The notes beneath the pieces are model-generated. The model saw nothing but the letters and a program-made list of their open reading frames with translations, searched no databases and had not been told where the DNA came from. A program made the position numbers and the translations under genes. A stretch of DNA of 64,000 bases from Pyruvatibacter mobilis (lineage in GTDB: Bacteria; Pseudomonadota; Alphaproteobacteria; CGMCC-115125), in assembly GCF_012848855.1 (NCBI RefSeq), contig NZ_CP051630.1, forward strand, positions 351,501-415,500, in the 5' to 3' direction. Below are positions 1 to 64,000 of this stretch, in pieces (position 1 is the first letter of the stretch; every line of letters starts with the position of its first letter).

Positions 1-123
1 GCAAACTTCACATTTTCGGCTGGTTCTTGCCGCCCGGCAGTTGCACGCGCCGGGCAATCCCGATATATGGTTCGCCCTCCTGACGGATCGTGGGCCTTGC
101 CCGGGGGTCTGTCACCGGGAAAT

Positions 124-198
124 GGGCGCGTAGCTCAGTGGGAGAGCACTACGTTGACATCGTAGGGGTCGCTGGTTCAATCCCAGCCGCGCCCACCA
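124..198 (+). tRNA. tRNA-Val (anticodon GAC)
   Basis: A full cloverleaf can be drawn. The acceptor arm GGGCGCG (124-130) pairs with CGCGCCC (188-194). The D-arm is GCTC/GAGC and the anticodon stem CTACG/CGTAG encloses the loop TTGACAT, giving anticodon GAC, which reads GUC valine codons. The T-arm is GCTGG/CCAGC with TTCAATC. The discriminator A195 is followed by a genome-encoded CCA (196-198). A strong hairpin follows directly and would end the transcript. Confidence 0.96.
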
Positions 199-210
199 TT
201 TCCTGAAAGC

Positions 211-246
211 AAAAAACGCCGGAGCAATCTGCTCCGGCGTTTTTGT
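211..246. terminator. Bidirectional Rho-independent terminator
   Basis: An A-run, a near-perfect stem (AACGCCGGAGCA / TGCTCCGGCGTT) with a 3-4 nt loop, and a T-run lie between the tRNA-Val 3' end and the stop of the convergent adhesin gene at 272. The A-tract on one side and T-tract on the other let it serve both transcripts. Confidence 0.9.
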
Positions 247-271
247 TTTGACGTCATCAGACGGAAGCCCG

Positions 272-3200
272 CTACCACTCGATCCGCTCGATGCCTTCGA
301 AGCTGATCTCGCTGCCGTCGGACAGGGTGATGACACCGGTTGCGTCGCTCGAGAGGTCGAGCGAGTCGTCATCCTGAGCGCTGATGGAGCCGGTATCGAG
401 GGAAATCGTCCAGTCGGATGCTTCCAGCGACGTGCCATCGGCATTTTCCAGGCGGATCGTATCGGTCCAGCCGGTGCCGCCGTCAGCGGTATCGCTGCCG
501 TCTCCCATGCCGAAGAGGAACAGATCCTCCCCGCTGCCGCCGTCCATGCTGTCATTGCCCGCACCGCCGCGCAGGATGTCGTTGCCGCTGCCGGCCTGCA
601 GGGTGTCGTTACCGTCGCCGCCCAGCAGCACGTCGTGACCGGTGCCGCCGTCAAGGAGGTCGGCGCCATCGCCGCCTACAAGCAGGTCGTTGCCATCATT
701 GCCGCGAATGGTGTCGTCGCCATCGCCGCCATACATGCTGTCATGACCCGAACCGCCATGCATGGTGTCGTTGCCGCTATAGCCGCGGATCTCGTCATTG
801 CCGTCATTGCCGTTGAGCTCGTTGTTGCCCGAGCCGCCAATCAGCAGGTCATCCACATGGGTGCCGCTTTCGGTCCCGCTGGTGGATGCATAGATGACAT
901 CTTCCGGCGCCCAATTGTCCGGCGTGCCGGCATGGCCAAGATAGGTGGCGTTGTTGTCGCCATCAGCGGTGAGGGCAATGTTGTCGAGGGAATAGTACTC
1001 AGATGAGTCCGTTGTCTTGCTCTCGAACTCGATCGTGACCCTGTCCCCTTCGGGAATACCGGTAAGGCTATAGGACTCGGTACCGTTCATTCCATCCTTG
1101 CCGTCCTGGACAAGGAGCTCGGTCCGTTCTCCGTCGACGACGGCATATGCCCTGAAGAAATCGTGGTGCGAACCCGATGATTCCATGCCGCCGGTAGCAG
1201 TCAGGTCGAAGCTCAGTGTCAGGCCTGTGCGGCCGCTCACATCAATTGGTTCACTGCGCCAGACCAAGACAGACTGGTCGGCGTCGGACGTGTTGGTTGT
1301 CTGTGAGAACTCGTAGGCTTCGTTCTGTACGCCGTGGTCAGTGGATGATCCGTAGTCCGACAACCCGGTGTCGGTGGACCATGAAGTGTCACCATTGTCC
1401 GCGGTAGCGCCATTGGACAGCCCGGAGAAGTTTTCGCTCCACAGGGTTTCCGATGCCGGTGCGCTTGCCACGTGAACCGGCAATTGTGCCGTGACCGTTG
1501 AGGTGGCGCCGCCTTCGCTCTCCGTCGACGTTGCGTTGACGGCAAGTGTCATGGTGCCTGTGAAGGACGAGGGCGGTGTCACGCTGACGCTGTCCAGGTC
1601 CCAGTTGCTGACATCCACTGACGTGCTGCCGCCGGTGGCCGTAAAGGTGTTGTTGCCATCCGTAAGCACTGCGCCTTCGGGCAGGGCCGAAATGGTCACA
1701 GCCAGGGTCTCTGAGCCATCAAGGTCCGTGAGGCTTGCGGAAATACCCGGCAAATCAATTGCCGCGTCTTCTGTGCCACTGGCAGCGCCATCGAGCGTTT
1801 CTGCCATCTTGATGTTGTCGAGCATCATCCCGCGGCCGTAATCGACATCTGTTCCCGCCGCTCGGAACTCGATTTCAGCGGGGTTGCCGTCGCCGGTCAG
1901 CGTGAGTGTGTGAGACTGCCAGTTCAGCGCCCCGTCATTGGTGCCGTCGGCAGAGATCGTCGCCACCACCTGACCGTCCCACACGACTTCCATGCGGTTG
2001 ACCGTCGCGTCGTAGCCCTGGCGCGGGGCGTAGTCGAAAGTCACCGTATAGGTGCCGCCATCGACCGTATCCACGGAGCGGGCAATGTTGGGGGCGTCCT
2101 CATAGGTGTCGGTCGGATCGTTGTTCAACTCAATATGTTCGATCGACCCTGCGCGCGAGCCGTTACCTCCCTCACCTTCATCGCGGACCTCGACGGACGC
2201 ATCTGAAGACCAGCCATTCTGGGCGGCAACCTGATCACCGCTACCGTCAATGGCTGTACCTGACCAGCCCTCGAAGTCCTCCGAGAAGACCGTGCGGGAT
2301 GTGCTGCCGAGGGACAGGGTGGGGGCAGAGGCAACTTCATCCACATCGCCCACGGCGATGCTGAAAGTCTCCGTGTAGGTCGCACCGGCGGCGTCCGTCG
2401 TCGTGATGTCGAGAGATACAGTCGCGCCGGCCTCGTGGTCCAGGCTGACACCGTCCTTCAGTTTCAGCTTGCCATCGACCACTTCGAAGCGGTTGTCGGA
2501 GACGGCATAGGTGTGCGTGTCCCCTGCATCCGCATCCACGACGCCCAGATTGCCGATGACAGCGCCTGCCGCGTTTTCCATGACGGAGGCATTGTCGAGG
2601 GTGATGTCTGTCGGTGCCTCATTTGTGCTGACCACATTGATGGTCGTCACCTGGCTGACACTTGCGGTGTCCGCATTGCTGGCTTCGGTTGCGGTCGCCG
2701 TGACTGTCAGGTCAAAGCTGCCGGTGAAACCCGGCTGCGGGACAACCTGCAGGGCATCCACATCCCAACCGGTCACGTCAGCTTCCGTGTTGCCGGCAGT
2801 GGCTGTGAAGCTGTTGGTTCCGTCGGTGATGGTGACGCCGACAGGCACGCCGCTGACCGCAAGGGCCAGGCTTTCTGACCCATCGGTGTCGGACAGGGCT
2901 GCGTCGATGCTGAGCGCGGCAAACCCGTCCATGGGAGCGGTGATTGTATCTGCGCTCTCGGTGGCGGTGACCAGCTGGCGGCCGGATGTGTCAGGGCCAT
3001 CCCATTCAAGCTTGAGGCCGGCATCGCCTGTGTTCTCGAAGTACCGGACTTCGATCACATGGGGACCATCGGAAAGGCTGATGGTTGCGGACTGGGTGGA
3101 GAATGAATGCAGGCTGTCATGATCGATGACCAGTTCGCCATCGATGTAGAGCTGCGCCCCATCATCCGCACCGAGATAGAAGGTGTAGTCACCGCCGGTG

Positions 3201-6200
3201 TCGACCGTGATGTTGCCTTCCACCTTAACGCCGAAGGTGTCTGTGTCACCGCCTTCCCAGAACGATCCTCTGCCATTCTGGTAATCGATGTTCGTCACTG
3301 TCTCGCTGGCAGCCGGAGCGGCGTCCCAGTCAACGTCGGAAAGGCGGCCGAGATGCGAGTCCTCGCTGTAGTAGGTCGCGGTGAAGCCCTGGGACAGGCT
3401 GAGCGACGGTGCGTCGGCGTCAGCCGTCACATCGATTGTGGCCGTACCCTGGACCGTTGTCGGACCATCCTGAACATCGAAGGTGATGTTCACATCTGCA
3501 GCTGAGTAGTCGTCGGCCGGGGTAAAGGTCCAGGTGCCATTGCCATTGTCGACGATCGTGCCCGCCGAGGCATCGACCGTCACATTGGCGACGACGGCGA
3601 GGCCGAGATTGTCGTCTGATGCATTGGCAAGAAGATCAGCGCGGGTGATGACAATGGATGTGTCCTCGTTGGTGGCGCCGAGATCGACATTGCCTACAAC
3701 AATCGTTTCGTTCACGTCTTCTACCGAGATGGTGAAGGTCTCGGTACGCGACAGGCCGCCCGCGTCGGTGGTTGTGACGTCGAGGCTGATGGTGTCGGCC
3801 GCCTCGTGGTCGAGGCTCACGCCGTCTTTCAGCTTCAGCTGACCGTCGACAACTTCGAAGCGGTCATCGGACACGGCGTAAGTATGGGTGTCGCCTGCGT
3901 CCGGGTCGGTGGTCGACAGGTTGCCGACGACGGCACCTGCCGCATTCTCGGCAATCGAGGTGTTATCCAGGGCGATGTCGGTGGCGACTTCGTTCTCATC
4001 GCCCACCGAGATGGTGAAGGTCTCGGTGCGGCTCAGGCCGCCCGCGTCTGTCGTCGTGACGTCGAGGCTGATGGTGTCTGCGGACTCGTGATCGAGGCTG
4101 ACGCCGTCCTTCAGCTTCAGCTGGCCGTCGACGACCTCGAAGCGGTCATCGGACACGGCATAGGTATGGCTATCACCTGGGTCCGGGTCGGTGGTCGACA
4201 GGTTGCCGACGACGGCACCTGCCGCGTTCTCGGCGACGGAATTGTTGTCGAGGGCGATATCCGTGGCGACCTCGTTCTCGTCGTCAACGGAGATGGTGAA
4301 GGTCTCGGTGCGCGACAGGCCACCTGCGTCGGTCGTCGTGACATCGAGGCTGATGGTGTCAGCCGCTTCGTGGTCGAGGCTGACGCCGTCCTTCAGCTTG
4401 AGCTGACCGTCGACGACCTCGAAACGGTCATCGGAGACGGCGTAGGTGTGGGTGTCGCCCGCGTCCGGGTCGGTCGTGCTGAGATTCCCCACCACGGCAC
4501 CAGCCGCGTTCTCGGCGACGGAAGTGTTGTCGAGGGCGATGTCCGTGGCGACTTCATTCTCGTCGTCGACTGAGATGGTGAAGGTCTCGGTGCGCGACAG
4601 GCCGCCGGCATCGGTGGTGGTGACGTCGAGGCTGATGGTGTCGGCCGCCTCGTGGTCCAGGCTGACGCCGTCCTTCAGCTTCAGCTGGCCGTCGACGACC
4701 TCGAAGCGGTCATCGGAAACGGCGTAAGTGTGGGTGTCGCCTGCGTCCGGATCGGTCGTGGTGAGCGTACCCACCACGGCGCCAGCTGCGTTCTCGGCAA
4801 CCGAGGTGTTGTCGAGGGCGATGTCGGTGGCGACCTCGTTCTCATCGCCGATGGAGATCGTGAAGGTCTCGGTGCGTGACAGGCCGCCTGCATCGGTGGT
4901 GGTGACGTCGAGGCTGACGGTGTCGGCAGACTCGTGGTCCAGGCTGACGCCGTCCTTCAGCTTCAGCTGGCCGTCGACGACCTCGAAGCGGTCATCGGAG
5001 ACGGCGTAGGTGTGGGTGTCGCCTGCATCGGGGTCGGTCGTGGTGAGATTCCCCACCACGGCACCAGCCGCGTTCTCGGCGACGGAGGTGTTGTCGAGGG
5101 CGATATCCGTGGCGACTTCGTTCTCATCGCCGACGGAGATAGTGAAGGTCTCAGTGCGGCTGAGGCCGCCTGCATCGGTGGTAGTGACGTTGAGGCTGAC
5201 GGTGTCGGCAGACTCGTGGTCGAGGCTCACGCCATCCTTCAGCTTCAACTGGCCATCGATGACCTCGAAACGGTCATCGGAGACGGCGTAGGTGTGGGTG
5301 TCGCCTGCATCGGGATCGGTCGTAGTGAGCGTGCCGACCACGGCACCGGCGTCGTTCTCCGCAACCGTATTGTTGTCGAGGGCGATATCCGTCGCGACTT
5401 CGTTCTCATCGCCGACGGAGATGGTGAAGGTCTCGGTGCGTGACAGGCCGCCTGCGTCAGTGGTGGTGACGTCGAGGCTGATGGTATCGGCCGCCTCATG
5501 GTCGAGGCTGACGCCGTCCTTCAGCTTCAGCTGACCGTCGACAACTTCGAAACGGTCATCGGACACGGCGTAGGTGTGGGTGTCGCCTGCATCGGGGTCG
5601 GTCGTGGTGAGATTCCCCACCACGGCACCAGCCGCGTTCTCGGCGACGGAATTGTTGTCCAGGGCGATATCCGTGGCAACTTCGTTCTCGTCGCCGACCG
5701 AGATGGTGAAGGTCTCGGTACGAGACAGGCCGCCTGCGTCAGTGGTGGTGACGTCGAGGCTGATGGTATCGGCCGCCTCATGGTCGAGGCTGACGCCGTC
5801 CTTCAGCTTCAGCTGACCGTCGACGACCTCGAAGCGGTCGTCCGAGACGGTGTAGGTGTGGCTATCGCCTGCGTCCGGGTCGGTGGTCGACAGGTTGCCG
5901 ACGACGGCACCTGCGTCGTTCTCGGCGACAGAGTTGTTGTCGAGGGCGATGTCTGTGGCGACTTCGTTCTCATCGCTCACCGAGATGGTGAAGGTCTCGG
6001 TGCGGCTCAGGCCGCCTGCGTCTGTCGTCGTGACGTCGAGGCTGATGGTGTCGGCAGACTCGTGGTCGAGGCTGACGCCATCCTTCAGCTTGAGCTGGCC
6101 ATCGACGACCTCGAAGCGGTCGTCCGAGACGGTGTAGGTGTGGCTATCGCCTGCGTCCGGATCAGTGGTCGACAGGTTGCCGACGACGGCACCTGCGTCG

Positions 6201-9200
6201 TTCTCGGCGACAGAGTTGTTGTCGAGGGCGATGTCTGTGGCGACTTCGTTCTCGTCGCCGACGGCAATGGTGAAGGTCTCGGTACGGCTGAGGCCGCCTG
6301 CGTCGGTGGTTGTGACGTTGAGGCTGATGGTGTCTGAGGCCTCGTGGTCGAGGCTGACGCCGTCCTTCAGCTTCAGCTGGCCGTCGACGACCTCGAAGCG
6401 GTCATCGGAGACGGCGTAGGTGTGTGTGTCGCCTGCATCGGGGTCGGTCGTGGTGAGATTCCCCACCACGGCACCAGCCGCGTTCTCGGCGACGGAATTA
6501 TTGTCGAGGGCGATATCCGTCGCGACTTCGTTCTCATCGCCGACCGAGATGGTGAAGGTTTCGGTGCGGCTGAGGCCGCCGGCGTCAGTGGTGGTGACGT
6601 TGAGGCTGATGGTATCTGCGGCCTCGTGGTCGAGGCTGACGCCGCCTTTCAGCTTCAGCTGGCCGTCGACGATTTCGAAACGGTCGTCAGAGACGGCGTA
6701 GGTATGACTATCGCCGACGTCCGGATCAGTGGTCGACAGGTTCCCGACGACGGCACCGGCTGCGTTCTCGGCGATGGAGGTGTTGTCGAGGGCGATGTCG
6801 GTGGCGACCTCGTTCTCGTCGCCGACGGAGATGGTGAAGGTCTCAGTGCGCGACAGGCCGCCCGCGTCGGTAGTGGTGACGTCGAGGCTGACGGTGTCGG
6901 CAGACTCGTGGTCCAGGCTGACGCCGTCCTTCAGCTTGAGCTGGCCGTCGACGACCTCGAAGCGGTCATCGGAAACGGTGTAGGTGTGGGTGTCGCCTGC
7001 GTCCGGGTCGGTTGTGGTGAGATTCCCCACCACGGCACCGGCGGCGTTCTCGGCAACTGACGTGTTGTCGAGGGCGATATCCGTCGCGACCTCGTTCTCG
7101 TCGCCGACGGAGATGGTGAAGGTCTCGGTGCGCGACAGGCCACCTGCGTCGGTGGTGGTGACATCGAGGCTGATGGTGTCAGCCGCCTCGTGGTCGAGGC
7201 TGACGCCGTCCTTCAGCTTGAGCTGGCCGTCGACGACCTCGAAGCGATCGTCAGAGACAGCGTAGGTGTGCGTGTCGCCAGCGTCCGGATCAACCGTGGT
7301 GAAGTTCCCTACCACCGCACCGGCTGCGTTCTCATCGACGGAACTGTTGTCGAGGGCGATATCGGTGGCAACCTCGTTCTCATCGCTGACGGAGATCGTG
7401 AAGGTCTCAGTGCGTGACAGGCCGCCTGCGTCGGTGGTTGTGACGTCGAGGCTGATGGTGTCAGCAGCTTCGTGGTCGAGGCTGACGCCGTCCTTCAGCT
7501 TCAGCTGGCCGTCGACGACCTCGAAGCGGTCATCGGAAACGGCATAGGTGTGGGTATCGCCGGCATCCGGGTCGGTCGTGGTGAGCGTACCGACGACGGC
7601 ACCGGCGGCGTTCTCGGCGACGGAGGTGTTGTCGAGGGCGATGTCGGTGGCGACTTCGTTCTCATCGCTGACCGAGATGGTGAAGGTCTCGGTGCGGCTC
7701 AGGCCGCCGGCGTCAGTGGTGGTGACGTCGAGGCTGATGGTATCGGCCGCCTCATGGTCGAGGCTGACGCCGTCCTTCAGCTTGAGCTGGCCGTCGACGA
7801 CCTCGAAGCGGTCATCGGACACGGCATAGGTATGGCTATCACCTGCGTCGGGGTCTGTTGTGGTGAGATTCCCCACCACGGCACCTGCCGCGTTCTCGGC
7901 GACGGAGGTGTTGTCGAGGGCGATATCCGTCGCGACTTCGTTCTCATCGCCGACCGAGATGGTGAAGGTCTCGGTGCGTGACAGGCCGCCTGCGTCGGTG
8001 GTGGTGACATCGAGGCTGATGGTGTCAGCCGCCTCGTGGTCGAGGCTGACGCCATCCTTCAGCTTCAACTGGCCGTCGATGACCTCGAAGCGGTCGTCAG
8101 AGACGGCGTAGGTGTGGGTGTCGCCCGCGTCCGGGTCGGTCGTGGTGAGGGTTCCCACCACGGCACCTGCGTCGTTCTCGGCGACGGAGGTGTTGTCGAG
8201 GGCGATATCCGTCGCGACTTCATTCTCGTCGCCGACGGAGATGGTGAAGGTCTCGGTGCGTGACAGGCCGCCTGCGTCGGTGGTGGTGACGTCGAGGCTA
8301 ATGGTGTCGGCAGCCTCGTGGTCGAGGCTCACGCCGTCCTTCAGCTTGAGCTGGCCGTCGACGACCTCGAAGCGGTCATCGGACACGGCATAGGTATGGC
8401 TATCACCTGCGTCGGGGTCTGTTGTGGTGAGATTCCCCACCACGGCACCAGCCGCGTTCTCAGCAACTGACGTGTTGTCGAGGGCGATGTCGGTGGCGAC
8501 TTCGTTGACGTCGAAGATCTCGAGGGTAACGGTTTCGGTATAGGTGTTGCCGGCGCTGTCGGTGACGCGCAGGGGCAGGCTCACGCTGGCCTGGGCTTCG
8601 TGGTCGAGCTCGGCGCCGGGTTTCACGAGGATTGCGTTGCCGACAATCTCGAACATCTCCGAGCCGCCGACGATTTCGTAGGAGAAGACTTCGCCGGAAT
8701 CCGGGTCGATGGCGCTCAGGACCGCGACGACTGTGCCGGGGGCAGCGTTTTCAGGCACCCCGGCATTGTCAAGGAGGATATCGGTCGGGGCCTGATTGAT
8801 GATTTCGTTGGACACGACAATGTTGTCGTCGTCCTCCGGCACTTCGGACTGTCGGGGCGGAGCGGCGGGTACGTCTGTCGCGGCCGATGCTGCCTCGGAC
8901 GCGGAGTTCTCGCTCGAAGTGGCGTCATCGGTGAGCGCATCCGCAAGGCGTGCGATGCGATCCGTGAGTGCGTCGAGGGACGAGATACCGGATTCAAGAG
9001 CGGTGTCGAGGGTTGCGTCATCCAGTGTCGGGACAGGGGTCGCGGCAGACTGACCTGCCTCGCCTGCAAACCCTGTGTTGCCGGATGCATCAGAGGCCTG
9101 AGTCCCGAAGGGAGCGGCAGGCTGACCGGAGGCATCTGCCGGCGCGAGGCCAGGCGACTGAGAGGCGGGTGCGCCCGTCAGGCCTGTGTCGACGCCAGGT

Positions 9201-9415
9201 GTGCCGTCGAGGCGTGTGCCTGTGTGCGTGTTGGCGTTTGCCGGGTCGTTCTCACCTGCAAGAACTTCGCTCTGACCATAATCACGGACACGGTCCGCAT
9301 TATCGTCGCGGGCTGCCGCGCGCGCCGTGTCGAGGTGAAAGTCCTCCGTAGACGGTGTCTGGGAGGCGGGCCGGCCCTGGGTCTCGTTACCGCGGGGGGT
9401 CTGACCTTCAGCCAT
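272..9415 (-). CDS. Giant RTX adhesin with cadherin-like tandem repeats and PA14 domain
   Basis: A 3047-residue protein predicted to leave the cell by type I secretion and act at the surface in adhesion. From the N-terminus: a low-complexity region rich in D, A, T and S with a short possible coiled coil (about 1-210); one divergent cadherin-like repeat (211-304); 17 near-identical 94-residue repeats (305-1902); a further cadherin-like segment; a PA14 domain (about 2014-2146, hallmark GADDGAQLYIDG); another divergent cadherin-like repeat (about 2268-2362); two jelly-roll-like segments starting EDFEGW and SENFSG; 12 RTX nonapeptides such as GGDGNDTLQ (about 2860-2968); and a C-terminal tail ending FEGIERIEW, typical of type I substrates. 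The start at 9415 has AGGAG six bases upstream; an in-frame ATG at 9481 lacks one. The secretion operon diverges from it. Domain order resembles large RTX adhesins with extender repeats, a PA14 ligand-binding module and RTX. The ligand is unknown. Confidence 0.93.
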   Translation of the reverse strand: MAEGQTPRGNETQGRPASQTPSTEDFHLDTARAAARDDNADRVRDYGQSEVLAGENDPANANTHTGTRLDGTPGVDTGLTGAPASQSPGLAPADASGQPAAPFGTQASDASGNTGFAGEAGQSAATPVPTLDDATLDTALESGISSLDALTDRIARLADALTDDATSSENSASEAASAATDVPAAPPRQSEVPEDDDNIVVSNEIINQAPTDILLDNAGVPENAAPGTVVAVLSAIDPDSGEVFSYEIVGGSEMFEIVGNAILVKPGAELDHEAQASVSLPLRVTDSAGNTYTETVTLEIFDVNEVATDIALDNTSVAENAAGAVVGNLTTTDPDAGDSHTYAVSDDRFEVVDGQLKLKDGVSLDHEAADTISLDVTTTDAGGLSRTETFTISVGDENEVATDIALDNTSVAENDAGAVVGTLTTTDPDAGDTHTYAVSDDRFEVIDGQLKLKDGVSLDHEAADTISLDVTTTDAGGLSRTETFTISVGDENEVATDIALDNTSVAENAAGAVVGNLTTTDPDAGDSHTYAVSDDRFEVVDGQLKLKDGVSLDHEAADTISLDVTTTDAGGLSRTETFTISVSDENEVATDIALDNTSVAENAAGAVVGTLTTTDPDAGDTHTYAVSDDRFEVVDGQLKLKDGVSLDHEAADTISLDVTTTDAGGLSRTETFTISVSDENEVATDIALDNSSVDENAAGAVVGNFTTVDPDAGDTHTYAVSDDRFEVVDGQLKLKDGVSLDHEAADTISLDVTTTDAGGLSRTETFTISVGDENEVATDIALDNTSVAENAAGAVVGNLTTTDPDAGDTHTYTVSDDRFEVVDGQLKLKDGVSLDHESADTVSLDVTTTDAGGLSRTETFTISVGDENEVATDIALDNTSIAENAAGAVVGNLSTTDPDVGDSHTYAVSDDRFEIVDGQLKLKGGVSLDHEAADTISLNVTTTDAGGLSRTETFTISVGDENEVATDIALDNNSVAENAAGAVVGNLTTTDPDAGDTHTYAVSDDRFEVVDGQLKLKDGVSLDHEASDTISLNVTTTDAGGLSRTETFTIAVGDENEVATDIALDNNSVAENDAGAVVGNLSTTDPDAGDSHTYTVSDDRFEVVDGQLKLKDGVSLDHESADTISLDVTTTDAGGLSRTETFTISVSDENEVATDIALDNNSVAENDAGAVVGNLSTTDPDAGDSHTYTVSDDRFEVVDGQLKLKDGVSLDHEAADTISLDVTTTDAGGLSRTETFTISVGDENEVATDIALDNNSVAENAAGAVVGNLTTTDPDAGDTHTYAVSDDRFEVVDGQLKLKDGVSLDHEAADTISLDVTTTDAGGLSRTETFTISVGDENEVATDIALDNNTVAENDAGAVVGTLTTTDPDAGDTHTYAVSDDRFEVIDGQLKLKDGVSLDHESADTVSLNVTTTDAGGLSRTETFTISVGDENEVATDIALDNTSVAENAAGAVVGNLTTTDPDAGDTHTYAVSDDRFEVVDGQLKLKDGVSLDHESADTVSLDVTTTDAGGLSRTETFTISIGDENEVATDIALDNTSVAENAAGAVVGTLTTTDPDAGDTHTYAVSDDRFEVVDGQLKLKDGVSLDHEAADTISLDVTTTDAGGLSRTETFTISVDDENEVATDIALDNTSVAENAAGAVVGNLSTTDPDAGDTHTYAVSDDRFEVVDGQLKLKDGVSLDHEAADTISLDVTTTDAGGLSRTETFTISVDDENEVATDIALDNNSVAENAAGAVVGNLSTTDPDPGDSHTYAVSDDRFEVVDGQLKLKDGVSLDHESADTISLDVTTTDAGGLSRTETFTISVGDENEVATDIALDNTSIAENAAGAVVGNLSTTDPDAGDTHTYAVSDDRFEVVDGQLKLKDGVSLDHEAADTISLDVTTTDAGGLSRTETFTISVEDVNETIVVGNVDLGATNEDTSIVITRADLLANASDDNLGLAVVANVTVDASAGTIVDNGNGTWTFTPADDYSAADVNITFDVQDGPTTVQGTATIDVTADADAPSLSLSQGFTATYYSEDSHLGRLSDVDWDAAPAASETVTNIDYQNGRGSFWEGGDTDTFGVKVEGNITVDTGGDYTFYLGADDGAQLYIDGELVIDHDSLHSFSTQSATISLSDGPHVIEVRYFENTGDAGLKLEWDGPDTSGRQLVTATESADTITAPMDGFAALSIDAALSDTDGSESLALAVSGVPVGVTITDGTNSFTATAGNTEADVTGWDVDALQVVPQPGFTGSFDLTVTATATEASNADTASVSQVTTINVVSTNEAPTDITLDNASVMENAAGAVIGNLGVVDADAGDTHTYAVSDNRFEVVDGKLKLKDGVSLDHEAGATVSLDITTTDAAGATYTETFSIAVGDVDEVASAPTLSLGSTSRTVFSEDFEGWSGTAIDGSGDQVAAQNGWSSDASVEVRDEGEGGNGSRAGSIEHIELNNDPTDTYEDAPNIARSVDTVDGGTYTVTFDYAPRQGYDATVNRMEVVWDGQVVATISADGTNDGALNWQSHTLTLTGDGNPAEIEFRAAGTDVDYGRGMMLDNIKMAETLDGAASGTEDAAIDLPGISASLTDLDGSETLAVTISALPEGAVLTDGNNTFTATGGSTSVDVSNWDLDSVSVTPPSSFTGTMTLAVNATSTESEGGATSTVTAQLPVHVASAPASETLWSENFSGLSNGATADNGDTSWSTDTGLSDYGSSTDHGVQNEAYEFSQTTNTSDADQSVLVWRSEPIDVSGRTGLTLSFDLTATGGMESSGSHHDFFRAYAVVDGERTELLVQDGKDGMNGTESYSLTGIPEGDRVTIEFESKTTDSSEYYSLDNIALTADGDNNATYLGHAGTPDNWAPEDVIYASTSGTESGTHVDDLLIGGSGNNELNGNDGNDEIRGYSGNDTMHGGSGHDSMYGGDGDDTIRGNDGNDLLVGGDGADLLDGGTGHDVLLGGDGNDTLQAGSGNDILRGGAGNDSMDGGSGEDLFLFGMGDGSDTADGGTGWTDTIRLENADGTSLEASDWTISLDTGSISAQDDDSLDLSSDATGVITLSDGSEISFEGIERIEW
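3710..8503 (-). repeat. Tandem array of 17 x 282-bp repeats inside the adhesin gene
   Basis: Seventeen consecutive 282-bp units each encode a 94-residue module that begins EVATDIALDN and ends near TFTISVGDEN. Units differ at only a few positions (DNT/DNN/DNS, ENAAG/ENDAG, VGNL/VGTL, LTTT/LSTT, GDSH/GDTH, YAV/YTV, AADT/SADT), and these variants are shuffled between copies. The acidic DENE/DPDAGD stretches suit calcium binding at module junctions, as in cadherin-type repeats. Flanking copies on each side are clearly more diverged. Confidence 0.97.
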
Positions 9416-9718
9416 GTCGAACTCCTGTTGCCGCTGTGCCGGCCCTTGCTTTCTGGGGCCGGTGGGGTCGGGCGCATACACGCGCCCACGCTTACGACAA
9501 GTGTGTTCGGTCAGGCGTTAAGTCTTGATTTAGAGACGTGGTAAAGCCGAATGCGCGAGACACTCGCCCAATACGGGTGAATTACCAATTTTACGACCTT
9601 CCGTGGTCTGAGAAATCGAGCAAAACGGGGATCGATAAAACTTGAATTAACTAAGTCGCAAATTTTGGGATTTACCAATTCAGTCTTTAGACGAGCTCGA
9701 ATTGGAATTAGCGCTTAA
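9416..9718. promoter_or_regulatory. AT-rich divergent control region between adhesin and secretion operon
   Basis: This 303-bp gap separates the divergent starts of the adhesin (9415) and the first exporter gene (9719). It is much richer in A and T than its surroundings. TTACCAATT occurs twice in direct orientation (9582-9590 and 9672-9680, exactly 90 bp apart), and AATTGG, the inverted core, lies at 9700-9705 just before the exporter start. TTAA-N7-TTTA at 9518-9532 is one base away from a CtrA-type box. No coding sequence or clear -35/-10 pair could be fixed. Confidence 0.55.
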
Positions 9719-11497
9719 ATGACCGCAACCCGGACCGCGAACCGGCGTGACCAGGATCACGTGCTCGCACCGCCGAAACTCGGCGCTGGTGTCTGGATTG
9801 CGTCGCTTGCGATCAACGTGCTGGCGCTTGGCCTGCCGATGGTCATTCTCCAAGTCTATGACCGTATTCTTCCCAATGAGGCACTTGGGACCTTCGCGCT
9901 CCTGCTGGGCGGCCTTGCGGTCGTGCTGGTACTGGATGCTACGCTGAAGATTGCGCGCGCCCATGTAGTTGGCTGGGCTGCTGCGCAATACGAACATCAG
10001 ACGGCGACGGAGCTGGTCGGGCGCTTCCTCTACGCAAGCCCGACGGAGATCGAGAGCGCACCGCCAGGTGTGCATCTAGACCGCCTGCAGGCCATCGACA
10101 CTCTCCGCGAGTTCTACGGCGGCCAGTCGCGGCTGCTGCTTGTGGACTTACCGTTTCTTGTCCTGTTTCTCGGGCTGATCTTCGTGATCGGTGGTGCCGT
10201 TGTTCTCGTGCCGGTCGCTATGATCGGTGTCCTGGCTGTCGCGTCCTTCTTCGCGGGTCGCGCTCTCAAGGAGAGGCAGGCCCAGAGGGCGCTGCTGGAT
10301 GACCGGCGCTACAGCTTCATCATCGAGGCATTGTCGGGAATCCAGACCATCAAGAGCATGGCCATGGAGCCCCAGATGCAGCGGCGCTATGAGCGTCTGC
10401 AGGCAACGGGTGCGGCATCGGCTTACCAGTCGATTGTGCTGGGCAATGCGGTCCAGACGATTGGCGGTGTCATCTCGAACCTGACAATGGTGCTCATCGT
10501 TTCGGTGGGTGCCCTGTTCGTCATTGACGGAAGCATGTCGGTTGGTGGTCTTGCGGCCTGCACGTTGCTTGGCGGCCGGGCGCTGCAGCCGTTGCTCCGC
10601 GGCATGAGTGTATGGACCCAGATCCAAAGCCTTGACATCGCGAGGGCGCAGGTGGCGGAGCTACAACAGATGGATCATGCGCCGGCGCAGGAACCCCAGC
10701 ATCTGGATGGGCTCAAGGGGGTCGTGTCGTTCCGCGATGTGACCTTCCGTTATCCAGGCCAGGAGCAGGCGCTGCTCGACAAGTTCAGCCTGATCGTCAA
10801 GCAGGGCGAGATGCTTGCGCTGACGGGGCCGGAGGGGGACGGAAAGTCCACCTTGCTCAAGCTCATCATGGGGGAGCTTGCGCCGGAGGCAGGCAATGTC
10901 ACCATTGATGAACATGATGCATCCGGTGGTGAGCGGGACAATCTCGCGCTCGACATTGCCTATGTCCCGCCGGTGGCAACGCTGTTCAAGGGCACGATCC
11001 TCGAAAACCTGACCATGTTCCGCGAAGGTGATGCGATTGACCAGGCGCGGGAGGCTGCGCGGATGATTGGGCTCGAAGAGGACATTCACCGGTTGCCGCA
11101 GGGCTATGACACGGAAGTCAGCCAGGGTGTGTCGGACGAACTGCCCGGCGGCATGATGCAGCGGATCATCATCGCCCGGGCCCTGGCGCGGAATGCCCGC
11201 GTGCTGCTGTTCGATGAGGCGAATGCGGGCCTTGATCGCAAGGCGGATACGCAATTGATGGATGCCCTTGCCAAGCTGAAGGGGACGATGACCATCGTTG
11301 CCGTCAGCCATCGGCCCTCCCTCATCCGCATGGCTGATCGTGTGGTGTCCATCCACAAAGGCAAGGCCCGTCTCAATCATTCCTTCGCGCCGCCCAAGGC
11401 CAGCCCGGCGCCCGCCCAGGCGGACGACGGTGATGCGGCTGCTGCGGCGTCGTCTTCAGACGCTGACCAGCCCATCCAGGCAGGAGGTGCCGCATGA
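9719..11497 (+). CDS. Type I secretion ABC exporter subunit 1 (degenerate Q-loop)
   Basis: A 592-residue ABC transporter with a fused membrane domain (hydrophobic helices from about residue 22) and a C-terminal ATPase, without any N-terminal peptidase-like domain. Walker A is GPEGDGKST (about 371-379), Walker B VLLFDEANAGLD, and the switch histidine is kept in VSHRPS. The Q-loop reads YVPPVATLF where a glutamine is normal, and the signature is LPGGM rather than LSGGQ. The C-terminus is A/S/D-rich. It opens the operon diverging from the adhesin and overlaps the next gene by 4 bp (ATGA). It most likely forms a heterodimer with the next gene product to export the adhesin through the inner membrane. 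Confidence 0.9.
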   Translation: MTATRTANRRDQDHVLAPPKLGAGVWIASLAINVLALGLPMVILQVYDRILPNEALGTFALLLGGLAVVLVLDATLKIARAHVVGWAAAQYEHQTATELVGRFLYASPTEIESAPPGVHLDRLQAIDTLREFYGGQSRLLLVDLPFLVLFLGLIFVIGGAVVLVPVAMIGVLAVASFFAGRALKERQAQRALLDDRRYSFIIEALSGIQTIKSMAMEPQMQRRYERLQATGAASAYQSIVLGNAVQTIGGVISNLTMVLIVSVGALFVIDGSMSVGGLAACTLLGGRALQPLLRGMSVWTQIQSLDIARAQVAELQQMDHAPAQEPQHLDGLKGVVSFRDVTFRYPGQEQALLDKFSLIVKQGEMLALTGPEGDGKSTLLKLIMGELAPEAGNVTIDEHDASGGERDNLALDIAYVPPVATLFKGTILENLTMFREGDAIDQAREAARMIGLEEDIHRLPQGYDTEVSQGVSDELPGGMMQRIIIARALARNARVLLFDEANAGLDRKADTQLMDALAKLKGTMTIVAVSHRPSLIRMADRVVSIHKGKARLNHSFAPPKASPAPAQADDGDAAAAASSSDADQPIQAGGAA

Positions 11498-13650
11498 GCA
11501 GCGCACATGCGTCATCCACGCGCCCGGGATCGCGGCTTGAAACGCTGCTGCATGGCGGCGGGCTATCGAGCTTCCAGCCTACTTCTGCAACGGGTGCCTG
11601 CCTGGTGCCGCTGTTGAACGCGCTTGGCTGGCGCGGCGAGGCACGGCATCTGGCGGAAGCCCTGCCTCACTTTGCGGATTCTCTGGACCTCAACGACCTG
11701 CGTATGGTCCTTGCCAATCTTCATTATGTGACAGTCCCCGAGCGCACGACCCTGGCTGATCTGCGCAGCGAGCTATTGCCCTGCCTGTTCGCGCAAGACG
11801 GCAAGACGGCCGGTCTCGTGCTTGAGCGCAATGGCGACATGCTCACTGTGCTCGACGGAGTGGTTGGTGATGTCATGGAGGTCGAGGCCAGCGCCACGCT
11901 GGGTACGGCCTATTATGTCCGCAAGGCGAGCGACGCGCTTGAGGAACAGGAGAAGGCGGCTCAGGCCAATTGGCTGGGGGACGTGATCGGACGTTTCCGT
12001 GGTGTCATCTGGCAGGCGTTGGCGCTGACCTTCGTGATCAATCTCTTCGCCGTCATCGTCCCGCTCTTCATCATGGGCGTGTATGACAAGGTGGTTGCGA
12101 CGCGCTCGGCCGAGACGCTTGGGTTCTTCCTTGGCGGTGTGCTGTTGGCGCTTGCAGCCGATGTCGGTTTGCGGCTGGTGCGCGGGCAGATGCTTGCCTA
12201 TGTGGGCGCGCGGCTGGACATGCTGATTGGTGCGGCGGCGTTCGAGAAACTCATGCATATGCCCGTCAGCATGACGGAGCGTGCGCCGATCGGGGCGCAG
12301 ATCGCGCGGCTCAAGCAGTTTGAGACCGTGCGCGAGGTGTTTACCGGGCCCCTGGCAGCGGCGGCGCTGGACATGCCGTTCGTCATTCTCTTTCTGGTCG
12401 CCGTTTTCATGATCGGCGGGGTTATCGGCTTCGTGCCGGTAGCACTGATCTTTGGGTTCGTGTTGCTGGGGCTGGTCTCCTGGCCGCTCAGCAAGGCCCG
12501 GGTGCAACGGCTGGGTGATGCCCGCTCGGCACGGCAGGCATTTCTGATCGAGGCAATCGACAATCACCGGGTGGTGCGCCAGTCGGGCAACGGGCTTCAC
12601 TGGCGCAACCGCTTCCGTGACCTGTCGGCCAAGAGTGCTGCCGCCCATCACGGGGTATCCCATCTCGGGGTCATCGTTCAGACGATCAGCCAATCGATGA
12701 TGATGGCTGCCGGCGTGGGGACGCTGGCCGTCGGTACGCTGATGGTCATGGAAGAGATGATGACCATCGGTGCGCTCATCGGCACCATGGCGCTGGTTTG
12801 GCGCCTGCTGGCGCCGATCCAGGCGGCGTTTCTGGGGCTTAACCGTATCGAGCAGGTGAAGCAGTCCCTGTCGCAGGTCAATGCGCTCATGCGCCTGCAG
12901 GTGGAACGGGCGCCCAATCAGCACACGTCCTTCTATCGCGACTTCAAGGGGCAGATCACCTTCAGCAAGGTCAGCTTCCGCTATACGCCCAAGGCCGAGC
13001 CGGCGCTTGTTGGTGTCGACTTCAAGGTAAAGCCAGGTGAGATGATCGCCATTACCGGGTCGAGCGGGTCGGGCAAATCAACCATCCTCAAGGTGTGCTC
13101 GGCGCTTTACATGCCGCAGGCGGGTGCGGTCGGTATTGACGGCAACGACCTGCGGCAGCTCGACAAGGGCGATCTGCGCAACGCCATTGGCTATGTGCCG
13201 CAACGGACAGCGGTCTTCCATGGGACTATCGCCCAGAACATGCGCCTGGCAGATCCGACTGCAAGCACAGAGCGCATTCACAAGGCTTTCGCTGAAGCGG
13301 GCCTGACGGACTTCATCGCGTCGCTGCCGGAGGGTATCGAAACGCGCATGACGGACCAGTTCCAGCGCCGGCTTGCCGACGGGCTGCGCCAGCGTTTCGC
13401 CCTGGCCCGGGCCTATGTGAAGGACGCTCCCATTTACCTTCTTGATGAGCCTGCAAACAATCTTGACGACGAAGGTGACGAGCTTTTGCGCCAGAAACTT
13501 GCGAAATTGAAAGGACGTTCATCCGTTTTAATGGTTACTCAACGCCCGTCCCATATGAAGATTGCAGACCGGGTTGTGGTTATCGACCAAGGGCGCGTTC
13601 TGATGGACGGGCCTCCGGACCAGGTCCTTGCTGAGTTGTTTGGGGGCTGA
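11494..13650 (+). CDS. Type I secretion ABC exporter subunit 2 with C39-like domain
   Basis: A 718-residue ABC exporter. Residues about 20-150 resemble the C39-like, non-proteolytic domain of HlyB-type exporters: the usual catalytic-cysteine context is replaced by SATGACLVPLL, so no leader cleavage is expected. Membrane helices follow from about residue 168. The ATPase has Walker A GSSGSGKST, Q-loop YVPQRTAVF and Walker B IYLLDEPANNLD. The signature is LADGL in place of LSGGQ, and the switch histidine is replaced by glutamine (MVTQRPS). It starts inside the end of subunit 1 (ATGA overlap), and the HlyD gene starts 3 bp after its stop, so the three are surely co-transcribed. Its defects complement those of subunit 1, pointing to an asymmetric heterodimer. 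Confidence 0.92.
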   Translation: MSSAHASSTRPGSRLETLLHGGGLSSFQPTSATGACLVPLLNALGWRGEARHLAEALPHFADSLDLNDLRMVLANLHYVTVPERTTLADLRSELLPCLFAQDGKTAGLVLERNGDMLTVLDGVVGDVMEVEASATLGTAYYVRKASDALEEQEKAAQANWLGDVIGRFRGVIWQALALTFVINLFAVIVPLFIMGVYDKVVATRSAETLGFFLGGVLLALAADVGLRLVRGQMLAYVGARLDMLIGAAAFEKLMHMPVSMTERAPIGAQIARLKQFETVREVFTGPLAAAALDMPFVILFLVAVFMIGGVIGFVPVALIFGFVLLGLVSWPLSKARVQRLGDARSARQAFLIEAIDNHRVVRQSGNGLHWRNRFRDLSAKSAAAHHGVSHLGVIVQTISQSMMMAAGVGTLAVGTLMVMEEMMTIGALIGTMALVWRLLAPIQAAFLGLNRIEQVKQSLSQVNALMRLQVERAPNQHTSFYRDFKGQITFSKVSFRYTPKAEPALVGVDFKVKPGEMIAITGSSGSGKSTILKVCSALYMPQAGAVGIDGNDLRQLDKGDLRNAIGYVPQRTAVFHGTIAQNMRLADPTASTERIHKAFAEAGLTDFIASLPEGIETRMTDQFQRRLADGLRQRFALARAYVKDAPIYLLDEPANNLDDEGDELLRQKLAKLKGRSSVLMVTQRPSHMKIADRVVVIDQGRVLMDGPPDQVLAELFGG

Positions 13651-13653
13651 CGG

Positions 13654-14997
13654 GTGAAACTCGGGCTTCACAGAATAAAACGCCGCTTGCTGGGTGCGCC
13701 GGATGAAAAACTCCTGGCGCTGCCGCTGGCGTTGGAAGAAGGCAAGGCACCGCGCGTTGCGAGCCTGATCCTGATGGTCGTCAGCGTCTTCGTCGGTCTC
13801 GCCATCGTCTGGGCTTCGCTTACGACGGTGCGGGAGCTTGCCGTTGCGGGAGGCCAGGTAGAGCCTGCGGGCTCTGTCCTTACTGTGAAGCACCTGGAAG
13901 GTGGGGTCATCGGAGACATTCTGGTCTCCAATGGCGAGCTGGTGGAAGCCGGGGACACGCTGGTGACGTTCCAGCCGACCCTGCTGGGTGCGGATCTGGA
14001 CCAGGCTGAGGTCAAGGCCGCAACGCTTGCGCTGACGGCTGAACGGTTGAAGGCCTTCATTGAAGAACGTGCCCCGGAATTCGACGTGGCGCCGGCCTAT
14101 GCGCATCTCGCTGAAGAGCAGCTTGAAGCCTGGCGGCTTCAGTCTGCGTCGCGCGGAGAGCAGCGGGCGGTTGCCACAAGCCGCATTGCGCAGCGTGAGG
14201 CTGAACTCACGTCGCTGAAGAAGCGGGTGGGGAACCTGGAAATCCAGGTGGAAATTCTGGAAGAGCAGATGGAGATGCGCCGCGGGCTTGCGGAAAAGGG
14301 CCTGGTGTCGCGCATCGCATTTCTTGAAAGCCAGCGCAGTGTCGAGCAGACCCGCGGCGAACTCATTTCAACGCAGGGCCGCGTGGCTGAAATTACCCAG
14401 GCCCTGATGGAATCGAACAGCGCCCTGTCGGAGCTGAATGCGCGGCTTGTGGATGAGGCCAAGCGCGAGCGGGCACAGGCGCTGGGCGAACTTGTCGAAG
14501 TGGAGAGCCAGATTGCCAAGGCTGAAGACCGGGTGAAGCGCCTCGCCGTGCGTGCCCCGGCCCGCGGCCTTGTAAAGGGCATTACCGTTCATTCGGTGGG
14601 GGATGTGGTGCGGCCGGGTGACCCGGTGCTTGAAATCGTCCCTGTGGATGACGTGCTTGTCGCGCAGGTGGAGGTGGACCCAAAGGACATAGGCCACATC
14701 ACCATTGGCGACCGCGCCCATGTGCGTATCACCACCTATGACCCCGCGCGCTTTGGTCAACTCGAAGGCAGCGTGTCGAAGATTTCCGCGTCCACCTTTG
14801 AAAACGACCGGGGCGAGCATTTTTATCACGCCACCATCGCGCTGGACCGGAATTTTGTCGGCAGCGATACCGACAAGCATCTTGTGTTGCCGGGCATGGT
14901 GGTCACTGCAGAGATCGTGACCGGCTCCAAGTCGATCGTGCGCTATCTGCTGAAGCCGGTCTTCCGATCTCTTGATACGGCCTTCTCAGAACGCTAG
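13654..14997 (+). CDS. HlyD-family periplasmic adaptor of the type I system
   Basis: A 447-residue membrane fusion protein with one N-terminal membrane segment (about 32-55), a lipoyl-like half (HLEGGVIGDILVSNGELV), a long helical coiled-coil section (about 120-285) and the returning half-motif RAPARGLVKGITVHSVGD with a C-terminal beta region. It would bridge the inner-membrane exporter pair to an outer-membrane TolC-type channel, which is not in this window. The start is GTG at 13654, three bases after the preceding stop. Family length and motif order fit HlyD/PrtE proteins. Confidence 0.93.
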   Translation: MKLGLHRIKRRLLGAPDEKLLALPLALEEGKAPRVASLILMVVSVFVGLAIVWASLTTVRELAVAGGQVEPAGSVLTVKHLEGGVIGDILVSNGELVEAGDTLVTFQPTLLGADLDQAEVKAATLALTAERLKAFIEERAPEFDVAPAYAHLAEEQLEAWRLQSASRGEQRAVATSRIAQREAELTSLKKRVGNLEIQVEILEEQMEMRRGLAEKGLVSRIAFLESQRSVEQTRGELISTQGRVAEITQALMESNSALSELNARLVDEAKRERAQALGELVEVESQIAKAEDRVKRLAVRAPARGLVKGITVHSVGDVVRPGDPVLEIVPVDDVLVAQVEVDPKDIGHITIGDRAHVRITTYDPARFGQLEGSVSKISASTFENDRGEHFYHATIALDRNFVGSDTDKHLVLPGMVVTAEIVTGSKSIVRYLLKPVFRSLDTAFSER

Positions 14998-15017
14998 GCC
15001 GTTTTTTTCTGCACCGC

Positions 15018-15629
15018 TTATGTTGTGGCCAGAGCCGCCTTGCAGGCGTCGCGGTCCTGCAGGCGTGTCCAATAGGCCGTAAGGTTCGGGAAATTGGGCA
15101 GGATGCCGAACAGATTGGCCAGATGCAGGCTGTAGCCCATCATGATGTCAGCCGCCGTGAATTTGTCGCCGAGGAGATAGGGCTTGTCGCTGAGCGTGTC
15201 TTCGATGACCGCCAGCATCTCGGCAACTTTCTTCGCACCGTCTTCCGCGACGGCCGGGATGCGTTCGTCTTCAGGGCGAATGACTGTGTGCTGAGCAATG
15301 GCCGAGAGTGGGGGCATCAGCGTGGCTTCAGCGAAATGGAACCATTGCAGGTAGACGCCATATTGCGCGCTGTCGGTGTCCGGCATCAGACGGCCCTTGC
15401 CATATGTCGCCAGAAGATACTCGAGGATCGCGCCGGACTCGAAGAGGCCGGTGTCGCCGTCGACCAGCGCGGGCACGCGGCCGAACGGGTTGAGCTTGAG
15501 GTAGGCCGGGTCCTTCAATGCGTCCGGGGTGAAGGGCAGCGTCTTCAATTCGAATTCGAGGCCGAGCTCGTTGAGAAGCCAGAGCACGCGCAGGGAGCGG
15601 GTGTTGGCGGCATGGTAGAGCGTGATCAT
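15018..15629 (-). CDS. Glutathione S-transferase family protein
   Basis: A 203-residue soluble protein with an N-terminal thioredoxin-like glutathione-binding domain (MITLYHAANTRSLRVLWLL; the cis-proline motif RVPALVDGDTGLFESGAIL) and an all-helical C-terminal domain. A serine in the first loop is the likely thiol-activating residue. It probably conjugates glutathione to electrophiles or reduces peroxides; the substrate cannot be read from sequence. It is a monocistronic unit on the minus strand, divergent from the arsenite methyltransferase gene 120 bp away. Confidence 0.92.
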   Translation of the reverse strand: MITLYHAANTRSLRVLWLLNELGLEFELKTLPFTPDALKDPAYLKLNPFGRVPALVDGDTGLFESGAILEYLLATYGKGRLMPDTDSAQYGVYLQWFHFAEATLMPPLSAIAQHTVIRPEDERIPAVAEDGAKKVAEMLAVIEDTLSDKPYLLGDKFTAADIMMGYSLHLANLFGILPNFPNLTAYWTRLQDRDACKAALATT

Positions 15630-15750
15630 GATGGCGATGTCCCTGACATAGTTGTGAGTTTGAGCGGGAGCCTAGCGCGCTTAAAAGTGGACGCAAGAGC
15701 AGGTGTTTGCCTGCAGATATACCGGTCCTGACATGTGGAGTGGCGGTCAG

Positions 15751-16632
15751 ATGGATAATTCGGCAGGGAATGTGGTGAAGGATGCGGTCAAGGCCCAGTA
15801 TGGCTCCACCGCGCGGGGCGCTGAGGCGCTGAACCGCGAGCAGACTGCCAAGGTGGCCAATGAGTTCGGCTATTCGCAGGCCGACCTCGCCGACATTCCG
15901 GATGCTGCCAATCTGGGATTGTCCTGCGGTAATCCGATTGATGCCGCAGGGCTGCAGCCGGGCGAAACCGTTGTCGATCTCGGTTCCGGTGGGGGGATCG
16001 ACATCTTCCTGGCAGCACGCGACGTGGGCGAGCGGGGCCGGGCCATCGGCATCGATATGACTGAAGACATGATTGCGCTGGCGCGGCGCAATGCCGAGAA
16101 GACCGGCACGGCGAATGCGGAGTTCCGGCTTGGTGAAATCCATCAGATGCCGGTGGACGATGCCAGCGTCGACTGCGTCATCTCCAACTGCGTGATCAAT
16201 CTGTGTGAGGACAAGCAGGCGGTGTTTGACGATGTGTTCCGCATCCTTAAGCCAGGCGGGCGCGTGGCGGTGAGTGACATCGTGCTGACGCAGGCCTTGC
16301 CGCCACAGCTGAAGGAAAGCCTGGATGCCTATGTGGGCTGCATCGGTGGAGCTGTGCCGGCACAGGTCTATGCGGACATGCTGGCCAGGGCCGACTTTAC
16401 GGACATCGTGGTCGCCAACAAGAATGTTGACCTCAATGTCTATGGTGAAGTGGATGGGCAGGCTGCGTGCTGCAGCACGCCGGAGCCGGAAACTGCGGCG
16501 TCCTCCTGCTGCGGATCGAGCGAGGCAATTGCGCAGGATGTGCATGGCGGGTTGCGGCAGGTGCTGACGGAAACAGACCTCAACAGCTATGCGGCCAGCG
16601 CCATCATAAAGGCGACCAAGCCCGCCGCCTGA
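15751..16632 (+). CDS. arsM: Arsenite S-adenosylmethionine methyltransferase
   Basis: A 293-residue class I SAM methyltransferase. Motif I VDLGSGGGIDIFLAAR and the acidic loop IGIDMTEDM bind SAM. Three conserved cysteines sit in family contexts: GLSCGNP, ISNCVINL and GCIGGA, which together ligate As(III) in ArsM enzymes. An extra Cys-rich stretch near residue 235-252 (AACCSTP, SSCCGSS) is common in bacterial ArsM. It would methylate arsenite to volatile or less reactive products in the cytosol. I chose ATG 15751; an upstream in-frame ATG at 15733 lacks a ribosome site. No arsR, arsB or arsC is next to it; the nearest gene is a divergent GST. Confidence 0.93.
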   Translation: MDNSAGNVVKDAVKAQYGSTARGAEALNREQTAKVANEFGYSQADLADIPDAANLGLSCGNPIDAAGLQPGETVVDLGSGGGIDIFLAARDVGERGRAIGIDMTEDMIALARRNAEKTGTANAEFRLGEIHQMPVDDASVDCVISNCVINLCEDKQAVFDDVFRILKPGGRVAVSDIVLTQALPPQLKESLDAYVGCIGGAVPAQVYADMLARADFTDIVVANKNVDLNVYGEVDGQAACCSTPEPETAASSCCGSSEAIAQDVHGGLRQVLTETDLNSYAASAIIKATKPAA

Positions 16633-16653
16633 CGCGCTTTGCGGATCGCAATG

Positions 16654-16690
16654 AAAAAGGCCGCAGCGGCATCCCCGCTGCGGCCTTTTC
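16654..16690. terminator. Bidirectional Rho-independent terminator
   Basis: AAAAAGGCCGCAGCGG, a short loop and CCGCTGCGGCCTTTTC form a strong hairpin with A- and T-tracts, placed between the convergent arsM and thiolase genes and able to serve both. Confidence 0.9.
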
Positions 16691-16708
16691 TTGTGCTTAT
16701 GCGTTAGG

Positions 16709-17854
16709 TCAGGGCGCTACACTGGACATGACGATGGAGCCGGAAGCGGCGAACATGCCGCCGACGCCATGACACATGGAGATTTCAGCACCGTCCACCT
16801 GCGCCGGTGCTGTGCCGCGCATCTGGCGGACGCTTTCCTGCAGGGCGTACATGCCATACATGCCCGAATGCATGTAGGAGAGGCCGCCGCCATTGGTGTT
16901 GAGCGGCAGCTTGCCGCCGGGGCGGGTGTTGCCTGCTTCGATGAATGCGCCAGCTTCGCCGCGTTCGCAGAAACCGAGATCCTCAAGGCCATAGATCGGC
17001 AAGTGGGCGAAGGCGTCGTAGATCATCAGATGATCCACGTCCGCGTGGGTGATGCCTGCCGACCGCATGGCCTCGGGCCCGGCCACCCGGAAGGCGCGGG
17101 AGGTAGTGAAATCCTCCATCTGGCTCACCATCGGCGTCTCGGTGCTCTCACCTGTGCCGAGGATGTAAACCGGCTTGTTGGGGAAGTCCTTGGCGCGGTC
17201 TGCTGATGTGATGATGAGGGCGCCGCCGCCATCGGTAACAAGGCAGCACATGAGCAGGCGGAACGGCCAGGCGATCATGCGTGAATTGAGCACATCATCG
17301 ACGCTGATCGGATCCTTCATATAGGCGCGGGGGTTCATCGCCGCCCATTCGCGCTGGACAACGGCAACGGACGCCAGTTGCTCCATGGTGGTGCCGGTTT
17401 CCTTCAGGTAGCGCAGCACCGGGATGGTGAACATGGAGGGCGGGCCCATGACGCCGTAGGGCACCTCGAACTGGCCGTTGAGGCTGGTGGGGCCGCGGCC
17501 GCCGCCGCGGTTGACGCCAACGCGGCTCTTGCCGCTTTCGCCATGGGTAATGAGCACGGTGGAGCAGAGGCCCGCTTCAATCGCCGCCATGGCGTGGCGC
17601 ACATGCAGCATGAAGGAGCAGCCGCCGACGGATGTGCCGTCGACCCATTTGGGCGTGATGCCGAGATAGTAAGCCAGGGTGCCGGGGTTTTCTCCGGCGG
17701 TGGCGACGCCATCGATGTCGCCGGGCTTGAGGCCTGCGTCTTCCATGGCGTTCAGGGCGGCGTCCGCGTGCAGCATGATCTCCGATAAATGCGGGATCTT
17801 GCCGAGGTCGGTGGTTTCAGCGGCGCCGACAATGGCTGTTGTTTTCTGTCCCAT
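16709..17854 (-). CDS. Thiolase-fold acyltransferase/aldolase partner (SCP-X/Ltp type)
   Basis: A 381-residue thiolase-superfamily protein. The N-terminal half has VDGTSVGGCSFMLHV, with a cysteine at the position where the nucleophile is expected, and the C-terminal half has NTNGGGLSYMHSG and HGVGGMF, thiolase-like glycine loops. Members of this branch work with a DUF35 (zinc ribbon + OB-fold) partner, and that partner is encoded 14 bp upstream here. Known pairs carry out thiolytic or retro-aldol cleavage of acyl-CoA side chains. The actual substrate is open. The nearby acyl-CoA dehydrogenase is consistent with fatty-acid or sterol-side-chain breakdown. Confidence 0.85.
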   Translation of the reverse strand: MGQKTTAIVGAAETTDLGKIPHLSEIMLHADAALNAMEDAGLKPGDIDGVATAGENPGTLAYYLGITPKWVDGTSVGGCSFMLHVRHAMAAIEAGLCSTVLITHGESGKSRVGVNRGGGRGPTSLNGQFEVPYGVMGPPSMFTIPVLRYLKETGTTMEQLASVAVVQREWAAMNPRAYMKDPISVDDVLNSRMIAWPFRLLMCCLVTDGGGALIITSADRAKDFPNKPVYILGTGESTETPMVSQMEDFTTSRAFRVAGPEAMRSAGITHADVDHLMIYDAFAHLPIYGLEDLGFCERGEAGAFIEAGNTRPGGKLPLNTNGGGLSYMHSGMYGMYALQESVRQMRGTAPAQVDGAEISMCHGVGGMFAASGSIVMSSVAP

Positions 17855-17868
17855 CTGTCTGGCTCCTG

Positions 17869-18282
17869 TTACGCGGACGCGGGTTTGAACTTGGGCAGGG
17901 CGATGTCGTCTGACTTGTCCTCGAAGGTGACTTCAAGGGCCATATCGAGCTCAAGCGCTTCCGGCGTCTGCGGGCAGCCGACGATGTTGGTCATCATGCG
18001 GGGGCCTTCTTCCAGCTGCACAACGGCAATGGAGTGCGGCTCCTCGCCAAAGTCCGGACGCGGACGATGGTTGATGACGTAGGAATATAGCGTCGCCCTG
18101 CCGGACGCTTTTTCCACCTGCACGTCGCGCGAGCCGCATGCGGGACAGAAGGGGCGAGGCGGGAAATAGGCGGTTTCGCAGGATGAACAGCGCTGGATGC
18201 GCAATTCGCCTGCCTTGGCGCCTTCCCAGAAATGCGCCGTCTCCGGCGTGGGCTGCGGCAGGAACTGTTTTGGTGCCGACAT
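17869..18282 (-). CDS. Zn-ribbon/OB-fold protein (DUF35), partner of the thiolase
   Basis: A 137-residue protein with a short N-terminal helix, a four-cysteine rubredoxin-like zinc ribbon (RCSSCETAYFPPRPFCPACG) and a C-terminal OB-fold that binds acyl-CoA in related complexes. The start at 18282 has GGGAGAG just upstream; a longer in-frame version (to 18354) has none. Co-transcribed with the thiolase-fold gene downstream, it most likely forms a heteromeric enzyme with it. On its own it has no catalytic residues that I recognise. Confidence 0.88.
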   Translation of the reverse strand: MSAPKQFLPQPTPETAHFWEGAKAGELRIQRCSSCETAYFPPRPFCPACGSRDVQVEKASGRATLYSYVINHRPRPDFGEEPHSIAVVQLEEGPRMMTNIVGCPQTPEALELDMALEVTFEDKSDDIALPKFKPASA

Positions 18283-18470
18283 GGAACTCTCCCTTACGCG
18301 TTTCCTCTTGGGGTGTGGTTCGCGCGGGAGGATAGCGGGCGGGCCGGCAGACACAACAAAAGGTTAATGCGGCGCGACTTGTTAACCATGCATTGTGTCA
18401 AACTGGGAAACGGGCCGCGGAGTGCTTATGTTGCAGGAGTTGAAATCACCCCTGCCGAAAGGCCATTGAG

Positions 18471-18842
18471 ATGTCTCTTTTCCGTCGCGTTGCCCTGGCC
18501 TCAGCCCTGCTTGGCGGTATTGCCATGCCGCTTGCCGCGCAGGCGGAAAGCGAGGTGATCATCTGGCCGGATGCAGAGCCTGTTCACACGAGCAGCCTTA
18601 ACGGGCAGATGGAGCTGGGCAGCCTGTCGGGCGGTGTCGGCAACAGCTACGGCGCCATTTGCTGCTCTGGTGGCGGCGGGTTTGTGGTGGTCGGCGGCAG
18701 CGGTTTCAGCCGTGGCGGGCAGGAGGGCGACATTGCGTTCCGCCGGTCGCGCGATGCGGCCTTCGGGCGGACGCTTGGCGGGCTGGCGACGGACCGCGCC
18801 TTCCGCTTCCGCGCCAATAGCATTCAGCGGTCGGGCTTCTAA
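18471..18842 (+). CDS. Small exported protein of unknown function
   Basis: A 123-residue protein with a clear signal peptide (MSLFRRVALASALLGG...AAQA, cleavage near residue 26). The mature part is glycine-rich (GAICCSGGGGFVVVGGSGF, with adjacent cysteines) and ends in an Arg/Phe-rich tail. I do not recognise a family. It is probably periplasmic or outer-membrane associated. The adjacent Cys pair could form a vicinal disulfide or intermolecular bond. It stands alone, flanked by divergent DUF35 and convergent nitroreductase genes. AAGG lies about 7 bases before ATG 18471. Confidence 0.75.
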   Translation: MSLFRRVALASALLGGIAMPLAAQAESEVIIWPDAEPVHTSSLNGQMELGSLSGGVGNSYGAICCSGGGGFVVVGGSGFSRGGQEGDIAFRRSRDAAFGRTLGGLATDRAFRFRANSIQRSGF

Positions 18843-18847
18843 TCCTG

Positions 18848-19528
18848 TCAGCCATCGTGGAAGGTCACAAAGTTTGAAAGCGGTTCACGCTCCGAGATGA
18901 GCGTGTTTACCGGTTCGTCTTCCTTGGCGTAGCCCAGCGACATGCCGCAGACGATATATTCCGTATCAGGAATATTCAGCTCGTCCTTGGTGATGGTCCA
19001 GAAATTATTCCAGGCACCTTGCGCACAGGTGTCGAGCCCACGCGCCTTGGCAGCCAGCATCACGGTTTGCAACATGATGCCGATGTCGAGCCAGCTGTTA
19101 TATTCAAGATCCTTGTCGATGGTGAAGATGAGGCCGACCGGCGCTGAGAAGAACTCGTAGTTGCGGCCCCATTGACGCCAACTGGCCTCCTGGTCGCCCT
19201 TCGGAATGCCAAGCAAGCCATACATCTCCTTGCCCAGGGTACGCATGCGCCTGACATAGGGCTCCTTGCGCTTGGTGGCGCGGGGATATTCGGAGGACGC
19301 ATCCGGTGCGCCTCCGGCGCGATGGGCTTCGCGGTGGGCCATCACGCGGTCCACGAGCCGGTCACGGGCGGCATCCATCACCACATGCACATGCCAGGGC
19401 TGCACATTGGTGCCGGAGGGGGCGCGGCTGGCGATCTCCAGCAGGTCTTCCAGCAGGGCGCGAGGCACGGGATCGGATTTGAACGCGCGAATGGAGCGGC
19501 GCTCGCGAATGGCGTCGTCTACATGCAT
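18848..19528 (-). CDS. Nitroreductase-family FMN oxidoreductase
   Basis: A 226-residue flavoprotein. The N-terminal RERRSIRAFKSDPV is the FMN-phosphate-binding signature of the family, RAPSGTNVQPWHVHVV continues the core, and a late GMSLGYAKEDEPVN segment is typical. It likely reduces nitro compounds, quinones or enones with NAD(P)H. I chose ATG 19528 (GAGGA ten bases upstream) over the TTG at 19537. It lies about 48 bp downstream of the acyl-CoA dehydrogenase on the same strand and may share its transcript. Confidence 0.9.
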   Translation of the reverse strand: MHVDDAIRERRSIRAFKSDPVPRALLEDLLEIASRAPSGTNVQPWHVHVVMDAARDRLVDRVMAHREAHRAGGAPDASSEYPRATKRKEPYVRRMRTLGKEMYGLLGIPKGDQEASWRQWGRNYEFFSAPVGLIFTIDKDLEYNSWLDIGIMLQTVMLAAKARGLDTCAQGAWNNFWTITKDELNIPDTEYIVCGMSLGYAKEDEPVNTLISEREPLSNFVTFHDG

Positions 19529-19576
19529 GGTCGTCAAGTCCTCGGGTCAGGCCAGTGGCAGTCGGTATCCGATTGC

Positions 19577-20809
19577 TCAGAGGCCTAGCACAGCTTTGGA
19601 CATGATGTTGCGCTGGATCTCGTTTGAGCCCGCATAGATCGAGCCGGCTCGGTCGTTGAAGTATTTCGGCACGGCTGTCACCCAGCGTTCCGGGCCAACC
19701 GGCGGCAGATTGCCCTCGGCTTGCGGCGCGTGGGGCACTGGCCCGCCGGGTGCCGTGTAGTGGGGCTGGAAGGGCATGCCATAGAAACCGGCGGCCTCGA
19801 TGCCGAGCTCGGTCAGGTGCTGGCTTACTTCGGTGCCGCGTGTCTTGAGCATGGAGGATTCCGCACCGGGCGGGTCGCCGGCGGCAAGCGATGACAGGAT
19901 GCGGTGCTCGGTGAATTCCAGGGCCGCGATCTGGACTTCGGCTTCAGCCAGCTTAGCGGCAAAGGCCGGGTCGTCGATGAGCTTGGCGCCGGTTCCCTGG
20001 TCTTCTTCGGCGGCGCCTGCGCGGATGCGGTTGAGGCGAGCATAGAGGCCCGGCGCATAGGCATTGCCGCGCTCGAACTGCAGGAGATATTTGGCGACGG
20101 TCCAACCCTTGTGGATTTCGCCGACCACATTCTCCTTGGGCACCTTCACATTGTCGAAGAAGACCTGGTTCTGGATGTGCTCGCCGGTAAGCATGAGAAG
20201 CGGCTCAACGCTCACGCCCGGCTGGTCCATATCGATCAGCACGAAAGTGATGCCTTCCTGCGGTTTGGTGGACCCGTCAGTGCGCACCAGGCAGAAGATG
20301 CGGTTGGCATAATTGGCGTGGGTGGTCCAGATTTTCGACCCGGAGCAGATGAAGTGATCGCCTTTGTCCTCGGCCTTCATTTGCAGGGAGGCCAGGTCAG
20401 AGCCTGATCCGGGTTCGGAATATCCCTGACACCAGAAGTCTTCGCCGGACCGGATCCGCGGCAGGTAGAATTCCTTCTGTTCCTGGGTGCCATAGCCGAT
20501 GAGTGCCGGGCCGATCATGCCCACACCCATGGGGGAGAGAGACGGCGCGCCGGCCTTCGAAAGTTCTGAGGCGAAGATGTATTGGCGCATAAGATCCCAC
20601 CCAGTGCCGCCATATTCCTCCGGCCAGGACGGGACGAGCCAGCCCTTGCGGTGGAGTATCTTGTGCCAGCGCATGGTGACGTCGTAGTCGGCATAGACGC
20701 TGGTGCCCAGGCGTCCGGCGCGCTTCAGGTCCTCGTCCAGATTTTCGGCCAGAAAGGCACGCACCTCGGCACGAAAAGCGTCGTGCTCCTTGGTCAGCGC
20801 AAGGTCCAT
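19577..20809 (-). CDS. Acyl-CoA dehydrogenase
   Basis: A 410-residue flavoenzyme with the three-part ACAD fold: N-terminal helical domain, middle beta domain (YSEPGSGSDLASL and a GSKIWTTHANYA segment that bind FAD and substrate) and C-terminal helical bundle ending YAGSNEIQRNIMSKAVLGL. It oxidises an acyl-CoA to the enoyl-CoA and passes electrons to ETF. A 60-residue insert-like, P/H-rich stretch (about 335-370) precedes the last helix. GGGAGA lies before ATG 20809. Acyl chain preference cannot be told; together with the thiolase pair it suggests a beta-oxidation-type pathway. Confidence 0.93.
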   Translation of the reverse strand: MDLALTKEHDAFRAEVRAFLAENLDEDLKRAGRLGTSVYADYDVTMRWHKILHRKGWLVPSWPEEYGGTGWDLMRQYIFASELSKAGAPSLSPMGVGMIGPALIGYGTQEQKEFYLPRIRSGEDFWCQGYSEPGSGSDLASLQMKAEDKGDHFICSGSKIWTTHANYANRIFCLVRTDGSTKPQEGITFVLIDMDQPGVSVEPLLMLTGEHIQNQVFFDNVKVPKENVVGEIHKGWTVAKYLLQFERGNAYAPGLYARLNRIRAGAAEEDQGTGAKLIDDPAFAAKLAEAEVQIAALEFTEHRILSSLAAGDPPGAESSMLKTRGTEVSQHLTELGIEAAGFYGMPFQPHYTAPGGPVPHAPQAEGNLPPVGPERWVTAVPKYFNDRAGSIYAGSNEIQRNIMSKAVLGL

Positions 20810-21019
20810 TGCGGTTTCTCCCTGATGTGAATTCTTGTTGGTGTCTTTGTTCGCGGAAAGTCTAACCGTCCGGACGCATCACGTCTTGCCGGATCGCGGG
20901 GAAGTGAGGGGGTGTCCGGCGGGATTGGTTTGTTTACGCCGCGTGTCGCTGCGTCAGGGGCGTGAATTTTCTTTGTTTGGGGGCTTGGAAGCGGCGGTTA
21001 CCGTTCCATCTTTCCGGCC

Positions 21020-21163
21020 ATGCGAAAGAAGGGTGACCTGCCGACGAAGATCTGCGCTGCCTGCGGGCGGCCTTTTGCCTGGCGCAAGAAGTGGGCGCGG
21101 GATTGGGATGCGGTGCGCTATTGCTCGGAGCGCTGCAAGGGCGATCGTCGGCCGAAGACCTAA
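21020..21163 (+). CDS. DUF2256 small zinc-finger-like protein
   Basis: A 47-residue basic protein with CAACGRPFAWRKKW and a second pair YCSERCKG, giving a CxxC...CxxxC arrangement likely to bind zinc, and ending DRRPKT. This matches the DUF2256 family, whose genes often sit with FeS-type photolyase/cryptochrome genes. Here it is convergent with such a gene, and the stops overlap: TAA at 21161-21163 and the photolyase TAG on the other strand at 21160-21162. Its role is unknown. Confidence 0.85.
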   Translation: MRKKGDLPTKICAACGRPFAWRKKWARDWDAVRYCSERCKGDRRPKT

Positions 21164-22692
21164 AGGCTATCGAGATCCTCAAGCAGGTTTCCCGCCCGCT
21201 TGCGGAGCGCAGTCAGCTTGCCACCATCCATCTTGCGCAGGGAATTGAGGACGAGCCCCATGCGGTGGTTGCCGTCAAAGCGTTGTTCGTGCCGGGCAAT
21301 GAAATCCCAGTAGAGGGCATTGAAGGGGCAGGCGTCCTCTGTGGCTTGTTCCTTGACGTTGTAAGCGCAGCCCTTGCAGTGGTCCGACATGCGCTCGATG
21401 TATTTGCCGCTTGCTGCATAAGGCTTGGAACCGAGGATTCCGCCATCGGCCCACAACGCCATGCCATGGGTGTTGGGAAGCTCCACCCATTCATAGGCGT
21501 CGGCGTAAACGCACATGTACCAGTCATTGACTTCATCGGTATCGAGACCGGCCAAGAGGGCGAAGTTGCCTGTTACCATCAGGCGCTGGATGTGGTGCGC
21601 GTAGGCATGCTGTTTCGTCTGGCCAATTGCCTGTGCCATGCAGGCCATGCGGGTGTCGCCGGTCCAGAAGAAATCAGGCAGCGGGCGGTCGGCACGCAGG
21701 ATGTTGCGGGTCTTGTAGTCAGGCATTTCATGCCAGTAGACGCCGCGCACGAATTCGCGCCAGCCGATGATCTGGCGGATGAACCCTTCGACCGCATTTA
21801 GGGGCGCGTTGCCCGCCTCGTAGGCTTTTTCCCCTGCCGCACACACCGCGTGGGGGTCGAGCAACCCGACATTGATGTAGGCCGCAAGGATGGAGTGGAA
21901 GAGGTGCGGATCGCGGTTTGTCATCGCGTCCTGATAGTCGCCGAAACAGGGCAGGGCGTGGTCGATGAAGCGCTTCAGGGCATGCTCGGCCTGGTGGCGT
22001 TTGACGGCGAAGCTGAACGGGCGGGCATCTCCGAAATGGTCGGCGAATTCCGCTTCAACGAGATCGAGGACCTCTTCGGTGATGTCGTCGGGGGTGAATT
22101 GAGACGGGCCGGGGAAATCTATCTTGTCCGGCAGGGACTTGCGGTTGTCCTTGTCGTAGTTCCACTTGCCGCCTTCCGGTTCGCCGTCATCGGTCATCAG
22201 AAAGCCGGTCTTGCGGCGCATCTCGCGGTAGAAATACTCCATCCGCAATTCCTTGCGGTCCTGCGCCCAGTCGTTGAACTCGGCGAGGGTTGCGATGAAG
22301 CGATCATCGTCGCGGAACTCCACGTCGATGCCCAGATCCTGAGACCAGCTTTCCATGTCTTCCTGCAGGCGATACTCGCCTGGCCGGGTGACGATGAGCT
22401 TGTCAGCCTTGTGGCGTTTCAGCGCGCGCTCGGCTTCACCCTTCAGCGTGCCGGTATTGCCCCTGTCTTTCAGCTTTATGTAGTCGACGTTCACGCCGTC
22501 GGCCTCGAGCTCGTCTGCGAAGTGACGCATGGCGGAGAGGACGAAGGCGATCTTCTTCTTGTGGTGCTTCACATAGGTGCATTCGGCCATCACCTCGGCC
22601 ATCAGCACCACGTCGGTGTCCTTGTCGATGTCACAGAGGGACGACAGGCCGGGGCTGAGCTGGTCTCCGAGGATGAGGCGAATAGTGGTCAC
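21160..22692 (-). CDS. FeS-type (6-4) photolyase/cryptochrome-related protein
   Basis: A 510-residue flavoprotein of the photolyase-related branch exemplified by Agrobacterium PhrB. The N-terminal antenna domain opens TTIRLILGDQLSPGLSSL, and the C-terminal FAD domain carries cysteines for a [4Fe-4S] cluster (YMCVYADAYEW, DHCKGC, EDACPFNALYWDF). It is expected to repair UV (6-4) photoproducts with blue light or to sense light. The GTG start at 22692 fits the family N-terminus; longer in-frame ATG options run into the SDR gene. It starts 7 bp after the SDR stop, so the two are co-transcribed. Confidence 0.92.
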   Translation of the reverse strand: MTTIRLILGDQLSPGLSSLCDIDKDTDVVLMAEVMAECTYVKHHKKKIAFVLSAMRHFADELEADGVNVDYIKLKDRGNTGTLKGEAERALKRHKADKLIVTRPGEYRLQEDMESWSQDLGIDVEFRDDDRFIATLAEFNDWAQDRKELRMEYFYREMRRKTGFLMTDDGEPEGGKWNYDKDNRKSLPDKIDFPGPSQFTPDDITEEVLDLVEAEFADHFGDARPFSFAVKRHQAEHALKRFIDHALPCFGDYQDAMTNRDPHLFHSILAAYINVGLLDPHAVCAAGEKAYEAGNAPLNAVEGFIRQIIGWREFVRGVYWHEMPDYKTRNILRADRPLPDFFWTGDTRMACMAQAIGQTKQHAYAHHIQRLMVTGNFALLAGLDTDEVNDWYMCVYADAYEWVELPNTHGMALWADGGILGSKPYAASGKYIERMSDHCKGCAYNVKEQATEDACPFNALYWDFIARHEQRFDGNHRMGLVLNSLRKMDGGKLTALRKRAGNLLEDLDSL

Positions 22693-22699
22693 GGGCGGG

Positions 22700-23431
22700 T
22701 CAGCCTCTGGTGCGCAGGTGACTTCGGCCGCCATCAACGCGCATGACCTGGCCGGTGATCCACGGGCTGTCCGGCGACAGCAGGAAGGCCGCAAGGTTTG
22801 CCGCATCCGCAGCTTCGCCGAGGCGGGGGATCGGATGCAGCTTGGCAATGCCTTCGGCCATCGCGTCCGACGAGACGATGGGCGCTGCCATGTTGGTTTT
22901 CATCAGGCTCGGTGCCACCACATTGACCCGGATGTCCGGTGCAAGATCCGCGGCGAGGGCCCGACCGAGGCCTTCCACAGCGCCCTTGGCGCTTGCGACG
23001 ATGGCGTGGTTCGGGAAACCCTGCTGCACCGCAATGGTGGAGAACAGGACAACGCTTCCCTTGGCATTCTTGAGGGCGGGGGCGGCCTGCTGCACGGCGA
23101 GGGCGGCTGCCACGCTATTGAGCCGGAAGGCATTCAGCAGGTCGTCCGCCCCGACCCGCTTGAGGGGTTTCAGGTCTATCGAACCGACGCAGAAGGCAAG
23201 CCCCGCGAGGCCGCCGTCATCGCTGCAGGCGGCATCGATGATGCCCGCGCGAGCGTCATCGTCCAGCACGTCGCCGGGATGGGCTGTGGCGCCCAGATCA
23301 TCCGCAAGGCTGTGCAGGGCGTCTTCGTTGCGGCCGCTCAGGGCGAGGCTGTGGCCCGCTTCGGCAAGCCTGCGGGCAAGGGCGCTGCCGACGCCTCCGG
23401 TTGCTCCGAAAATGAGGATGGGGGCGCTCAT
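22700..23431 (-). CDS. Short-chain dehydrogenase-like protein lacking the catalytic tyrosine
   Basis: A 243-residue Rossmann protein: cofactor loop GATGGVGSALARRL, and C-terminal PDSPWITGQVMRVDGG typical of SDRs. The active-site block reads FSTIAVQQGFPNHAIVASAK. The lysine is kept, but the tyrosine of the YxxxK motif is valine (VASAK). A usual carbonyl reductase chemistry is therefore doubtful; it may bind NAD(P)H without reducing, or use another residue. GGAGG lies six bases before ATG 23431. It leads the operon with the FeS-type photolyase, a pairing also seen in light-induced gene clusters of other marine bacteria. Confidence 0.88.
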   Translation of the reverse strand: MSAPILIFGATGGVGSALARRLAEAGHSLALSGRNEDALHSLADDLGATAHPGDVLDDDARAGIIDAACSDDGGLAGLAFCVGSIDLKPLKRVGADDLLNAFRLNSVAAALAVQQAAPALKNAKGSVVLFSTIAVQQGFPNHAIVASAKGAVEGLGRALAADLAPDIRVNVVAPSLMKTNMAAPIVSSDAMAEGIAKLHPIPRLGEAADAANLAAFLLSPDSPWITGQVMRVDGGRSHLRTRG

Positions 23432-23531
23432 GCAGCCTCCTGCAGCTTTGTGAAACCATGCCATGCAAAAGCGCCGTATGGACCGGTGCTCCTGACGTGA
23501 GCTATGTATCTGGCCCCATTCGGCAAGGCAC

Positions 23532-24848
23532 ATGACCCCAAATAGCGACAAGAATCCGGGCGCGCCCAAGGGCGACGACCTGCCAGGTCTGCAGCAGACC
23601 AGCCCCGAAGAGCGCAAGCGCGCCTTCGGGATTTTGTTCTTTTGCCTGTTGTGCGTTGGAATGGGGCAGTCGCTGTTTTTCGCCATTCTGCCGCCGATTG
23701 CGCGTGATCTCGGTCTTTCCGAAGTACAGGTGGGCGCGATCTTTTCGCTGTCGGCCCTGCTTTGGGTGCTGTCCAGCCCCTATTGGGGCCGAACGAGTGA
23801 TGTGATTGGCCGGAAGAAGGTCATCCTCATCGGTCTCGCGGGATTCGGTGTATCGACCATCGGGTTTGCCATCTTCATCTGGATGGGGATGAACGGAATG
23901 GTGAGCATCGCCCTGCTGTTCCCCATGCTGGTGGGTGTGCGTGCGATTTTCGGGACATTCGGCTCCGGCACCATGCCCGCCGCGCAGGCCTACGTGGCGG
24001 ACCGGACAACGCGGGCGGAACGCGCGTCGGGCGTTGCGACGATCGGCGCTGCCTTCGGCATGGGGACGGTCATCGGGCCGGGCGTGGCCGCGGCCCTGAT
24101 CGTGTTCGGGCTGCTTGCGCCGTTCTTCACTGTCGGGTCGCTGGCCTTTCTCAGCGCGCTGGCGATCTGGTTCCTGCTGCCGGAGCGCACGCGGCCGCGG
24201 GAGCGCGAGGACAAGAAGAAGCGCCTCAAGGTCATGGATACGCGTGTGTGGCCGTTCCTGACCGTCGGTGTGCTGACGGCCATGGGTCAATCCATCGTCG
24301 TTCAGGTGTCGGCCTTCTATTTCCAGGATACGCTGTCTTTGAGCGTCGAGGATGCTGCCCAGATGGTGGGTATCGGGATGATGGCCATGGCCATGGCGAC
24401 GCTGTTTGCGCAGCTTGTCCTGATCCGACGGTTCAACCTGTCGGTTCAGATGATGCTGCGCTCGGGCACGGTGGTGATGCTGGTTGCCTTCGCGCTTATG
24501 ATCGCCGGCGGCAATTACGCGACGCTCGTGATGGCACTGGTGGCGGCGGGGCTGGGGTTCGGCCTGCTGCGGCCGGGTCTTTCGGCTGCGGCGTCCCTGA
24601 GCGTCGAGCCGGACGAGCAGGGAGCGATTGCCGGCTTCATCGGGTCCACGGCTGCCATGGGGCATGTGGTCAACCCGTTTATCGCCTTGCCGCTTTACCA
24701 GATCATGCCGGAGGCGCCGTTCATTCTGGCGGCGGTCCTGATGGCCGTCATGGGTGTCTTCATCGTCCTGCATCCACTGGTTTCAAGCGTGCGCTCCGGG
24801 GTGGATGACGATGATGACCACGACGGTCACACGGTGCCGAAAGGCTGA
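23532..24848 (+). CDS. Major facilitator superfamily transporter
   Basis: A 438-residue membrane protein with 12 hydrophobic segments. The loop between helices 2 and 3 has the MFS motif A (GRTSDVIGRKKV). A cytoplasmic, charged loop (LPERTRPREREDKKKRLKV) separates the two six-helix halves, and the tail is acidic and histidine-rich (DDDDDHDGHT). The helix 5 region (GAAFGMGTVIGPGVAA) resembles the drug:H+ antiporter motif C, favouring efflux. The substrate is unknown. It is divergent from the SDR-photolyase pair and monocistronic. Confidence 0.9.
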   Translation: MTPNSDKNPGAPKGDDLPGLQQTSPEERKRAFGILFFCLLCVGMGQSLFFAILPPIARDLGLSEVQVGAIFSLSALLWVLSSPYWGRTSDVIGRKKVILIGLAGFGVSTIGFAIFIWMGMNGMVSIALLFPMLVGVRAIFGTFGSGTMPAAQAYVADRTTRAERASGVATIGAAFGMGTVIGPGVAAALIVFGLLAPFFTVGSLAFLSALAIWFLLPERTRPREREDKKKRLKVMDTRVWPFLTVGVLTAMGQSIVVQVSAFYFQDTLSLSVEDAAQMVGIGMMAMAMATLFAQLVLIRRFNLSVQMMLRSGTVVMLVAFALMIAGGNYATLVMALVAAGLGFGLLRPGLSAAASLSVEPDEQGAIAGFIGSTAAMGHVVNPFIALPLYQIMPEAPFILAAVLMAVMGVFIVLHPLVSSVRSGVDDDDDHDGHTVPKG

Positions 24849-24877
24849 TCTCGCCGCTGTAGGGAGGAGACCTAGTG

Positions 24878-25903
24878 TCAGCGACTGGCCCGCAGACGCT
24901 CCGCTTCCCATGCACCAAGCAGGCCGTGGATGGCCATTGTGAAGGCGTGGGGCTGATCGAGCATCACATGGTGGCGGGCTTCGGGAATTGAGAAGACGGG
25001 TGTTGTCGGGCCGCCGAGCTTGCGGTGGTGGTCCATCACCTCCTGCTGCCCGTTCCATGACAGGCCGCCCATGACCACAGCCTTGCGGCAGGGCATGTCG
25101 TGGAAGCGCTCGTTGAGATCGCGGCCAAGGGTCAGCCCGTAATAGATCTTGGGATCAAATTTCCAGGTCCATCCGGTACCGCCTGCCGTCCGGCCGAGCT
25201 CGTCCGGCTCGGGCGTTGCTTCGCGCAGGCTCTCACGCGCGATGGTGTCGAAGATGAACCGGTTGGCCAGTGGCTGATCCGGGGCAAGCCGGAAGCGTGC
25301 CAAGGCTGTCTCCAGATCCGGGTAGACACGGGTCGGGCGGGGCGGAGGATTGTCTTCGAACCATTCCTCATGGTCTTCCGGCGGCCGGACACCGAAATCC
25401 ACAAGCACAAGGCCGCCGAGCTTGTCGCCATATTCCGACCCTGCGACGAGGGACACGAAGCCGCCGAATGAATGGCCCACGACATAACCCGGGGCCATGG
25501 CGGCATCCTGGGTGACGGCGAAGATTTCCTTGGCATAGCTTTCGCGCGTGTACCGGTCCGGGCGCCAGCCGCTTTCGCCCATGCCGCCAAGATCCATCGA
25601 GGCGACCTGGAAATCGTGGGTGAGGAACGGTGCAATATGGGCGAACCAGCGGGCATGCGCGCCGTTGCCATGCACGAAAACAATGCCGGGCTTGGGCGCT
25701 TCGCCCTGTGCGGGGGCACCCCAGAGCAGGTAGTGGATCGGGGTGCCGTCCACGGTCACATAGCGGCTCTCATGCGGGGCGGCGAGGGCGCGGGTGTACC
25801 AGAGCGGACGCTCCGTGATCTCGATGAGCGGCTCTTCCAGGGGGGCGTTCTGGGGCGGGCCTTCGGGCTTGTTCTTGTTCTGGGGGCGCTCTTCATAGGT
25901 CAT
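24878..25903 (-). CDS. Alpha/beta-fold hydrolase
   Basis: A 341-residue enzyme with HGNGAHARWF (oxyanion hole), nucleophile elbow GHSFGG and a late histidine near EARHHVMLDQPHAF. The N-terminus (about 1-40) is proline- and charge-rich and does not belong to the fold. The cap region WFEDNPPPRPTRVYPD is typical of epoxide-hydrolase/esterase-like members. Substrate unknown. The start at 25903 is the best-fitting ATG, but no good ribosome site is visible, so it is less certain. It ends convergent with the MFS gene. Confidence 0.87.
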   Translation of the reverse strand: MTYEERPQNKNKPEGPPQNAPLEEPLIEITERPLWYTRALAAPHESRYVTVDGTPIHYLLWGAPAQGEAPKPGIVFVHGNGAHARWFAHIAPFLTHDFQVASMDLGGMGESGWRPDRYTRESYAKEIFAVTQDAAMAPGYVVGHSFGGFVSLVAGSEYGDKLGGLVLVDFGVRPPEDHEEWFEDNPPPRPTRVYPDLETALARFRLAPDQPLANRFIFDTIARESLREATPEPDELGRTAGGTGWTWKFDPKIYYGLTLGRDLNERFHDMPCRKAVVMGGLSWNGQQEVMDHHRKLGGPTTPVFSIPEARHHVMLDQPHAFTMAIHGLLGAWEAERLRASR

Positions 25904-26251
25904 GGGACGTATGTACTCTTTGCAATACCGGCTGCGCGGTCGCAGCCCTGGGGGACACATTCATAAATGACTGGGCGTCACCATTAGCCGAAGCGCGGGG
26001 GGCAAGGCTAGATGGGATTTACGGGCCCGGAGCACTTAAGCAAGCACTCCGGGGAGCCGCCCGGCGTGGTTGTCCGGGCTCCCGGCGGAGTGGGCCGGAC
26101 GGGCCCGACATCTAAAGTTGACATGGGGGCGGGGACTGCTACATTCCGCGCCCAATTGGCCGGGCGAGCTCCCGGCCTTTCCGTGTTTTATGGGCAGCCC
26201 GCGCCACTTTCCGGCGGCTGGCGACGCCGACAGGAATGACGGTCGAGACCG
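25904..26251. other. Non-coding stretch before rpmJ with strong hairpins
   Basis: I see no gene here. The central part is GC-rich and structured: CCGGAG (26027-26032) pairs with CTCCGG (26047-26052), followed at once by GGAG..CCCGG (26053-26064) against CCGGG-CTCC (26074-26082). No T-run follows, so this is not a standard terminator. It may be leader RNA of the L36 transcript or part of a divergent promoter region. Confidence 0.4.
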
Positions 26252-26377
26252 ATGAAAGTTCGCAATTCTCTCAAGTCGCTGGCCAAGCGTGACAAGAACT
26301 GCCGTATCGTGCGCCGCAAGGGCCGCCTTTACGTGATCAACAAGGTGAACCCGCGCTTCAAGGCGCGTCAGGGCTGA
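26252..26377 (+). CDS. rpmJ: 50S ribosomal protein L36
   Basis: A 41-residue basic protein, [17 protein letters not shown]... ending [10 protein letters not shown], the length and pattern of the alphaproteobacterial L36. It has a single cysteine and lacks the CxxC...H zinc ligands, as in C-minus paralogues usual for this class. It binds 23S rRNA in the large subunit. The gene is separate from the main ribosomal operons, as is normal in this group, and is followed 38 bp later by a HAD-family gene. Confidence 0.95.
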
Positions 26378-26415
26378 ACCCGATCCGGCCCTGATGCGGC
26401 TGCCGGGGATCTACC

Positions 26416-27060
26416 ATGGCAGATCAAAGCGTCAGAGCAGTCATCTTCGATCTTGGCGGGGTTCTGATTGATTGGAACCCGCGCCTCATCTTCCAGGAGC
26501 ACTTCGCCACCCATGGGGTGATGGAGGCGTTCATGGCGGATGTCTTCTGGCAGGCGCACAAGGCCTGTCATGACAGCGACGCGCCCTTCGAGCAGACACT
26601 TGCGGTCTGGCGCGACAGCCATCCCCACTACACCGACGCTCTTGATGCCATGGCGCATCACTGGGACCGCGCCATCATGGGCCCGATACCGGAAACCGTT
26701 TCCGTGCTGGACGCGCTGGTGGCGCGCAATGTGCCCGTATTCGCGCTGACCAACTGGCCGGCCCAGACATGGCCGCCTCGCATGGCTGAGGGAATGACGC
26801 CGTCCGGGGCGGACGATGTCTTCGGGTTCCTGGGGCATTTCAGAGATATTGTCGTGTCCGGCCAGGAGAAGCTCGCCAAGCCGGACCCTGCCATCTACCG
26901 GCTGGCCATGACGCGGTTCGGCGTTGGACCGGGCGAGGCGCTGTTTGTCGACGACCTGGCCACCAATACGCGTGCGGCAGACGAGGCCGGTCTTGTGGGC
27001 CACCAGTTCCTGTCCGCAGGGCATTTGCAGGGGCATCTTGAACGGCTTGGGCTGCTCTAG
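26416..27060 (+). CDS. HAD-family hydrolase (YihX/haloacid dehalogenase-like)
   Basis: A 214-residue protein. Motif I VIFDLGGVLIDWN has the nucleophile Asp; a glycine replaces the second Asp of the DxD, as in the YihX/epoxide-hydrolase N-domain branch. Motif II FALTNWP, motif III lysine in GQEKLAKPDPAIY, and motif IV FVDDLATN follow. It is likely a small-molecule phosphatase or dehalogenase-like hydrolase of unknown substrate. GGGGA precedes the ATG. It may be read through from rpmJ. Confidence 0.9.
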   Translation: MADQSVRAVIFDLGGVLIDWNPRLIFQEHFATHGVMEAFMADVFWQAHKACHDSDAPFEQTLAVWRDSHPHYTDALDAMAHHWDRAIMGPIPETVSVLDALVARNVPVFALTNWPAQTWPPRMAEGMTPSGADDVFGFLGHFRDIVVSGQEKLAKPDPAIYRLAMTRFGVGPGEALFVDDLATNTRAADEAGLVGHQFLSAGHLQGHLERLGLL

Positions 27061-27229
27061 CCTGAAGCCACGCATATGACCGGTTTGAGCGCTTGCCGCG
27101 CGGAGCGGGAATCGTCACCATCGCGTCACAAACAAGGGGCTGATCCTGTTCGGGTGCAGGGCGGGGCTCCACAGCATGTCGCTGCGGCACGGCACGTTGT
27201 TGCCTTCGCAGATGGGGAGAAGGGGAACC

Positions 27230-28285
27230 ATGTCCGGCAAATTCATGATCTATGGCGCCACCGGCTATACGGGCAAGCTGACCGCACGGGTGGCAGCGGA
27301 AAAGGGCCTCAAGCCTGTTCTGGCGGGGCGCAATGCCCAGAAACTTCAGAAGGTCGCTGAGCCTCTGGGGCTTGAATGGTGCGCGGTGTCCCTCGACCGG
27401 CCCAATGCACTGGACAAGGCATTGCAGGACGTTGATGCGGTCCTGCATATCGCCGGACCATTTTCAGCCACGTCCAAACCGATGCTGGATGCGTGCCTGC
27501 GGACGCGGACCCATTATCTGGACATTACCGGTGAGATCGGCGTGTTCGAGGCCTGTGCCGCGCGGGACAAGGACGCGCGCGAGGCCGGCATCATGGTGCT
27601 GCCGGGCGTGGGCTTTGATGTCGTGCCAAGCGACTGCCTTGCCGCCCACATGAAGCGCCGCATGCCGGAAGCGCAACGCCTTGAGATGGGCATTGCAGGG
27701 CTTTCCAATCTCTCCCATGGCACGGCCAAGACGATGGTTGAAAGCATCAGCGAAGGCACGCGGGTGCGGCGGGGCGGCCGGATTATTTCACTCAAGAAGC
27801 CGCCGCGCCGCACCATAGACTACGGGCAGGGCGAGAGCGCTTCCATCGCTGTTGGGTGGGGGGATGTGTCGACCGCCTATCACTCGACTGACATTCCGGA
27901 CATCACCATCTATTTCGAGGCCTCCAAGGACATGGAGCGGATGGCGGGACTCGGGTCCGTGGCACGCTGGGTCATGGGGACGGGGCCGGTGCAACGCTTC
28001 CTGAAAAAGCAGATCGACAAGCTGCCCGAGGGGCCGAATGACGCTGAACGCGCCGCAGCAAAGGCAATCCTTATCGGTGAAGTGACCGACGGCGCTGGGA
28101 ATGTCATGCGGTCCCGGCTGGAGACGCCTGAGGGCTACACGCTGACGGCAGAAACGGGTCTCGAGATTGCGCAGCGGGCTGCGTCCGGCGAGATGACGCC
28201 CGGTTTCCAGACACCATCGCGCGCTTATGGTGCGGATTTCATCACAGAATTCGACGGCGTGCGGCGCGAAGATCTCAACATCTGA
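27230..28285 (+). CDS. Saccharopine dehydrogenase-like / trans-enoyl reductase-like protein
   Basis: A 351-residue protein with an N-terminal NAD(P)-binding fold (FMIYGATGYTGKLTAR) and a saccharopine-dehydrogenase-type second domain (THYLDITGEIGVFEAC; GVGFDVVPSDCLAAHM). Relatives include membrane-lipid trans-acting enoyl reductases and many uncharacterised SDH-like reductases. ATG 27230 has AGGGGAA immediately upstream; longer in-frame starts lack it. It stands alone, with the TPR gene about 100 bp downstream. Substrate unknown. Confidence 0.86.
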   Translation: MSGKFMIYGATGYTGKLTARVAAEKGLKPVLAGRNAQKLQKVAEPLGLEWCAVSLDRPNALDKALQDVDAVLHIAGPFSATSKPMLDACLRTRTHYLDITGEIGVFEACAARDKDAREAGIMVLPGVGFDVVPSDCLAAHMKRRMPEAQRLEMGIAGLSNLSHGTAKTMVESISEGTRVRRGGRIISLKKPPRRTIDYGQGESASIAVGWGDVSTAYHSTDIPDITIYFEASKDMERMAGLGSVARWVMGTGPVQRFLKKQIDKLPEGPNDAERAAAKAILIGEVTDGAGNVMRSRLETPEGYTLTAETGLEIAQRAASGEMTPGFQTPSRAYGADFITEFDGVRREDLNI

Positions 28286-28382
28286 TACCGGACCGGGCGC
28301 GGCCGGGCCCGCTTCTGACCGTCACGCAGTCGTGTGGTGGAAGGGCCTCGCCATGGCCGCAATCCGGGTCATATAGTTGAGT

Positions 28383-28964
28383 ATGGCACTCTGGTTGACC
28401 CGACTGTTCGCGCCTTTGAGGCTGCTTCCGGCAGTGGCACTGCTCGTGCCCCTGCTGGCAGCGGGCAGTGCCCATGCGCAGGGCACATCCGATCTCGACG
28501 GCTTGTTCGACAAGCTGGCCGAAGCGGAGAGCCCGGCGGAAGCCGACCTGATCGAGAACGAGATCTGGCGGCTCTGGCTCAAGTCCGGCAGTGCCACGGT
28601 GGATCTCATGGTGGCCCGGGGGACGGAAGCGCTGCGGTCACAGGACTATGCCGTGGCGCTTGATCTGTTTTCCATGGCGGTGGAGCTGGCGCCGGATTAC
28701 CCGGAGGGCTGGAACAAGCGTGCGACGCTTTATTACGTCATTGATGACTATGAAGCGGCAATTTCCGACATCTCTCAGGTGCTTGTCCGGGAGCCGCGCC
28801 ATTGGGCGGCGCTGATGGGCCTTGCGGTGATGATGGATGATCTGGACAGAAAGGACGCGGCCCTGACCGCCTATCGGCAGGCTGTCGCGATCAATCCGCA
28901 GCTCGACGATGCGCATGAGGCCATCAAGCGGCTCGAGGTGGAAGTCGAGGGACGGGGCATCTAG
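28383..28964 (+). CDS. Exported TPR-repeat protein
   Basis: A 193-residue protein with a signal peptide (hydrophobic 12-30, cleavage near AHA-Q) followed by tetratricopeptide repeats: EALRSQDYAVALDLFSMAVE (about 78-97), then APDYPEGWNKRATLYYVIDD and WAALMGLAVMMDDLDRKDAA. It is a periplasmic scaffold protein without enzyme motifs. An in-frame TTG six bases earlier is a possible start. Neighbours give no functional clue. Confidence 0.85.
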   Translation: MALWLTRLFAPLRLLPAVALLVPLLAAGSAHAQGTSDLDGLFDKLAEAESPAEADLIENEIWRLWLKSGSATVDLMVARGTEALRSQDYAVALDLFSMAVELAPDYPEGWNKRATLYYVIDDYEAAISDISQVLVREPRHWAALMGLAVMMDDLDRKDAALTAYRQAVAINPQLDDAHEAIKRLEVEVEGRGI

Positions 28965-29038
28965 CACTTCCACGCGACCGGCACTAAGCCACCAAACATT
29001 TGTCATCACACCGGAGACCCCAGGAGATGGGACGTATC

Positions 29039-30034
29039 ATGGGCATCACGCTTCTCGTGCTCGCGGCGGCATTCGGCGGCCTTTACGCTTACACCCTGTG
29101 GTTCGTGAACCAGACCGAAGAGCGCTACCCGCCTCTCGGCGCCTTCGTGGAGGTTGAAGGCACGCGTCTGCACTATGTCGACAAGGGAGAGGGCGTGCCT
29201 GTCGTGCTGGTGCACGGGGCGAGCGGTAACATGCGCGACTATGCCAACTCCATATTGGATGATCTGGCGCGGACCCACCGGGTCATTGCGTTCGACCGGC
29301 CGGGACATGGCTGGAGCGAGCGCTCAGGCATCGACGACATCCATGACCCGGCCGTTCAGGCACGGCTGATCAATGCCGCCGTCCGCAAGCTGGGTGTCGG
29401 GCGGCACGTGCTCGTGGGGCATTCCTGGGGCGGTGCGGTGGCCATGGCCTATGCGCTGGATTATCCGGATGACCTCATCGGTCTAGTTCCCATGTCAGGC
29501 GCGACGCATCCGTGGCCCGGCGGCGTTGCCTGGTATCATGATCTTGTCCACACGCCTGTGGTCGGCGGGTTCTTTCTCCGTACACTGATGGTTCCTGTGG
29601 GGCAGCAGCTCAAGGGTGCGGGTGTCGTCGGCAATTTTGCGCCCGACGAGGCGCCGGAGGGATTTGCGGATGCCATCGGGCTGGACCTGCTTTTCAGGCC
29701 GACCACCTTTGCCGCCAATTCGCAGGACGTCCGAAACCTGAAGGCGGCGCTGGCCCGCCAGTCCGAGCGATATGGCGACGTTGACGTGCCGACGATTATC
29801 ATTCACGGCGGCGGCGACCGGTCCGTGAGCTTCAAGCTGCACTCGGTGCCGCTGCATGAGGCGATTGCGGGATCAGAATTGATCCGGTTGCGCGGCACGG
29901 GTCACATGCCGCATTACGCGGCGCCTGAGCATGTGCTGGACGCGATTGGCCGGCTTGCCCGCGGCGAGGCACCCCGGTCCGGCATTACGGTTGTGGAAAA
30001 GGGCGCACCGCTTCAGGTCGCCGCCGCGGACTAA
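29039..30034 (+). CDS. Membrane-anchored alpha/beta hydrolase
   Basis: A 331-residue protein with an N-terminal hydrophobic anchor (MGITLLVLAAAFGGLYAYTL). The hydrolase fold shows VLVHGASGNMRDY, nucleophile GHSWGGAVAMAYAL, acidic residue in HGGGDRSVSF and catalytic histidine in GTGHMPHYA. It is likely a lactonase/esterase-type enzyme facing the periplasm. ATG 29027 and 29039 are both possible; AGGAG at 29022-29026 suits the second. Its TAA overlaps the pyk stop on the other strand (30031-30034). Confidence 0.88.
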   Translation: MGITLLVLAAAFGGLYAYTLWFVNQTEERYPPLGAFVEVEGTRLHYVDKGEGVPVVLVHGASGNMRDYANSILDDLARTHRVIAFDRPGHGWSERSGIDDIHDPAVQARLINAAVRKLGVGRHVLVGHSWGGAVAMAYALDYPDDLIGLVPMSGATHPWPGGVAWYHDLVHTPVVGGFFLRTLMVPVGQQLKGAGVVGNFAPDEAPEGFADAIGLDLLFRPTTFAANSQDVRNLKAALARQSERYGDVDVPTIIIHGGGDRSVSFKLHSVPLHEAIAGSELIRLRGTGHMPHYAAPEHVLDAIGRLARGEAPRSGITVVEKGAPLQVAAAD

Positions 30035-31491
30035 TCGCCGTTGGCCAAATGGTCGTAGAAGGGCTGGTCGGCTGACCTCTCAGCGACAAAGGCGACACGC
30101 AGCATGTTCGTGGCACCGGGCGTCCCCAGCGGCACGCCGGCCATGATGACGATGCGGTCACCCACCCGGGCCATGCCCTGCTGGAAGGCAATCCGGCCTG
30201 CGCGCTCAACCATGTCGTCCAGGTCTTTTGCATCCTCCGTCAGGACGCAGACAAGGCCCCAGACGAGGGACAGGCGGCGGGCCGTCTTCGGCTCGGGTGT
30301 CAGTGCCAGCACCGGCAGGCGGCTGCGTTCGCGCGCCGCCCTGAGGCCTGTGGAGCCGGATGTGGTGTAACAGATGATGCAGGCGGCATTGAGGGTCTCG
30401 GCCACGCTGCGCGCTGCATTGCTGAGGGCATCCGGACCTGTCGGTTCGGGCTCGGACCGCTGGGCGTTGATGATCTGCGCATAGTTGGGGTCGGTCTCGA
30501 CCGATTCCGCGATCCGGTTCATCACGGCAACCGCATCGATGGGGTGTTTGCCCGCAGCGGATTCCGCAGAGAGCATGACCGCATCCGCGCCTTCGAAGAC
30601 GGCGGTGGCCACGTCGGAGACTTCCGCGCGGGTCGGCACCGGGTTTTCGATCATGCTCTCGAGCATCTGGGTGGCCACGACCACGGGCTTGCCTGCCTTG
30701 CGGGCGGCGCGGGTGATGCGCTTCTGCAGGCCGGGCACGGTTTCCACCGGGCATTCGACACCGAGATCGCCGCGGGCAACCATGAGGCCGTCGGCCATCT
30801 CGAGGATGGCGTCCAGGTCCTTGATAGCCGAGGGCTTTTCGATCTTTGCCATCACGGCGGCACGGCCGCGCGCGATCTTCTTGCATTCGGCGACATCCTG
30901 CGCCGACTGCACGAAGGACAGTGCAATCCAGTCCACATCGAGATTGAGGGCCGCTTCGAGATCACTGTGATCCTTGGCGGTGAGGGCGGGGATGGGCAGC
31001 ACAGCGTCCGGGATGTTGACGCCCTTGCGCGAAGTCAGCCGGCCGCCGGCGACGACGGTGGTGACGATTTCCTCGGCGGAGTTCTCCTCCACCCGCAGAT
31101 TGATCTTGCCATCGTCCAGCAACAGGTGATGCCCCGGTTCGGCGACCTTGAAGATTTCCGGGTGGGGCAGCGGGGCGCGGCTGGTATCACCCGGCGCCTT
31201 GCTGAGATCGAGGACGAAGCTCGATCCGTCGGCAAGCTCAACCCCGTCTTCGCCCATGTCGCCTACGCGCAGTTTCGGGCCCTGCAGGTCCACGAGAATG
31301 GAGATGGGGCGACCGGCGCTGGCCTCGAGCTCGCGGATCATGCGCACCCGGCGGGCGAGATTGGCATGATCGGAATGGCTCATATTGAGGCGGAAGGCAT
31401 CCGCGCCGGCCTCATGCAGTGCTGACACCTGCTCGTAGGTATCGGAGGCGGGACCGAGGGTGGCGAGGATCCGGACATTGCGATGACGCAC
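30031..31491 (-). CDS. pyk: Pyruvate kinase
   Basis: A 486-residue enzyme making pyruvate and ATP from phosphoenolpyruvate and ADP. Visible family blocks: RILATLGPAS at the N-terminus, DLQGPKLRVG, the active-site lysine block MAKIEKPSAIK, MVARGDLGVE for metal and phosphate binding, and ATQMLESMI, then the regulatory C-domain. The start is GTG at 31491, four bases after the DUF1036 stop, so it is translationally close-coupled to that gene. The tail-to-tail overlap with the hydrolase gene is four bases. Confidence 0.96.
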   Translation of the reverse strand: MRHRNVRILATLGPASDTYEQVSALHEAGADAFRLNMSHSDHANLARRVRMIRELEASAGRPISILVDLQGPKLRVGDMGEDGVELADGSSFVLDLSKAPGDTSRAPLPHPEIFKVAEPGHHLLLDDGKINLRVEENSAEEIVTTVVAGGRLTSRKGVNIPDAVLPIPALTAKDHSDLEAALNLDVDWIALSFVQSAQDVAECKKIARGRAAVMAKIEKPSAIKDLDAILEMADGLMVARGDLGVECPVETVPGLQKRITRAARKAGKPVVVATQMLESMIENPVPTRAEVSDVATAVFEGADAVMLSAESAAGKHPIDAVAVMNRIAESVETDPNYAQIINAQRSEPEPTGPDALSNAARSVAETLNAACIICYTTSGSTGLRAARERSRLPVLALTPEPKTARRLSLVWGLVCVLTEDAKDLDDMVERAGRIAFQQGMARVGDRIVIMAGVPLGTPGATNMLRVAFVAERSADQPFYDHLANGD

Positions 31492-31495
31492 GGGG

Positions 31496-31990
31496 CTAGC
31501 GGGCTCCCTCGATGAGGCTGCTCAGATTGGGGCGCGGGTCGCGCTTGCGGGTGGCTTCGTCCAGCCGGACGATCCAGTTGGGCGAATTGTGGGTGTCGAC
31601 TTCCATGAAGCCTGCCGTGTGGTGGCCGCGTGCTTCGCAGTCCGTGCGGCCGGGAATTGTGAATTCGCCGGGGGCCACACACAGGGTGGAATAGCCGGAC
31701 CAGCCGCCGCCTGCGTCAAAATCGATGGCGAAGAGGTAGTAGAAGCGGGCGTTGAGATCACTCTCGATGACTGGCGCGCATTGGCCGCCTTCCAGGTGCC
31801 ACCAGCCTTCGGAGACCCATGTATCCGCCTTGTAATAGCCGAGTGCGATGCCCACGCGGCTTGCCGACTCATTGCACACATCCAGGCTGGCGGAGGCCGG
31901 TGATGCAAGGGCCGTAAGGCCGGTGAATCCTGCCAGTGCTGCAAACAGGAAAGTGGCCGGATATCTTGTCAGCAAAAGGCAGGCTCCCAT
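31496..31990 (-). CDS. DUF1036 exported protein
   Basis: About 164 residues with a signal peptide (FLFAALAGFTGLTALASPASA, cleavage near residue 35). The mature domain begins LDVCNESASRVGIALGYY and includes WVSEGWWHLEGGQCAPV, the cysteine- and tryptophan-rich core of DUF1036. It is predicted periplasmic, function unknown. It directly precedes pyk with a 4-bp gap, an arrangement I recall as common in alphaproteobacteria. The start is uncertain: ATG 31990 is chosen because it gives a normal signal peptide, but no good ribosome site is visible. Confidence 0.88.
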   Translation of the reverse strand: MGACLLLTRYPATFLFAALAGFTGLTALASPASASLDVCNESASRVGIALGYYKADTWVSEGWWHLEGGQCAPVIESDLNARFYYLFAIDFDAGGGWSGYSTLCVAPGEFTIPGRTDCEARGHHTAGFMEVDTHNSPNWIVRLDEATRKRDPRPNLSSLIEGAR

Positions 31991-32041
31991 GCCGGGGCGG
32001 CAGTGTATCGGGCGGGCGGGCAGGGACCGGTCGGCCCCCAA

Positions 32042-32163
32042 TCCCTCAAAAACAAATCAGACGGCAATCTACCATCGGGGACGGTGACTGTCAGTCGGTT
32101 GGTTGTGACGATTTTGCAGGCTAGCTCTCTGGAACAGGGCAGGTGAGGCCTTATAGTCGGGGC
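32042..32163. promoter_or_regulatory. Divergent promoter gap (DUF1036-pyk / amidohydrolase cluster)
   Basis: A 122-bp gap between divergent starts must hold promoters for both units. It is somewhat AT-richer than the genes around it. No clear -35/-10 pair or operator repeat could be assigned. Confidence 0.4.
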
Positions 32164-32982
32164 ATGTCTCAGGCTGTTGCGTCATCCCCCGGCATGGCGG
32201 ACGGGTTCCGTCCGTTCGAACTCGTCAATCCGGCCGGGCGCGGGCATGTGATCCTGCTGTGCGACCATGCCTCCAATGCCATTCCCGAGGCCTATGGCAC
32301 GCTGGGGCTGCCACGGGCGGAGCTGGACCGGCATATCGGCTGGGATATCGGGGCCGGGGAGGTGACGCGGCGGCTGGCCGAGGCGCTCGACTGCCCGGCA
32401 GTTCTTTCGGGGTTTTCCCGCCTGCTGATCGACCCCAACCGGGGCGCGGATGATCCGACACTGGTGATGAAACTGTCTGATGGCGCGGTCATCCCGGGCA
32501 ACAGGGATGTCGACGCCGAGGAAGTGGCCGCGCGGCGGGCTGCTTTCTGGCAGCCCTATCAGGATGCGATCGCCGGAGTGATTGACGCGGCCACGGCATC
32601 CGGCGAGGTGCCGCTCATCATCTCGATCCACAGTTTCACGCCGGTGTGGCGCGGCAGGCCGCGGCCCTGGCATGCGGGCATTCTCTGGGACAAGGATCCG
32701 CGTCTGGCCCACGCACTCATCGGCGCGCTGCGGCAGGAGCAGGGGCTCGTGATCGGCGACAATGAGCCCTATGTGGGGCGCCTGAAGGGCGACACGATGT
32801 ACCGCAACGGCACCCAGCGCGGCCTCCCGCATGCGCTGGTGGAAATCCGTCAGGACCTTATTGATACCCATCACGGGGCTGCGGAATGGGCCGGCCGGCT
32901 GGCCTCCATAATTGCGCAGCTGCTCGCCGCCCATCCGGACCTGGCGGCGGTGGAGCATTTCGGGTCCACTACGGACAGCTAG
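32164..32982 (+). CDS. N-formylglutamate amidohydrolase family protein
   Basis: A 272-residue protein with the HutG-like core: ILLCDHASNAIP (metal ligands), IGWDIGAGEVTRRLAE, LIDPNRGADDPTLV and SIHSFTPVW. It would hydrolyse N-formylglutamate or a related N-acyl amino acid. No histidine-utilisation genes are nearby, so a true HutG role is unproven. ATG 32164 is preferred to the GTG at 32143. It heads a same-strand series with YbdK, DUF1244 and DUF2312. Confidence 0.88.
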   Translation: MSQAVASSPGMADGFRPFELVNPAGRGHVILLCDHASNAIPEAYGTLGLPRAELDRHIGWDIGAGEVTRRLAEALDCPAVLSGFSRLLIDPNRGADDPTLVMKLSDGAVIPGNRDVDAEEVAARRAAFWQPYQDAIAGVIDAATASGEVPLIISIHSFTPVWRGRPRPWHAGILWDKDPRLAHALIGALRQEQGLVIGDNEPYVGRLKGDTMYRNGTQRGLPHALVEIRQDLIDTHHGAAEWAGRLASIIAQLLAAHPDLAAVEHFGSTTDS

Positions 32983-33003
32983 AGCCAGAAAGGGGCGCCG
33001 GGG

Positions 33004-34140
33004 ATGAACCGTCCTGCCTTCACGCTTGGGGTTGAGGAAGAATATCTGCTGGTGGATCGGGAGAGTCGCGATCTGGTGGCCGAGCCGCCCGCGGACCTGA
33101 TGCCCACTTTGTCCGAGGCTATCGGCATGCAGGTCTCACCCGAGTTCCTCAAGAGCCAGGTTGAGATCGGGACATCGGTCTGTGCGACGCCTGCAGAAGT
33201 GCGGAAGGAACTGAAACGCCTGCGCGGCGCGGTTGCGGACGTCGTCTCAGGCTATGGCTACGGCTTCATTGCGGCCAGCACACACCCGTTCGCCCGCTGG
33301 ACGGAGCAGCATCACACGCAGAAGGCGCGCTATGACCAGATTGCGCGCGACCTGGCAGCAGCAGTGCGGCGCATGGTGATCTGCGGCATGCATATTCATT
33401 GCGGCATCGAGGATGATGATCTGCGCATCGACCTGATGAACCAGGTAACCTACTTCCTGCCGCACATGCTGGCGCTGTCGGCGTCTTCTCCCTATTGGCA
33501 GGGGGAGGACACGGGCATGGCCTCTTACAGGCTGACGGTGTTCGACGCCCTGCCGCGCACCGGCATCCCGGATTCCTTTGACAGCTGGCAGGAGTATCAG
33601 CGCGTTGTATCGCGGCTGACGGATGTGGGCGCGATCGAGGACGCGAGCAAGATCTGGTGGGATATCCGGCCGTCCGTGCGCTGGCCGACGCTCGAGGCTC
33701 GCGTGGCAGATGTCTGTACACGGATGGAAGACGCGGTGGCGTTGTCTGCGCTCTATCAGTGCCTGTTGTCGATGCTGTTCACGCTGCGTGAGAAGAACCA
33801 GCGCTGGCGGGTCTATCCGCGCGTTTTGACCGAAGAAAACCGCTGGCGGGCCCAGCGTTACGGCGCCACGCGCGATCTTGCCGATTTCGGCAAGGGAACG
33901 ATGGTGCCCATGGGCGATCTCGCTGATGAACTGGTTGGCCTGCTCAAGGAAGAAGCTAGCCAGCTTGGCTGCATCGAGGAACTTCTCCATGTGCCGCAGA
34001 TTGCCCGCCGGGGCACATCATCCCAGGCACAGCGGCAGGCCTACGAGGAGGCACGCGCGGCAGGAGCGGATCATGATGAAGCCTTGCGGATGGTGGTGGA
34101 CTATCTGATCGACGCCACCATGTATGAGGTCAAATCCTGA
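33004..34140 (+). CDS. YbdK-type carboxylate-amine ligase (GCS2 family)
   Basis: A 378-residue enzyme with the glutamate-cysteine ligase-like fold: LGVEEEYLLVD at the N-terminus, KSQVEIGTSVCATPAEV, MHIHCGIEDDD and SARG-like late block RRGTSSQAQRQAYEE. Family members have weak glutamate-cysteine ligase activity in vitro; the biological substrate is not settled. It follows the amidohydrolase gene by 21 bp and sits inside an otherwise conserved neighbourhood. Start ATG 33004 follows GGGGCGCCGGGG. Confidence 0.92.
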   Translation: MNRPAFTLGVEEEYLLVDRESRDLVAEPPADLMPTLSEAIGMQVSPEFLKSQVEIGTSVCATPAEVRKELKRLRGAVADVVSGYGYGFIAASTHPFARWTEQHHTQKARYDQIARDLAAAVRRMVICGMHIHCGIEDDDLRIDLMNQVTYFLPHMLALSASSPYWQGEDTGMASYRLTVFDALPRTGIPDSFDSWQEYQRVVSRLTDVGAIEDASKIWWDIRPSVRWPTLEARVADVCTRMEDAVALSALYQCLLSMLFTLREKNQRWRVYPRVLTEENRWRAQRYGATRDLADFGKGTMVPMGDLADELVGLLKEEASQLGCIEELLHVPQIARRGTSSQAQRQAYEEARAAGADHDEALRMVVDYLIDATMYEVKS

Positions 34141-34199
34141 CACCTATTCCGGGCCGATGTATCGGCCGCCGTTCAGCATCTCATCGATTGGAGCTAGTT

Positions 34200-34499
34200 A
34201 TGGCTGACACTACACAAACCGACCTCGAAGCCGCCGCGTTTCGCCGCCTGGTGGCGCATCTTCAGGAGCGGACCGATGTGCAGAACATCGATCTGATGAA
34301 CCTCGCGGGCTTCTGCCGCAATTGCCTGTCGCGCTGGTATGCGGAGGAAGCGGAAGCGCGGGGCGTGGATGTCAGCAAGGACGCGGCCCGCGAGCACGTC
34401 TACGGGATGCCCTATGCGGAGTGGAAGTCGAAATATCAGACCGAAGCGTCGGCAGAACAGAAGGCGGCATTCAGCGAGGCGTCCAAGCAGCACGGCTGA
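34200..34499 (+). CDS. DUF1244 protein
   Basis: A 99-residue protein with the DUF1244 core LVAHLQERTDVQNIDLMNLA, GFCRNCLSRWY (paired cysteines) and VYGMPYAEWKSKYQ. The cysteines and a histidine nearby (REHVYGMPY) suggest metal binding, but none is proven. GGAG lies six bases before ATG 34200. It is a conserved alphaproteobacterial protein of unknown function found near pyk and DUF1036 genes. Confidence 0.92.
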   Translation: MADTTQTDLEAAAFRRLVAHLQERTDVQNIDLMNLAGFCRNCLSRWYAEEAEARGVDVSKDAAREHVYGMPYAEWKSKYQTEASAEQKAAFSEASKQHG

Positions 34500-34642
34500 C
34501 GCTGGGGCAGGCGCGCCGTCACCTGAAAGCGGTTGAGGGCTGCGGGCAGGTTGGTTAATGTCCGCGCCCTTCCGGCTCGCATGGTATTGCCATGTCGGGG
34601 CCGGGCCCTAGACATCATCATCCAGCTTTCGTGAGGACTCCC

Positions 34643-34891
34643 ATGGCGGACACCGGCGGCATTGCACGTGACCAGCTCAAATCCATCGTCGAGCGTGTTG
34701 AGCGTCTCGAAGAGGAAAAGGCGGCACTGGCGGCCGACATCCGCGACGTCTATGCCGAGGCAAAGGGCAATGGCTATGACGTGAAGGCCCTGCGCCGCGT
34801 GGTGCGCGAGCGCAAGCTGGATCGGGCAGAGTTCCAGGAGCAGGAGGCGATCATCGATCTGTATCGCCACGCGCTTGGTCTCGAGGTCTGA
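34643..34891 (+). CDS. DUF2312 protein
   Basis: An 82-residue, mostly helical protein: QLKSIVERVERLEEEKAALA then DIRDVYAEAKGNGYDVKALR and a C-terminal EFQEQEAIIDLYRHALGL. This is the compact DUF2312 (GapR-like) family; GapR of Caulobacter binds overtwisted AT-rich DNA. A nucleoid role is therefore plausible but inferred. GAGG precedes ATG 34643; upstream in-frame starts lack a site. It follows DUF1244 on the same strand by 143 bp. Confidence 0.92.
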   Translation: MADTGGIARDQLKSIVERVERLEEEKAALAADIRDVYAEAKGNGYDVKALRRVVRERKLDRAEFQEQEAIIDLYRHALGLEV

Positions 34892-34920
34892 GCAGGCCGT
34901 CTTCAGACCAGGCTGACAGC

Positions 34921-36486
34921 CTAGTCGCGTACCTGGATGCCGAGATCGCGGACCTTGCGGTACAGCGTTGACCGGCCAATGCCGAGGCGGCGGGCGACTT
35001 CCGACATATGGCCTTCGTATTTTTCGATGGCCAGGCGGATCATGTCGGCTTCGATGTCCTCGAGTTTTTTCAGGTTGCCGCTTTCATCCAGCGCCGAGAT
35101 ATCCCCCGGCAGGCTGGCATAGGGTGCGTCATCGCTGTGGACGGCACCAAGGGCTGCTGCATCCGCAAAGGGCGACCCCTGAGGCGCGGCCGCATAGGCA
35201 GCCCCGTGGCTGGCGACCGCATGGCCGGCCGGGGCGGGCATGTCGGCGCCGAGGACGGCAGGCTGGATGTCCGGCAGGCGCGGTTTCGGCCGGGCCTGAG
35301 CGCCGGCGAGGCTCGCAATCTGCGGGAAATCCTCAAAGCTCAACACGCCACTGTCGCACAGCACGACAGCGCGGAAGACCGCGTTTTCAAGCTGGCGGAC
35401 ATTGCCCGGCCAGGTGAACCCCTCAAGCAGGGCGCGGGCATCCGCATCCACACCGCTGATGGGCTTGCCTTCCTCGGTCGAGAAGCGGGCAATGAAATGG
35501 TCCGTGAGCGGTGCGATGTCCTCGCGGCGTTCGCGCAGGGGCGGGACCGCCACGGGGAACACGTTGAGGCGGTAATACAGGTCTTCCCGGAAGGTGCCGT
35601 CCTGCACGGCCTGGATGAGGTCGCGATTGGTGGCCGAAATCAGCCGGATATCCACCTTGACGGGCTTCTTGGCCCCGACCGGGTCGACTTCACCTTCCTG
35701 CAGGGCGCGCAGCAGCTTGACCTGCATCTCGAGCGGCAGTTCGCCGATTTCGTCCAGGAACAGCGTGCCCCCATGGGCCTCCTGGAACTTGCCGGCGTGC
35801 TTCTCTGTGGCGCCGGTGAAGGCACCCTTTTCGTGGCCGAAGAGGATTGATTCCACGAGGTTTTCGGGAATGGCACCGCAATTGACGGTGACGAAGGGGC
35901 GTCCGGCGCGATCGCTGGAGCCCTGAATGGCGCGGGCGATCATTTCCTTGCCGACGCCCGACTCGCCTTCGATGAGAATCGGGATGTTAGACTGGGCCGC
36001 GCGCTCGGCGATCTTGCCGACCTTGCGCATGGCGGGGCTCGCGGCGATCAGGTCGTCGAAGGTGAGCTGCCCGGTCGAATGCTTCTTGAGGCGCGTGATT
36101 TCCTTGCCGAGGGCCTCGAGCTTGAGGGCGTTGGCGATGGAGACCTGCAGCCGCTCGGGGCTTGCCGGCTTGACCACGAAATCACGGGCGCCAGCCTGCA
36201 TTGCCTTCACCACTGTATCAATGCCGCCATGGCCGGTGAGCACGATGAAGGGAAGGTCGGGGCGGCCGGAATGGACGCGCTCAAGCACTGCCCAGCCGTC
36301 GGTTTCGGGCATCACGAGATCAAGCACCACGAGGTCAACCTCGCCGCCGCGGTTTCCCTCAAGGGTGGCGATGGCTTCATTGCCGCCGGAGGCGGTGAGA
36401 ATCCGGTGGCCATCGCGCTCGACAACGGCGGAAATCAGCCGCAGCTGGGCCGGATCGTCGTCCACAATGAGAATAGTCTTGGCCAT
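34921..36486 (-). CDS. Sigma-54-dependent response regulator (NtrC/TacA type)
   Basis: A 521-residue activator. The receiver domain (about 1-120) begins KTILIVDDDPAQLRLISAVV and has the acceptor Asp in VVLDLVMPE. The AAA+ domain (about 145-385) has Walker A GESGVGKEMIAR and the sigma-54 contact loop EKGAFTGATE. The C-terminus has a Fis-type helix-turn-helix (RRLGIGRSTLYRKVRDLGI). An A/P-rich linker of about 60 residues lies before it. It would activate sigma-54 promoters when phosphorylated; the N-terminus resembles TacA, the stalk regulator of Caulobacter, but orthology is not shown. No histidine kinase is adjacent. GGGAG precedes ATG 36486. Confidence 0.92.
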   Translation of the reverse strand: MAKTILIVDDDPAQLRLISAVVERDGHRILTASGGNEAIATLEGNRGGEVDLVVLDLVMPETDGWAVLERVHSGRPDLPFIVLTGHGGIDTVVKAMQAGARDFVVKPASPERLQVSIANALKLEALGKEITRLKKHSTGQLTFDDLIAASPAMRKVGKIAERAAQSNIPILIEGESGVGKEMIARAIQGSSDRAGRPFVTVNCGAIPENLVESILFGHEKGAFTGATEKHAGKFQEAHGGTLFLDEIGELPLEMQVKLLRALQEGEVDPVGAKKPVKVDIRLISATNRDLIQAVQDGTFREDLYYRLNVFPVAVPPLRERREDIAPLTDHFIARFSTEEGKPISGVDADARALLEGFTWPGNVRQLENAVFRAVVLCDSGVLSFEDFPQIASLAGAQARPKPRLPDIQPAVLGADMPAPAGHAVASHGAAYAAAPQGSPFADAAALGAVHSDDAPYASLPGDISALDESGNLKKLEDIEADMIRLAIEKYEGHMSEVARRLGIGRSTLYRKVRDLGIQVRD

Positions 36487-36963
36487 GCCGGCTCCCCGAA
36501 ACCAATGCCCGATACAGGCGCGAACGCAGATACACTGGACGGCAGGCGCGCCTGCGGGCCGGGTGGGTGACACCTGACCTTCAAGCGCCGGGGAGCAAGG
36601 AACATTTTACGAACGATGGCCCCGGGCAGCGCGATCCGCGCCGTCGATGAGGGGCACTATGGTCCGCCGCCGGTTAAGGAGGTTTTTAGAGCCGGTGCAT
36701 TGCTGGCGGTAAATGGGGGCGTGCAGTGTGCCAGACAGGGAAATTGAGCCTTATGGTAAACAAAAAATGACGGTTTGCCGGGGTGTTGCGCAAACGTGAC
36801 TCCTGTTGCTCAAGGGAACTATCTGCCGGGAATTTGGTTGCTCAGTGCAGGTCTGTGTGCGATGAGAGTCGCGGATACGCGGACTTGGTAGTTCCCGGGC
36901 GGGTCCCGGCCACCCGTCGGTTTCGGGGGGTGCGAAGGCAAATTTCGAATGACGGAGAGTGGG
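36487..36963. other. Intergenic region upstream of OmpA-type lipoprotein
   Basis: A 477-bp divergent gap. No coding sequence is supported in it. It includes short AT-rich blocks near 36670-36690 and 36760-36775 that may hold promoters for the regulator and the lipoprotein. A TTAA-N8-TTAG element at 36674-36689 has the wrong spacing for a CtrA box. I found no convincing sigma-54 promoter despite the neighbouring regulator. Confidence 0.4.
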
Positions 36964-37836
36964 ATGAACATGCTATCCCGGCTTATTGCGGTGGGGGCGT
37001 TTTTTGGTCTTGCAGGCTGCGGCCTCGGTGGGACTTTCCATGTGGAAAGCTTCCTGGACCAGGAAATTTCTGGTGACGACTTCTACTCGTGCCTCGCGGC
37101 CGAGTATCAGGATCGTGCGACTTCGGAAGTCTATGTAGACTGCGAATGGCGTCACTCGGTTCTGTTTGCAGAAAAGGGTCGCGCGGCGCTTGCCGGCGGT
37201 CCGGTTGAGCCGTTTGATCCGGCCAACGTTCCCTGGGGCCGCAAGGTCCTGGACAGCGAGCTGACGGAGCTTCAGGAAGCTCGCACGCGCCTGATGACGG
37301 CTCTGGACAATGGCGGTCGTGACGACCGCGGTTGCGCCTGCGCCAAGGCACAGCGGTACTATGACGGCTGGGTCGAGCAGGCTTCCGATAACGAACTCGG
37401 TGTTGACGGTGCCTTCTTCGGCGGTCGCGGTGGTCCGGTGCAGCCGGCGCGCGTTGCCTCTGAAAAGGTCGCCTTCTACGAAGCCATCGAAGAATGTGAA
37501 GCCGCTGCGGCCGATCAGGACTTCGTGATCTACTTCGGCTTCGACAAGTTCAACCTCACTTCCGCTGCCATGGCAGTGATCGACGAGGTTGCTGCTTACA
37601 CGAAGGAGTTCAACAACCCGACGGTTAACGTTGTGGGCCACACCGATACCTCCGGTTCGGTTGCTTACAACCAGGGCCTGTCCCAGCGTCGTGCCAATGC
37701 TGTCGCCAATGCTCTCGCCTCTCAGGGCGTGACCGTGGGCAATGTCGGCGCCGTTGGTGAGAGCGAGCCGGCTGTGCCGACCGGTGACGGTGTGCGCGAG
37801 CCGCTCAACCGCCGCGCTGTGATCGAAGTCCGCTAA
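36964..37836 (+). CDS. OmpA-family outer-membrane lipoprotein
   Basis: A 290-residue protein with lipobox GLAGC (lipidated Cys about residue 20), an unusual N-terminal domain with several cysteines (YSCLAAEYQ, VDCEWRHS, RGCACAKAQRYY) and a C-terminal OmpA-like peptidoglycan-binding domain (DFVIYFGFDKFNLTSAAM; VNVVGHTDTSGSVAYNQGLS; RREA-like NRRAVIEVR). It likely ties the outer membrane to peptidoglycan. Start ATG 36964 has GGAG upstream; ATG 36970 is possible. A terminator follows 48 bp after the stop. Confidence 0.92.
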   Translation: MNMLSRLIAVGAFFGLAGCGLGGTFHVESFLDQEISGDDFYSCLAAEYQDRATSEVYVDCEWRHSVLFAEKGRAALAGGPVEPFDPANVPWGRKVLDSELTELQEARTRLMTALDNGGRDDRGCACAKAQRYYDGWVEQASDNELGVDGAFFGGRGGPVQPARVASEKVAFYEAIEECEAAAADQDFVIYFGFDKFNLTSAAMAVIDEVAAYTKEFNNPTVNVVGHTDTSGSVAYNQGLSQRRANAVANALASQGVTVGNVGAVGESEPAVPTGDGVREPLNRRAVIEVR

Positions 37837-37884
37837 TCGGACAAGGTCAGGAGCGACTGAACCAGTCGCCCCAACGAGAATTGA

Positions 37885-37916
37885 AGGGCCCGGTGTTTCA
37901 CCGGGCCCTTTTCTTT
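37885..37916 (+). terminator. Rho-independent terminator
   Basis: GAAGGGCCCGGTG, loop TTT, CACCGGGCCC and a TTTTCTTTT tail lie just past the OmpA-type lipoprotein gene. Confidence 0.93.
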
Positions 37917-38073
37917 TGCGCCGATGGAGCCGTGCTGCCGGATGCGGCGATTGAACATTTGATTGCAGCGGCGTGACCGCCAATATCTAGCCACAGGCAT
38001 CGTGCCATGATGGCAGCTGATCGCCCGCCCATTCCGGCCTCACCGGGCCACTTACAGCATTCGAGTATCCTGC

Positions 38074-39930
38074 ATGATTGCCTCTCCAGATGGCGCCCTC
38101 TCCCTGACATCCGATACCAGCGAAGACCTTCCTGCCTGGGACCTGTCGGATCTCTATCCCGCTAGGGCTGAAGATGAAGCGGAGGGGGGATTTGCCGGCC
38201 GCGCAGCAGCGCTTGCCGATCTGGCCGTGGCGGCGGCGGAAGCCGGCCGGTTTGCGGAAGCCTATGCGGGCCGGATTGCTGACGCGCTGCCGGACCCGGC
38301 CGGCGGCGCACTGCTGGCAGAAGCGATCAAGGCCTATGAGGCGCTCGATGAACGCATGGGCCGGGTCGCCTCTTTTGCGGGGCTCATCTACGCAACGGAT
38401 ACGACGCGGCCCGCCTATGCCAAGTTCTACGGCGATGTGCAGGAGAAGCTGACGGCAATCGGCAGCACGATCCTGTTCTTTACCCTGGATATCAACCGGC
38501 TCGAGGAAGAGGCGCTTGAGAGGGCCTATGGACAGCATCCTGACCTCGCCCGATACCGCTCGTGGCTGACTGCGGCGCGGGCGTGGCGGCCCTATCAGCT
38601 CACGGATGATCTGGAGAAGCTGCTGCTTGAAAAGCGCGTGTCCGGCGCATCGGCATGGAACCGCCTGTTCGATGAAACCATGGCGGGTCTGCGCTTCGAG
38701 CTGGATGGCGAGAAGCTGGCAATCGAGCCGGCGCTGAACACGCTCAGTTCCAAGGACCCGGCCACGCGTGAGGCCGGCGGGAAGGCCCTGGCTGAAACCT
38801 TCAAGGCCTCCATCGGCACCTTCACGCTGATCACCAATACGCTGGCCAAGGACAAGGAAATCGAGGACCGCTGGCGCGGATATGAGGATGTTGCCCAGTC
38901 GCGGCACCTGTCGAACCAGGTCGAACCCGAGGTCGTGGCGGCCCTGTCGTCGGCGGTCGAATCGAAATTCGAAAGCGTGTCCCATCGGTACTACGCGTTG
39001 AAGGCGCGGATGATGGGGCAGGAACGCCTCAATTTCTGGGACCGCAATGCTCCGCTGCCTGACAGTGATGACAGGCGGCTGAGCTGGAACGAGGCGCAGC
39101 GGACCGTGCTGGATGCCTATCGGGGCTTTGCTCCGGACATGGCGGACATCGCCGGGCGCTTCTTCGGCTCCGGGTGGATCGATGCGCAGCTGCGCGCCGG
39201 GAAGTCACCGGGTGCGTTCTCGCATCCGACGGTCCCGAGCGCGCACCCTTACGTCCTTCTCAACTACCAGGGCAAATTGCGGGATGTGATGACGCTTGCC
39301 CATGAGCTCGGCCATGGCGTGCACCAGGTGCTGGCGGGACCGCAGGGGCAGTTGTTGTCTCAGACGCCGCTGACGCTTGCGGAGACGGCGTCGGTCTTCG
39401 GCGAAATGCTCACCTTCCAGGCCCTGCTCAAGCAGGCGCCGGACGCGACCGCGCGGCGCGCCATGCTGGCGTCGAAGGTCGAGGACATGATCAACACGGT
39501 CGTGCGGCAGACCGCGTTTTATATGTTCGAGCGCAAGGTTCATCTTGCCCGCCGCGAGGGCGAACTGACTGCGGAGGATCTCGGCCGCATCTGGCTCGAC
39601 GTGCAGACGCAAAGCCTGGGCCCTGCCATCACACTCAATGAGGGATATGAGACCTTCTGGTGCTACATCCCGCATTTCATTCATTCACCGTTCTACGTCT
39701 ATGCCTACGCTTTCGGTGATTGCCTGGTGAACTCGCTCTACCGTGTCTATGAGGGCGGTCATGTGGGGTTTGCCGAGGCCTATCTCGACATGTTGCGGGC
39801 GGGCGGCACCAAGCATCACTCGGACCTTCTTGCGCCCTTCGGCCTTGATGCGCGGGACCCGGCATTCTGGGCGGGTGGGCTGTCGGTCATCGAGGGACTG
39901 ATAGACGAGCTTGAAGGGCTGGTGGCCTGA
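38074..39930 (+). CDS. pepF: M3-family oligoendopeptidase F
   Basis: A 618-residue zinc metallopeptidase. The active site HELGHGVHQ (about residue 410) with a downstream glutamate (TASVFGEMLTF) is the M3 signature, and GYETFWCYIPHFIHSPFYVY is a conserved substrate-binding block. It cleaves short peptides in the cytosol. No good ribosome site precedes ATG 38074, but the family N-terminus fits. The ABC1 kinase gene begins 3 bp after its stop, so translation is likely coupled. Confidence 0.94.
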   Translation: MIASPDGALSLTSDTSEDLPAWDLSDLYPARAEDEAEGGFAGRAAALADLAVAAAEAGRFAEAYAGRIADALPDPAGGALLAEAIKAYEALDERMGRVASFAGLIYATDTTRPAYAKFYGDVQEKLTAIGSTILFFTLDINRLEEEALERAYGQHPDLARYRSWLTAARAWRPYQLTDDLEKLLLEKRVSGASAWNRLFDETMAGLRFELDGEKLAIEPALNTLSSKDPATREAGGKALAETFKASIGTFTLITNTLAKDKEIEDRWRGYEDVAQSRHLSNQVEPEVVAALSSAVESKFESVSHRYYALKARMMGQERLNFWDRNAPLPDSDDRRLSWNEAQRTVLDAYRGFAPDMADIAGRFFGSGWIDAQLRAGKSPGAFSHPTVPSAHPYVLLNYQGKLRDVMTLAHELGHGVHQVLAGPQGQLLSQTPLTLAETASVFGEMLTFQALLKQAPDATARRAMLASKVEDMINTVVRQTAFYMFERKVHLARREGELTAEDLGRIWLDVQTQSLGPAITLNEGYETFWCYIPHFIHSPFYVYAYAFGDCLVNSLYRVYEGGHVGFAEAYLDMLRAGGTKHHSDLLAPFGLDARDPAFWAGGLSVIEGLIDELEGLVA

Positions 39931-39933
39931 TCC

Positions 39934-41292
39934 ATGGCAGATGGTCCGAAGACGGAAGAAAACAGACTCAGCGGCCGGGCGCGGCGCTATGCCCGCGTCG
40001 GCGGGGGTGTCGGTGGCATTGCCGCGAAGATGGCCGGTGCGCGGCTATTCGGGCTCGAGATCGATGATGCCAAGGTCGCAGCGGAGCTGAAGGACGCGCT
40101 TGGCGGCATGAAGGGGCCGATCATGAAAGTGGCCCAGATGCTGGCCACGATCCCCGATGTGCTGCCGGAAGACTATGCCATGGAGCTTGCGCAGCTTCAG
40201 GCAAATGCGCCGCCCATGGGATGGCCGTTCGTGAAGCGGCGCATGGCCTCGGAGCTCGGCGCTGGATGGCAGAAGAAGTTCGGCTCGTTCGAGCGCGATG
40301 CAGCGGCGGCGGCCTCGCTGGGGCAGGTGCATCGGGCGGTGACCCATGATGGTGTGCCGGTGGCTTGCAAGCTGCAATATCCGGACATGCAGTCGGCCGT
40401 TGAAGCCGACCTCACCCAGCTGGAAGTGGTTTTCGCCATTCAGCGGCGGGTGGACGGGTTCATCGATACACGGCAGATGGCCAATGAGATCGGTGCGCGG
40501 CTGCGGGAGGAACTGGATTACACGCTTGAGGCGCGGCATATCGGGCTCTACCAGGACATGCTGGCTGATGATGCCACCATTCGTGTGCCTGAGGTGATTG
40601 ATGATCTGTCGACCAAACGGCTGCTGACCATGACCTGGCTCGACGGTGCGCCGCTGCTTGATTTCCGGCAGGCGCCGCTTGAGGTGCGCAATGACATCGC
40701 CAGCGCAATGTTTCGCGCGTGGTGGCACCCGTTCAGCCATTTCGGCGCAATCCATGGGGACCCGCATCTCGGCAATTACACGGTGCGGGAAGACCACGGC
40801 ATCAATCTGCTGGACTATGGCTGCATCCGGAAGTTCCCGCCTGCCTTTGTGGCCGGCGTGGTCGAGCTTTATCGGGGGCTGCAGACCGACGACCGCGACA
40901 GGGTGGTGGCTGCCTATGAGAGCTGGGGGTTTGAGAACCTCACCAACGACCTTGTGGACATCCTCAACATCTGGGCGACCTTCATCTACGGCCCGTTGCT
41001 GGACGACCGGGTGCGCACGATCGCGGACGGGATTTCGCCCGGCAAATATGGCCGGCAGGAGGCTGCGAAGGTCCATGCAGCGCTCAAGTCCCATGGCCCG
41101 GTAACGCCGCCCAAGGAGTTCGTCTTCATGGACCGGGCGGCCGTTGGGCTTGGGGGCGTGTTCCTGCATCTGGCCGCGGAGTTGAATTTCCACGACCTGT
41201 TCAACGCTGAAATCGACAAGTTCAATATTGAGGATCTTGCTGCCCGGCAGTTGGAAGCGCTCGAGGCAAATGGGCTAGAGTTGGCGCCCTGA
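39934..41292 (+). CDS. ABC1/UbiB-family atypical kinase
   Basis: A 452-residue protein with the ABC1 pattern: an N-terminal helix carrying KVAQ where the family motif is KxGQ, the alanine-rich loop AAAASLGQVHRA, lysine in VACKLQYPDM, catalytic block IHGDPHLGNYTV and LLDYGCIRKF in place of DFG. COQ8/UbiB relatives support ubiquinone synthesis through ATPase activity on membrane lipids. There is no visible C-terminal membrane anchor. It is coupled to pepF and followed 43 bp later by a thioesterase gene. Confidence 0.92.
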   Translation: MADGPKTEENRLSGRARRYARVGGGVGGIAAKMAGARLFGLEIDDAKVAAELKDALGGMKGPIMKVAQMLATIPDVLPEDYAMELAQLQANAPPMGWPFVKRRMASELGAGWQKKFGSFERDAAAAASLGQVHRAVTHDGVPVACKLQYPDMQSAVEADLTQLEVVFAIQRRVDGFIDTRQMANEIGARLREELDYTLEARHIGLYQDMLADDATIRVPEVIDDLSTKRLLTMTWLDGAPLLDFRQAPLEVRNDIASAMFRAWWHPFSHFGAIHGDPHLGNYTVREDHGINLLDYGCIRKFPPAFVAGVVELYRGLQTDDRDRVVAAYESWGFENLTNDLVDILNIWATFIYGPLLDDRVRTIADGISPGKYGRQEAAKVHAALKSHGPVTPPKEFVFMDRAAVGLGGVFLHLAAELNFHDLFNAEIDKFNIEDLAARQLEALEANGLELAP

Positions 41293-41335
41293 TTCACGGC
41301 GGGGCTCAATGCCACGCCATGCCGAGAGAGATGAG

Positions 41336-41836
41336 ATGCCTGACAGTGTTGCACCCGAAACCGGTGTACCGGCGGATTTCGAGGTCACGACCTGGCGGGG
41401 CGGCTTCGGCAACCAGGTGGGGCCCATCTATCAGCGGTTCAGCGCCGACGGTACCTGGGCGCGAGGATTTCTCGTTACCGACAAGCACACGAACGGCTTC
41501 CAGAACTGCCATGGCGGCATGCTGATGGCCTTTGCGGACATGGCCTTCGGGTCAGTCGTGACCTACGAGCTGCACCGGTTCTGGGTGACGGTGCGGCTGG
41601 TGACTGATTTTGTCTCGTCGGCGCAGCTTGGCGAGTTCGTGCAGGGCAACGCGGTGATTACCGGCACCGAGGACGATTTCGTGACCGTACGCGGCCATAT
41701 CTGGACGGGTGGAAACAGCCCCCAGATGGCAGGCGCGCGCACCATCATGACCGGCACGGGGCTGTTCAAAATGCTGGGGGAACGGCCGGGTCAATCACCT
41801 CTGGACGTACAAGCGAAACCGCAAAAAGCGTTGTAA
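41336..41836 (+). CDS. PaaI-type hotdog thioesterase
   Basis: A 166-residue hotdog-fold protein with HTNGFQNCHGGMLMAFADMA (the HGG loop and long helix of the PaaI class) and later TVRLVTDFVSSAQLGEFVQG. It likely hydrolyses acyl- or aryl-CoA thioesters. The start is uncertain between 41309 and 41336; GAGAG lies before the latter. It follows the ABC1 kinase on the same strand. Confidence 0.88.
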   Translation: MPDSVAPETGVPADFEVTTWRGGFGNQVGPIYQRFSADGTWARGFLVTDKHTNGFQNCHGGMLMAFADMAFGSVVTYELHRFWVTVRLVTDFVSSAQLGEFVQGNAVITGTEDDFVTVRGHIWTGGNSPQMAGARTIMTGTGLFKMLGERPGQSPLDVQAKPQKAL

Positions 41837-41932
41837 GACGGCTGCTTGCCCGCGAGGGCGCTTGCCGCCTATAGTCCGCGTCAACTTTACGCATCCTTAG
41901 CAATTGGCAACACCAAGAAGGAGATTGCGCGC

Positions 41933-42094
41933 ATGTCTGAAGGCAAGGTTGAAGCCTTTGAAGTAGAGCGCTGGGGCAAGGAGATGGACCCGGAGGAACA
42001 TCTGGGCACGTGGGATGGCTTCATGGCCCTCACCAAGTACGGCACGATTGCCGTCGTCCTGATCCTTGTCTTCATGGGCATTTTCCTGCTCTAG
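41933..42094 (+). CDS. aa3-type cytochrome c oxidase subunit IV
   Basis: A 53-residue protein with a charged N-terminus (KVEAFEVERWGKEMDPEEHL), then TWDGFMALTKYG and a single C-terminal membrane helix (TIAVVLILVFMGIFLL). This is the small extra subunit of bacterial aa3 oxidases. AAGGAG lies before ATG 41933. It precedes the pnt operon by 160 bp, as often seen in alphaproteobacteria, and is away from the main oxidase genes. Confidence 0.88.
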   Translation: MSEGKVEAFEVERWGKEMDPEEHLGTWDGFMALTKYGTIAVVLILVFMGIFLL

Positions 42095-42254
42095 CGGCAG
42101 AAAAAACCGGGGCAGGGGTGCCGGCCGGGCCGACAGGGCGCGGACGGTGGACATGATCATTTCTCCTGCCCTGAAAAACGGCTCAAGGGGTCCCGCAGCC
42201 GCCATGCGGTCTAGCGGGGCTGAACGAAAGCCCCATCCAACAGGGCGGAGAAAT

Positions 42255-43384
<1,130 letters not shown>

Positions 43385-43385
<1 letters not shown>

Positions 43386-43702
43386 TGGAAGCCGCAGCTA
43401 TCGATCCCTTTATCTTCCGGCTCTCGATTTTCGTGCTCGCGATTTTCGTCGGCTACTACGTTGTGTGGAGCGTGACGCCTGCCCTGCATACGCCGCTGAT
43501 GTCGGTGACCAACGCCGTGTCGTCGGTGATCATCGTTGGTGCGCTCATCGCCGTGGCTGTCGATCTCGGCAGCAGCGAAACCGCCGGCATGTCGCGCTGG
43601 CTCGGACTTGGCGGTGTGGTGCTTGCGAGCGTCAACATCTTTGGCGGGTTCCTCGTCACCCAGCGCATGCTGGCCATGTACAAGAAAAAAGACCGGAAAT
43701 AG
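43385..43702 (+). CDS. pntAb: NAD(P) transhydrogenase alpha subunit, part 2
   Basis: A 105-residue membrane subunit with three hydrophobic segments (IFRLSIFVLAIFVGYYVVW; SSVIIVGALIAVAV; LGLGGVVLASVNIFGGFLV) that completes the proton channel with PntB. A separate gene for this part is the usual state in alphaproteobacteria. It overlaps pntAa by one base and precedes pntB by 14 bp. Confidence 0.96.
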
Positions 43703-43716
43703 GGGGCCGCTGAATC

Positions 43717-45123
43717 ATGTCTGCAAACCTCGCAGCGCTCGCCTATCTTGCATCGGGCGTGCTTTTCATCATGGCGCTTCGCGGGCTTTCAAGCCCCGAA
43801 ACGTCCCGCCAGGGTAACCTCTTCGGCATGGTCGGCATGGCCATTGCCGTGGGGACGACCCTCATCCGTCAGGACATCACCGATCCCACCGTGTGGACCT
43901 TCATCGCCGTGGGCGTGATCATCGGCGGCGGCATTGGTGCCATCATCGCCAACCGCATCGCCATGACGGCGATGCCGCAGCTGGTGGCCGCGTTCCACTC
44001 GCTGGTTGGTCTGGCCGCCGTGCTTGTCGCCTGGGCGGCTTTCATGTCGCCGGAAGCCTTCGGCATCGGTGTGGCCGGCAACATCAAGATGGCGTCGATC
44101 ATCGAGATGGGGCTGGGTGTGGCCATTGGTGCCATCACCTTCTCGGGCTCGGTCATCGCCTTTGCCAAGCTGCAGGGCACGATGTCCGGTGCGCCGATCA
44201 TCCTGCCGGGCCGTCACCTGATCAACATCCTGCTGGCTGCCGCCATTATTGGTGGTGTGGTGTGGCTGTGCATCGATCCGGCCAACCAGACGATCGAGGC
44301 CTTCCTGATCATCACGGCGCTCTCCTTCGTCATCGGTTTCCTGCTGATCATCCCGATCGGCGGGGCGGACATGCCGGTGGTGGTGTCGATGCTCAACTCG
44401 TATTCGGGCTGGGCCGCGGCGGCGCTGGGCTTCACGCTGGAGAACACCGCGCTGATCATCACCGGTGCGCTTGTTGGTTCGTCGGGTGCGATCCTGTCCT
44501 ACATCATGTGTAAGGGCATGAACCGCTCCTTCATCTCGGTGATCCTTGGCGGCTTTGGCGGCGAGACGGCTACTGCTTCCGGCGAGGTCGAAACCCGTCC
44601 GGTGAAGCAGGGCTCGGCTGATGACGCTGCCTTCATCATGAAGAATGCCGGCACCGTCATCATCGTGCCGGGCTATGGCATGGCCGTGGCGCAGGCCCAG
44701 CACGCGCTGCGTGAAATGGCCGACATGCTGAAGGCCGAAGGTGTGGACGTGAAGTACGCGATCCACCCGGTGGCCGGCCGCATGCCGGGGCACATGAACG
44801 TGCTGCTGGCTGAAGCCAATGTGCCGTATGACGAAGTGTTCGAGCTTGAGGACATCAACTCGGAGTTCTCGCAGGCGGACGTTGCCTTCGTGATCGGCGC
44901 CAATGATGTGACCAACCCGTCCGCGAAGACGGATCCGGCCAGCCCGATTTTCGGGATGCCGATTCTCGACGTGGAAAAGGCGGGCACGGTGCTGTTCATC
45001 AAGCGCGGCATGGGTTCCGGCTATGCCGGTGTGGAGAACGAGTTGTTCTTCCGCGACAACACGATGATGCTGTTCTCGGACGCCAAGAAGATGGTGGAAG
45101 AGATTGTGAAGGGTCTCGGCTAA
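43717..45123 (+). CDS. pntB: NAD(P) transhydrogenase beta subunit
   Basis: A 468-residue subunit with about nine membrane helices in the N-terminal 270 residues and a C-terminal NADP(H)-binding domain (VIIVPGYGMAVAQAQHALRE; IHPVAGRMPGHMNVLLAEA; GANDVTNPSAK). With PntAa and PntAb it makes NADPH at the expense of the proton gradient. A strong terminator follows 27 bp downstream. Confidence 0.97.
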   Translation: MSANLAALAYLASGVLFIMALRGLSSPETSRQGNLFGMVGMAIAVGTTLIRQDITDPTVWTFIAVGVIIGGGIGAIIANRIAMTAMPQLVAAFHSLVGLAAVLVAWAAFMSPEAFGIGVAGNIKMASIIEMGLGVAIGAITFSGSVIAFAKLQGTMSGAPIILPGRHLINILLAAAIIGGVVWLCIDPANQTIEAFLIITALSFVIGFLLIIPIGGADMPVVVSMLNSYSGWAAAALGFTLENTALIITGALVGSSGAILSYIMCKGMNRSFISVILGGFGGETATASGEVETRPVKQGSADDAAFIMKNAGTVIIVPGYGMAVAQAQHALREMADMLKAEGVDVKYAIHPVAGRMPGHMNVLLAEANVPYDEVFELEDINSEFSQADVAFVIGANDVTNPSAKTDPASPIFGMPILDVEKAGTVLFIKRGMGSGYAGVENELFFRDNTMMLFSDAKKMVEEIVKGLG

Positions 45124-45149
45124 GCGCCACCCCGCAGCATCACCCAATC

Positions 45150-45184
45150 AAGGCCGGAGCCATTGCGCGCTCCGGCCTTTTTTG
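45150..45184 (+). terminator. Rho-independent terminator of the pnt operon
   Basis: AAGGCCGGAGC, an 8-9 nt loop, GCTCCGGCCTT and a seven-T tail lie 27 bp after the pntB stop. Confidence 0.94.
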
Positions 45185-45232
45185 TTGGCTGATGGCTTGT
45201 CCAAGGTCCGTGGGGCAGGCACGTGGCGCAAC

Positions 45233-45266
45233 AAAAAACGCCCCCGGAAAACCGGAGGCGTTTTTC
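45233..45266 (-). terminator. Rho-independent terminator of rpsU
   Basis: On the minus strand, AAAAACGCCTCCGG, loop TTTT, CCGGGGGCGTTTTTT lies directly downstream of rpsU. The A-run on the far side may also allow it to work in the other direction. Confidence 0.9.
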
Positions 45267-45291
45267 TGTGTCGGTAGGTGCGAAACGCGAT

Positions 45292-45519
45292 TTAGCGCTT
45301 GCGGCCCTTCTTCGGCAGAAGGCCTTCGCGCTGAGCGCGCTTGCGAGCCAGCTTGCGGGCGCGGCGGACGGCCTCGGCCTTCTCGCGGGCACGCTTCTCA
45401 GACGGCTTTTCGTAGTAGTTCCGCAGCTTCATCTCGCGGAAGACACCTTCGCGCTGAAGCTTCTTCTTGAGCGCCCGGAGGGCTTGATCAACATTGTTGT
45501 CGCGGACCAGTACTTGCAC
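45292..45519 (-). CDS. rpsU: 30S ribosomal protein S21
   Basis: A 75-residue, very basic protein: [20 protein letters not shown], then [19 protein letters not shown] and a Lys/Arg tail ending LLPKKGRKR. This is the S21 family at normal length. The start is GTG (45519) with AGGGAG eight bases upstream; the longer in-frame reading (to 45654) has no family match. It acts near the anti-Shine-Dalgarno end of 16S rRNA. It is divergent from def. Confidence 0.95.
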
Positions 45520-45783
45520 GCAATCAGCTCCCTTCGAGCTAAAAAGTTGACCCCAGCGCGCCAGATTGAGCTGCGCAAATGGGTATGAATCGGTTTGGAT
45601 TTGACGGTTTCCGGCGGAAAACGCGGCGCTCTGCCCACATGGCAAAGCGCGCAAAAACCATGGCCGGATATGCCGTCAGGCATTCCAGAGGGCCGGTGTG
45701 TACCAAATGAACACCGGCTTGTCCACCTTATGTCGCAGAAGTGACGGGTTTTCCGCGCGCTCAGGGCAGTCCATATAGGAGCT

Positions 45784-46368
45784 ATGAGCATTCTCAAGAT
45801 TGCCCGTATGGGTCACCCGGTGCTGGTGCAAAAGGCGAAGGCCGTGGACGATCCCACGAGGCCGGAAATCCGCCAGCTTGTGGCCGACATGGTGGAAACC
45901 ATGATTGATGCCAATGGGGCCGGGCTCGCCGCACCGCAGGTGCATGTGCCGTTGCGGGTGGTGGTCTTTCAGGCGCCGCCTGAGCGGGTGCCGGTGGAGG
46001 TGGAGGCCCAAGACGGTGCTGCTGAGGAAGCCTTTGACCACACGGCTCCGCTGACGGTGCTGATCAATCCGGAGATCGAGGTTCTGACCGAGGACCGGGC
46101 CTATGGGTGGGAGGGGTGCCTGTCGGTGCCCGGACTGCGCGGATTGGTGCCGCGGCCGACCCATATCCGCTACACAGGTCTGGACCTCAGTGGCGACCGT
46201 ATAGAAAGGGAGGCGCGCGGTTTTCATGCCCGCGTGACCTGCCATGAATGTGACCATCTGGAAGGAATTCTTTATCCCCAGCGGATGGATAATCTGCAGG
46301 ACCTGATTTTCGAGACCGAGGCGCGCCATTGGGGCAGCGCCCGCCCGTCGGAAGCGGAGACTGCCTGA
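45784..46368 (+). CDS. def: Peptide deformylase
   Basis: A 194-residue metalloenzyme with all three family motifs: GAGLAAPQ (about 45-52), EGCLSVPG (about 116-123) and the metal site CHECDHLEG (about 158-166). It removes the formyl group from nascent peptides. Its stop codon shares one base with the following COQ9-family start (TGATG), so translation is coupled. AGGAG is unusually close, only two bases before the ATG. Confidence 0.95.
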   Translation: MSILKIARMGHPVLVQKAKAVDDPTRPEIRQLVADMVETMIDANGAGLAAPQVHVPLRVVVFQAPPERVPVEVEAQDGAAEEAFDHTAPLTVLINPEIEVLTEDRAYGWEGCLSVPGLRGLVPRPTHIRYTGLDLSGDRIEREARGFHARVTCHECDHLEGILYPQRMDNLQDLIFETEARHWGSARPSEAETA

Positions 46369-47066
46369 TGTCCAAATCTGCCCCCCGCCAGCAGAAGGCC
46401 AGGAAACCCATGAGTGCCGAAGATCACTACGAAGACGTGCGTGCGCAGATTCTCGATGCCGCGCTGCCTGATGTGCCGTTTGACGGCTGGACCGGCAAAA
46501 GCATGCGCGAGGCTGCGAAGAAGGCCGGTGTCGAATCCGGGTTGGCGCGGCTGGCGCTGCCGGGAGGGACGGTGGATCTCGTCCGCTATTTCATTGCCGA
46601 TGGTGACCGGCGCATGGCGCTGGAACTTGCCAAGCATGACCTGCCCGCGATGAAGGTGCGGGAGCGCATCACTTTCGCGGTGCGGACGCGGCTGGAAGTG
46701 GATGAGCACAACCGCGAGGCGCTTCGGCGGGCGACGGCATATCTGGCGCTGCCGACATCGGGCACCGCGGCACCGCGGGCGCTTTACGGCACGGTGGACG
46801 CCATCTGGCGGGCAGCGGGTGATACGTCCACGGATTACAATTTCTACACCAAGCGGCTCATTCTCTCGGGCGTCTACACGAGCACGGCCGCGGTTTGGTT
46901 CGGTGATGATACCGACGGCTTCGAGAAGACCTGGGCCTTTCTCGACCGGCGCATCGAAGATGTGATGCAGATCGAAAAGGTGAAGGGCAAGGCGGAGAAA
47001 GTCCTCAGCGCCTTGCCGTCACCTCTGGGTCTCATGGCGCGGCTGCGCTATCCGCTGGGCCGCTAG
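46368..47066 (+). CDS. COQ9 family protein
   Basis: A 232-residue protein. A TetR-like N-terminal helical part (VRAQILDAALPDVPFDGWTG) is followed by the COQ9 lipid-binding domain (NFYTKRLILSGVYTSTAAVW; WAFLDRRIEDVMQIEKVKGK). COQ9 supports ubiquinone biosynthesis by presenting the lipid intermediate to COQ7-type hydroxylase. The start overlaps the deformylase stop by one base; an internal ATG (MSAEDHY) is a possible alternative. Coupling with def is unusual. Confidence 0.9.
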   Translation: MSKSAPRQQKARKPMSAEDHYEDVRAQILDAALPDVPFDGWTGKSMREAAKKAGVESGLARLALPGGTVDLVRYFIADGDRRMALELAKHDLPAMKVRERITFAVRTRLEVDEHNREALRRATAYLALPTSGTAAPRALYGTVDAIWRAAGDTSTDYNFYTKRLILSGVYTSTAAVWFGDDTDGFEKTWAFLDRRIEDVMQIEKVKGKAEKVLSALPSPLGLMARLRYPLGR

Positions 47067-47072
47067 GCGGGG

Positions 47073-47420
47073 TCAGGACGCCGCCGCCCTTTGTTCGCCC
47101 AGAAACAGTACCTTGATGTCGCCATTGGCCTTGATGCTTGCCCACAGCAGGTAAGGCGCGAGAATGGCCATGCCGAACAGGGTGCCGATGATCCCCAGCA
47201 CGATGCCGCCCGGTGAGAAGTGGTGCCGCCAGGCGAGCCACAGGCCGGACAGGGTCAGGAACATCAGAAAATCCAGGTTGAACTGGCCGGGCCAGCCCAT
47301 GGCGGCAATGTCGCCGAAGAAAATCTGATAGAGCCCGAGGCCGTGATTGACGGCGACGACGGCCGTGTAGCTGAACAGCACGACGATCAGCAGGACGAGA
47401 TAGATCCGGAAAGCTTGCAT
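47073..47420 (-). CDS. Small integral membrane protein
   Basis: A 115-residue protein with three hydrophobic segments: IYLVLLIVVLFSYTAVVAV, FLMFLTLSGLWLAWRHHF and GIVLGIIGTLFGMAILAPYLL, ending in a short hydrophilic tail. It resembles small membrane proteins annotated in proteobacteria without known function. GAGGGAA lies before ATG 47420. It stands alone on the minus strand between COQ9 and purK. Confidence 0.8.
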   Translation of the reverse strand: MQAFRIYLVLLIVVLFSYTAVVAVNHGLGLYQIFFGDIAAMGWPGQFNLDFLMFLTLSGLWLAWRHHFSPGGIVLGIIGTLFGMAILAPYLLWASIKANGDIKVLFLGEQRAAAS

Positions 47421-47551
47421 GGGTTCATTCCCTCTTGTTGGCAGCCCGGCCGGAAATGGCACGGGTCGGTATCAAGCCGTGCGCCAGAGAATGGGCGCAG
47501 GAGGGAAGGGCAGCAATTACCCCTGAGGTCAGTCAATCAGGACAGGCTGGA

Positions 47552-48628
47552 TCAGGCCTTGGGGGAAATGCGGGTGATATGACCCATCTTGCGGCCGGGG
47601 CGCGCGTCGCCCTTGCCGTAGAGATGCAGGCCCGCCTGCGGCTCGCGCGCCAGGGATAGCCAGTCGGTCACGTCGTCGCCGATGAGGTTTGTCATCACGG
47701 CATCGGAGTGCCGGGCCGGTGAGGCCAGCGGCCAGCCTGCCACTGCCCGCATGTGCTGTTCGAACTGGCTCACGGCACAGGCTTCCGTCGTCCAGTGACC
47801 GGAATTGTGGACGCGCGGGGCGATCTCGTTGACCACCAGCTTGCGGGCCGTGGATGTGACGAACAGCTCGACCCCCATCACGCCGACATAATCGAGCTCT
47901 GTAGCGATCTTCTCAGCCAGGGTGCGGGCTTCAGCCTCCACCGTGGCGTCATAGCCGGACGGGACGGTGGACGTGTCGAGGATGTGGTTGCGGTGGGCGT
48001 TGCGGGCCGGGTCATAGGCCGCCACATGCCCATCGGTGTCGCGGGCGACGATGACGGAGATCTCGGCTTCGAAATCGACAAAGCCTTCGAGGATTGAGGG
48101 CGTCTCGCCGACGGCCTGCCAGGCGGCAGCTGCGTCGTCTGCCGTGTCGATGCGCGTCTGACCCTTGCCGTCATAGCCGAAGCGGCGGGTCTTGAGGATC
48201 GAGGGCGTGCCGATGTCCGAGAGCGCCGCTTTGAGGTCCTCAAGCGATGCCACATCCGCGAAGGGGGCCGTGGCGATGCCGAGATCGCGCATGAAGGTCT
48301 TTTCGGTCAGACGGTCCTGAGACACGGCCAGAGCGCGGGCACCGGGGCGCAGCGGCTTGTGGCGGGCGAGGATCTCCGCCGTTGTGGCCGGGACATTTTC
48401 GAATTCATAGGTGACGGCATCGACCGATGCGGCAAAGGCTTCAAGCGCTGCTTGATCTTCATAGGCTGCGATGGTGTGGCCATCGGCGACCTGGAAGGCC
48501 GGGCTGTCTGCGTCGGGGCAGTAGATGTGGCTTTTTAGGCCGAGGCGGGCGCCGGCCATGGCGAGCATGCGGCCGAGCTGGCCGCCGCCGAGAATGCCGA
48601 TGGTGCTGCCGGGGGGGAGGGGCGCCAT
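47552..48628 (-). CDS. purK: N5-carboxyaminoimidazole ribonucleotide synthase
   Basis: A 358-residue ATP-grasp enzyme: GSTIGILGGGQLGRMLAMAG at the N-terminus, PSILKTRRFGYDGKGQ for ATP binding, and VNEIAPRVHNSGHWT near the C-terminus. It carboxylates AIR to N5-CAIR with ATP and bicarbonate in purine synthesis. Its ATG starts 2 bp after the purE stop, so the two form one operon. Confidence 0.96.
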   Translation of the reverse strand: MAPLPPGSTIGILGGGQLGRMLAMAGARLGLKSHIYCPDADSPAFQVADGHTIAAYEDQAALEAFAASVDAVTYEFENVPATTAEILARHKPLRPGARALAVSQDRLTEKTFMRDLGIATAPFADVASLEDLKAALSDIGTPSILKTRRFGYDGKGQTRIDTADDAAAAWQAVGETPSILEGFVDFEAEISVIVARDTDGHVAAYDPARNAHRNHILDTSTVPSGYDATVEAEARTLAEKIATELDYVGVMGVELFVTSTARKLVVNEIAPRVHNSGHWTTEACAVSQFEQHMRAVAGWPLASPARHSDAVMTNLIGDDVTDWLSLAREPQAGLHLYGKGDARPGRKMGHITRISPKA

Positions 48629-48630
48629 GC

Positions 48631-49134
48631 TCAGTCTTCGACTGCCTCGGGCACGCCGTCGGTCTGGGCTGCGCGGAAGGCGTCGAGCCGGGCGGCAAGG
48701 GCGTCATCACTCGTTGCGAGAATGGCTGCCGCGAGCAGGCCCGCATTCCTGGCGCCGGCCTTGCCGATGGCCAGGGTGCCGACCGGTATGCCGCCGGGCA
48801 TCTGGACGATCGACAGCAGCGAATCCTGGCCCTTGAGGGCGGCGCTTTCCACCGGCACGCCCAAGACCGGCAGCGGCGTCATGCTGGCGGCCATGCCGGG
48901 CAGGTGTGCGGCCCCGCCTGCGCCGGCAATGATGACCTTGAGGCCGCGCGATTTGGCGCTGGCGGCATAGTCATAGAGCCGCTGGGGCGTGCGGTGCGCG
49001 GACACGACCTTTGCCTCGTAGGGAACGCCGAGCTGATCCAGTGCTTCGGCCGCATGGGTCATGGTCGGCCAGTCGGACCGGCTGCCCATGATGATGCCGA
49101 CGACGGGGGCATTTTCAGTGGTGGTGTCGCTCAT
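48631..49134 (-). CDS. purE: N5-CAIR mutase
   Basis: A 167-residue class I Pur[26 protein letters not shown] and [17 protein letters not shown] are the three substrate-binding blocks. It converts N5-CAIR to CAIR. ATG 49134 is chosen over an upstream in-frame ATG at 49176 because the family N-terminus begins shortly before GIIMGS. It heads the purEK operon and is divergent from the diguanylate cyclase gene. Confidence 0.96.
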
Positions 49135-49495
49135 GAGTGGCCGTTTCAGCTGCTCCCGGGGCGATCCGGCGCTCACCGCCTTCAGACAAGGTGGAAAGGC
49201 GCCAAAACAAGGCGCCCGGGACGGGCCCGGGCGGGAAAGCGCGGAAGTATATGCAGGGGCGGCGCAATGGCAAGCGGCGGGTTCAGGTGCCGCGGGTCTT
49301 TGCTTCTGTCCCGGATTGGGCCGGGTTGTGGCGGACTTTGGTCATTTTCAATAGTTTGTTAAGGCTGTTGGCCTACAGAAACCATGTGGCAATAGGCAGA
49401 ATTTCAAGACTTTTGCCGTCAAATACCTGAAACCGGGTGATGGTGCCCGGAACCCAGGATGGGGTCCGTTAGGGCTTGAAGCGACGGGGAGCACC
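49135..49495. promoter_or_regulatory. Divergent gap with CtrA-like box upstream of diguanylate cyclase
   Basis: A 361-bp gap between purE and the GGDEF gene. TCAA-N7-TTAA at 49348-49362 is one base from the CtrA consensus TTAA-N7-TTAA and lies in an AT-rich pocket about 135 bp before the cyclase start. No coding sequence is supported here. Confidence 0.45.
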
Positions 49496-50245
49496 ATGAA
49501 GGTTCAAGGACCGCGGCGGCCGGGCACAGTTTCGTCCGTTCGCGCAGCAAGCCCGGCGGCCCGGGCGTCGGCTGCGGGCGCAGCCGGCTCCGTGACCGGT
49601 ACACGCCAGATCGCTGATACGGCGTCCATCATGGGCGTCCCCGAGGCCGAATTGACGCCGAAGGTGCGCGACGCGCTGATGACGTTGATGTCGGAAGTGG
49701 ACGCGCTGCGGCGGGAACTGACCACCATGAAGGGCCGCCTGGAAGCGGTGCAGCAGGAAGCCGATACGGATTCGCTGGTGCCGGTGCTCAACCGCCGTGC
49801 ATTCGTGCGCGAGATGTCGCGGATGATCTCGTTCTCCGAACGCTACAAGACGCCTGCGAGCGTGGTGTTCATCGATCTCAACAATTTCAAGCAGGTGAAT
49901 GACACCTACGGCCATGCGGCGGGGGATGCGGTGCTTGAATATGTGGCAAGCACGCTTGTCGAGCATGTTCGCGAATCCGACATTGTCGGCCGCATAGGCG
50001 GTGATGAATTCGCCGTGATCCTGGCGCAGGCCAATGAGGAAGATGCACGGGAGAAGGCCGAGCGGCTGATGCATCTCATCGCGGATACTCCGCTGGAGAT
50101 CATGGACAAGAAGATCCCCGTTTCGGTGTCACCGGGGGCTGTGGCCTTTGAGCCCGGCGAGGATGCGGCGACCGCGCTGGCGCGCGCGGATGAGGCCATG
50201 TACCAGGCCAAGCGGCGGCGCAAGGACAGCGAAGGCTCCAGCTGA
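49496..50245 (+). CDS. Soluble diguanylate cyclase (GGDEF)
   Basis: A 249-residue protein. The N-terminal 40 residues are A/P/R-rich; a helical, possibly coiled-coil linker (about 60-90) leads into a GGDEF domain (about 92-245) with DTDSLVPVLNRRAF, LNNFKQVNDTYGHAAGD and the active site RIGGDEFAVIL. The inhibitory I-site RESD sits five residues before GGDEF, so product inhibition by cyclic-di-GMP is expected. No membrane segment or sensor domain is seen. GGGAG precedes the ATG. A CtrA-like box lies upstream. Confidence 0.93.
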   Translation: MKVQGPRRPGTVSSVRAASPAARASAAGAAGSVTGTRQIADTASIMGVPEAELTPKVRDALMTLMSEVDALRRELTTMKGRLEAVQQEADTDSLVPVLNRRAFVREMSRMISFSERYKTPASVVFIDLNNFKQVNDTYGHAAGDAVLEYVASTLVEHVRESDIVGRIGGDEFAVILAQANEEDAREKAERLMHLIADTPLEIMDKKIPVSVSPGAVAFEPGEDAATALARADEAMYQAKRRRKDSEGSS

Positions 50246-50264
50246 GCCACGCAGGGCTCGGGCT

Positions 50265-50492
50265 TCAGGCGATGATGTCGGGGACGAGCTGGTCCTCGAT
50301 GAAGCCGATCTCGTCCTTGATGGCGAGCTTCATCTTTTTCAGGCGGCGGATGCGCAGCGGGTCTGCGGCCCCGCTCATTTCCAGGGCATCGATGGCGGCA
50401 TCAAGATCGCGGTGCTGCTGACGCAGCCGGGCCAGCTTGTCGCGCAGGCCTTCTTCATCCGTGTCAGTGCCGTCGGGAGTATCCTCAGCCAT
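50265..50492 (-). CDS. DUF465 (YdcH-like) protein A
   Basis: A 75-residue protein with an acidic N-terminus (EDTPDGTDTDEEG) and the helical DUF465 hairpin: LARLRQQHRDLDAAIDALE and DPLRIRRLKKMKLAIKDEIG. Family function is not established. It diverges from a shorter second DUF465 gene at 50714. Confidence 0.85.
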   Translation of the reverse strand: MAEDTPDGTDTDEEGLRDKLARLRQQHRDLDAAIDALEMSGAADPLRIRRLKKMKLAIKDEIGFIEDQLVPDIIA

Positions 50493-50713
50493 GCCGCCTC
50501 TTGCGCTGTGCGTCGCCGGTGATCCGATTCCGGGCTGCGCTGCCTGTTCGGCACGGAAAGCCGCCGATCCGGGATTCGCCTTCTAGCGCGCTGCCCAAGG
50601 GGCCGCAAGGTCATGGAAACCATGGGGAAAAGAGATGCCGATTTTCCTTAACAGGGGTGTGAAAAGGAGTCAGACTTCCAAGTCCGTCAACACCGATAAG
50701 GGAGGCCTGACGC

Positions 50714-50896
50714 ATGTCACTTGAAGTCCATATCCACGAACTTCACGAGCGGCACCGGCAATTAGAGGCGGAAATCGATCGTGAGATCCTGAGCCCATCG
50801 GGTGATGATCTTGCCATCGCGGAACTGAAGAAGCGCAAACTGCGCCTCAAGGAAGAAATCGAACGGCTGGAAGCGGACCTGACCCGGGCCGCCTGA
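50714..50896 (+). CDS. DUF465 (YdcH-like) protein B
   Basis: A 60-residue protein that is almost only the DUF465 hairpin: IHELHERHRQLEAEIDREI then DDLAIAELKKRKLRLKEEIE. It lacks the acidic N-terminal extension of the neighbouring paralogue. GGGAGG lies before ATG 50714. A terminator follows about 80 bp after the stop. Confidence 0.87.
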   Translation: MSLEVHIHELHERHRQLEAEIDREILSPSGDDLAIAELKKRKLRLKEEIERLEADLTRAA

Positions 50897-50976
50897 GACC
50901 CAGCCACACCCCCACATTCAGATGCAGCCTGCTTCCTGCCCAAAGGGAGTGCAGGCCGTGCAGGTCAGAAGACCGG

Positions 50977-51006
50977 AAAAGCGCCAGGCACTGTCTGGCG
51001 CTTTTT
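50977..51006 (+). terminator. Rho-independent terminator
   Basis: AAAAGCGCCAG, loop GCACTGT, CTGGCGCTTTTTG lies after the second DUF465 gene and just upstream of the nitroreductase promoter region. Confidence 0.92.
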
Positions 51007-51021
51007 GTCTGTGGAGTCTTG

Positions 51022-51078
51022 TAATTTGATATTGAATTAGTTTGGGCGTTCCTCCACATGATTGGATATCAAATTATA
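51022..51078. promoter_or_regulatory. Paired inverted operators for the MarR regulator
   Basis: TAATTTGATAT (51022-51032) recurs as an exact inverted copy ATATCAAATTA (51066-51076). Each sits in its own imperfect palindrome: TAATT..ATAT..AATTA at 51022-51039 and ATTGGATATCAAAT at 51061-51074. The second ends just before the ribosome site of the nitroreductase gene. AT-rich palindromes of about 16-18 bp are the usual target of MarR proteins, and a MarR gene ends this operon. Confidence 0.65.
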
Positions 51079-51091
51079 TGGAGGGCGCCCG

Positions 51092-52252
51092 ATGCCACAG
51101 ACACGCCGCAGATTTCTTCGTATCGCCGGAACCTCAGGGCTGGTGCTGGCTGCAACGGCCATCGGGGGCGGGGCTGCGTTTGTTGCGACCCGCCGTCCTG
51201 ACAAAGCCCTGGCCCCGTGGGAGACCGCCGGCCAAGCCTATGACGATCCGCGGTTGCGGGCGCTTTCTTATGCGATTCTCGCCCCGAATCCCCACAACAT
51301 GCAGCCGTGGATGGTGCAGTTGGACGGGGATGACGGCTTCACGCTGCTTTATGACCTGGACCGCATGCTGCCGGAGACAGATCCGTTCAACCGGCAGATC
51401 GTCATCGGGCTGGGGTGTTTTCTCGAGATCATGCGCATGGCTGCGGCGGCGGAGGGGCTGCGGGCCGACATCCAGCTGTTCCCGGACGGCGAGCCGGAAC
51501 CGCTGCTGGACGGGCGGCCGGTCGCCAGAGTGCGTCTCATGCGGGATGGGGATGTGGCCCCTGATCCGCTCTTCGCCCATCTATTTGACCGGCGGTCAAC
51601 CAAGGAAGCGTTCGATACGTCACGACCCGTTGCGCGGGAAATTTTCGCGCAATTGGAAGCGGTGGCCGGGGATGGGGTTGCTGTGGGAACCCTTCAGCAC
51701 GCGGATGAAATTGCGGCCATGCGTGAGCTGACATGGCAGGCGCACATGATCGAAGTCGAGACTCCCCGCACTTATCTTGAGAGCGTGGAGGTGATGCGCT
51801 TCGGCAAGGCGGAGATTGAAGCGTCTCCCGATGGCATCGACATGGGTGGGCCGTTGCTCGAGGCACTCAACCATGCCGGGATTCTTACGCGTAAGAGCCT
51901 TTCGAATATGACCTCTAGTTCATACCAACAGGGGGTTGAGCTCTACCGGCGGATCATCCATTCGGCCATGGGGTATGTCTTCGTCAGTACCCAAAATAAT
52001 TCGAGAACGGAACAAATCGCGGCCGGACGTGACTGGGTACGGATCAATCTTTCGGCAGTGCAGCAAGGGATTTGCGTGCATCCGCTCAGCCAGGCATTGC
52101 AGGAGTACAAAGAAATGCATGCCAAGCTGGATGATGTGCATGAAATGCTTGGCCAAAGGGGCAGGCGCGTGCAAATGTTAGCGCGCGTTGGCTACGGGCC
52201 CGCTGTTTCTCCCAGTCCACGCTGGGATCTGAAGCATAAGCTGATTTTATGA
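51092..52252 (+). CDS. Tat-exported nitroreductase-like flavoprotein (Acg type)
   Basis: A 386-residue protein. The N-terminus TRRRFLRIAGTSGLVLAATA is a twin-arginine signal. The body has YAILAPNPHNMQPWMVQL (nitroreductase FMN-binding start), HLFDRRSTKEAFDTSRPV, and a late MGYVFVSTQNNSRTEQIAAG block, as in Acg-type double nitroreductase-like folds that may bind flavin with altered activity. It is likely folded with its cofactor and exported by Tat. GGAGGG precedes ATG 51092. The MarR gene begins 18 bp after its stop. Confidence 0.88.
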   Translation: MPQTRRRFLRIAGTSGLVLAATAIGGGAAFVATRRPDKALAPWETAGQAYDDPRLRALSYAILAPNPHNMQPWMVQLDGDDGFTLLYDLDRMLPETDPFNRQIVIGLGCFLEIMRMAAAAEGLRADIQLFPDGEPEPLLDGRPVARVRLMRDGDVAPDPLFAHLFDRRSTKEAFDTSRPVAREIFAQLEAVAGDGVAVGTLQHADEIAAMRELTWQAHMIEVETPRTYLESVEVMRFGKAEIEASPDGIDMGGPLLEALNHAGILTRKSLSNMTSSSYQQGVELYRRIIHSAMGYVFVSTQNNSRTEQIAAGRDWVRINLSAVQQGICVHPLSQALQEYKEMHAKLDDVHEMLGQRGRRVQMLARVGYGPAVSPSPRWDLKHKLIL

Positions 52253-52270
52253 CGTCTATTTCCGAGTACC

Positions 52271-52786
52271 ATGAGTTTGCAGGATACTTCCCACGACATA
52301 AGTCCGTCCGATGATCCGGACGATCCCGTTCTCTTCACCTTCTTCAACGAGATCGGCATCATCGACCAGCTCGCACGCAATGCGTTCGAGCGTGTGTTGC
52401 CGCGCGGCATGACGGTTCCGCAGTTCGCGGTGCTCAATCACTTCGTCCGTCTCGGCGGCCCGCGTACGCCGGCGCAGCTTGCAAGTTCCTTCCAGGTGAG
52501 CCGGGCGACGATGACCAATACGCTGAAGCGCTTGAGCCAGGCGGGCTACATCGTGGCGGAGCGTGACCCGGAAGACGGGCGGTCGAAAAAAATCGACATT
52601 ACCGATGAAGGCCGCGTGATGCGGGAGCAGGCCATTGGCGGTCTTGGTCCGCTGCTGATGGAATTGTCCCAGCGGTTTGACCTTGCGTCTCTCGCCAACC
52701 TCATTCCGGTGTTGCAGGACGTGCGGTCGGAGCTGGACAACAGCCGCGAACTCGCTGACGAGATCGCCACCCGGTACAACATCTGA
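52271..52786 (+). CDS. MarR-family transcriptional regulator
   Basis: A 171-residue repressor: N-terminal dimer helices, then winged helix-turn-helix (RTPAQLASSFQVSRATMTNT) and wing RDPEDGRSKKIDITDEGRVM, the DxRS pattern of MarR proteins. It is the distal gene of the operon with the Tat nitroreductase, so it probably represses its own promoter through the paired inverted sites at 51022-51078. The inducer is unknown. Confidence 0.93.
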   Translation: MSLQDTSHDISPSDDPDDPVLFTFFNEIGIIDQLARNAFERVLPRGMTVPQFAVLNHFVRLGGPRTPAQLASSFQVSRATMTNTLKRLSQAGYIVAERDPEDGRSKKIDITDEGRVMREQAIGGLGPLLMELSQRFDLASLANLIPVLQDVRSELDNSRELADEIATRYNI

Positions 52787-52849
52787 AATCTGTTCAGGAC
52801 GCGTAGGCAAATCCGCGTGGGCACCGTGCAGCCTGCGAGGGTTGCCTGC

Positions 52850-53608
52850 CTATCCGGCGATCATGCTGCTTACTGCGTCGTAGACGAGCTTGATGCCGAC
52901 GAGGGTCACACCCGCATAGCACAGCCGGTAGAAGGGCTCTTCCGGGATCATGTGGTGGAGCCGCACGCCGAGCATGATGCCGATGGGGGCCAGCGGCATC
53001 AGGACGAGGGCCGTTGTGAGATTGGTGGTGTCGAACTGGCCCAGCGCCAGGTATGGCGGCACCTTGATGAGGTTCACCGCCCAGAAGAAAACGACGCTGG
53101 TGCCCACATAGAGGGTTTTATCCAGCCGCTGCGGCAGCATGTAGACCTGGAAGGGTGGCCCGCCCGCATGGGCTACAAAGCTCGTGAAGCCCGCCACCAT
53201 GCCCCAGAAGCCGCCCTTGGGGATCGAGCGCCCTGGTGCCCCCTCACGCTTCTGACCGGTCCAGAAATCCGCGGCGAAGGCCAGCGCGACGATGCCGACA
53301 ATGAGCGCCACGTGCTCCTCGCGCACCAGGCTCGCGGTCAGCCAGCCGATCAGGATGCCGATGGCAGCGGCCGGTACGAGGATCCTGAGGTTGGGCATGT
53401 CGAACTGGCGGCGATAGGCCCAGAGACCCACCACATCCATCAGCAACAGGATCGGCAGGAGGATCGCTGCTGCCTGAAGCGGCGAGATCACCAACGCCAT
53501 GAGCGGCACGCCCAGGATGCCGAATCCCGCTGCAAACCCGCCCTTGGATATGCCGACGATCAGCACGGCAGGAATGGCGGCGGCGTAGAACCAGGGATCT
53601 TCGATCAT
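52850..53608 (-). CDS. TauE/SafE-family anion exporter
   Basis: A 252-residue membrane protein with about eight hydrophobic segments, including the two TauE half-motifs GISKGGFAAGFGILGVPLMA and GFTSFVAHAGGPPFQVYMLP. Members move sulfite or organosulfonates out of the cell. The actual substrate is not evident; no sulfonate genes are near. It is monocistronic on the minus strand, divergent from the acyl-CoA synthetase gene. Confidence 0.93.
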   Translation of the reverse strand: MIEDPWFYAAAIPAVLIVGISKGGFAAGFGILGVPLMALVISPLQAAAILLPILLLMDVVGLWAYRRQFDMPNLRILVPAAAIGILIGWLTASLVREEHVALIVGIVALAFAADFWTGQKREGAPGRSIPKGGFWGMVAGFTSFVAHAGGPPFQVYMLPQRLDKTLYVGTSVVFFWAVNLIKVPPYLALGQFDTTNLTTALVLMPLAPIGIMLGVRLHHMIPEEPFYRLCYAGVTLVGIKLVYDAVSSMIAG

Positions 53609-53755
53609 GTCAGCGGCTGCGTCTTTGGGGAGCTGCGGCCGGTATGCCGGCAGGCTGTGGGAAAATACGTGCCGCCGCTATAGGCTACCGGCGGAAAAAG
53701 CGCAAAGACGCTGAGTGATTCAAGGCAATGGACCGGGTGGAGACGACGAACCGCG

Positions 53756-55669
53756 ATGAGTGAGTATCACGAGACATATGAGGCATGGCGGCGTGACCCG
53801 GAGGGGTTCTGGGCGGACCAGGCGAAGGAGATTTCCTGGGACAAGGAATGGGACACAGTGCTGGACACGAGCACTTACCCGAACGGCCAGTGGTTCGCGG
53901 GTGCCATGTGCAACACCGCCTATAACTGCCTCGACCGCCATGTGGATGGCGGACGCGGGGACCAGCCCGCGCTGATCTATGACAGCCCCGTCACCGGCAG
54001 CAGCAAGACCTATACGTATGCGGAGCTTCGCGACGAAGTCGCTACCCTGGCGGCCGTGCTGGAGGACATGGGCCTTTCAGCGGGCGACCGGGCAATCATC
54101 TATATGCCGATGATCCCGGAAGCCGCGATGGCCATGCTGGCCTGTGCGCGGATCGGGGTCATTCATTCGGTGGTGTTTGGCGGTTTCGCGGCGCATGAAC
54201 TGGCGACACGCATTGATGACGCAAAGCCGAAGGCCATTCTGCTTGCGTCCTGCGGCATCGAGCCCGGACGGGTAGTCGCCTACAAGCCTCTGGTTGATGA
54301 GGCCATCGCGCAGGCGGGGCACAAGCCGGACCGGTGTCTTGTTCTGCAGCGTGAGATGGAGCAGGCGGAGATGACGGCGCGGGACCTTGATTGGGCCGCC
54401 TGCATCGATACGGCCCGCACGTCCCTGCGCAAGGCGGATTGCGTATCCGTGAAGGCGACCGACCCGCTTTACATCCTCTATACGTCCGGGACGACCGGGC
54501 AGCCCAAGGGTGTCGTGCGCGACAATGGCGGTCACATGGTTGCGCTTAACTGGTCGATGAAGGCCGTTTATGGCGTGGATGCGGGCGATGTCTTCTGGGC
54601 GGCGTCTGATGTGGGCTGGGTCGTGGGCCATTCCTACATCGTTTACGGGCCGCTCCTGGCCGGGTGCACGACGGTTCTCTACGAAGGCAAGCCCGTGGGT
54701 ACTCCCGACGCGGGTGCCTTCTGGCGGATGATTTCGGACTATGATGTGAGGGTGCTGTTCACTGCGCCGACCGCGTTCCGCGCGATCAAGCAGCAGGACC
54801 CGGACGGGGATCTTGTCGGCAAGTATGACCTGAGTGCGTTCAAGATGCTCTTCCTCGCCGGTGAGCGAGCGGACCCGCCCACTGTTCAGTGGGCGGAGGA
54901 TAGACTCGGCGTGCCCGTCATCGACCACTGGTGGCAGACGGAAACGGGGTGGGCCATTGCTGCAAATCCGGCGGGGCTGGGCCTGCTGCCGGTCAAACAT
55001 GGCTCCCCCACCGTGCCCATGCCTGGTTACGACGTGCATGTGCTGGACGATGCGGGGCATGAGGTTGCGTCGGGGGAGACGGGGTCCATTGCCGTCAAGC
55101 TGCCGCTGCCGCCGGGATGCCTGCCGACCCTTTGGGAAAATGATGCGCGGTTCCGCGAGGCCTATCTCGATGAGTTCCCCGGCTACTACAAGACGGCGGA
55201 TGCGGGGTTCAGGGATGAAGACGGCTACCTGTTCATCATGGCGCGCACGGATGACATCATCAATGTGGCGGGTCACCGGCTGTCCACGGGCGGCATGGAA
55301 GAAGTGCTGGCCGCGCACAAGGATGTTGCCGAATGTGCGGTGATTGGTGTGGCCGACGATCTCAAGGGTCAGTTGCCGTTGGGCTTCGTGGTGCTGAAGG
55401 CCGGCGCTGACCGGGCCGCGGACGAAATCGAGCGGGAATGCGTGGCGCTGGTGCGGCATGAGATTGGCCCCGTGGCGGCGTTCAAGACGGTGGTGGTCGT
55501 CAAGCGGCTGCCGAAGACGCGCTCGGGCAAGATCCTGCGGGGGACCATGAGCAAGATCTGCGACAATGAAGAGTGGAAGATGCCGGCCACCATCGACGAC
55601 CCGGCCATCCTCGATGAAATCACCGCGGCGGTGACTGAGCGGGGATATGCGTCAGGGCGAAATCAGTAG
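53756..55669 (+). CDS. prpE: Propionyl-CoA synthetase / AMP-forming acyl-CoA ligase
   Basis: A 637-residue adenylate-forming enzyme: ACS N-terminus (YEAWRRDPEGFWADQAKEIS), P-loop YILYTSGTTGQPKGVV, DHWWQTETGW, hinge DIINVAGHRLSTGGME and the catalytic lysine in KTRSGKILRG. Its length and the DNGGHMVALNWSM block fit propionyl-CoA synthetase better than acetyl-CoA synthetase. It activates propionate or a similar short acid. GGAG is 13 bases before the ATG. The SDR gene follows 68 bp later. Confidence 0.9.
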   Translation: MSEYHETYEAWRRDPEGFWADQAKEISWDKEWDTVLDTSTYPNGQWFAGAMCNTAYNCLDRHVDGGRGDQPALIYDSPVTGSSKTYTYAELRDEVATLAAVLEDMGLSAGDRAIIYMPMIPEAAMAMLACARIGVIHSVVFGGFAAHELATRIDDAKPKAILLASCGIEPGRVVAYKPLVDEAIAQAGHKPDRCLVLQREMEQAEMTARDLDWAACIDTARTSLRKADCVSVKATDPLYILYTSGTTGQPKGVVRDNGGHMVALNWSMKAVYGVDAGDVFWAASDVGWVVGHSYIVYGPLLAGCTTVLYEGKPVGTPDAGAFWRMISDYDVRVLFTAPTAFRAIKQQDPDGDLVGKYDLSAFKMLFLAGERADPPTVQWAEDRLGVPVIDHWWQTETGWAIAANPAGLGLLPVKHGSPTVPMPGYDVHVLDDAGHEVASGETGSIAVKLPLPPGCLPTLWENDARFREAYLDEFPGYYKTADAGFRDEDGYLFIMARTDDIINVAGHRLSTGGMEEVLAAHKDVAECAVIGVADDLKGQLPLGFVVLKAGADRAADEIERECVALVRHEIGPVAAFKTVVVVKRLPKTRSGKILRGTMSKICDNEEWKMPATIDDPAILDEITAAVTERGYASGRNQ

Positions 55670-55737
55670 GGTCATCAAGAAAGGCGTCACCACGTGGTGA
55701 TGCCTGCGGATGCCAAGAGGCGGAACAGGACGAAGCC

Positions 55738-56526
55738 ATGGAACTGGGGGACAAGGTTGCCATCGTGACCGGCGCGGCGCGGGGTATCGGGTATGCCATC
55801 GCGTCCCGCTATGCCCGCGAGGGCGCCCGCGTGATGCTGGCCGACGTGGACGAGGATGCTGGTGCGGAGGCTGCGGACGTGATCCGCGATGCGGGCGGCA
55901 ATGCGCAATTCGTCGCCTGTGACGTGGCGGAGCGCCTGGATATCCACAATCTCGTCGCAGCGACACTGGAAGCCTATGAGCGGGTGGATGTGCTGGTGAA
56001 CAACGCGGCGACAGTTCATGCAGCGGATTTTCTCGAGCTGTCGGAAGCGGATTTCGACCGGGTGATGCGGGTCAATCTCACCGGGGCATTTCTGGCCGGG
56101 CAGGCGGTGGCGCGGGAGATGAAGCGGCAATTCGAGGAGGACGGCCGCAACGGCGTGATCATCAACATGTCGTCGGTCAACGCCGAAGTGGCTATCCCCG
56201 ACCAGGTGCCTTACGTGGTGGCCAAGGGCGGCATCAACCAGCTTACCCGCGTGATGGCGGTGGCGCTGGCGCGCTATGGTGTTCGGGTGAATGCCATCGG
56301 CCCGGGATCGGTGTCCACGGGCATGCTGAAGGCCGTCAATGCTGATGATGAGGGGCGGGCGCGGCTGATGTCCCGGACGCCCATGGGCCGCATCGGGTCA
56401 CCGGACGAGATTGCCGGGGTGGCGGCGTTCCTGGCGTCAGATGACGCAAGCTACATCACCGGCCAGTGCATTTATGCCGATGGCGGCAGGCTGGCCCTCA
56501 ACCTGACGGTCGAGAGCCAGACCTGA
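55738..56526 (+). CDS. Short-chain dehydrogenase/reductase
   Basis: A 262-residue classical SDR: cofactor loop VTGAARGIGYAIASR with an acidic residue after beta-2 (LADVDED, favouring NAD), NNAATVHAADF, catalytic Ser in INMSSVNAEVA, and YVVAKGG supplying Tyr and Lys. The ending TGQCIYADGGRLALN is typical. The substrate is open. It follows the acyl-CoA synthetase on the same strand and may act in the same pathway. Confidence 0.93.
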   Translation: MELGDKVAIVTGAARGIGYAIASRYAREGARVMLADVDEDAGAEAADVIRDAGGNAQFVACDVAERLDIHNLVAATLEAYERVDVLVNNAATVHAADFLELSEADFDRVMRVNLTGAFLAGQAVAREMKRQFEEDGRNGVIINMSSVNAEVAIPDQVPYVVAKGGINQLTRVMAVALARYGVRVNAIGPGSVSTGMLKAVNADDEGRARLMSRTPMGRIGSPDEIAGVAAFLASDDASYITGQCIYADGGRLALNLTVESQT

Positions 56527-56548
56527 CCATGTTCGGCTGAGCTGCCGC

Positions 56549-57328
56549 TCAGTACTTGTCGTCTTCGTCTTCGTTGTTGGCGACGGAGCTGCCGCCGAGG
56601 CTGGAGAAGACCGAGTCCACGTCCGGGCTGGCCCCGTCGCGGCGATCCCGGTCCTGACGGTCGTCGTCATCCATGACCTGGCCGAAATCGTCAGACAGGG
56701 TGGTTTTGCCGGCAGCGGCATCGGCCAGCGCCTGGGTGGCGGGGGCCAGCGTGCCCATATCCTCAACGGACTTGCCTGCCTTCTTGGCTTCGCGCTCACG
56801 GCGGCGCGCGGCCTTCTGCACGGCGGCATCGAGCTCAAGCTGGGTGCACAGGCCGAGGGTCACCGGATCGACCGGCGTGATGTTGGCCATGTTCCAGTGG
56901 CTGCGGTCGCGGATCGACTGAATGGTCGGCTTGGTGGTGCCCACAAGCTTGCCGATCTGGCCGTCGGTGAGTTCCGGATGGTAGCGGACGAGCCAGGCGA
57001 TGGCGCCCGGGCGGTCCTGCCGGCGCGACAGCGGCGTGTAGCGCGGGCCCTTTCGGCCGGTCTTCTTCGGTTCCGGCAGCTCGTGCTTGGGCTTGGAGAT
57101 CTGCAGCTTGTAGCCGGCATCCGCTTCGCCGCGCTTGATTTCGTCGCGCGACAGCTGGCCGGCAGTGACCGGGTCCTGGCCCTTGATGCCCATGGCGACA
57201 TCGCCATCGGCAATGCCCTTCACTTCGAGCGCATGCAGGCCGCAGAACTCCGCGATCTGGTCGAAGGTGAGGGAGGTGTTGTCCACGAGCCAGACGGCGG
57301 TGGCCTTGGGCATAAGCGGTGCAGTCAT
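56549..57328 (-). CDS. trcR: DUF1013 cell-cycle transcriptional regulator (TrcR type)
   Basis: A 259-residue protein of the alphaproteobacterial DUF1013 family: KATAVWLVDNTSLTFDQIAE and CGLHALEVKGIADGDVA form a first HTH-like part, GPRYTPLSRRQDRPGAIAWL and ELTDGQIGKLVGTTKPTIQS a second one, then an acidic, disordered tail (DDDDRQDRDRRDGA). Family members, named TrcR, are associated with cell-cycle transcription. ATG 57328 has AAGGA upstream; longer starts do not fit the family. Upstream is a hairpin that separates it from the quinone oxidoreductase gene. Confidence 0.88.
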   Translation of the reverse strand: MTAPLMPKATAVWLVDNTSLTFDQIAEFCGLHALEVKGIADGDVAMGIKGQDPVTAGQLSRDEIKRGEADAGYKLQISKPKHELPEPKKTGRKGPRYTPLSRRQDRPGAIAWLVRYHPELTDGQIGKLVGTTKPTIQSIRDRSHWNMANITPVDPVTLGLCTQLELDAAVQKAARRREREAKKAGKSVEDMGTLAPATQALADAAAGKTTLSDDFGQVMDDDDRQDRDRRDGASPDVDSVFSSLGGSSVANNEDEDDKY

Positions 57329-57510
57329 TTCCGTTTGATCCTTCGCTGGGGCGTGGATGGAGCAGCGCCCGTGCTGGTACAGGCAAAAGGGAGCGCTGCG
57401 CGCCGCATAGGTCTCATGCAGCCCCTGATCATCCAATTGGTTGAAGGGATTAGCCTTCTTATAGGCGCTTCGGCGCCCGGTGGAAAGTCCCGTTTTTTCA
57501 AACCGCTAGC

Positions 57511-57541
57511 AGCCCGGTGCCCAAATGATGGTCACCGGGCT
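57511..57541 (-). terminator. Hairpin without T-run after the quinone oxidoreductase gene
   Basis: AGCCCGGTG (57511-57519) pairs perfectly with CACCGGGCT (57533-57541) around a 13-nt loop, 11 bp after the oxidoreductase stop. No T-tract follows on the minus strand, so it may be a weak terminator or 3'-end stabiliser. Confidence 0.45.
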
Positions 57542-57552
57542 ACCGGGCCAGC

Positions 57553-58554
57553 CTAGTCAATGGTGAGAAGGATCTTGCCGATATGGCCGGAGCCTTCCAT
57601 GCGCTCATGGGCCCTGGCTGCGTCCTTGAGGGGGAATGTGGTGTCGACCACCGGGCGGACACGGCCCTGTTCCACGAGCGGCCAGGCGTGCAGGCGGACT
57701 TCGGCGGTCAGGCGGGCCTTCTCGTTGAGATCGCGGGCACGCAGGGTCGAGCCGCGCAGGGTGAGACGCTTGAGCATGACCGGGAGCAGGTCGACCTCGA
57801 CCTTGGAGCCGGACATGTAGGCGATGTTGACGATGCGGCCCATGCGGGCGGCGGCCTGGATGTTGCGGGCCACATAGTCGCCGCCGACCATGTCGAGGAT
57901 CACGTCGGCTCCCTTGCCGCCGGTCTCCTCCTTCACCACCTCAACGAAATCCTCCTCGCGGTAGTTGATGGCGCGTGCAGCGCCGAGCTCTTCACAGGCC
58001 TTGCACTTGTCCGCACTGCCGGCGGTGGCGAGCACCTTCACGCCAAGGGTGGCGGCAAGCTGGATGAGGGTGGTGCCGATGCCGGAGGACCCGCCATGGA
58101 CCAGCAGGGTCTCGCCCGGCCGCAGCTGCCCGTCCTCGAAGACATTGGTCCATACTGTGAGAACGGTCTCCGGCAGTGCGGCGGCTTCCACGAGGGAGAC
58201 ATTGGCGGGGCGGGGCAGGACGCTGCCTTCATGGACTGTGGCGTAGGCGGCATAGCCGCCGCCGGCCATGAGGGCGCAGACCTCGTCTCCTTCCTTCCAC
58301 AGGCTGGCGCCCGGTCCGGTGGCGACAATTGTGCCGGAGACCTCGAGGCCCGGCAGGTCGGACGCGCCGGGAGGGGCCGGGTAAAAGCCGATGCGCTGGA
58401 CACAGTCGCCGCGATTAACCCCGGCGGCGGCAACCTTGATCAGCACTTCGCCCTGGCCGGGCTCGGGCGTGGGCCGTTCCACGAGCTTGAGGACCTCCGG
58501 CCCGCCGAACTCGGAGATTTCGACGGCGGACATGGTGGCGGGGTATGTGCTCAT
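57553..58554 (-). CDS. NAD(P)H:quinone oxidoreductase (zinc-independent MDR)
   Basis: A 333-residue medium-chain reductase: AAAGVNRGDCVQRIGFYPAP, PGLEVSGTIVATGPGA, cofactor-binding LLVHGGSSGIGTTLIQLA and ending GSGHIGKILLTID. It lacks the cysteine/histidine set for catalytic zinc, so it belongs to the quinone oxidoreductase/PIG3-like branch. It reduces quinones or enones with NADPH. It diverges from the small DUF1192 gene 88 bp away. Confidence 0.92.
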   Translation of the reverse strand: MSTYPATMSAVEISEFGGPEVLKLVERPTPEPGQGEVLIKVAAAGVNRGDCVQRIGFYPAPPGASDLPGLEVSGTIVATGPGASLWKEGDEVCALMAGGGYAAYATVHEGSVLPRPANVSLVEAAALPETVLTVWTNVFEDGQLRPGETLLVHGGSSGIGTTLIQLAATLGVKVLATAGSADKCKACEELGAARAINYREEDFVEVVKEETGGKGADVILDMVGGDYVARNIQAAARMGRIVNIAYMSGSKVEVDLLPVMLKRLTLRGSTLRARDLNEKARLTAEVRLHAWPLVEQGRVRPVVDTTFPLKDAARAHERMEGSGHIGKILLTID

Positions 58555-58642
58555 GGTCTGGATGCCTTATTGTTCTGGGAATGCAATTTCCTGGTGACTG
58601 GAAACTGGCAAGGGTTGCCGGAGCGTTCAAGACGGGAGGCCG

Positions 58643-58834
58643 ATGATGGATGAGGATGACGTGGCGCCGGAAGCGATCCTGAGCCTGTCGAAGGCCGAGA
58701 TCGAGGACCTGTCCGTTGGTGAGCTTGAAGCCCGCATCGGGGCGCTTGAAGCCGAGATTGAGCGCGTGCGGGCCGTCATTGCGCAGAAGCAGGACAGCAA
58801 GTCCGCAGCCGAAGCTGTGTTCGGCAAGGGATGA
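58643..58834 (+). CDS. DUF1192 protein
   Basis: A 63-residue acidic helical protein: EDDVAPEAILSLSKAEIEDL followed by a coiled-coil helix SVGELEARIGALEAEIERVR. This matches DUF1192, a small alphaproteobacterial family of unknown role found upstream of DUF1465 and rpmE. GGGAGG precedes the ATG pair at 58643/58646. Confidence 0.88.
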   Translation: MMDEDDVAPEAILSLSKAEIEDLSVGELEARIGALEAEIERVRAVIAQKQDSKSAAEAVFGKG

Positions 58835-58951
58835 GACCCCTCTGCCTTGCGCCATTTGTGGGAAACGGGACGGCTGCGGGACTGGTTTGACCCGAAATGA
58901 CACTGGACGGGGCCGGAACGCCTGAAATGACCGGAACAGGATTAACAGGCG

Positions 58952-58966
58952 TTAACCATTTGTTAG
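58952..58966 (+). promoter_or_regulatory. CtrA-type box TTAA-N7-TTAG
   Basis: TTAACCATTTGTTAG matches the CtrA consensus TTAA-N7-TTAA at seven of eight fixed positions. Another TTAA begins at 58942 (spacing N6). Downstream, TTGTTA (58960-58965) and TGTATT (58983-58988) are 17 bp apart and could be the -35 and -10 of a promoter starting near 58996. Confidence 0.6.
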
Positions 58967-58995
58967 TGTCCGATTCGTACAGTGTATTTGCGTAA

Positions 58996-59094
58996 TCCGG
59001 TTTGCCCGGGTTTTGGGGTGGCTGCCGCCATACCCATTTGACGCCTCCCTGTTGAACTCCAAGAGCCGCGCTCTCTCGCGGCTCTTTTTTTCTG
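58996..59094 (+). ncRNA. Candidate small RNA with CCTCC motif and terminator
   Basis: About 100 bases without a reading frame lie between a CtrA-type box/promoter and a textbook terminator. A hairpin can form at 59016-59035 (GGGTGGC/GCC-AT-ACCC). An unpaired CGCCTCCCTG follows at 59042-59051, an anti-Shine-Dalgarno-like CCTCC motif seen in alphaproteobacterial trans-acting small RNAs, and then the terminator hairpin. Alternatively it is just the 5' leader of the DUF1465 transcript with an attenuator. No homologue is recognised. Confidence 0.4.
59061..59094 (+). terminator. Rho-independent terminator
   Basis: AAGAGCCGCG, loop CTCTCT, CGCGGCTCTT followed by seven more T residues. It lies 227 bp past the DUF1192 stop and 183 bp before DUF1465, so it ends either DUF1192 mRNA or a separate short transcript. 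Confidence 0.93.
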
Positions 59095-59276
59095 CCTTTT
59101 TCCCAATTTTTGCGGTCAGGGCCGTTCTGCCCTAGGCTTCGGCCCCTGGATGTCTTGGGGTTTGCCAGACGCTTTGGGGGCGGACTGGCATCGTTCTTGA
59201 AATTCCACCGGCATGGGCGCGTTCCGCTGACGGGATGTGCCGAAACGGGTTTAAGAACGAGACAGTGGGGCTTTTC

Positions 59277-59840
59277 ATGGGCACGGTTGACGACACCTTC
59301 GGCGGCGTTGCGGGCGGCGATATCGAGGCAGGGCAGGAGTTTTCCGTGCGCAGCTTCGCCGGGTCAGCACAGTTCGAGCAGATGTTCAAGGACGGCATGG
59401 GAATGGTCGAGGAGGCTGCGTCCTATCTCGACGGCCCGGGCCGGGACCATTCAAAGACATTGTCGCGCAAGGGTGCGCTGGCCTATGCGGCTGAAAGCAT
59501 GCGCCTGACGACGCGGCTGATGCAGGTTGCGTCCTGGCTGCTGGTGCAGCGTGCGGTGGCGCGCGGCGAGATGACGGTGGCAGAGGCTGCCTCCGACAAG
59601 TACCGCCTGGGGGCCAAGGAACTTTGCTACGCCCGGCCGATCGAGGGCGCGGATGAGCTTCCGGCGGAGCTGGCTGACATGATTTCGCAGTCGCGCCGGC
59701 TTTATGCCCGCATCGACCGGCTGGACAAGATGATGCACGGCGATGCGTCGGAAACCGAACCGAAGACGGCGGTGGCCCGGCAGCTCTCCAAGATCGAAAG
59801 CGCGTTCCGCCAGATGCGCCTGGACGGGCAGCTCCACTGA
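59277..59840 (+). CDS. DUF1465 protein
   Basis: A 187-residue, largely helical protein: FSVRSFAGSAQFEQMFKDGM, LAYAAESMRLTTRLMQVASW and a later GADELPAELADMISQSRRLY. It fits DUF1465, a conserved alphaproteobacterial family of unknown function next to DUF1192 and rpmE. ATG 59277 suits the family N-terminus; a longer in-frame start at 59235 is less likely. A terminator follows it. Confidence 0.9.
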   Translation: MGTVDDTFGGVAGGDIEAGQEFSVRSFAGSAQFEQMFKDGMGMVEEAASYLDGPGRDHSKTLSRKGALAYAAESMRLTTRLMQVASWLLVQRAVARGEMTVAEAASDKYRLGAKELCYARPIEGADELPAELADMISQSRRLYARIDRLDKMMHGDASETEPKTAVARQLSKIESAFRQMRLDGQLH

Positions 59841-59863
59841 CCCACTCCGACAATCGGAACACG

Positions 59864-59898
59864 AAAAAGGCCGGTGCAGTGACGCACCGGCCTTTTGT
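59864..59898. terminator. Bidirectional Rho-independent terminator
   Basis: AAAAAGGCCGGTGC, loop AGTGAC, GCACCGGCCTTTTGT sits between the convergent DUF1465 and rpmE genes, with A- and T-tracts on either side. Confidence 0.93.
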
Positions 59899-59939
59899 CT
59901 GTGTGGCTGCTGCTGCCCCGATGGGGCAGGTGCCCGGGC

Positions 59940-60158
59940 TTAAACGAAGCCCTTGAACTTGTCCTTGAAGCGCGACAGGCGGCCGCCGCGGTCCAGCAGG
60001 CGCTGCTCGCCGCCGGTCCAGGCCGGATGGGTCGACGGATCAATGTCCAGCACCAGCTTGTCGCCTTCCTGACCATAGGTCGAACGGGTCTGGTACTCGG
60101 TGCCGTCGTTCATGACGACGGTGATCATGTGGTAGTCCGGATGGATATCTGCCTTCAT
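59940..60158 (-). CDS. rpmE: 50S ribosomal protein L31
   Basis: A 72-residue protein: [20 protein letters not shown] at the N-terminus and [20 protein letters not shown] then FKDKFKGF at the end. It has no CxxC, so it is a C-minus, zinc-free L31, normal for alphaproteobacteria. It contacts both ribosomal subunits. It is convergent with DUF1465 and divergent from the ABC exporter. Confidence 0.95.
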
Positions 60159-60438
60159 GGCCCTGATCTCTCTTAGAAGTGTCTCAAAAATCCGCGCCAG
60201 GGCCTCGATCTTGCCCGTCGCGGCACGTCCGACATGTCTCTTGAAGACGGGCGATATACCGGCTCAGGCAGGGAAAAGCAATAGGGTGGCCATTTTGTTG
60301 CCGGTTGCGGCCTGCGGCCCCATGTTGCCCGGGGTGGGTCTTTGATAAGACTGCGCCTCCTCTCCGGCGGCACCGCTGCCGGTCTGCGGTCCGTTTGATG
60401 CCGCGTCACTGCTACTCTACTGCCCTGGGGAGCGCCTT

Positions 60439-62301
60439 TTGAGCGATCTGTCTGCCACTCCCGAAAGCCGGCCGCGGGGCCGGGGCCTGCGACCGCTGGT
60501 GTCGCTGATGCCGCTGCTGCTGCGTTATCCGGGCCAATTGGCCGGTGCATTGATCGCGCTGGTGGCCGCGACGGTTGCTACCCTGGCCATCCCCATGGGC
60601 GTCCGTGTGATGCTGGATGACGGGTTTTCAGCCGACAATGCCAGTTCGGTGGATGATGCATTCCTGCTGCTGATGATCCTGGCGGTTGCCATGGGGGTTG
60701 CGTCCGCCACGCGCTACTTCTTCGTGACGCGGCTGGGTGAGCGGGTGACGGCTGATCTGCGTACCGGCGTTTTCGGCAATCTGCTGATGTTGTCGCCCCA
60801 GTTCTTCGAGACGGTCAGGACGGGCGAGATCCTGTCGCGGCTGACGGCGGATACGACGCTTGTGCGGGTGGTGCTGACGTCGAGCTTGTCGGTGGCTCTG
60901 CGCAATACGTTCCTGTTTCTGGGGGCTGCCGTGATGGCGGCGCTGACGGCGCCGGATCTGAGCGCCATGGTGCTTTTGGCGGTTCCGCTGATCGTACTGC
61001 CGCTGATCGGTTTCGGACGGCTGGTGCGCGGGCTGTCCCGCGCCTCCCAGGACCGCCTTGCGGATACAGGCGCCTTTGCGTCGGAGGCGCTGCAGGCGAT
61101 CAAGGTGGTGCAGAGCTTCAATCATGAAGGCCATGACCGGCAGCGCTACCGGGGCGTTGTCGAGCGCGCCTATGTGGCTGCGCGCAAGCATGTGACGGCC
61201 CGGGCCTTCATGACGGCGATCATTATTACCCTGGCCTTTGCAAGCATTGTGGGCGTGCTGTGGATGGGCGCGCGGGCGGTGATTGCCGGTGACATGACCG
61301 GCGGCACGCTGAGCCAGTTCGTCATCTATGCGGTGATCTGTGCGACCAGCCTGGCGGCTCTGAGCGAAGTGTGGGGCGAGTTCCAGATGGCGGCGGGGGC
61401 GGCGGAGCGGCTGTCGGAGTTGCTGTTTGCCCGTTCCGAGATTGCCGTGCGGGCGCAGCCGGTGGCATTGCCTGTGCCGCCGCGTGGCGAAGTGCGGTTT
61501 GAGGGTGTGGATTTCCGGTATCCACTGCGGCCGGAGGCTTCCGCACTCGACCGGTTCTCGCTTGATGTGGCGCCGGGGGAAACGGTGGCGCTTGTGGGCC
61601 CGTCGGGGGCGGGCAAGAGCACCGTCTTCCAGCTCCTGCTGCGGTTCTATGATCCGCAGGCAGGGCGCGTGTGCGTTGACGGCGTCGACCTCAAGGATGC
61701 GGACCCGGATGATTTCCGCCGCCGGATTGCCTTTGTGCCTCAGGAGACCGTGGTGTTCGGCACATCGGTGCGGGAGAACATCGCCTATGGGCGGCCTGAT
61801 GCCAGCGAGGCTGACATCAGGGCGGCTGCCGAGGCGGCCCACGCGCATGAATTCATTTCGCAGATGCCGGATGGCTACGACACGCTGCTTGGGGAGCGAG
61901 GGGTTACGCTTTCCGGCGGGCAGCGCCAGCGGCTGGTGATTGCCCGGGCGCTGTTGCGGGATGCACCCATCCTGCTGCTTGACGAAGCAACGAGTGCGCT
62001 TGATTCAGAGAGCGAAGCGCTGGTGCAGGACGCGCTGGAGCGCCTGATGGCCGGGCGTACGGTGCTGGTGATCGCGCACCGGCTGGCGACAGTGACAAAG
62101 GCAGACCGGATCATCGTGATGGACAAGGGCGGCATTGTGGCCCAGGGCACCCATGCATCGCTGGTGCAGGAGGGCGGGCTTTATGGCCGCCTGGCAAAAC
62201 TGCAATTTGATGTGGACAGGCTGCCGGATGCGGCGGATATGACTACCCCGGAAACGGAAGAGACTGCGGCCATTGCCGCTGCCGGCCATAAGGCCGGATG
62301 A
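60439..62301 (+). CDS. MsbA-like half-size ABC exporter
   Basis: A 620-residue transporter with six hydrophobic helices in the first 320 residues and an intact ATPase: Walker [11 protein letters not shown]-loop [10 protein letters not shown], signature LSGGQRQR, Walker [13 protein letters not shown] and H-loop IAHRL. It would work as a homodimer exporting a lipid or drug. The start is TTG at 60439 with GGGGAG upstream. The C-terminal 30 residues are acidic/alanine-rich. Its location beside rpmE and DUF1465 is conserved in many alphaproteobacteria, by recall. Confidence 0.93.
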
Positions 62302-62352
62302 CGCCCCGAACGGGCGCATCCTGATTGGGACTTGAGGAGAGGGGAGCCGGGC

Positions 62353-63486
62353 ATGAGCCGGACACTGAAAATCTTGCTGATTGTTGCCGGCCTCGTGGTG
62401 GTGATCGCCAGCGTGTTTTACGTGCGGACCATGACCTGGATGGGCGAGTTCACGTCCATCAACCGCTACTTCACCGGTGAGAGCTGCACAAGGGTGCAGG
62501 GTGTTCCGGGGCCGGAGGATATCGCGATCGACCGTGAGCGCGGCATTGCCTATATCTCGGCCTATGACCGCCGCCTTGCGGCGAGTGATGACCCGGGTGC
62601 CGGTGCCGTGCGCGGCGGCATCTACATCATGGATCTCAATGCGCCGGCTGAGGGGCTGTTCATGCGGCCGATCACGCCGATCCTGCCTGACCGGTTCCGC
62701 CCGCACGGCATTTCGCTGTTCAAGGGGGACGACGGGCGCCGCACACTGATGGTGGTCAACCATCCGGGCGGCAGCGAGCACACGGTCGAGATCTTCGATC
62801 TTGGTGCGGACAATGTGCTGACCCACCGCAAGACCGTGACGGACCCGCTCATCATGTCGCCCAATGATGTGGCGGCGGTATCTCATGACGCGTTCTACGT
62901 GACCAATGACCATGACCGTCCGAGCCAGGACGGCCGGACCATGGCTGCGCTCTTTGCCTCGGAGATTACGAGCGTTGCCTATCATGACGGCGAGACGACG
63001 AGGACGGTGGCCGATGGGCTTGCGCTGGCCAATGGCGTGGCGGTCTCGAATGATGGCGGCAAGGTCTATGTGACGGAGACGCTGGGGCGCAGGCTCCGGA
63101 TCTACGCCCGCGACGTTGCCACGGGTGACCTTGAGGAGACGGACCGGGTCTTCCTGGGAACCGGCCTTGATAATATCGACGTGGCCAGGGACGGGGCGCT
63201 GTGGATCGGCGCGCACCCCAAGCTTGCGACTTTCCTCGACCATGCGTCTGACCCTGCCAATCTCAGCCCGAGCCACATCGTGGTGGTGCGTGAGAATGAC
63301 GGTGGCGGGGGTGTCGGCTCCACGGCCTATCTCGACAAGGGAGCGGAGCTGTCTGCGTCTTCAGTCGGGGCGACCTACAGGCAGCGGCTGGTGATCGGTG
63401 CCGTGTTCGACCCTGCGGTGCTGGTGTGCGAGATGGGCGGTTCTGTTACCGCGGCGCCTGCGACGCCCGCGCCGGACGCCGAATAG
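62353..63486 (+). CDS. Membrane-anchored paraoxonase/arylesterase-like protein 1
   Basis: A 377-residue six-bladed beta-propeller of the PON type. An N-terminal hydrophobic anchor (ILLIVAGLVVVIASVFYV) precedes calcium-ligand-like blocks GPEDIAIDRERGIAYISAYD, MSPNDVAAVSHDAFYVTND, LALANGVAVSNDG and LDNIDVARDGALWIGAHPK. PON enzymes hydrolyse lactones and aryl esters with calcium. It is probably on the periplasmic face. GAGAGGGGAG precedes ATG 62353. A second, related gene starts 88 bp downstream. Confidence 0.9.
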   Translation: MSRTLKILLIVAGLVVVIASVFYVRTMTWMGEFTSINRYFTGESCTRVQGVPGPEDIAIDRERGIAYISAYDRRLAASDDPGAGAVRGGIYIMDLNAPAEGLFMRPITPILPDRFRPHGISLFKGDDGRRTLMVVNHPGGSEHTVEIFDLGADNVLTHRKTVTDPLIMSPNDVAAVSHDAFYVTNDHDRPSQDGRTMAALFASEITSVAYHDGETTRTVADGLALANGVAVSNDGGKVYVTETLGRRLRIYARDVATGDLEETDRVFLGTGLDNIDVARDGALWIGAHPKLATFLDHASDPANLSPSHIVVVRENDGGGGVGSTAYLDKGAELSASSVGATYRQRLVIGAVFDPAVLVCEMGGSVTAAPATPAPDAE

Positions 63487-63573
63487 ATCCGCTCACAGCA
63501 TCTGACACGGGCCACGCCTTTAGCTATGGTCTCGCCGTCATCTTCCGGGGGAAGAGCATGGGGGGACTTGGTT

Positions 63574-64000
63574 ATGCGCGGCATTCTGCTGATTTTCGTT
63601 CTGTTGCTGCTGGCGGCGGCCGGGCGGCTCTTATGGGTCGTCGTGCCTGCGTCCGGGGCGTTTGCATCGCTTGAAGCAAAGCGGGTGGAGACCTGCAGCC
63701 GTGTTGAAGTGGCGCCGGGCACTGAAGATGTGCAGGTGGACCGGCAGACCGGCCTGGTTTTCGTTTCTGCTTCCGACCGCAGGTCGCCCGAACAACCGTC
63801 CGGCGGCATTCATGTCTTTGACCTCGCCACCATGGGATCAGCCCAGCTGGTTTCACAGGATGCGCCGGACGACTTCCGGCCGCACGGGATTTCACTGTGG
63901 CGCGGTGAGGACGGGGCGGCCCGGCTGTTCGCGATCAATCACCCCGCAGCCGGCGGTCATGCGGTTGAGATATTCGATATCGGTGATGGCGGTGTCCTGA
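63574..64000 (+). CDS. Paraoxonase/arylesterase-like protein 2 (cut by window end)
   Basis: The first 142 residues of a protein whose C-terminus lies beyond the window. It has an N-terminal anchor (MRGILLIFVLLLLAAAGRLL) followed by CSRVEVAPGTEDVQVDRQTG, FVSASDRRSP, DDFRPHGISLWRGEDG and NHPAAGGHAVEIFDIGDGG. These align block by block with the preceding protein (for example RPHGISLFKGDDG, NHPGGSEHTVEIFDLG), so it is a tandem paralogue. GGGGGA lies before ATG 63574. Confidence 0.85.
   Translation, partial: MRGILLIFVLLLLAAAGRLLWVVVPASGAFASLEAKRVETCSRVEVAPGTEDVQVDRQTGLVFVSASDRRSPEQPSGGIHVFDLATMGSAQLVSQDAPDDFRPHGISLWRGEDGAARLFAINHPAAGGHAVEIFDIGDGGVL

Follow-up and report, generated by a model that had tools for sequence, protein, structure and literature searches.

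Type I secretion is commonly presented as the work of a symmetric homodimeric motor. The stretch of DNA analysed here (64,000 nt, hereafter the window) carries two overlapping genes for two different ABC subunits, both with altered signature motifs, and a preliminary description of their sequence had proposed complementary ATPase defects and left it unclear which composite site hydrolyses ATP. The locus thus raises the question of how such a pair could drive secretion, which of its motif changes are fixed among relatives, and which of the two sites is the conserved one.

Results

Organisation of the exporter locus

The first gene, S1 (9719..11497, + strand), is an intact open reading frame of 592 aa that encodes an ABC exporter half consisting of a transmembrane (TMD) and a nucleotide-binding domain (NBD) without a C39-like domain; the second, S2 (11494..13650, + strand), is an intact frame of 718 aa encoding an exporter half with an N-terminal C39-like domain. 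The two frames share 4 nt, in agreement with the preliminary description, and Pfam ABC_membrane and ABC_tran are present in both products. Only 3 nt separate the end of S2 from a gene for a HlyD-type periplasmic adaptor (13654..14997, + strand; 447 aa), which scores 343 bits against TIGR01843 (cut-off 208.65). An exporter TMD fused to an NBD and adjoining a HlyD-type adaptor identifies the pair as belonging to the type I secretion ABC exporters. The probable substrate, a giant RTX/cadherin-repeat adhesin of 3069 aa (272..9481, - strand), is encoded divergently from the exporter operon, its start lying 237 nt upstream of S1. Its Pfam domains are Cadherin (5.7e-87), HemolysinCabind (7.6e-23) and PA14 (1.4e-14), and its C-terminus reads ...ITLSDGSEISFEGIERIEW. 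The many near-identical cadherin-like repeats of the adhesin (positions 272-9481), each of about 100 aa, suggest that the repeats have recently expanded or been homogenised. Within the 64,000-nt window no gene for a TolC-type protein was detected; the three OEP (PF02321) proteins of the genome, a single contig of 3.33 Mb, are all encoded outside it. The same genome also harbors a second type I exporter, a single ABC protein with HlyD (G000:C1:2059500-2062514), which has canonical motifs (LSGGE, switch His kept) and provides a natural internal control.

Motif positions were assigned codon by codon, all on the + strand. In S1, Walker A is GPEGDGKST (aa 370-378; 10826..10852), the Q-loop position is occupied by Pro418 in place of Gln (CCG, 10970..10972; YVPPV), the signature is LPGGM (aa 475-479; 11141..11155), and the Walker B catalytic Glu500 (LLFDE; 11216..11218) and the switch His531 (11309..11311) are retained. 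In S2, Walker A is GSSGSGKST (aa 522-530; 13057..13083), the Q-loop Gln570 (YVPQR; 13201..13203) and the Walker B catalytic Glu652 (13447..13449) are retained, the signature is LADGL (aa 627-631; 13372..13386), and Gln683 (CAA, 13540..13542; VTQRP) takes the place of the switch His. The codons therefore bear out what had been described of the motifs: VPP and LPGGM in S1, LADGL and the switch Gln in S2, and an intact Walker A and Walker B Glu in both subunits. Four residues past the switch position, S2 His687 (13552-13554; RPSH) is invariant in 30 aligned S2 sequences, including those that lack the switch His.

AlphaFold monomer models of the two subunits (pLDDT 82 and 84) both have HlyB (8dck) as their best structural match, and both show the ordinary exporter fold. 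The C39-peptidase-like domain (about aa 27-150; 11572..11943, + strand) occurs in S2 only and is supported by the TIGR03375 alignment, in which S2 residue 35 corresponds to profile position 5 and S1 aligns from position 153 only, and by the match of the S2 model to HlyB chain A, which is nearly full-length. According to standard ABC geometry, a composite site is formed by the core of one subunit and closed by the signature of its partner (PMC7756269); the first site would thus combine the S1 core with S2 LADGL and the second the S2 core with S1 LPGGM.

Fixed and lineage-restricted motif changes

Relatives were gathered by profile and pattern searches. Of 385 genomes sampled from the same class, 43 yielded S1, spread over 35 of the 276 genera, and a further 42 genomes with S1 belong to other classes of the phylum. 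In all, 130 S1-S2 pairs were extracted, all from Pseudomonadota and mostly from Alphaproteobacteria. The 125 pairs that are complete as far as both signature and switch position form 82 clusters at 75% S1 identity. Since 80 named loci came from a pattern containing LFD[EA]AN, the fraction of S1 proteins with the catalytic Glu is, if anything, overestimated; the signature was absent from every search pattern.

The preliminary description had asked whether the altered residues are fixed, and had regarded canonical relatives as the sign of sporadic change. For the signatures no such relatives were encountered: LSGGQ was found in 0/130 S1 and 0/126 S2 sequences, and close variants (SGG plus Q, E, M, R or K) in none of the S1 or S2 sampled. 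In nearly all S1 proteins the signature reads LPxG plus a hydrophobic residue, with the proline in 74 and the second glycine in 76 of the 82 clusters; in most S2 proteins it is LPxG or LPxS with F or L next, and the second glycine is present in 47. All 20 control exporters, drawn from the same class, have the signature serine, and none has lost the Q-loop Gln, the Walker B Glu or the switch His. Thus, the altered signatures are a fixed trait of the family. The other two changes are restricted to certain lineages. The S1 Q-loop Gln is retained in 58/82 clusters; within the window genus the position is variable (P here, Ala in congeners), and the change to Pro is common to sister Parvibaculaceae (L048, L060, L061, L064), where the S2 core is intact, so that the S1 site probably degenerated first. 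The S2 switch His is retained in 72/82 clusters, its replacement by Gln being seen, besides the window genus, in three clusters only. Accordingly, the defects do not look to be all of one kind, and the proposal that they are complementary found no support. A compensation in which the S2 His is lost only where that of S1 is kept was rejected, since the two show no association (Fisher p = 0.74).

Conservation of the two composite sites

A comparison of the two subunits across the 82 clusters reveals a marked asymmetry. The switch His is present in S2 only in 44 clusters versus S1 only in three (p=2.5e-10), the Walker B Glu in 17 versus two and the Q-loop Gln in 21 versus three, while the signature glycine shows the opposite bias (S1 only in 31, S2 only in two; p=1.3e-7). 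These paired p-values are optimistic because the clusters are not phylogenetically independent, but counts on the trees agree in direction, with at least 21 changes of the His state in S1 and 6 in S2. As far as can be read from the sequences of the family, it is the Walker/Q/E/H core of S2 and the signature glycine of S1 that are conserved, the opposite site being degenerate. The uncertainty about the hydrolysing site that had been expressed earlier is thereby lifted at the family level; in the window genus taken alone the pattern remains ambiguous.

Three observations do not fit easily with hydrolysis at the S2 site. Degeneracy of the S1 core and of the S2 signature is uncorrelated (rho 0.02), although the two are expected to share a site, so that a coupled decay within the degenerate site was rejected; the two halves of the conserved site are weakly coupled (rho 0.28, p 0.012). 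Further, the signature of the conserved site is itself non-canonical (LPxG). Finally, one lineage (L224; S1 and S2 of G722) has reversed polarity: S2 has lost the Walker A Lys (to T), Gln (to E), Glu (to A) and His (to Q), and S1 retains Q, E and H.

The family rule may not hold in the window genus, as S1 keeps Glu500 and His531 and S2 lacks the His. It might thus be speculated that the roles are swapped or shared there, the S1 site closed by S2 LADGL hydrolysing ATP, or both sites doing so weakly. The residues kept in S1 and the reversed lineage make this the main rival, and the second glycine kept in the S2 signature here also speaks for it. However, in this genus S1 has lost the Q-loop Gln and varies at that position while S2 keeps it, the S2 signature has Asp at its third position, and the family statistics favor the S2 core. 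Moreover, H-loop mutations in the hydrolytic site of MRP1 (NBS2) mostly eliminate transport, with the exception of Gln and Asn, which leave it near wild type (PMC7756269), so that an H-to-Q change in such a site is reported to be functional. We therefore consider swapped or shared roles rather unlikely. Family conservation and the tolerance of MRP1 to the H-to-Q change indicate that the S2 site is probably the main hydrolytic site here despite Gln683.

In a derived clade of the same class (L054, L186-L191, L193), with genomes of about 1.4-2.1 Mb, the S1 ATP site is largely degenerate (E mostly replaced by N, H by D or N), and the Walker B/D-loop region of S2 contains an insertion. At several of these loci a protein of 590-900 aa ending in ...GLF is encoded just upstream on the same strand; the three compared with Pfam gave no match. 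Genes for a response regulator and a hybrid histidine kinase are located nearby.

Pairing and descent of the subunits

At every locus with room, S1 is directly followed by S2; the two genes share 4 nt in 72 of 112 pairs, and HlyD lies directly downstream at 115 of the 120 loci that offer room for it. Six loci (L053, L211, L212, L214, L215 and L226; one from the same class, five from other classes of the phylum) encode natural S1-S2 fusions as single polypeptides of 1298-1386 aa, one of them 1317 aa in length, and further open frames of similar size occur among the matches listed. When placed in one tree together with 20 other exporters, S1 and S2 fall into separate clades, each with full support. 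The S1-S2 pair is thus an ancient, co-inherited unit, always in the order S1 then S2 and sometimes a single chain. Large low-cysteine, acidic adhesin-like frames were identified within the examined flanks of 73/130 loci, and several of those beside S1-S2 pairs end in the same C-terminus as the adhesin of the window.

As each subunit is a complete TMD-NBD half-transporter, S1 and S2 might instead form two separate homodimeric exporters that have HlyD in common. The strict pairing over 130 loci, the overlapping genes and the natural fusions argue against such an arrangement, and an S1 homodimer would be without the catalytic E or the switch H in some deep relatives and without the Walker A lysine in a few; we regard it as very improbable. 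That the motif changes reflect relaxed, decaying sequence in an exporter falling out of use is hardly credible even though the H, E and Q states of S1 are scattered over the family, since dN/dS within the genus is 0.02-0.09 for both genes, indicating purifying selection, the frames are intact in congeners, the signatures are non-canonical family-wide and the S2 catalytic Glu is kept in 80/82 clusters. Two further congeners have intact frames, near-identical signatures and the same S2 Gln (the S2 of a third is without its C-terminus); together with the dN/dS values they speak against chance or decay.

An origin of the subunits from two unrelated exporters was tentatively rejected, as both best match TIGR03375 and each forms one clade, in a tree that fixes neither the root nor their sister relation. 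Among named records, the closest is a MAG of Candidatus Phaeomarinobacter (L056; S1 identity 84%), a genus known from brown algae (PMC4110880); the window genus is this one or a very close neighbour. A set of S1, S2 and HlyD is also present on a contig of Piscirickettsiaceae bacterium NZ-RLO1 (L122), a record labelled as a gammaproteobacterium, and may represent a transfer or a mislabelled contig. At L218 an S1-like frame occurs without a recognisable S2 alongside and was left out of the pairs.

Discussion

S1 and S2 most likely form one heterodimeric type I exporter, as judged from gene order, fusions and motif conservation. The heterodimer would work together with the HlyD encoded next to it and with a TolC-like protein from another locus; adjacency and the shared substrate C-terminus suggest that this machine exports the divergent cadherin/RTX adhesin. 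The main hydrolytic site would consist of the S2 core (Walker A, Q-loop and Glu652) closed by S1 LPGGM, with Gln683 standing in for the switch His in the window genus. The S1 core and S2 LADGL would make up a degenerate site that mainly binds ATP and holds the dimer, which is the role of the degenerate site in TAP, TM287/288 and TmrAB. As the sole C39-like domain, that of S2 may provide a single substrate-receiving domain per dimer.

The best-scoring family for both subunits is that of the LssB/LapB-type exporters (TIGR03375). The alignment of S2 spans the full model with its C39-like part, and LssB/LapB-type systems likewise have an adaptor and a giant RTX adhesin nearby. Both scores (S1 414.4, S2 508.6 bits) are below the curated cut-off of 693.1, and the present system differs in having two different subunits, no LSGGQ and an S1 without a C39-like domain. 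HlyB, the haemolysin exporter, has the same domain order as S2; however, it works as a homodimer in which both sites are canonical and both chains carry a C39-like domain. Asymmetric composite sites are known from TAP1/2, TM287/288, TmrAB and BmrCD, which are also among the structural matches, and the degenerate site of TAP shows both an H-to-Q change and an altered signature. In contrast to S1/S2, these proteins retain one canonical signature, and they are transporters of small substrates or peptides rather than HlyD-linked type I protein secretion systems. Two different ABC proteins in a type I system have been described for the MARTX exporter RtxB/RtxD/RtxE of Vibrio, in which RtxB and RtxE are both needed to secrete a giant RTX protein (PMC3034196). 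A two-ABC type I exporter as such is therefore of a known kind. The MARTX genes are, however, arranged B-D-E with the adaptor between the ABC genes, unlike the order S1-S2-HlyD here and in the relatives, and the MARTX substrate is a toxin. In the open-access text searched, only the RtxB/RtxE precedent and two-ABC loci of NHLP bacteriocins were found, and the S1-S2 family, with its double signature loss and its breadth, is apparently undescribed there.

Taken together, it might be hypothesized, with about even confidence, that this is a large heterodimeric, sometimes single-chain, family of type I exporters of Pseudomonadota in which giant adhesins are moved by a one-site motor with atypical signatures, the nearly fixed S1 LPxG[IVLM], in which the phosphate-contacting Ser is replaced by Pro, supporting hydrolysis at the S2 site, with one C39-like domain per dimer and no canonical signature. 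A widespread asymmetric pair without a canonical signature would allow a direct test of the contribution of the signature motif. The family would likewise make it possible to ask whether a single ATP site is enough to thread proteins that are thousands of residues long, and whether a second C39-like receptor is required. Finally, S1-S2-HlyD is a searchable unit by which exporters of giant adhesins that score below the cut-off of present models may be annotated.
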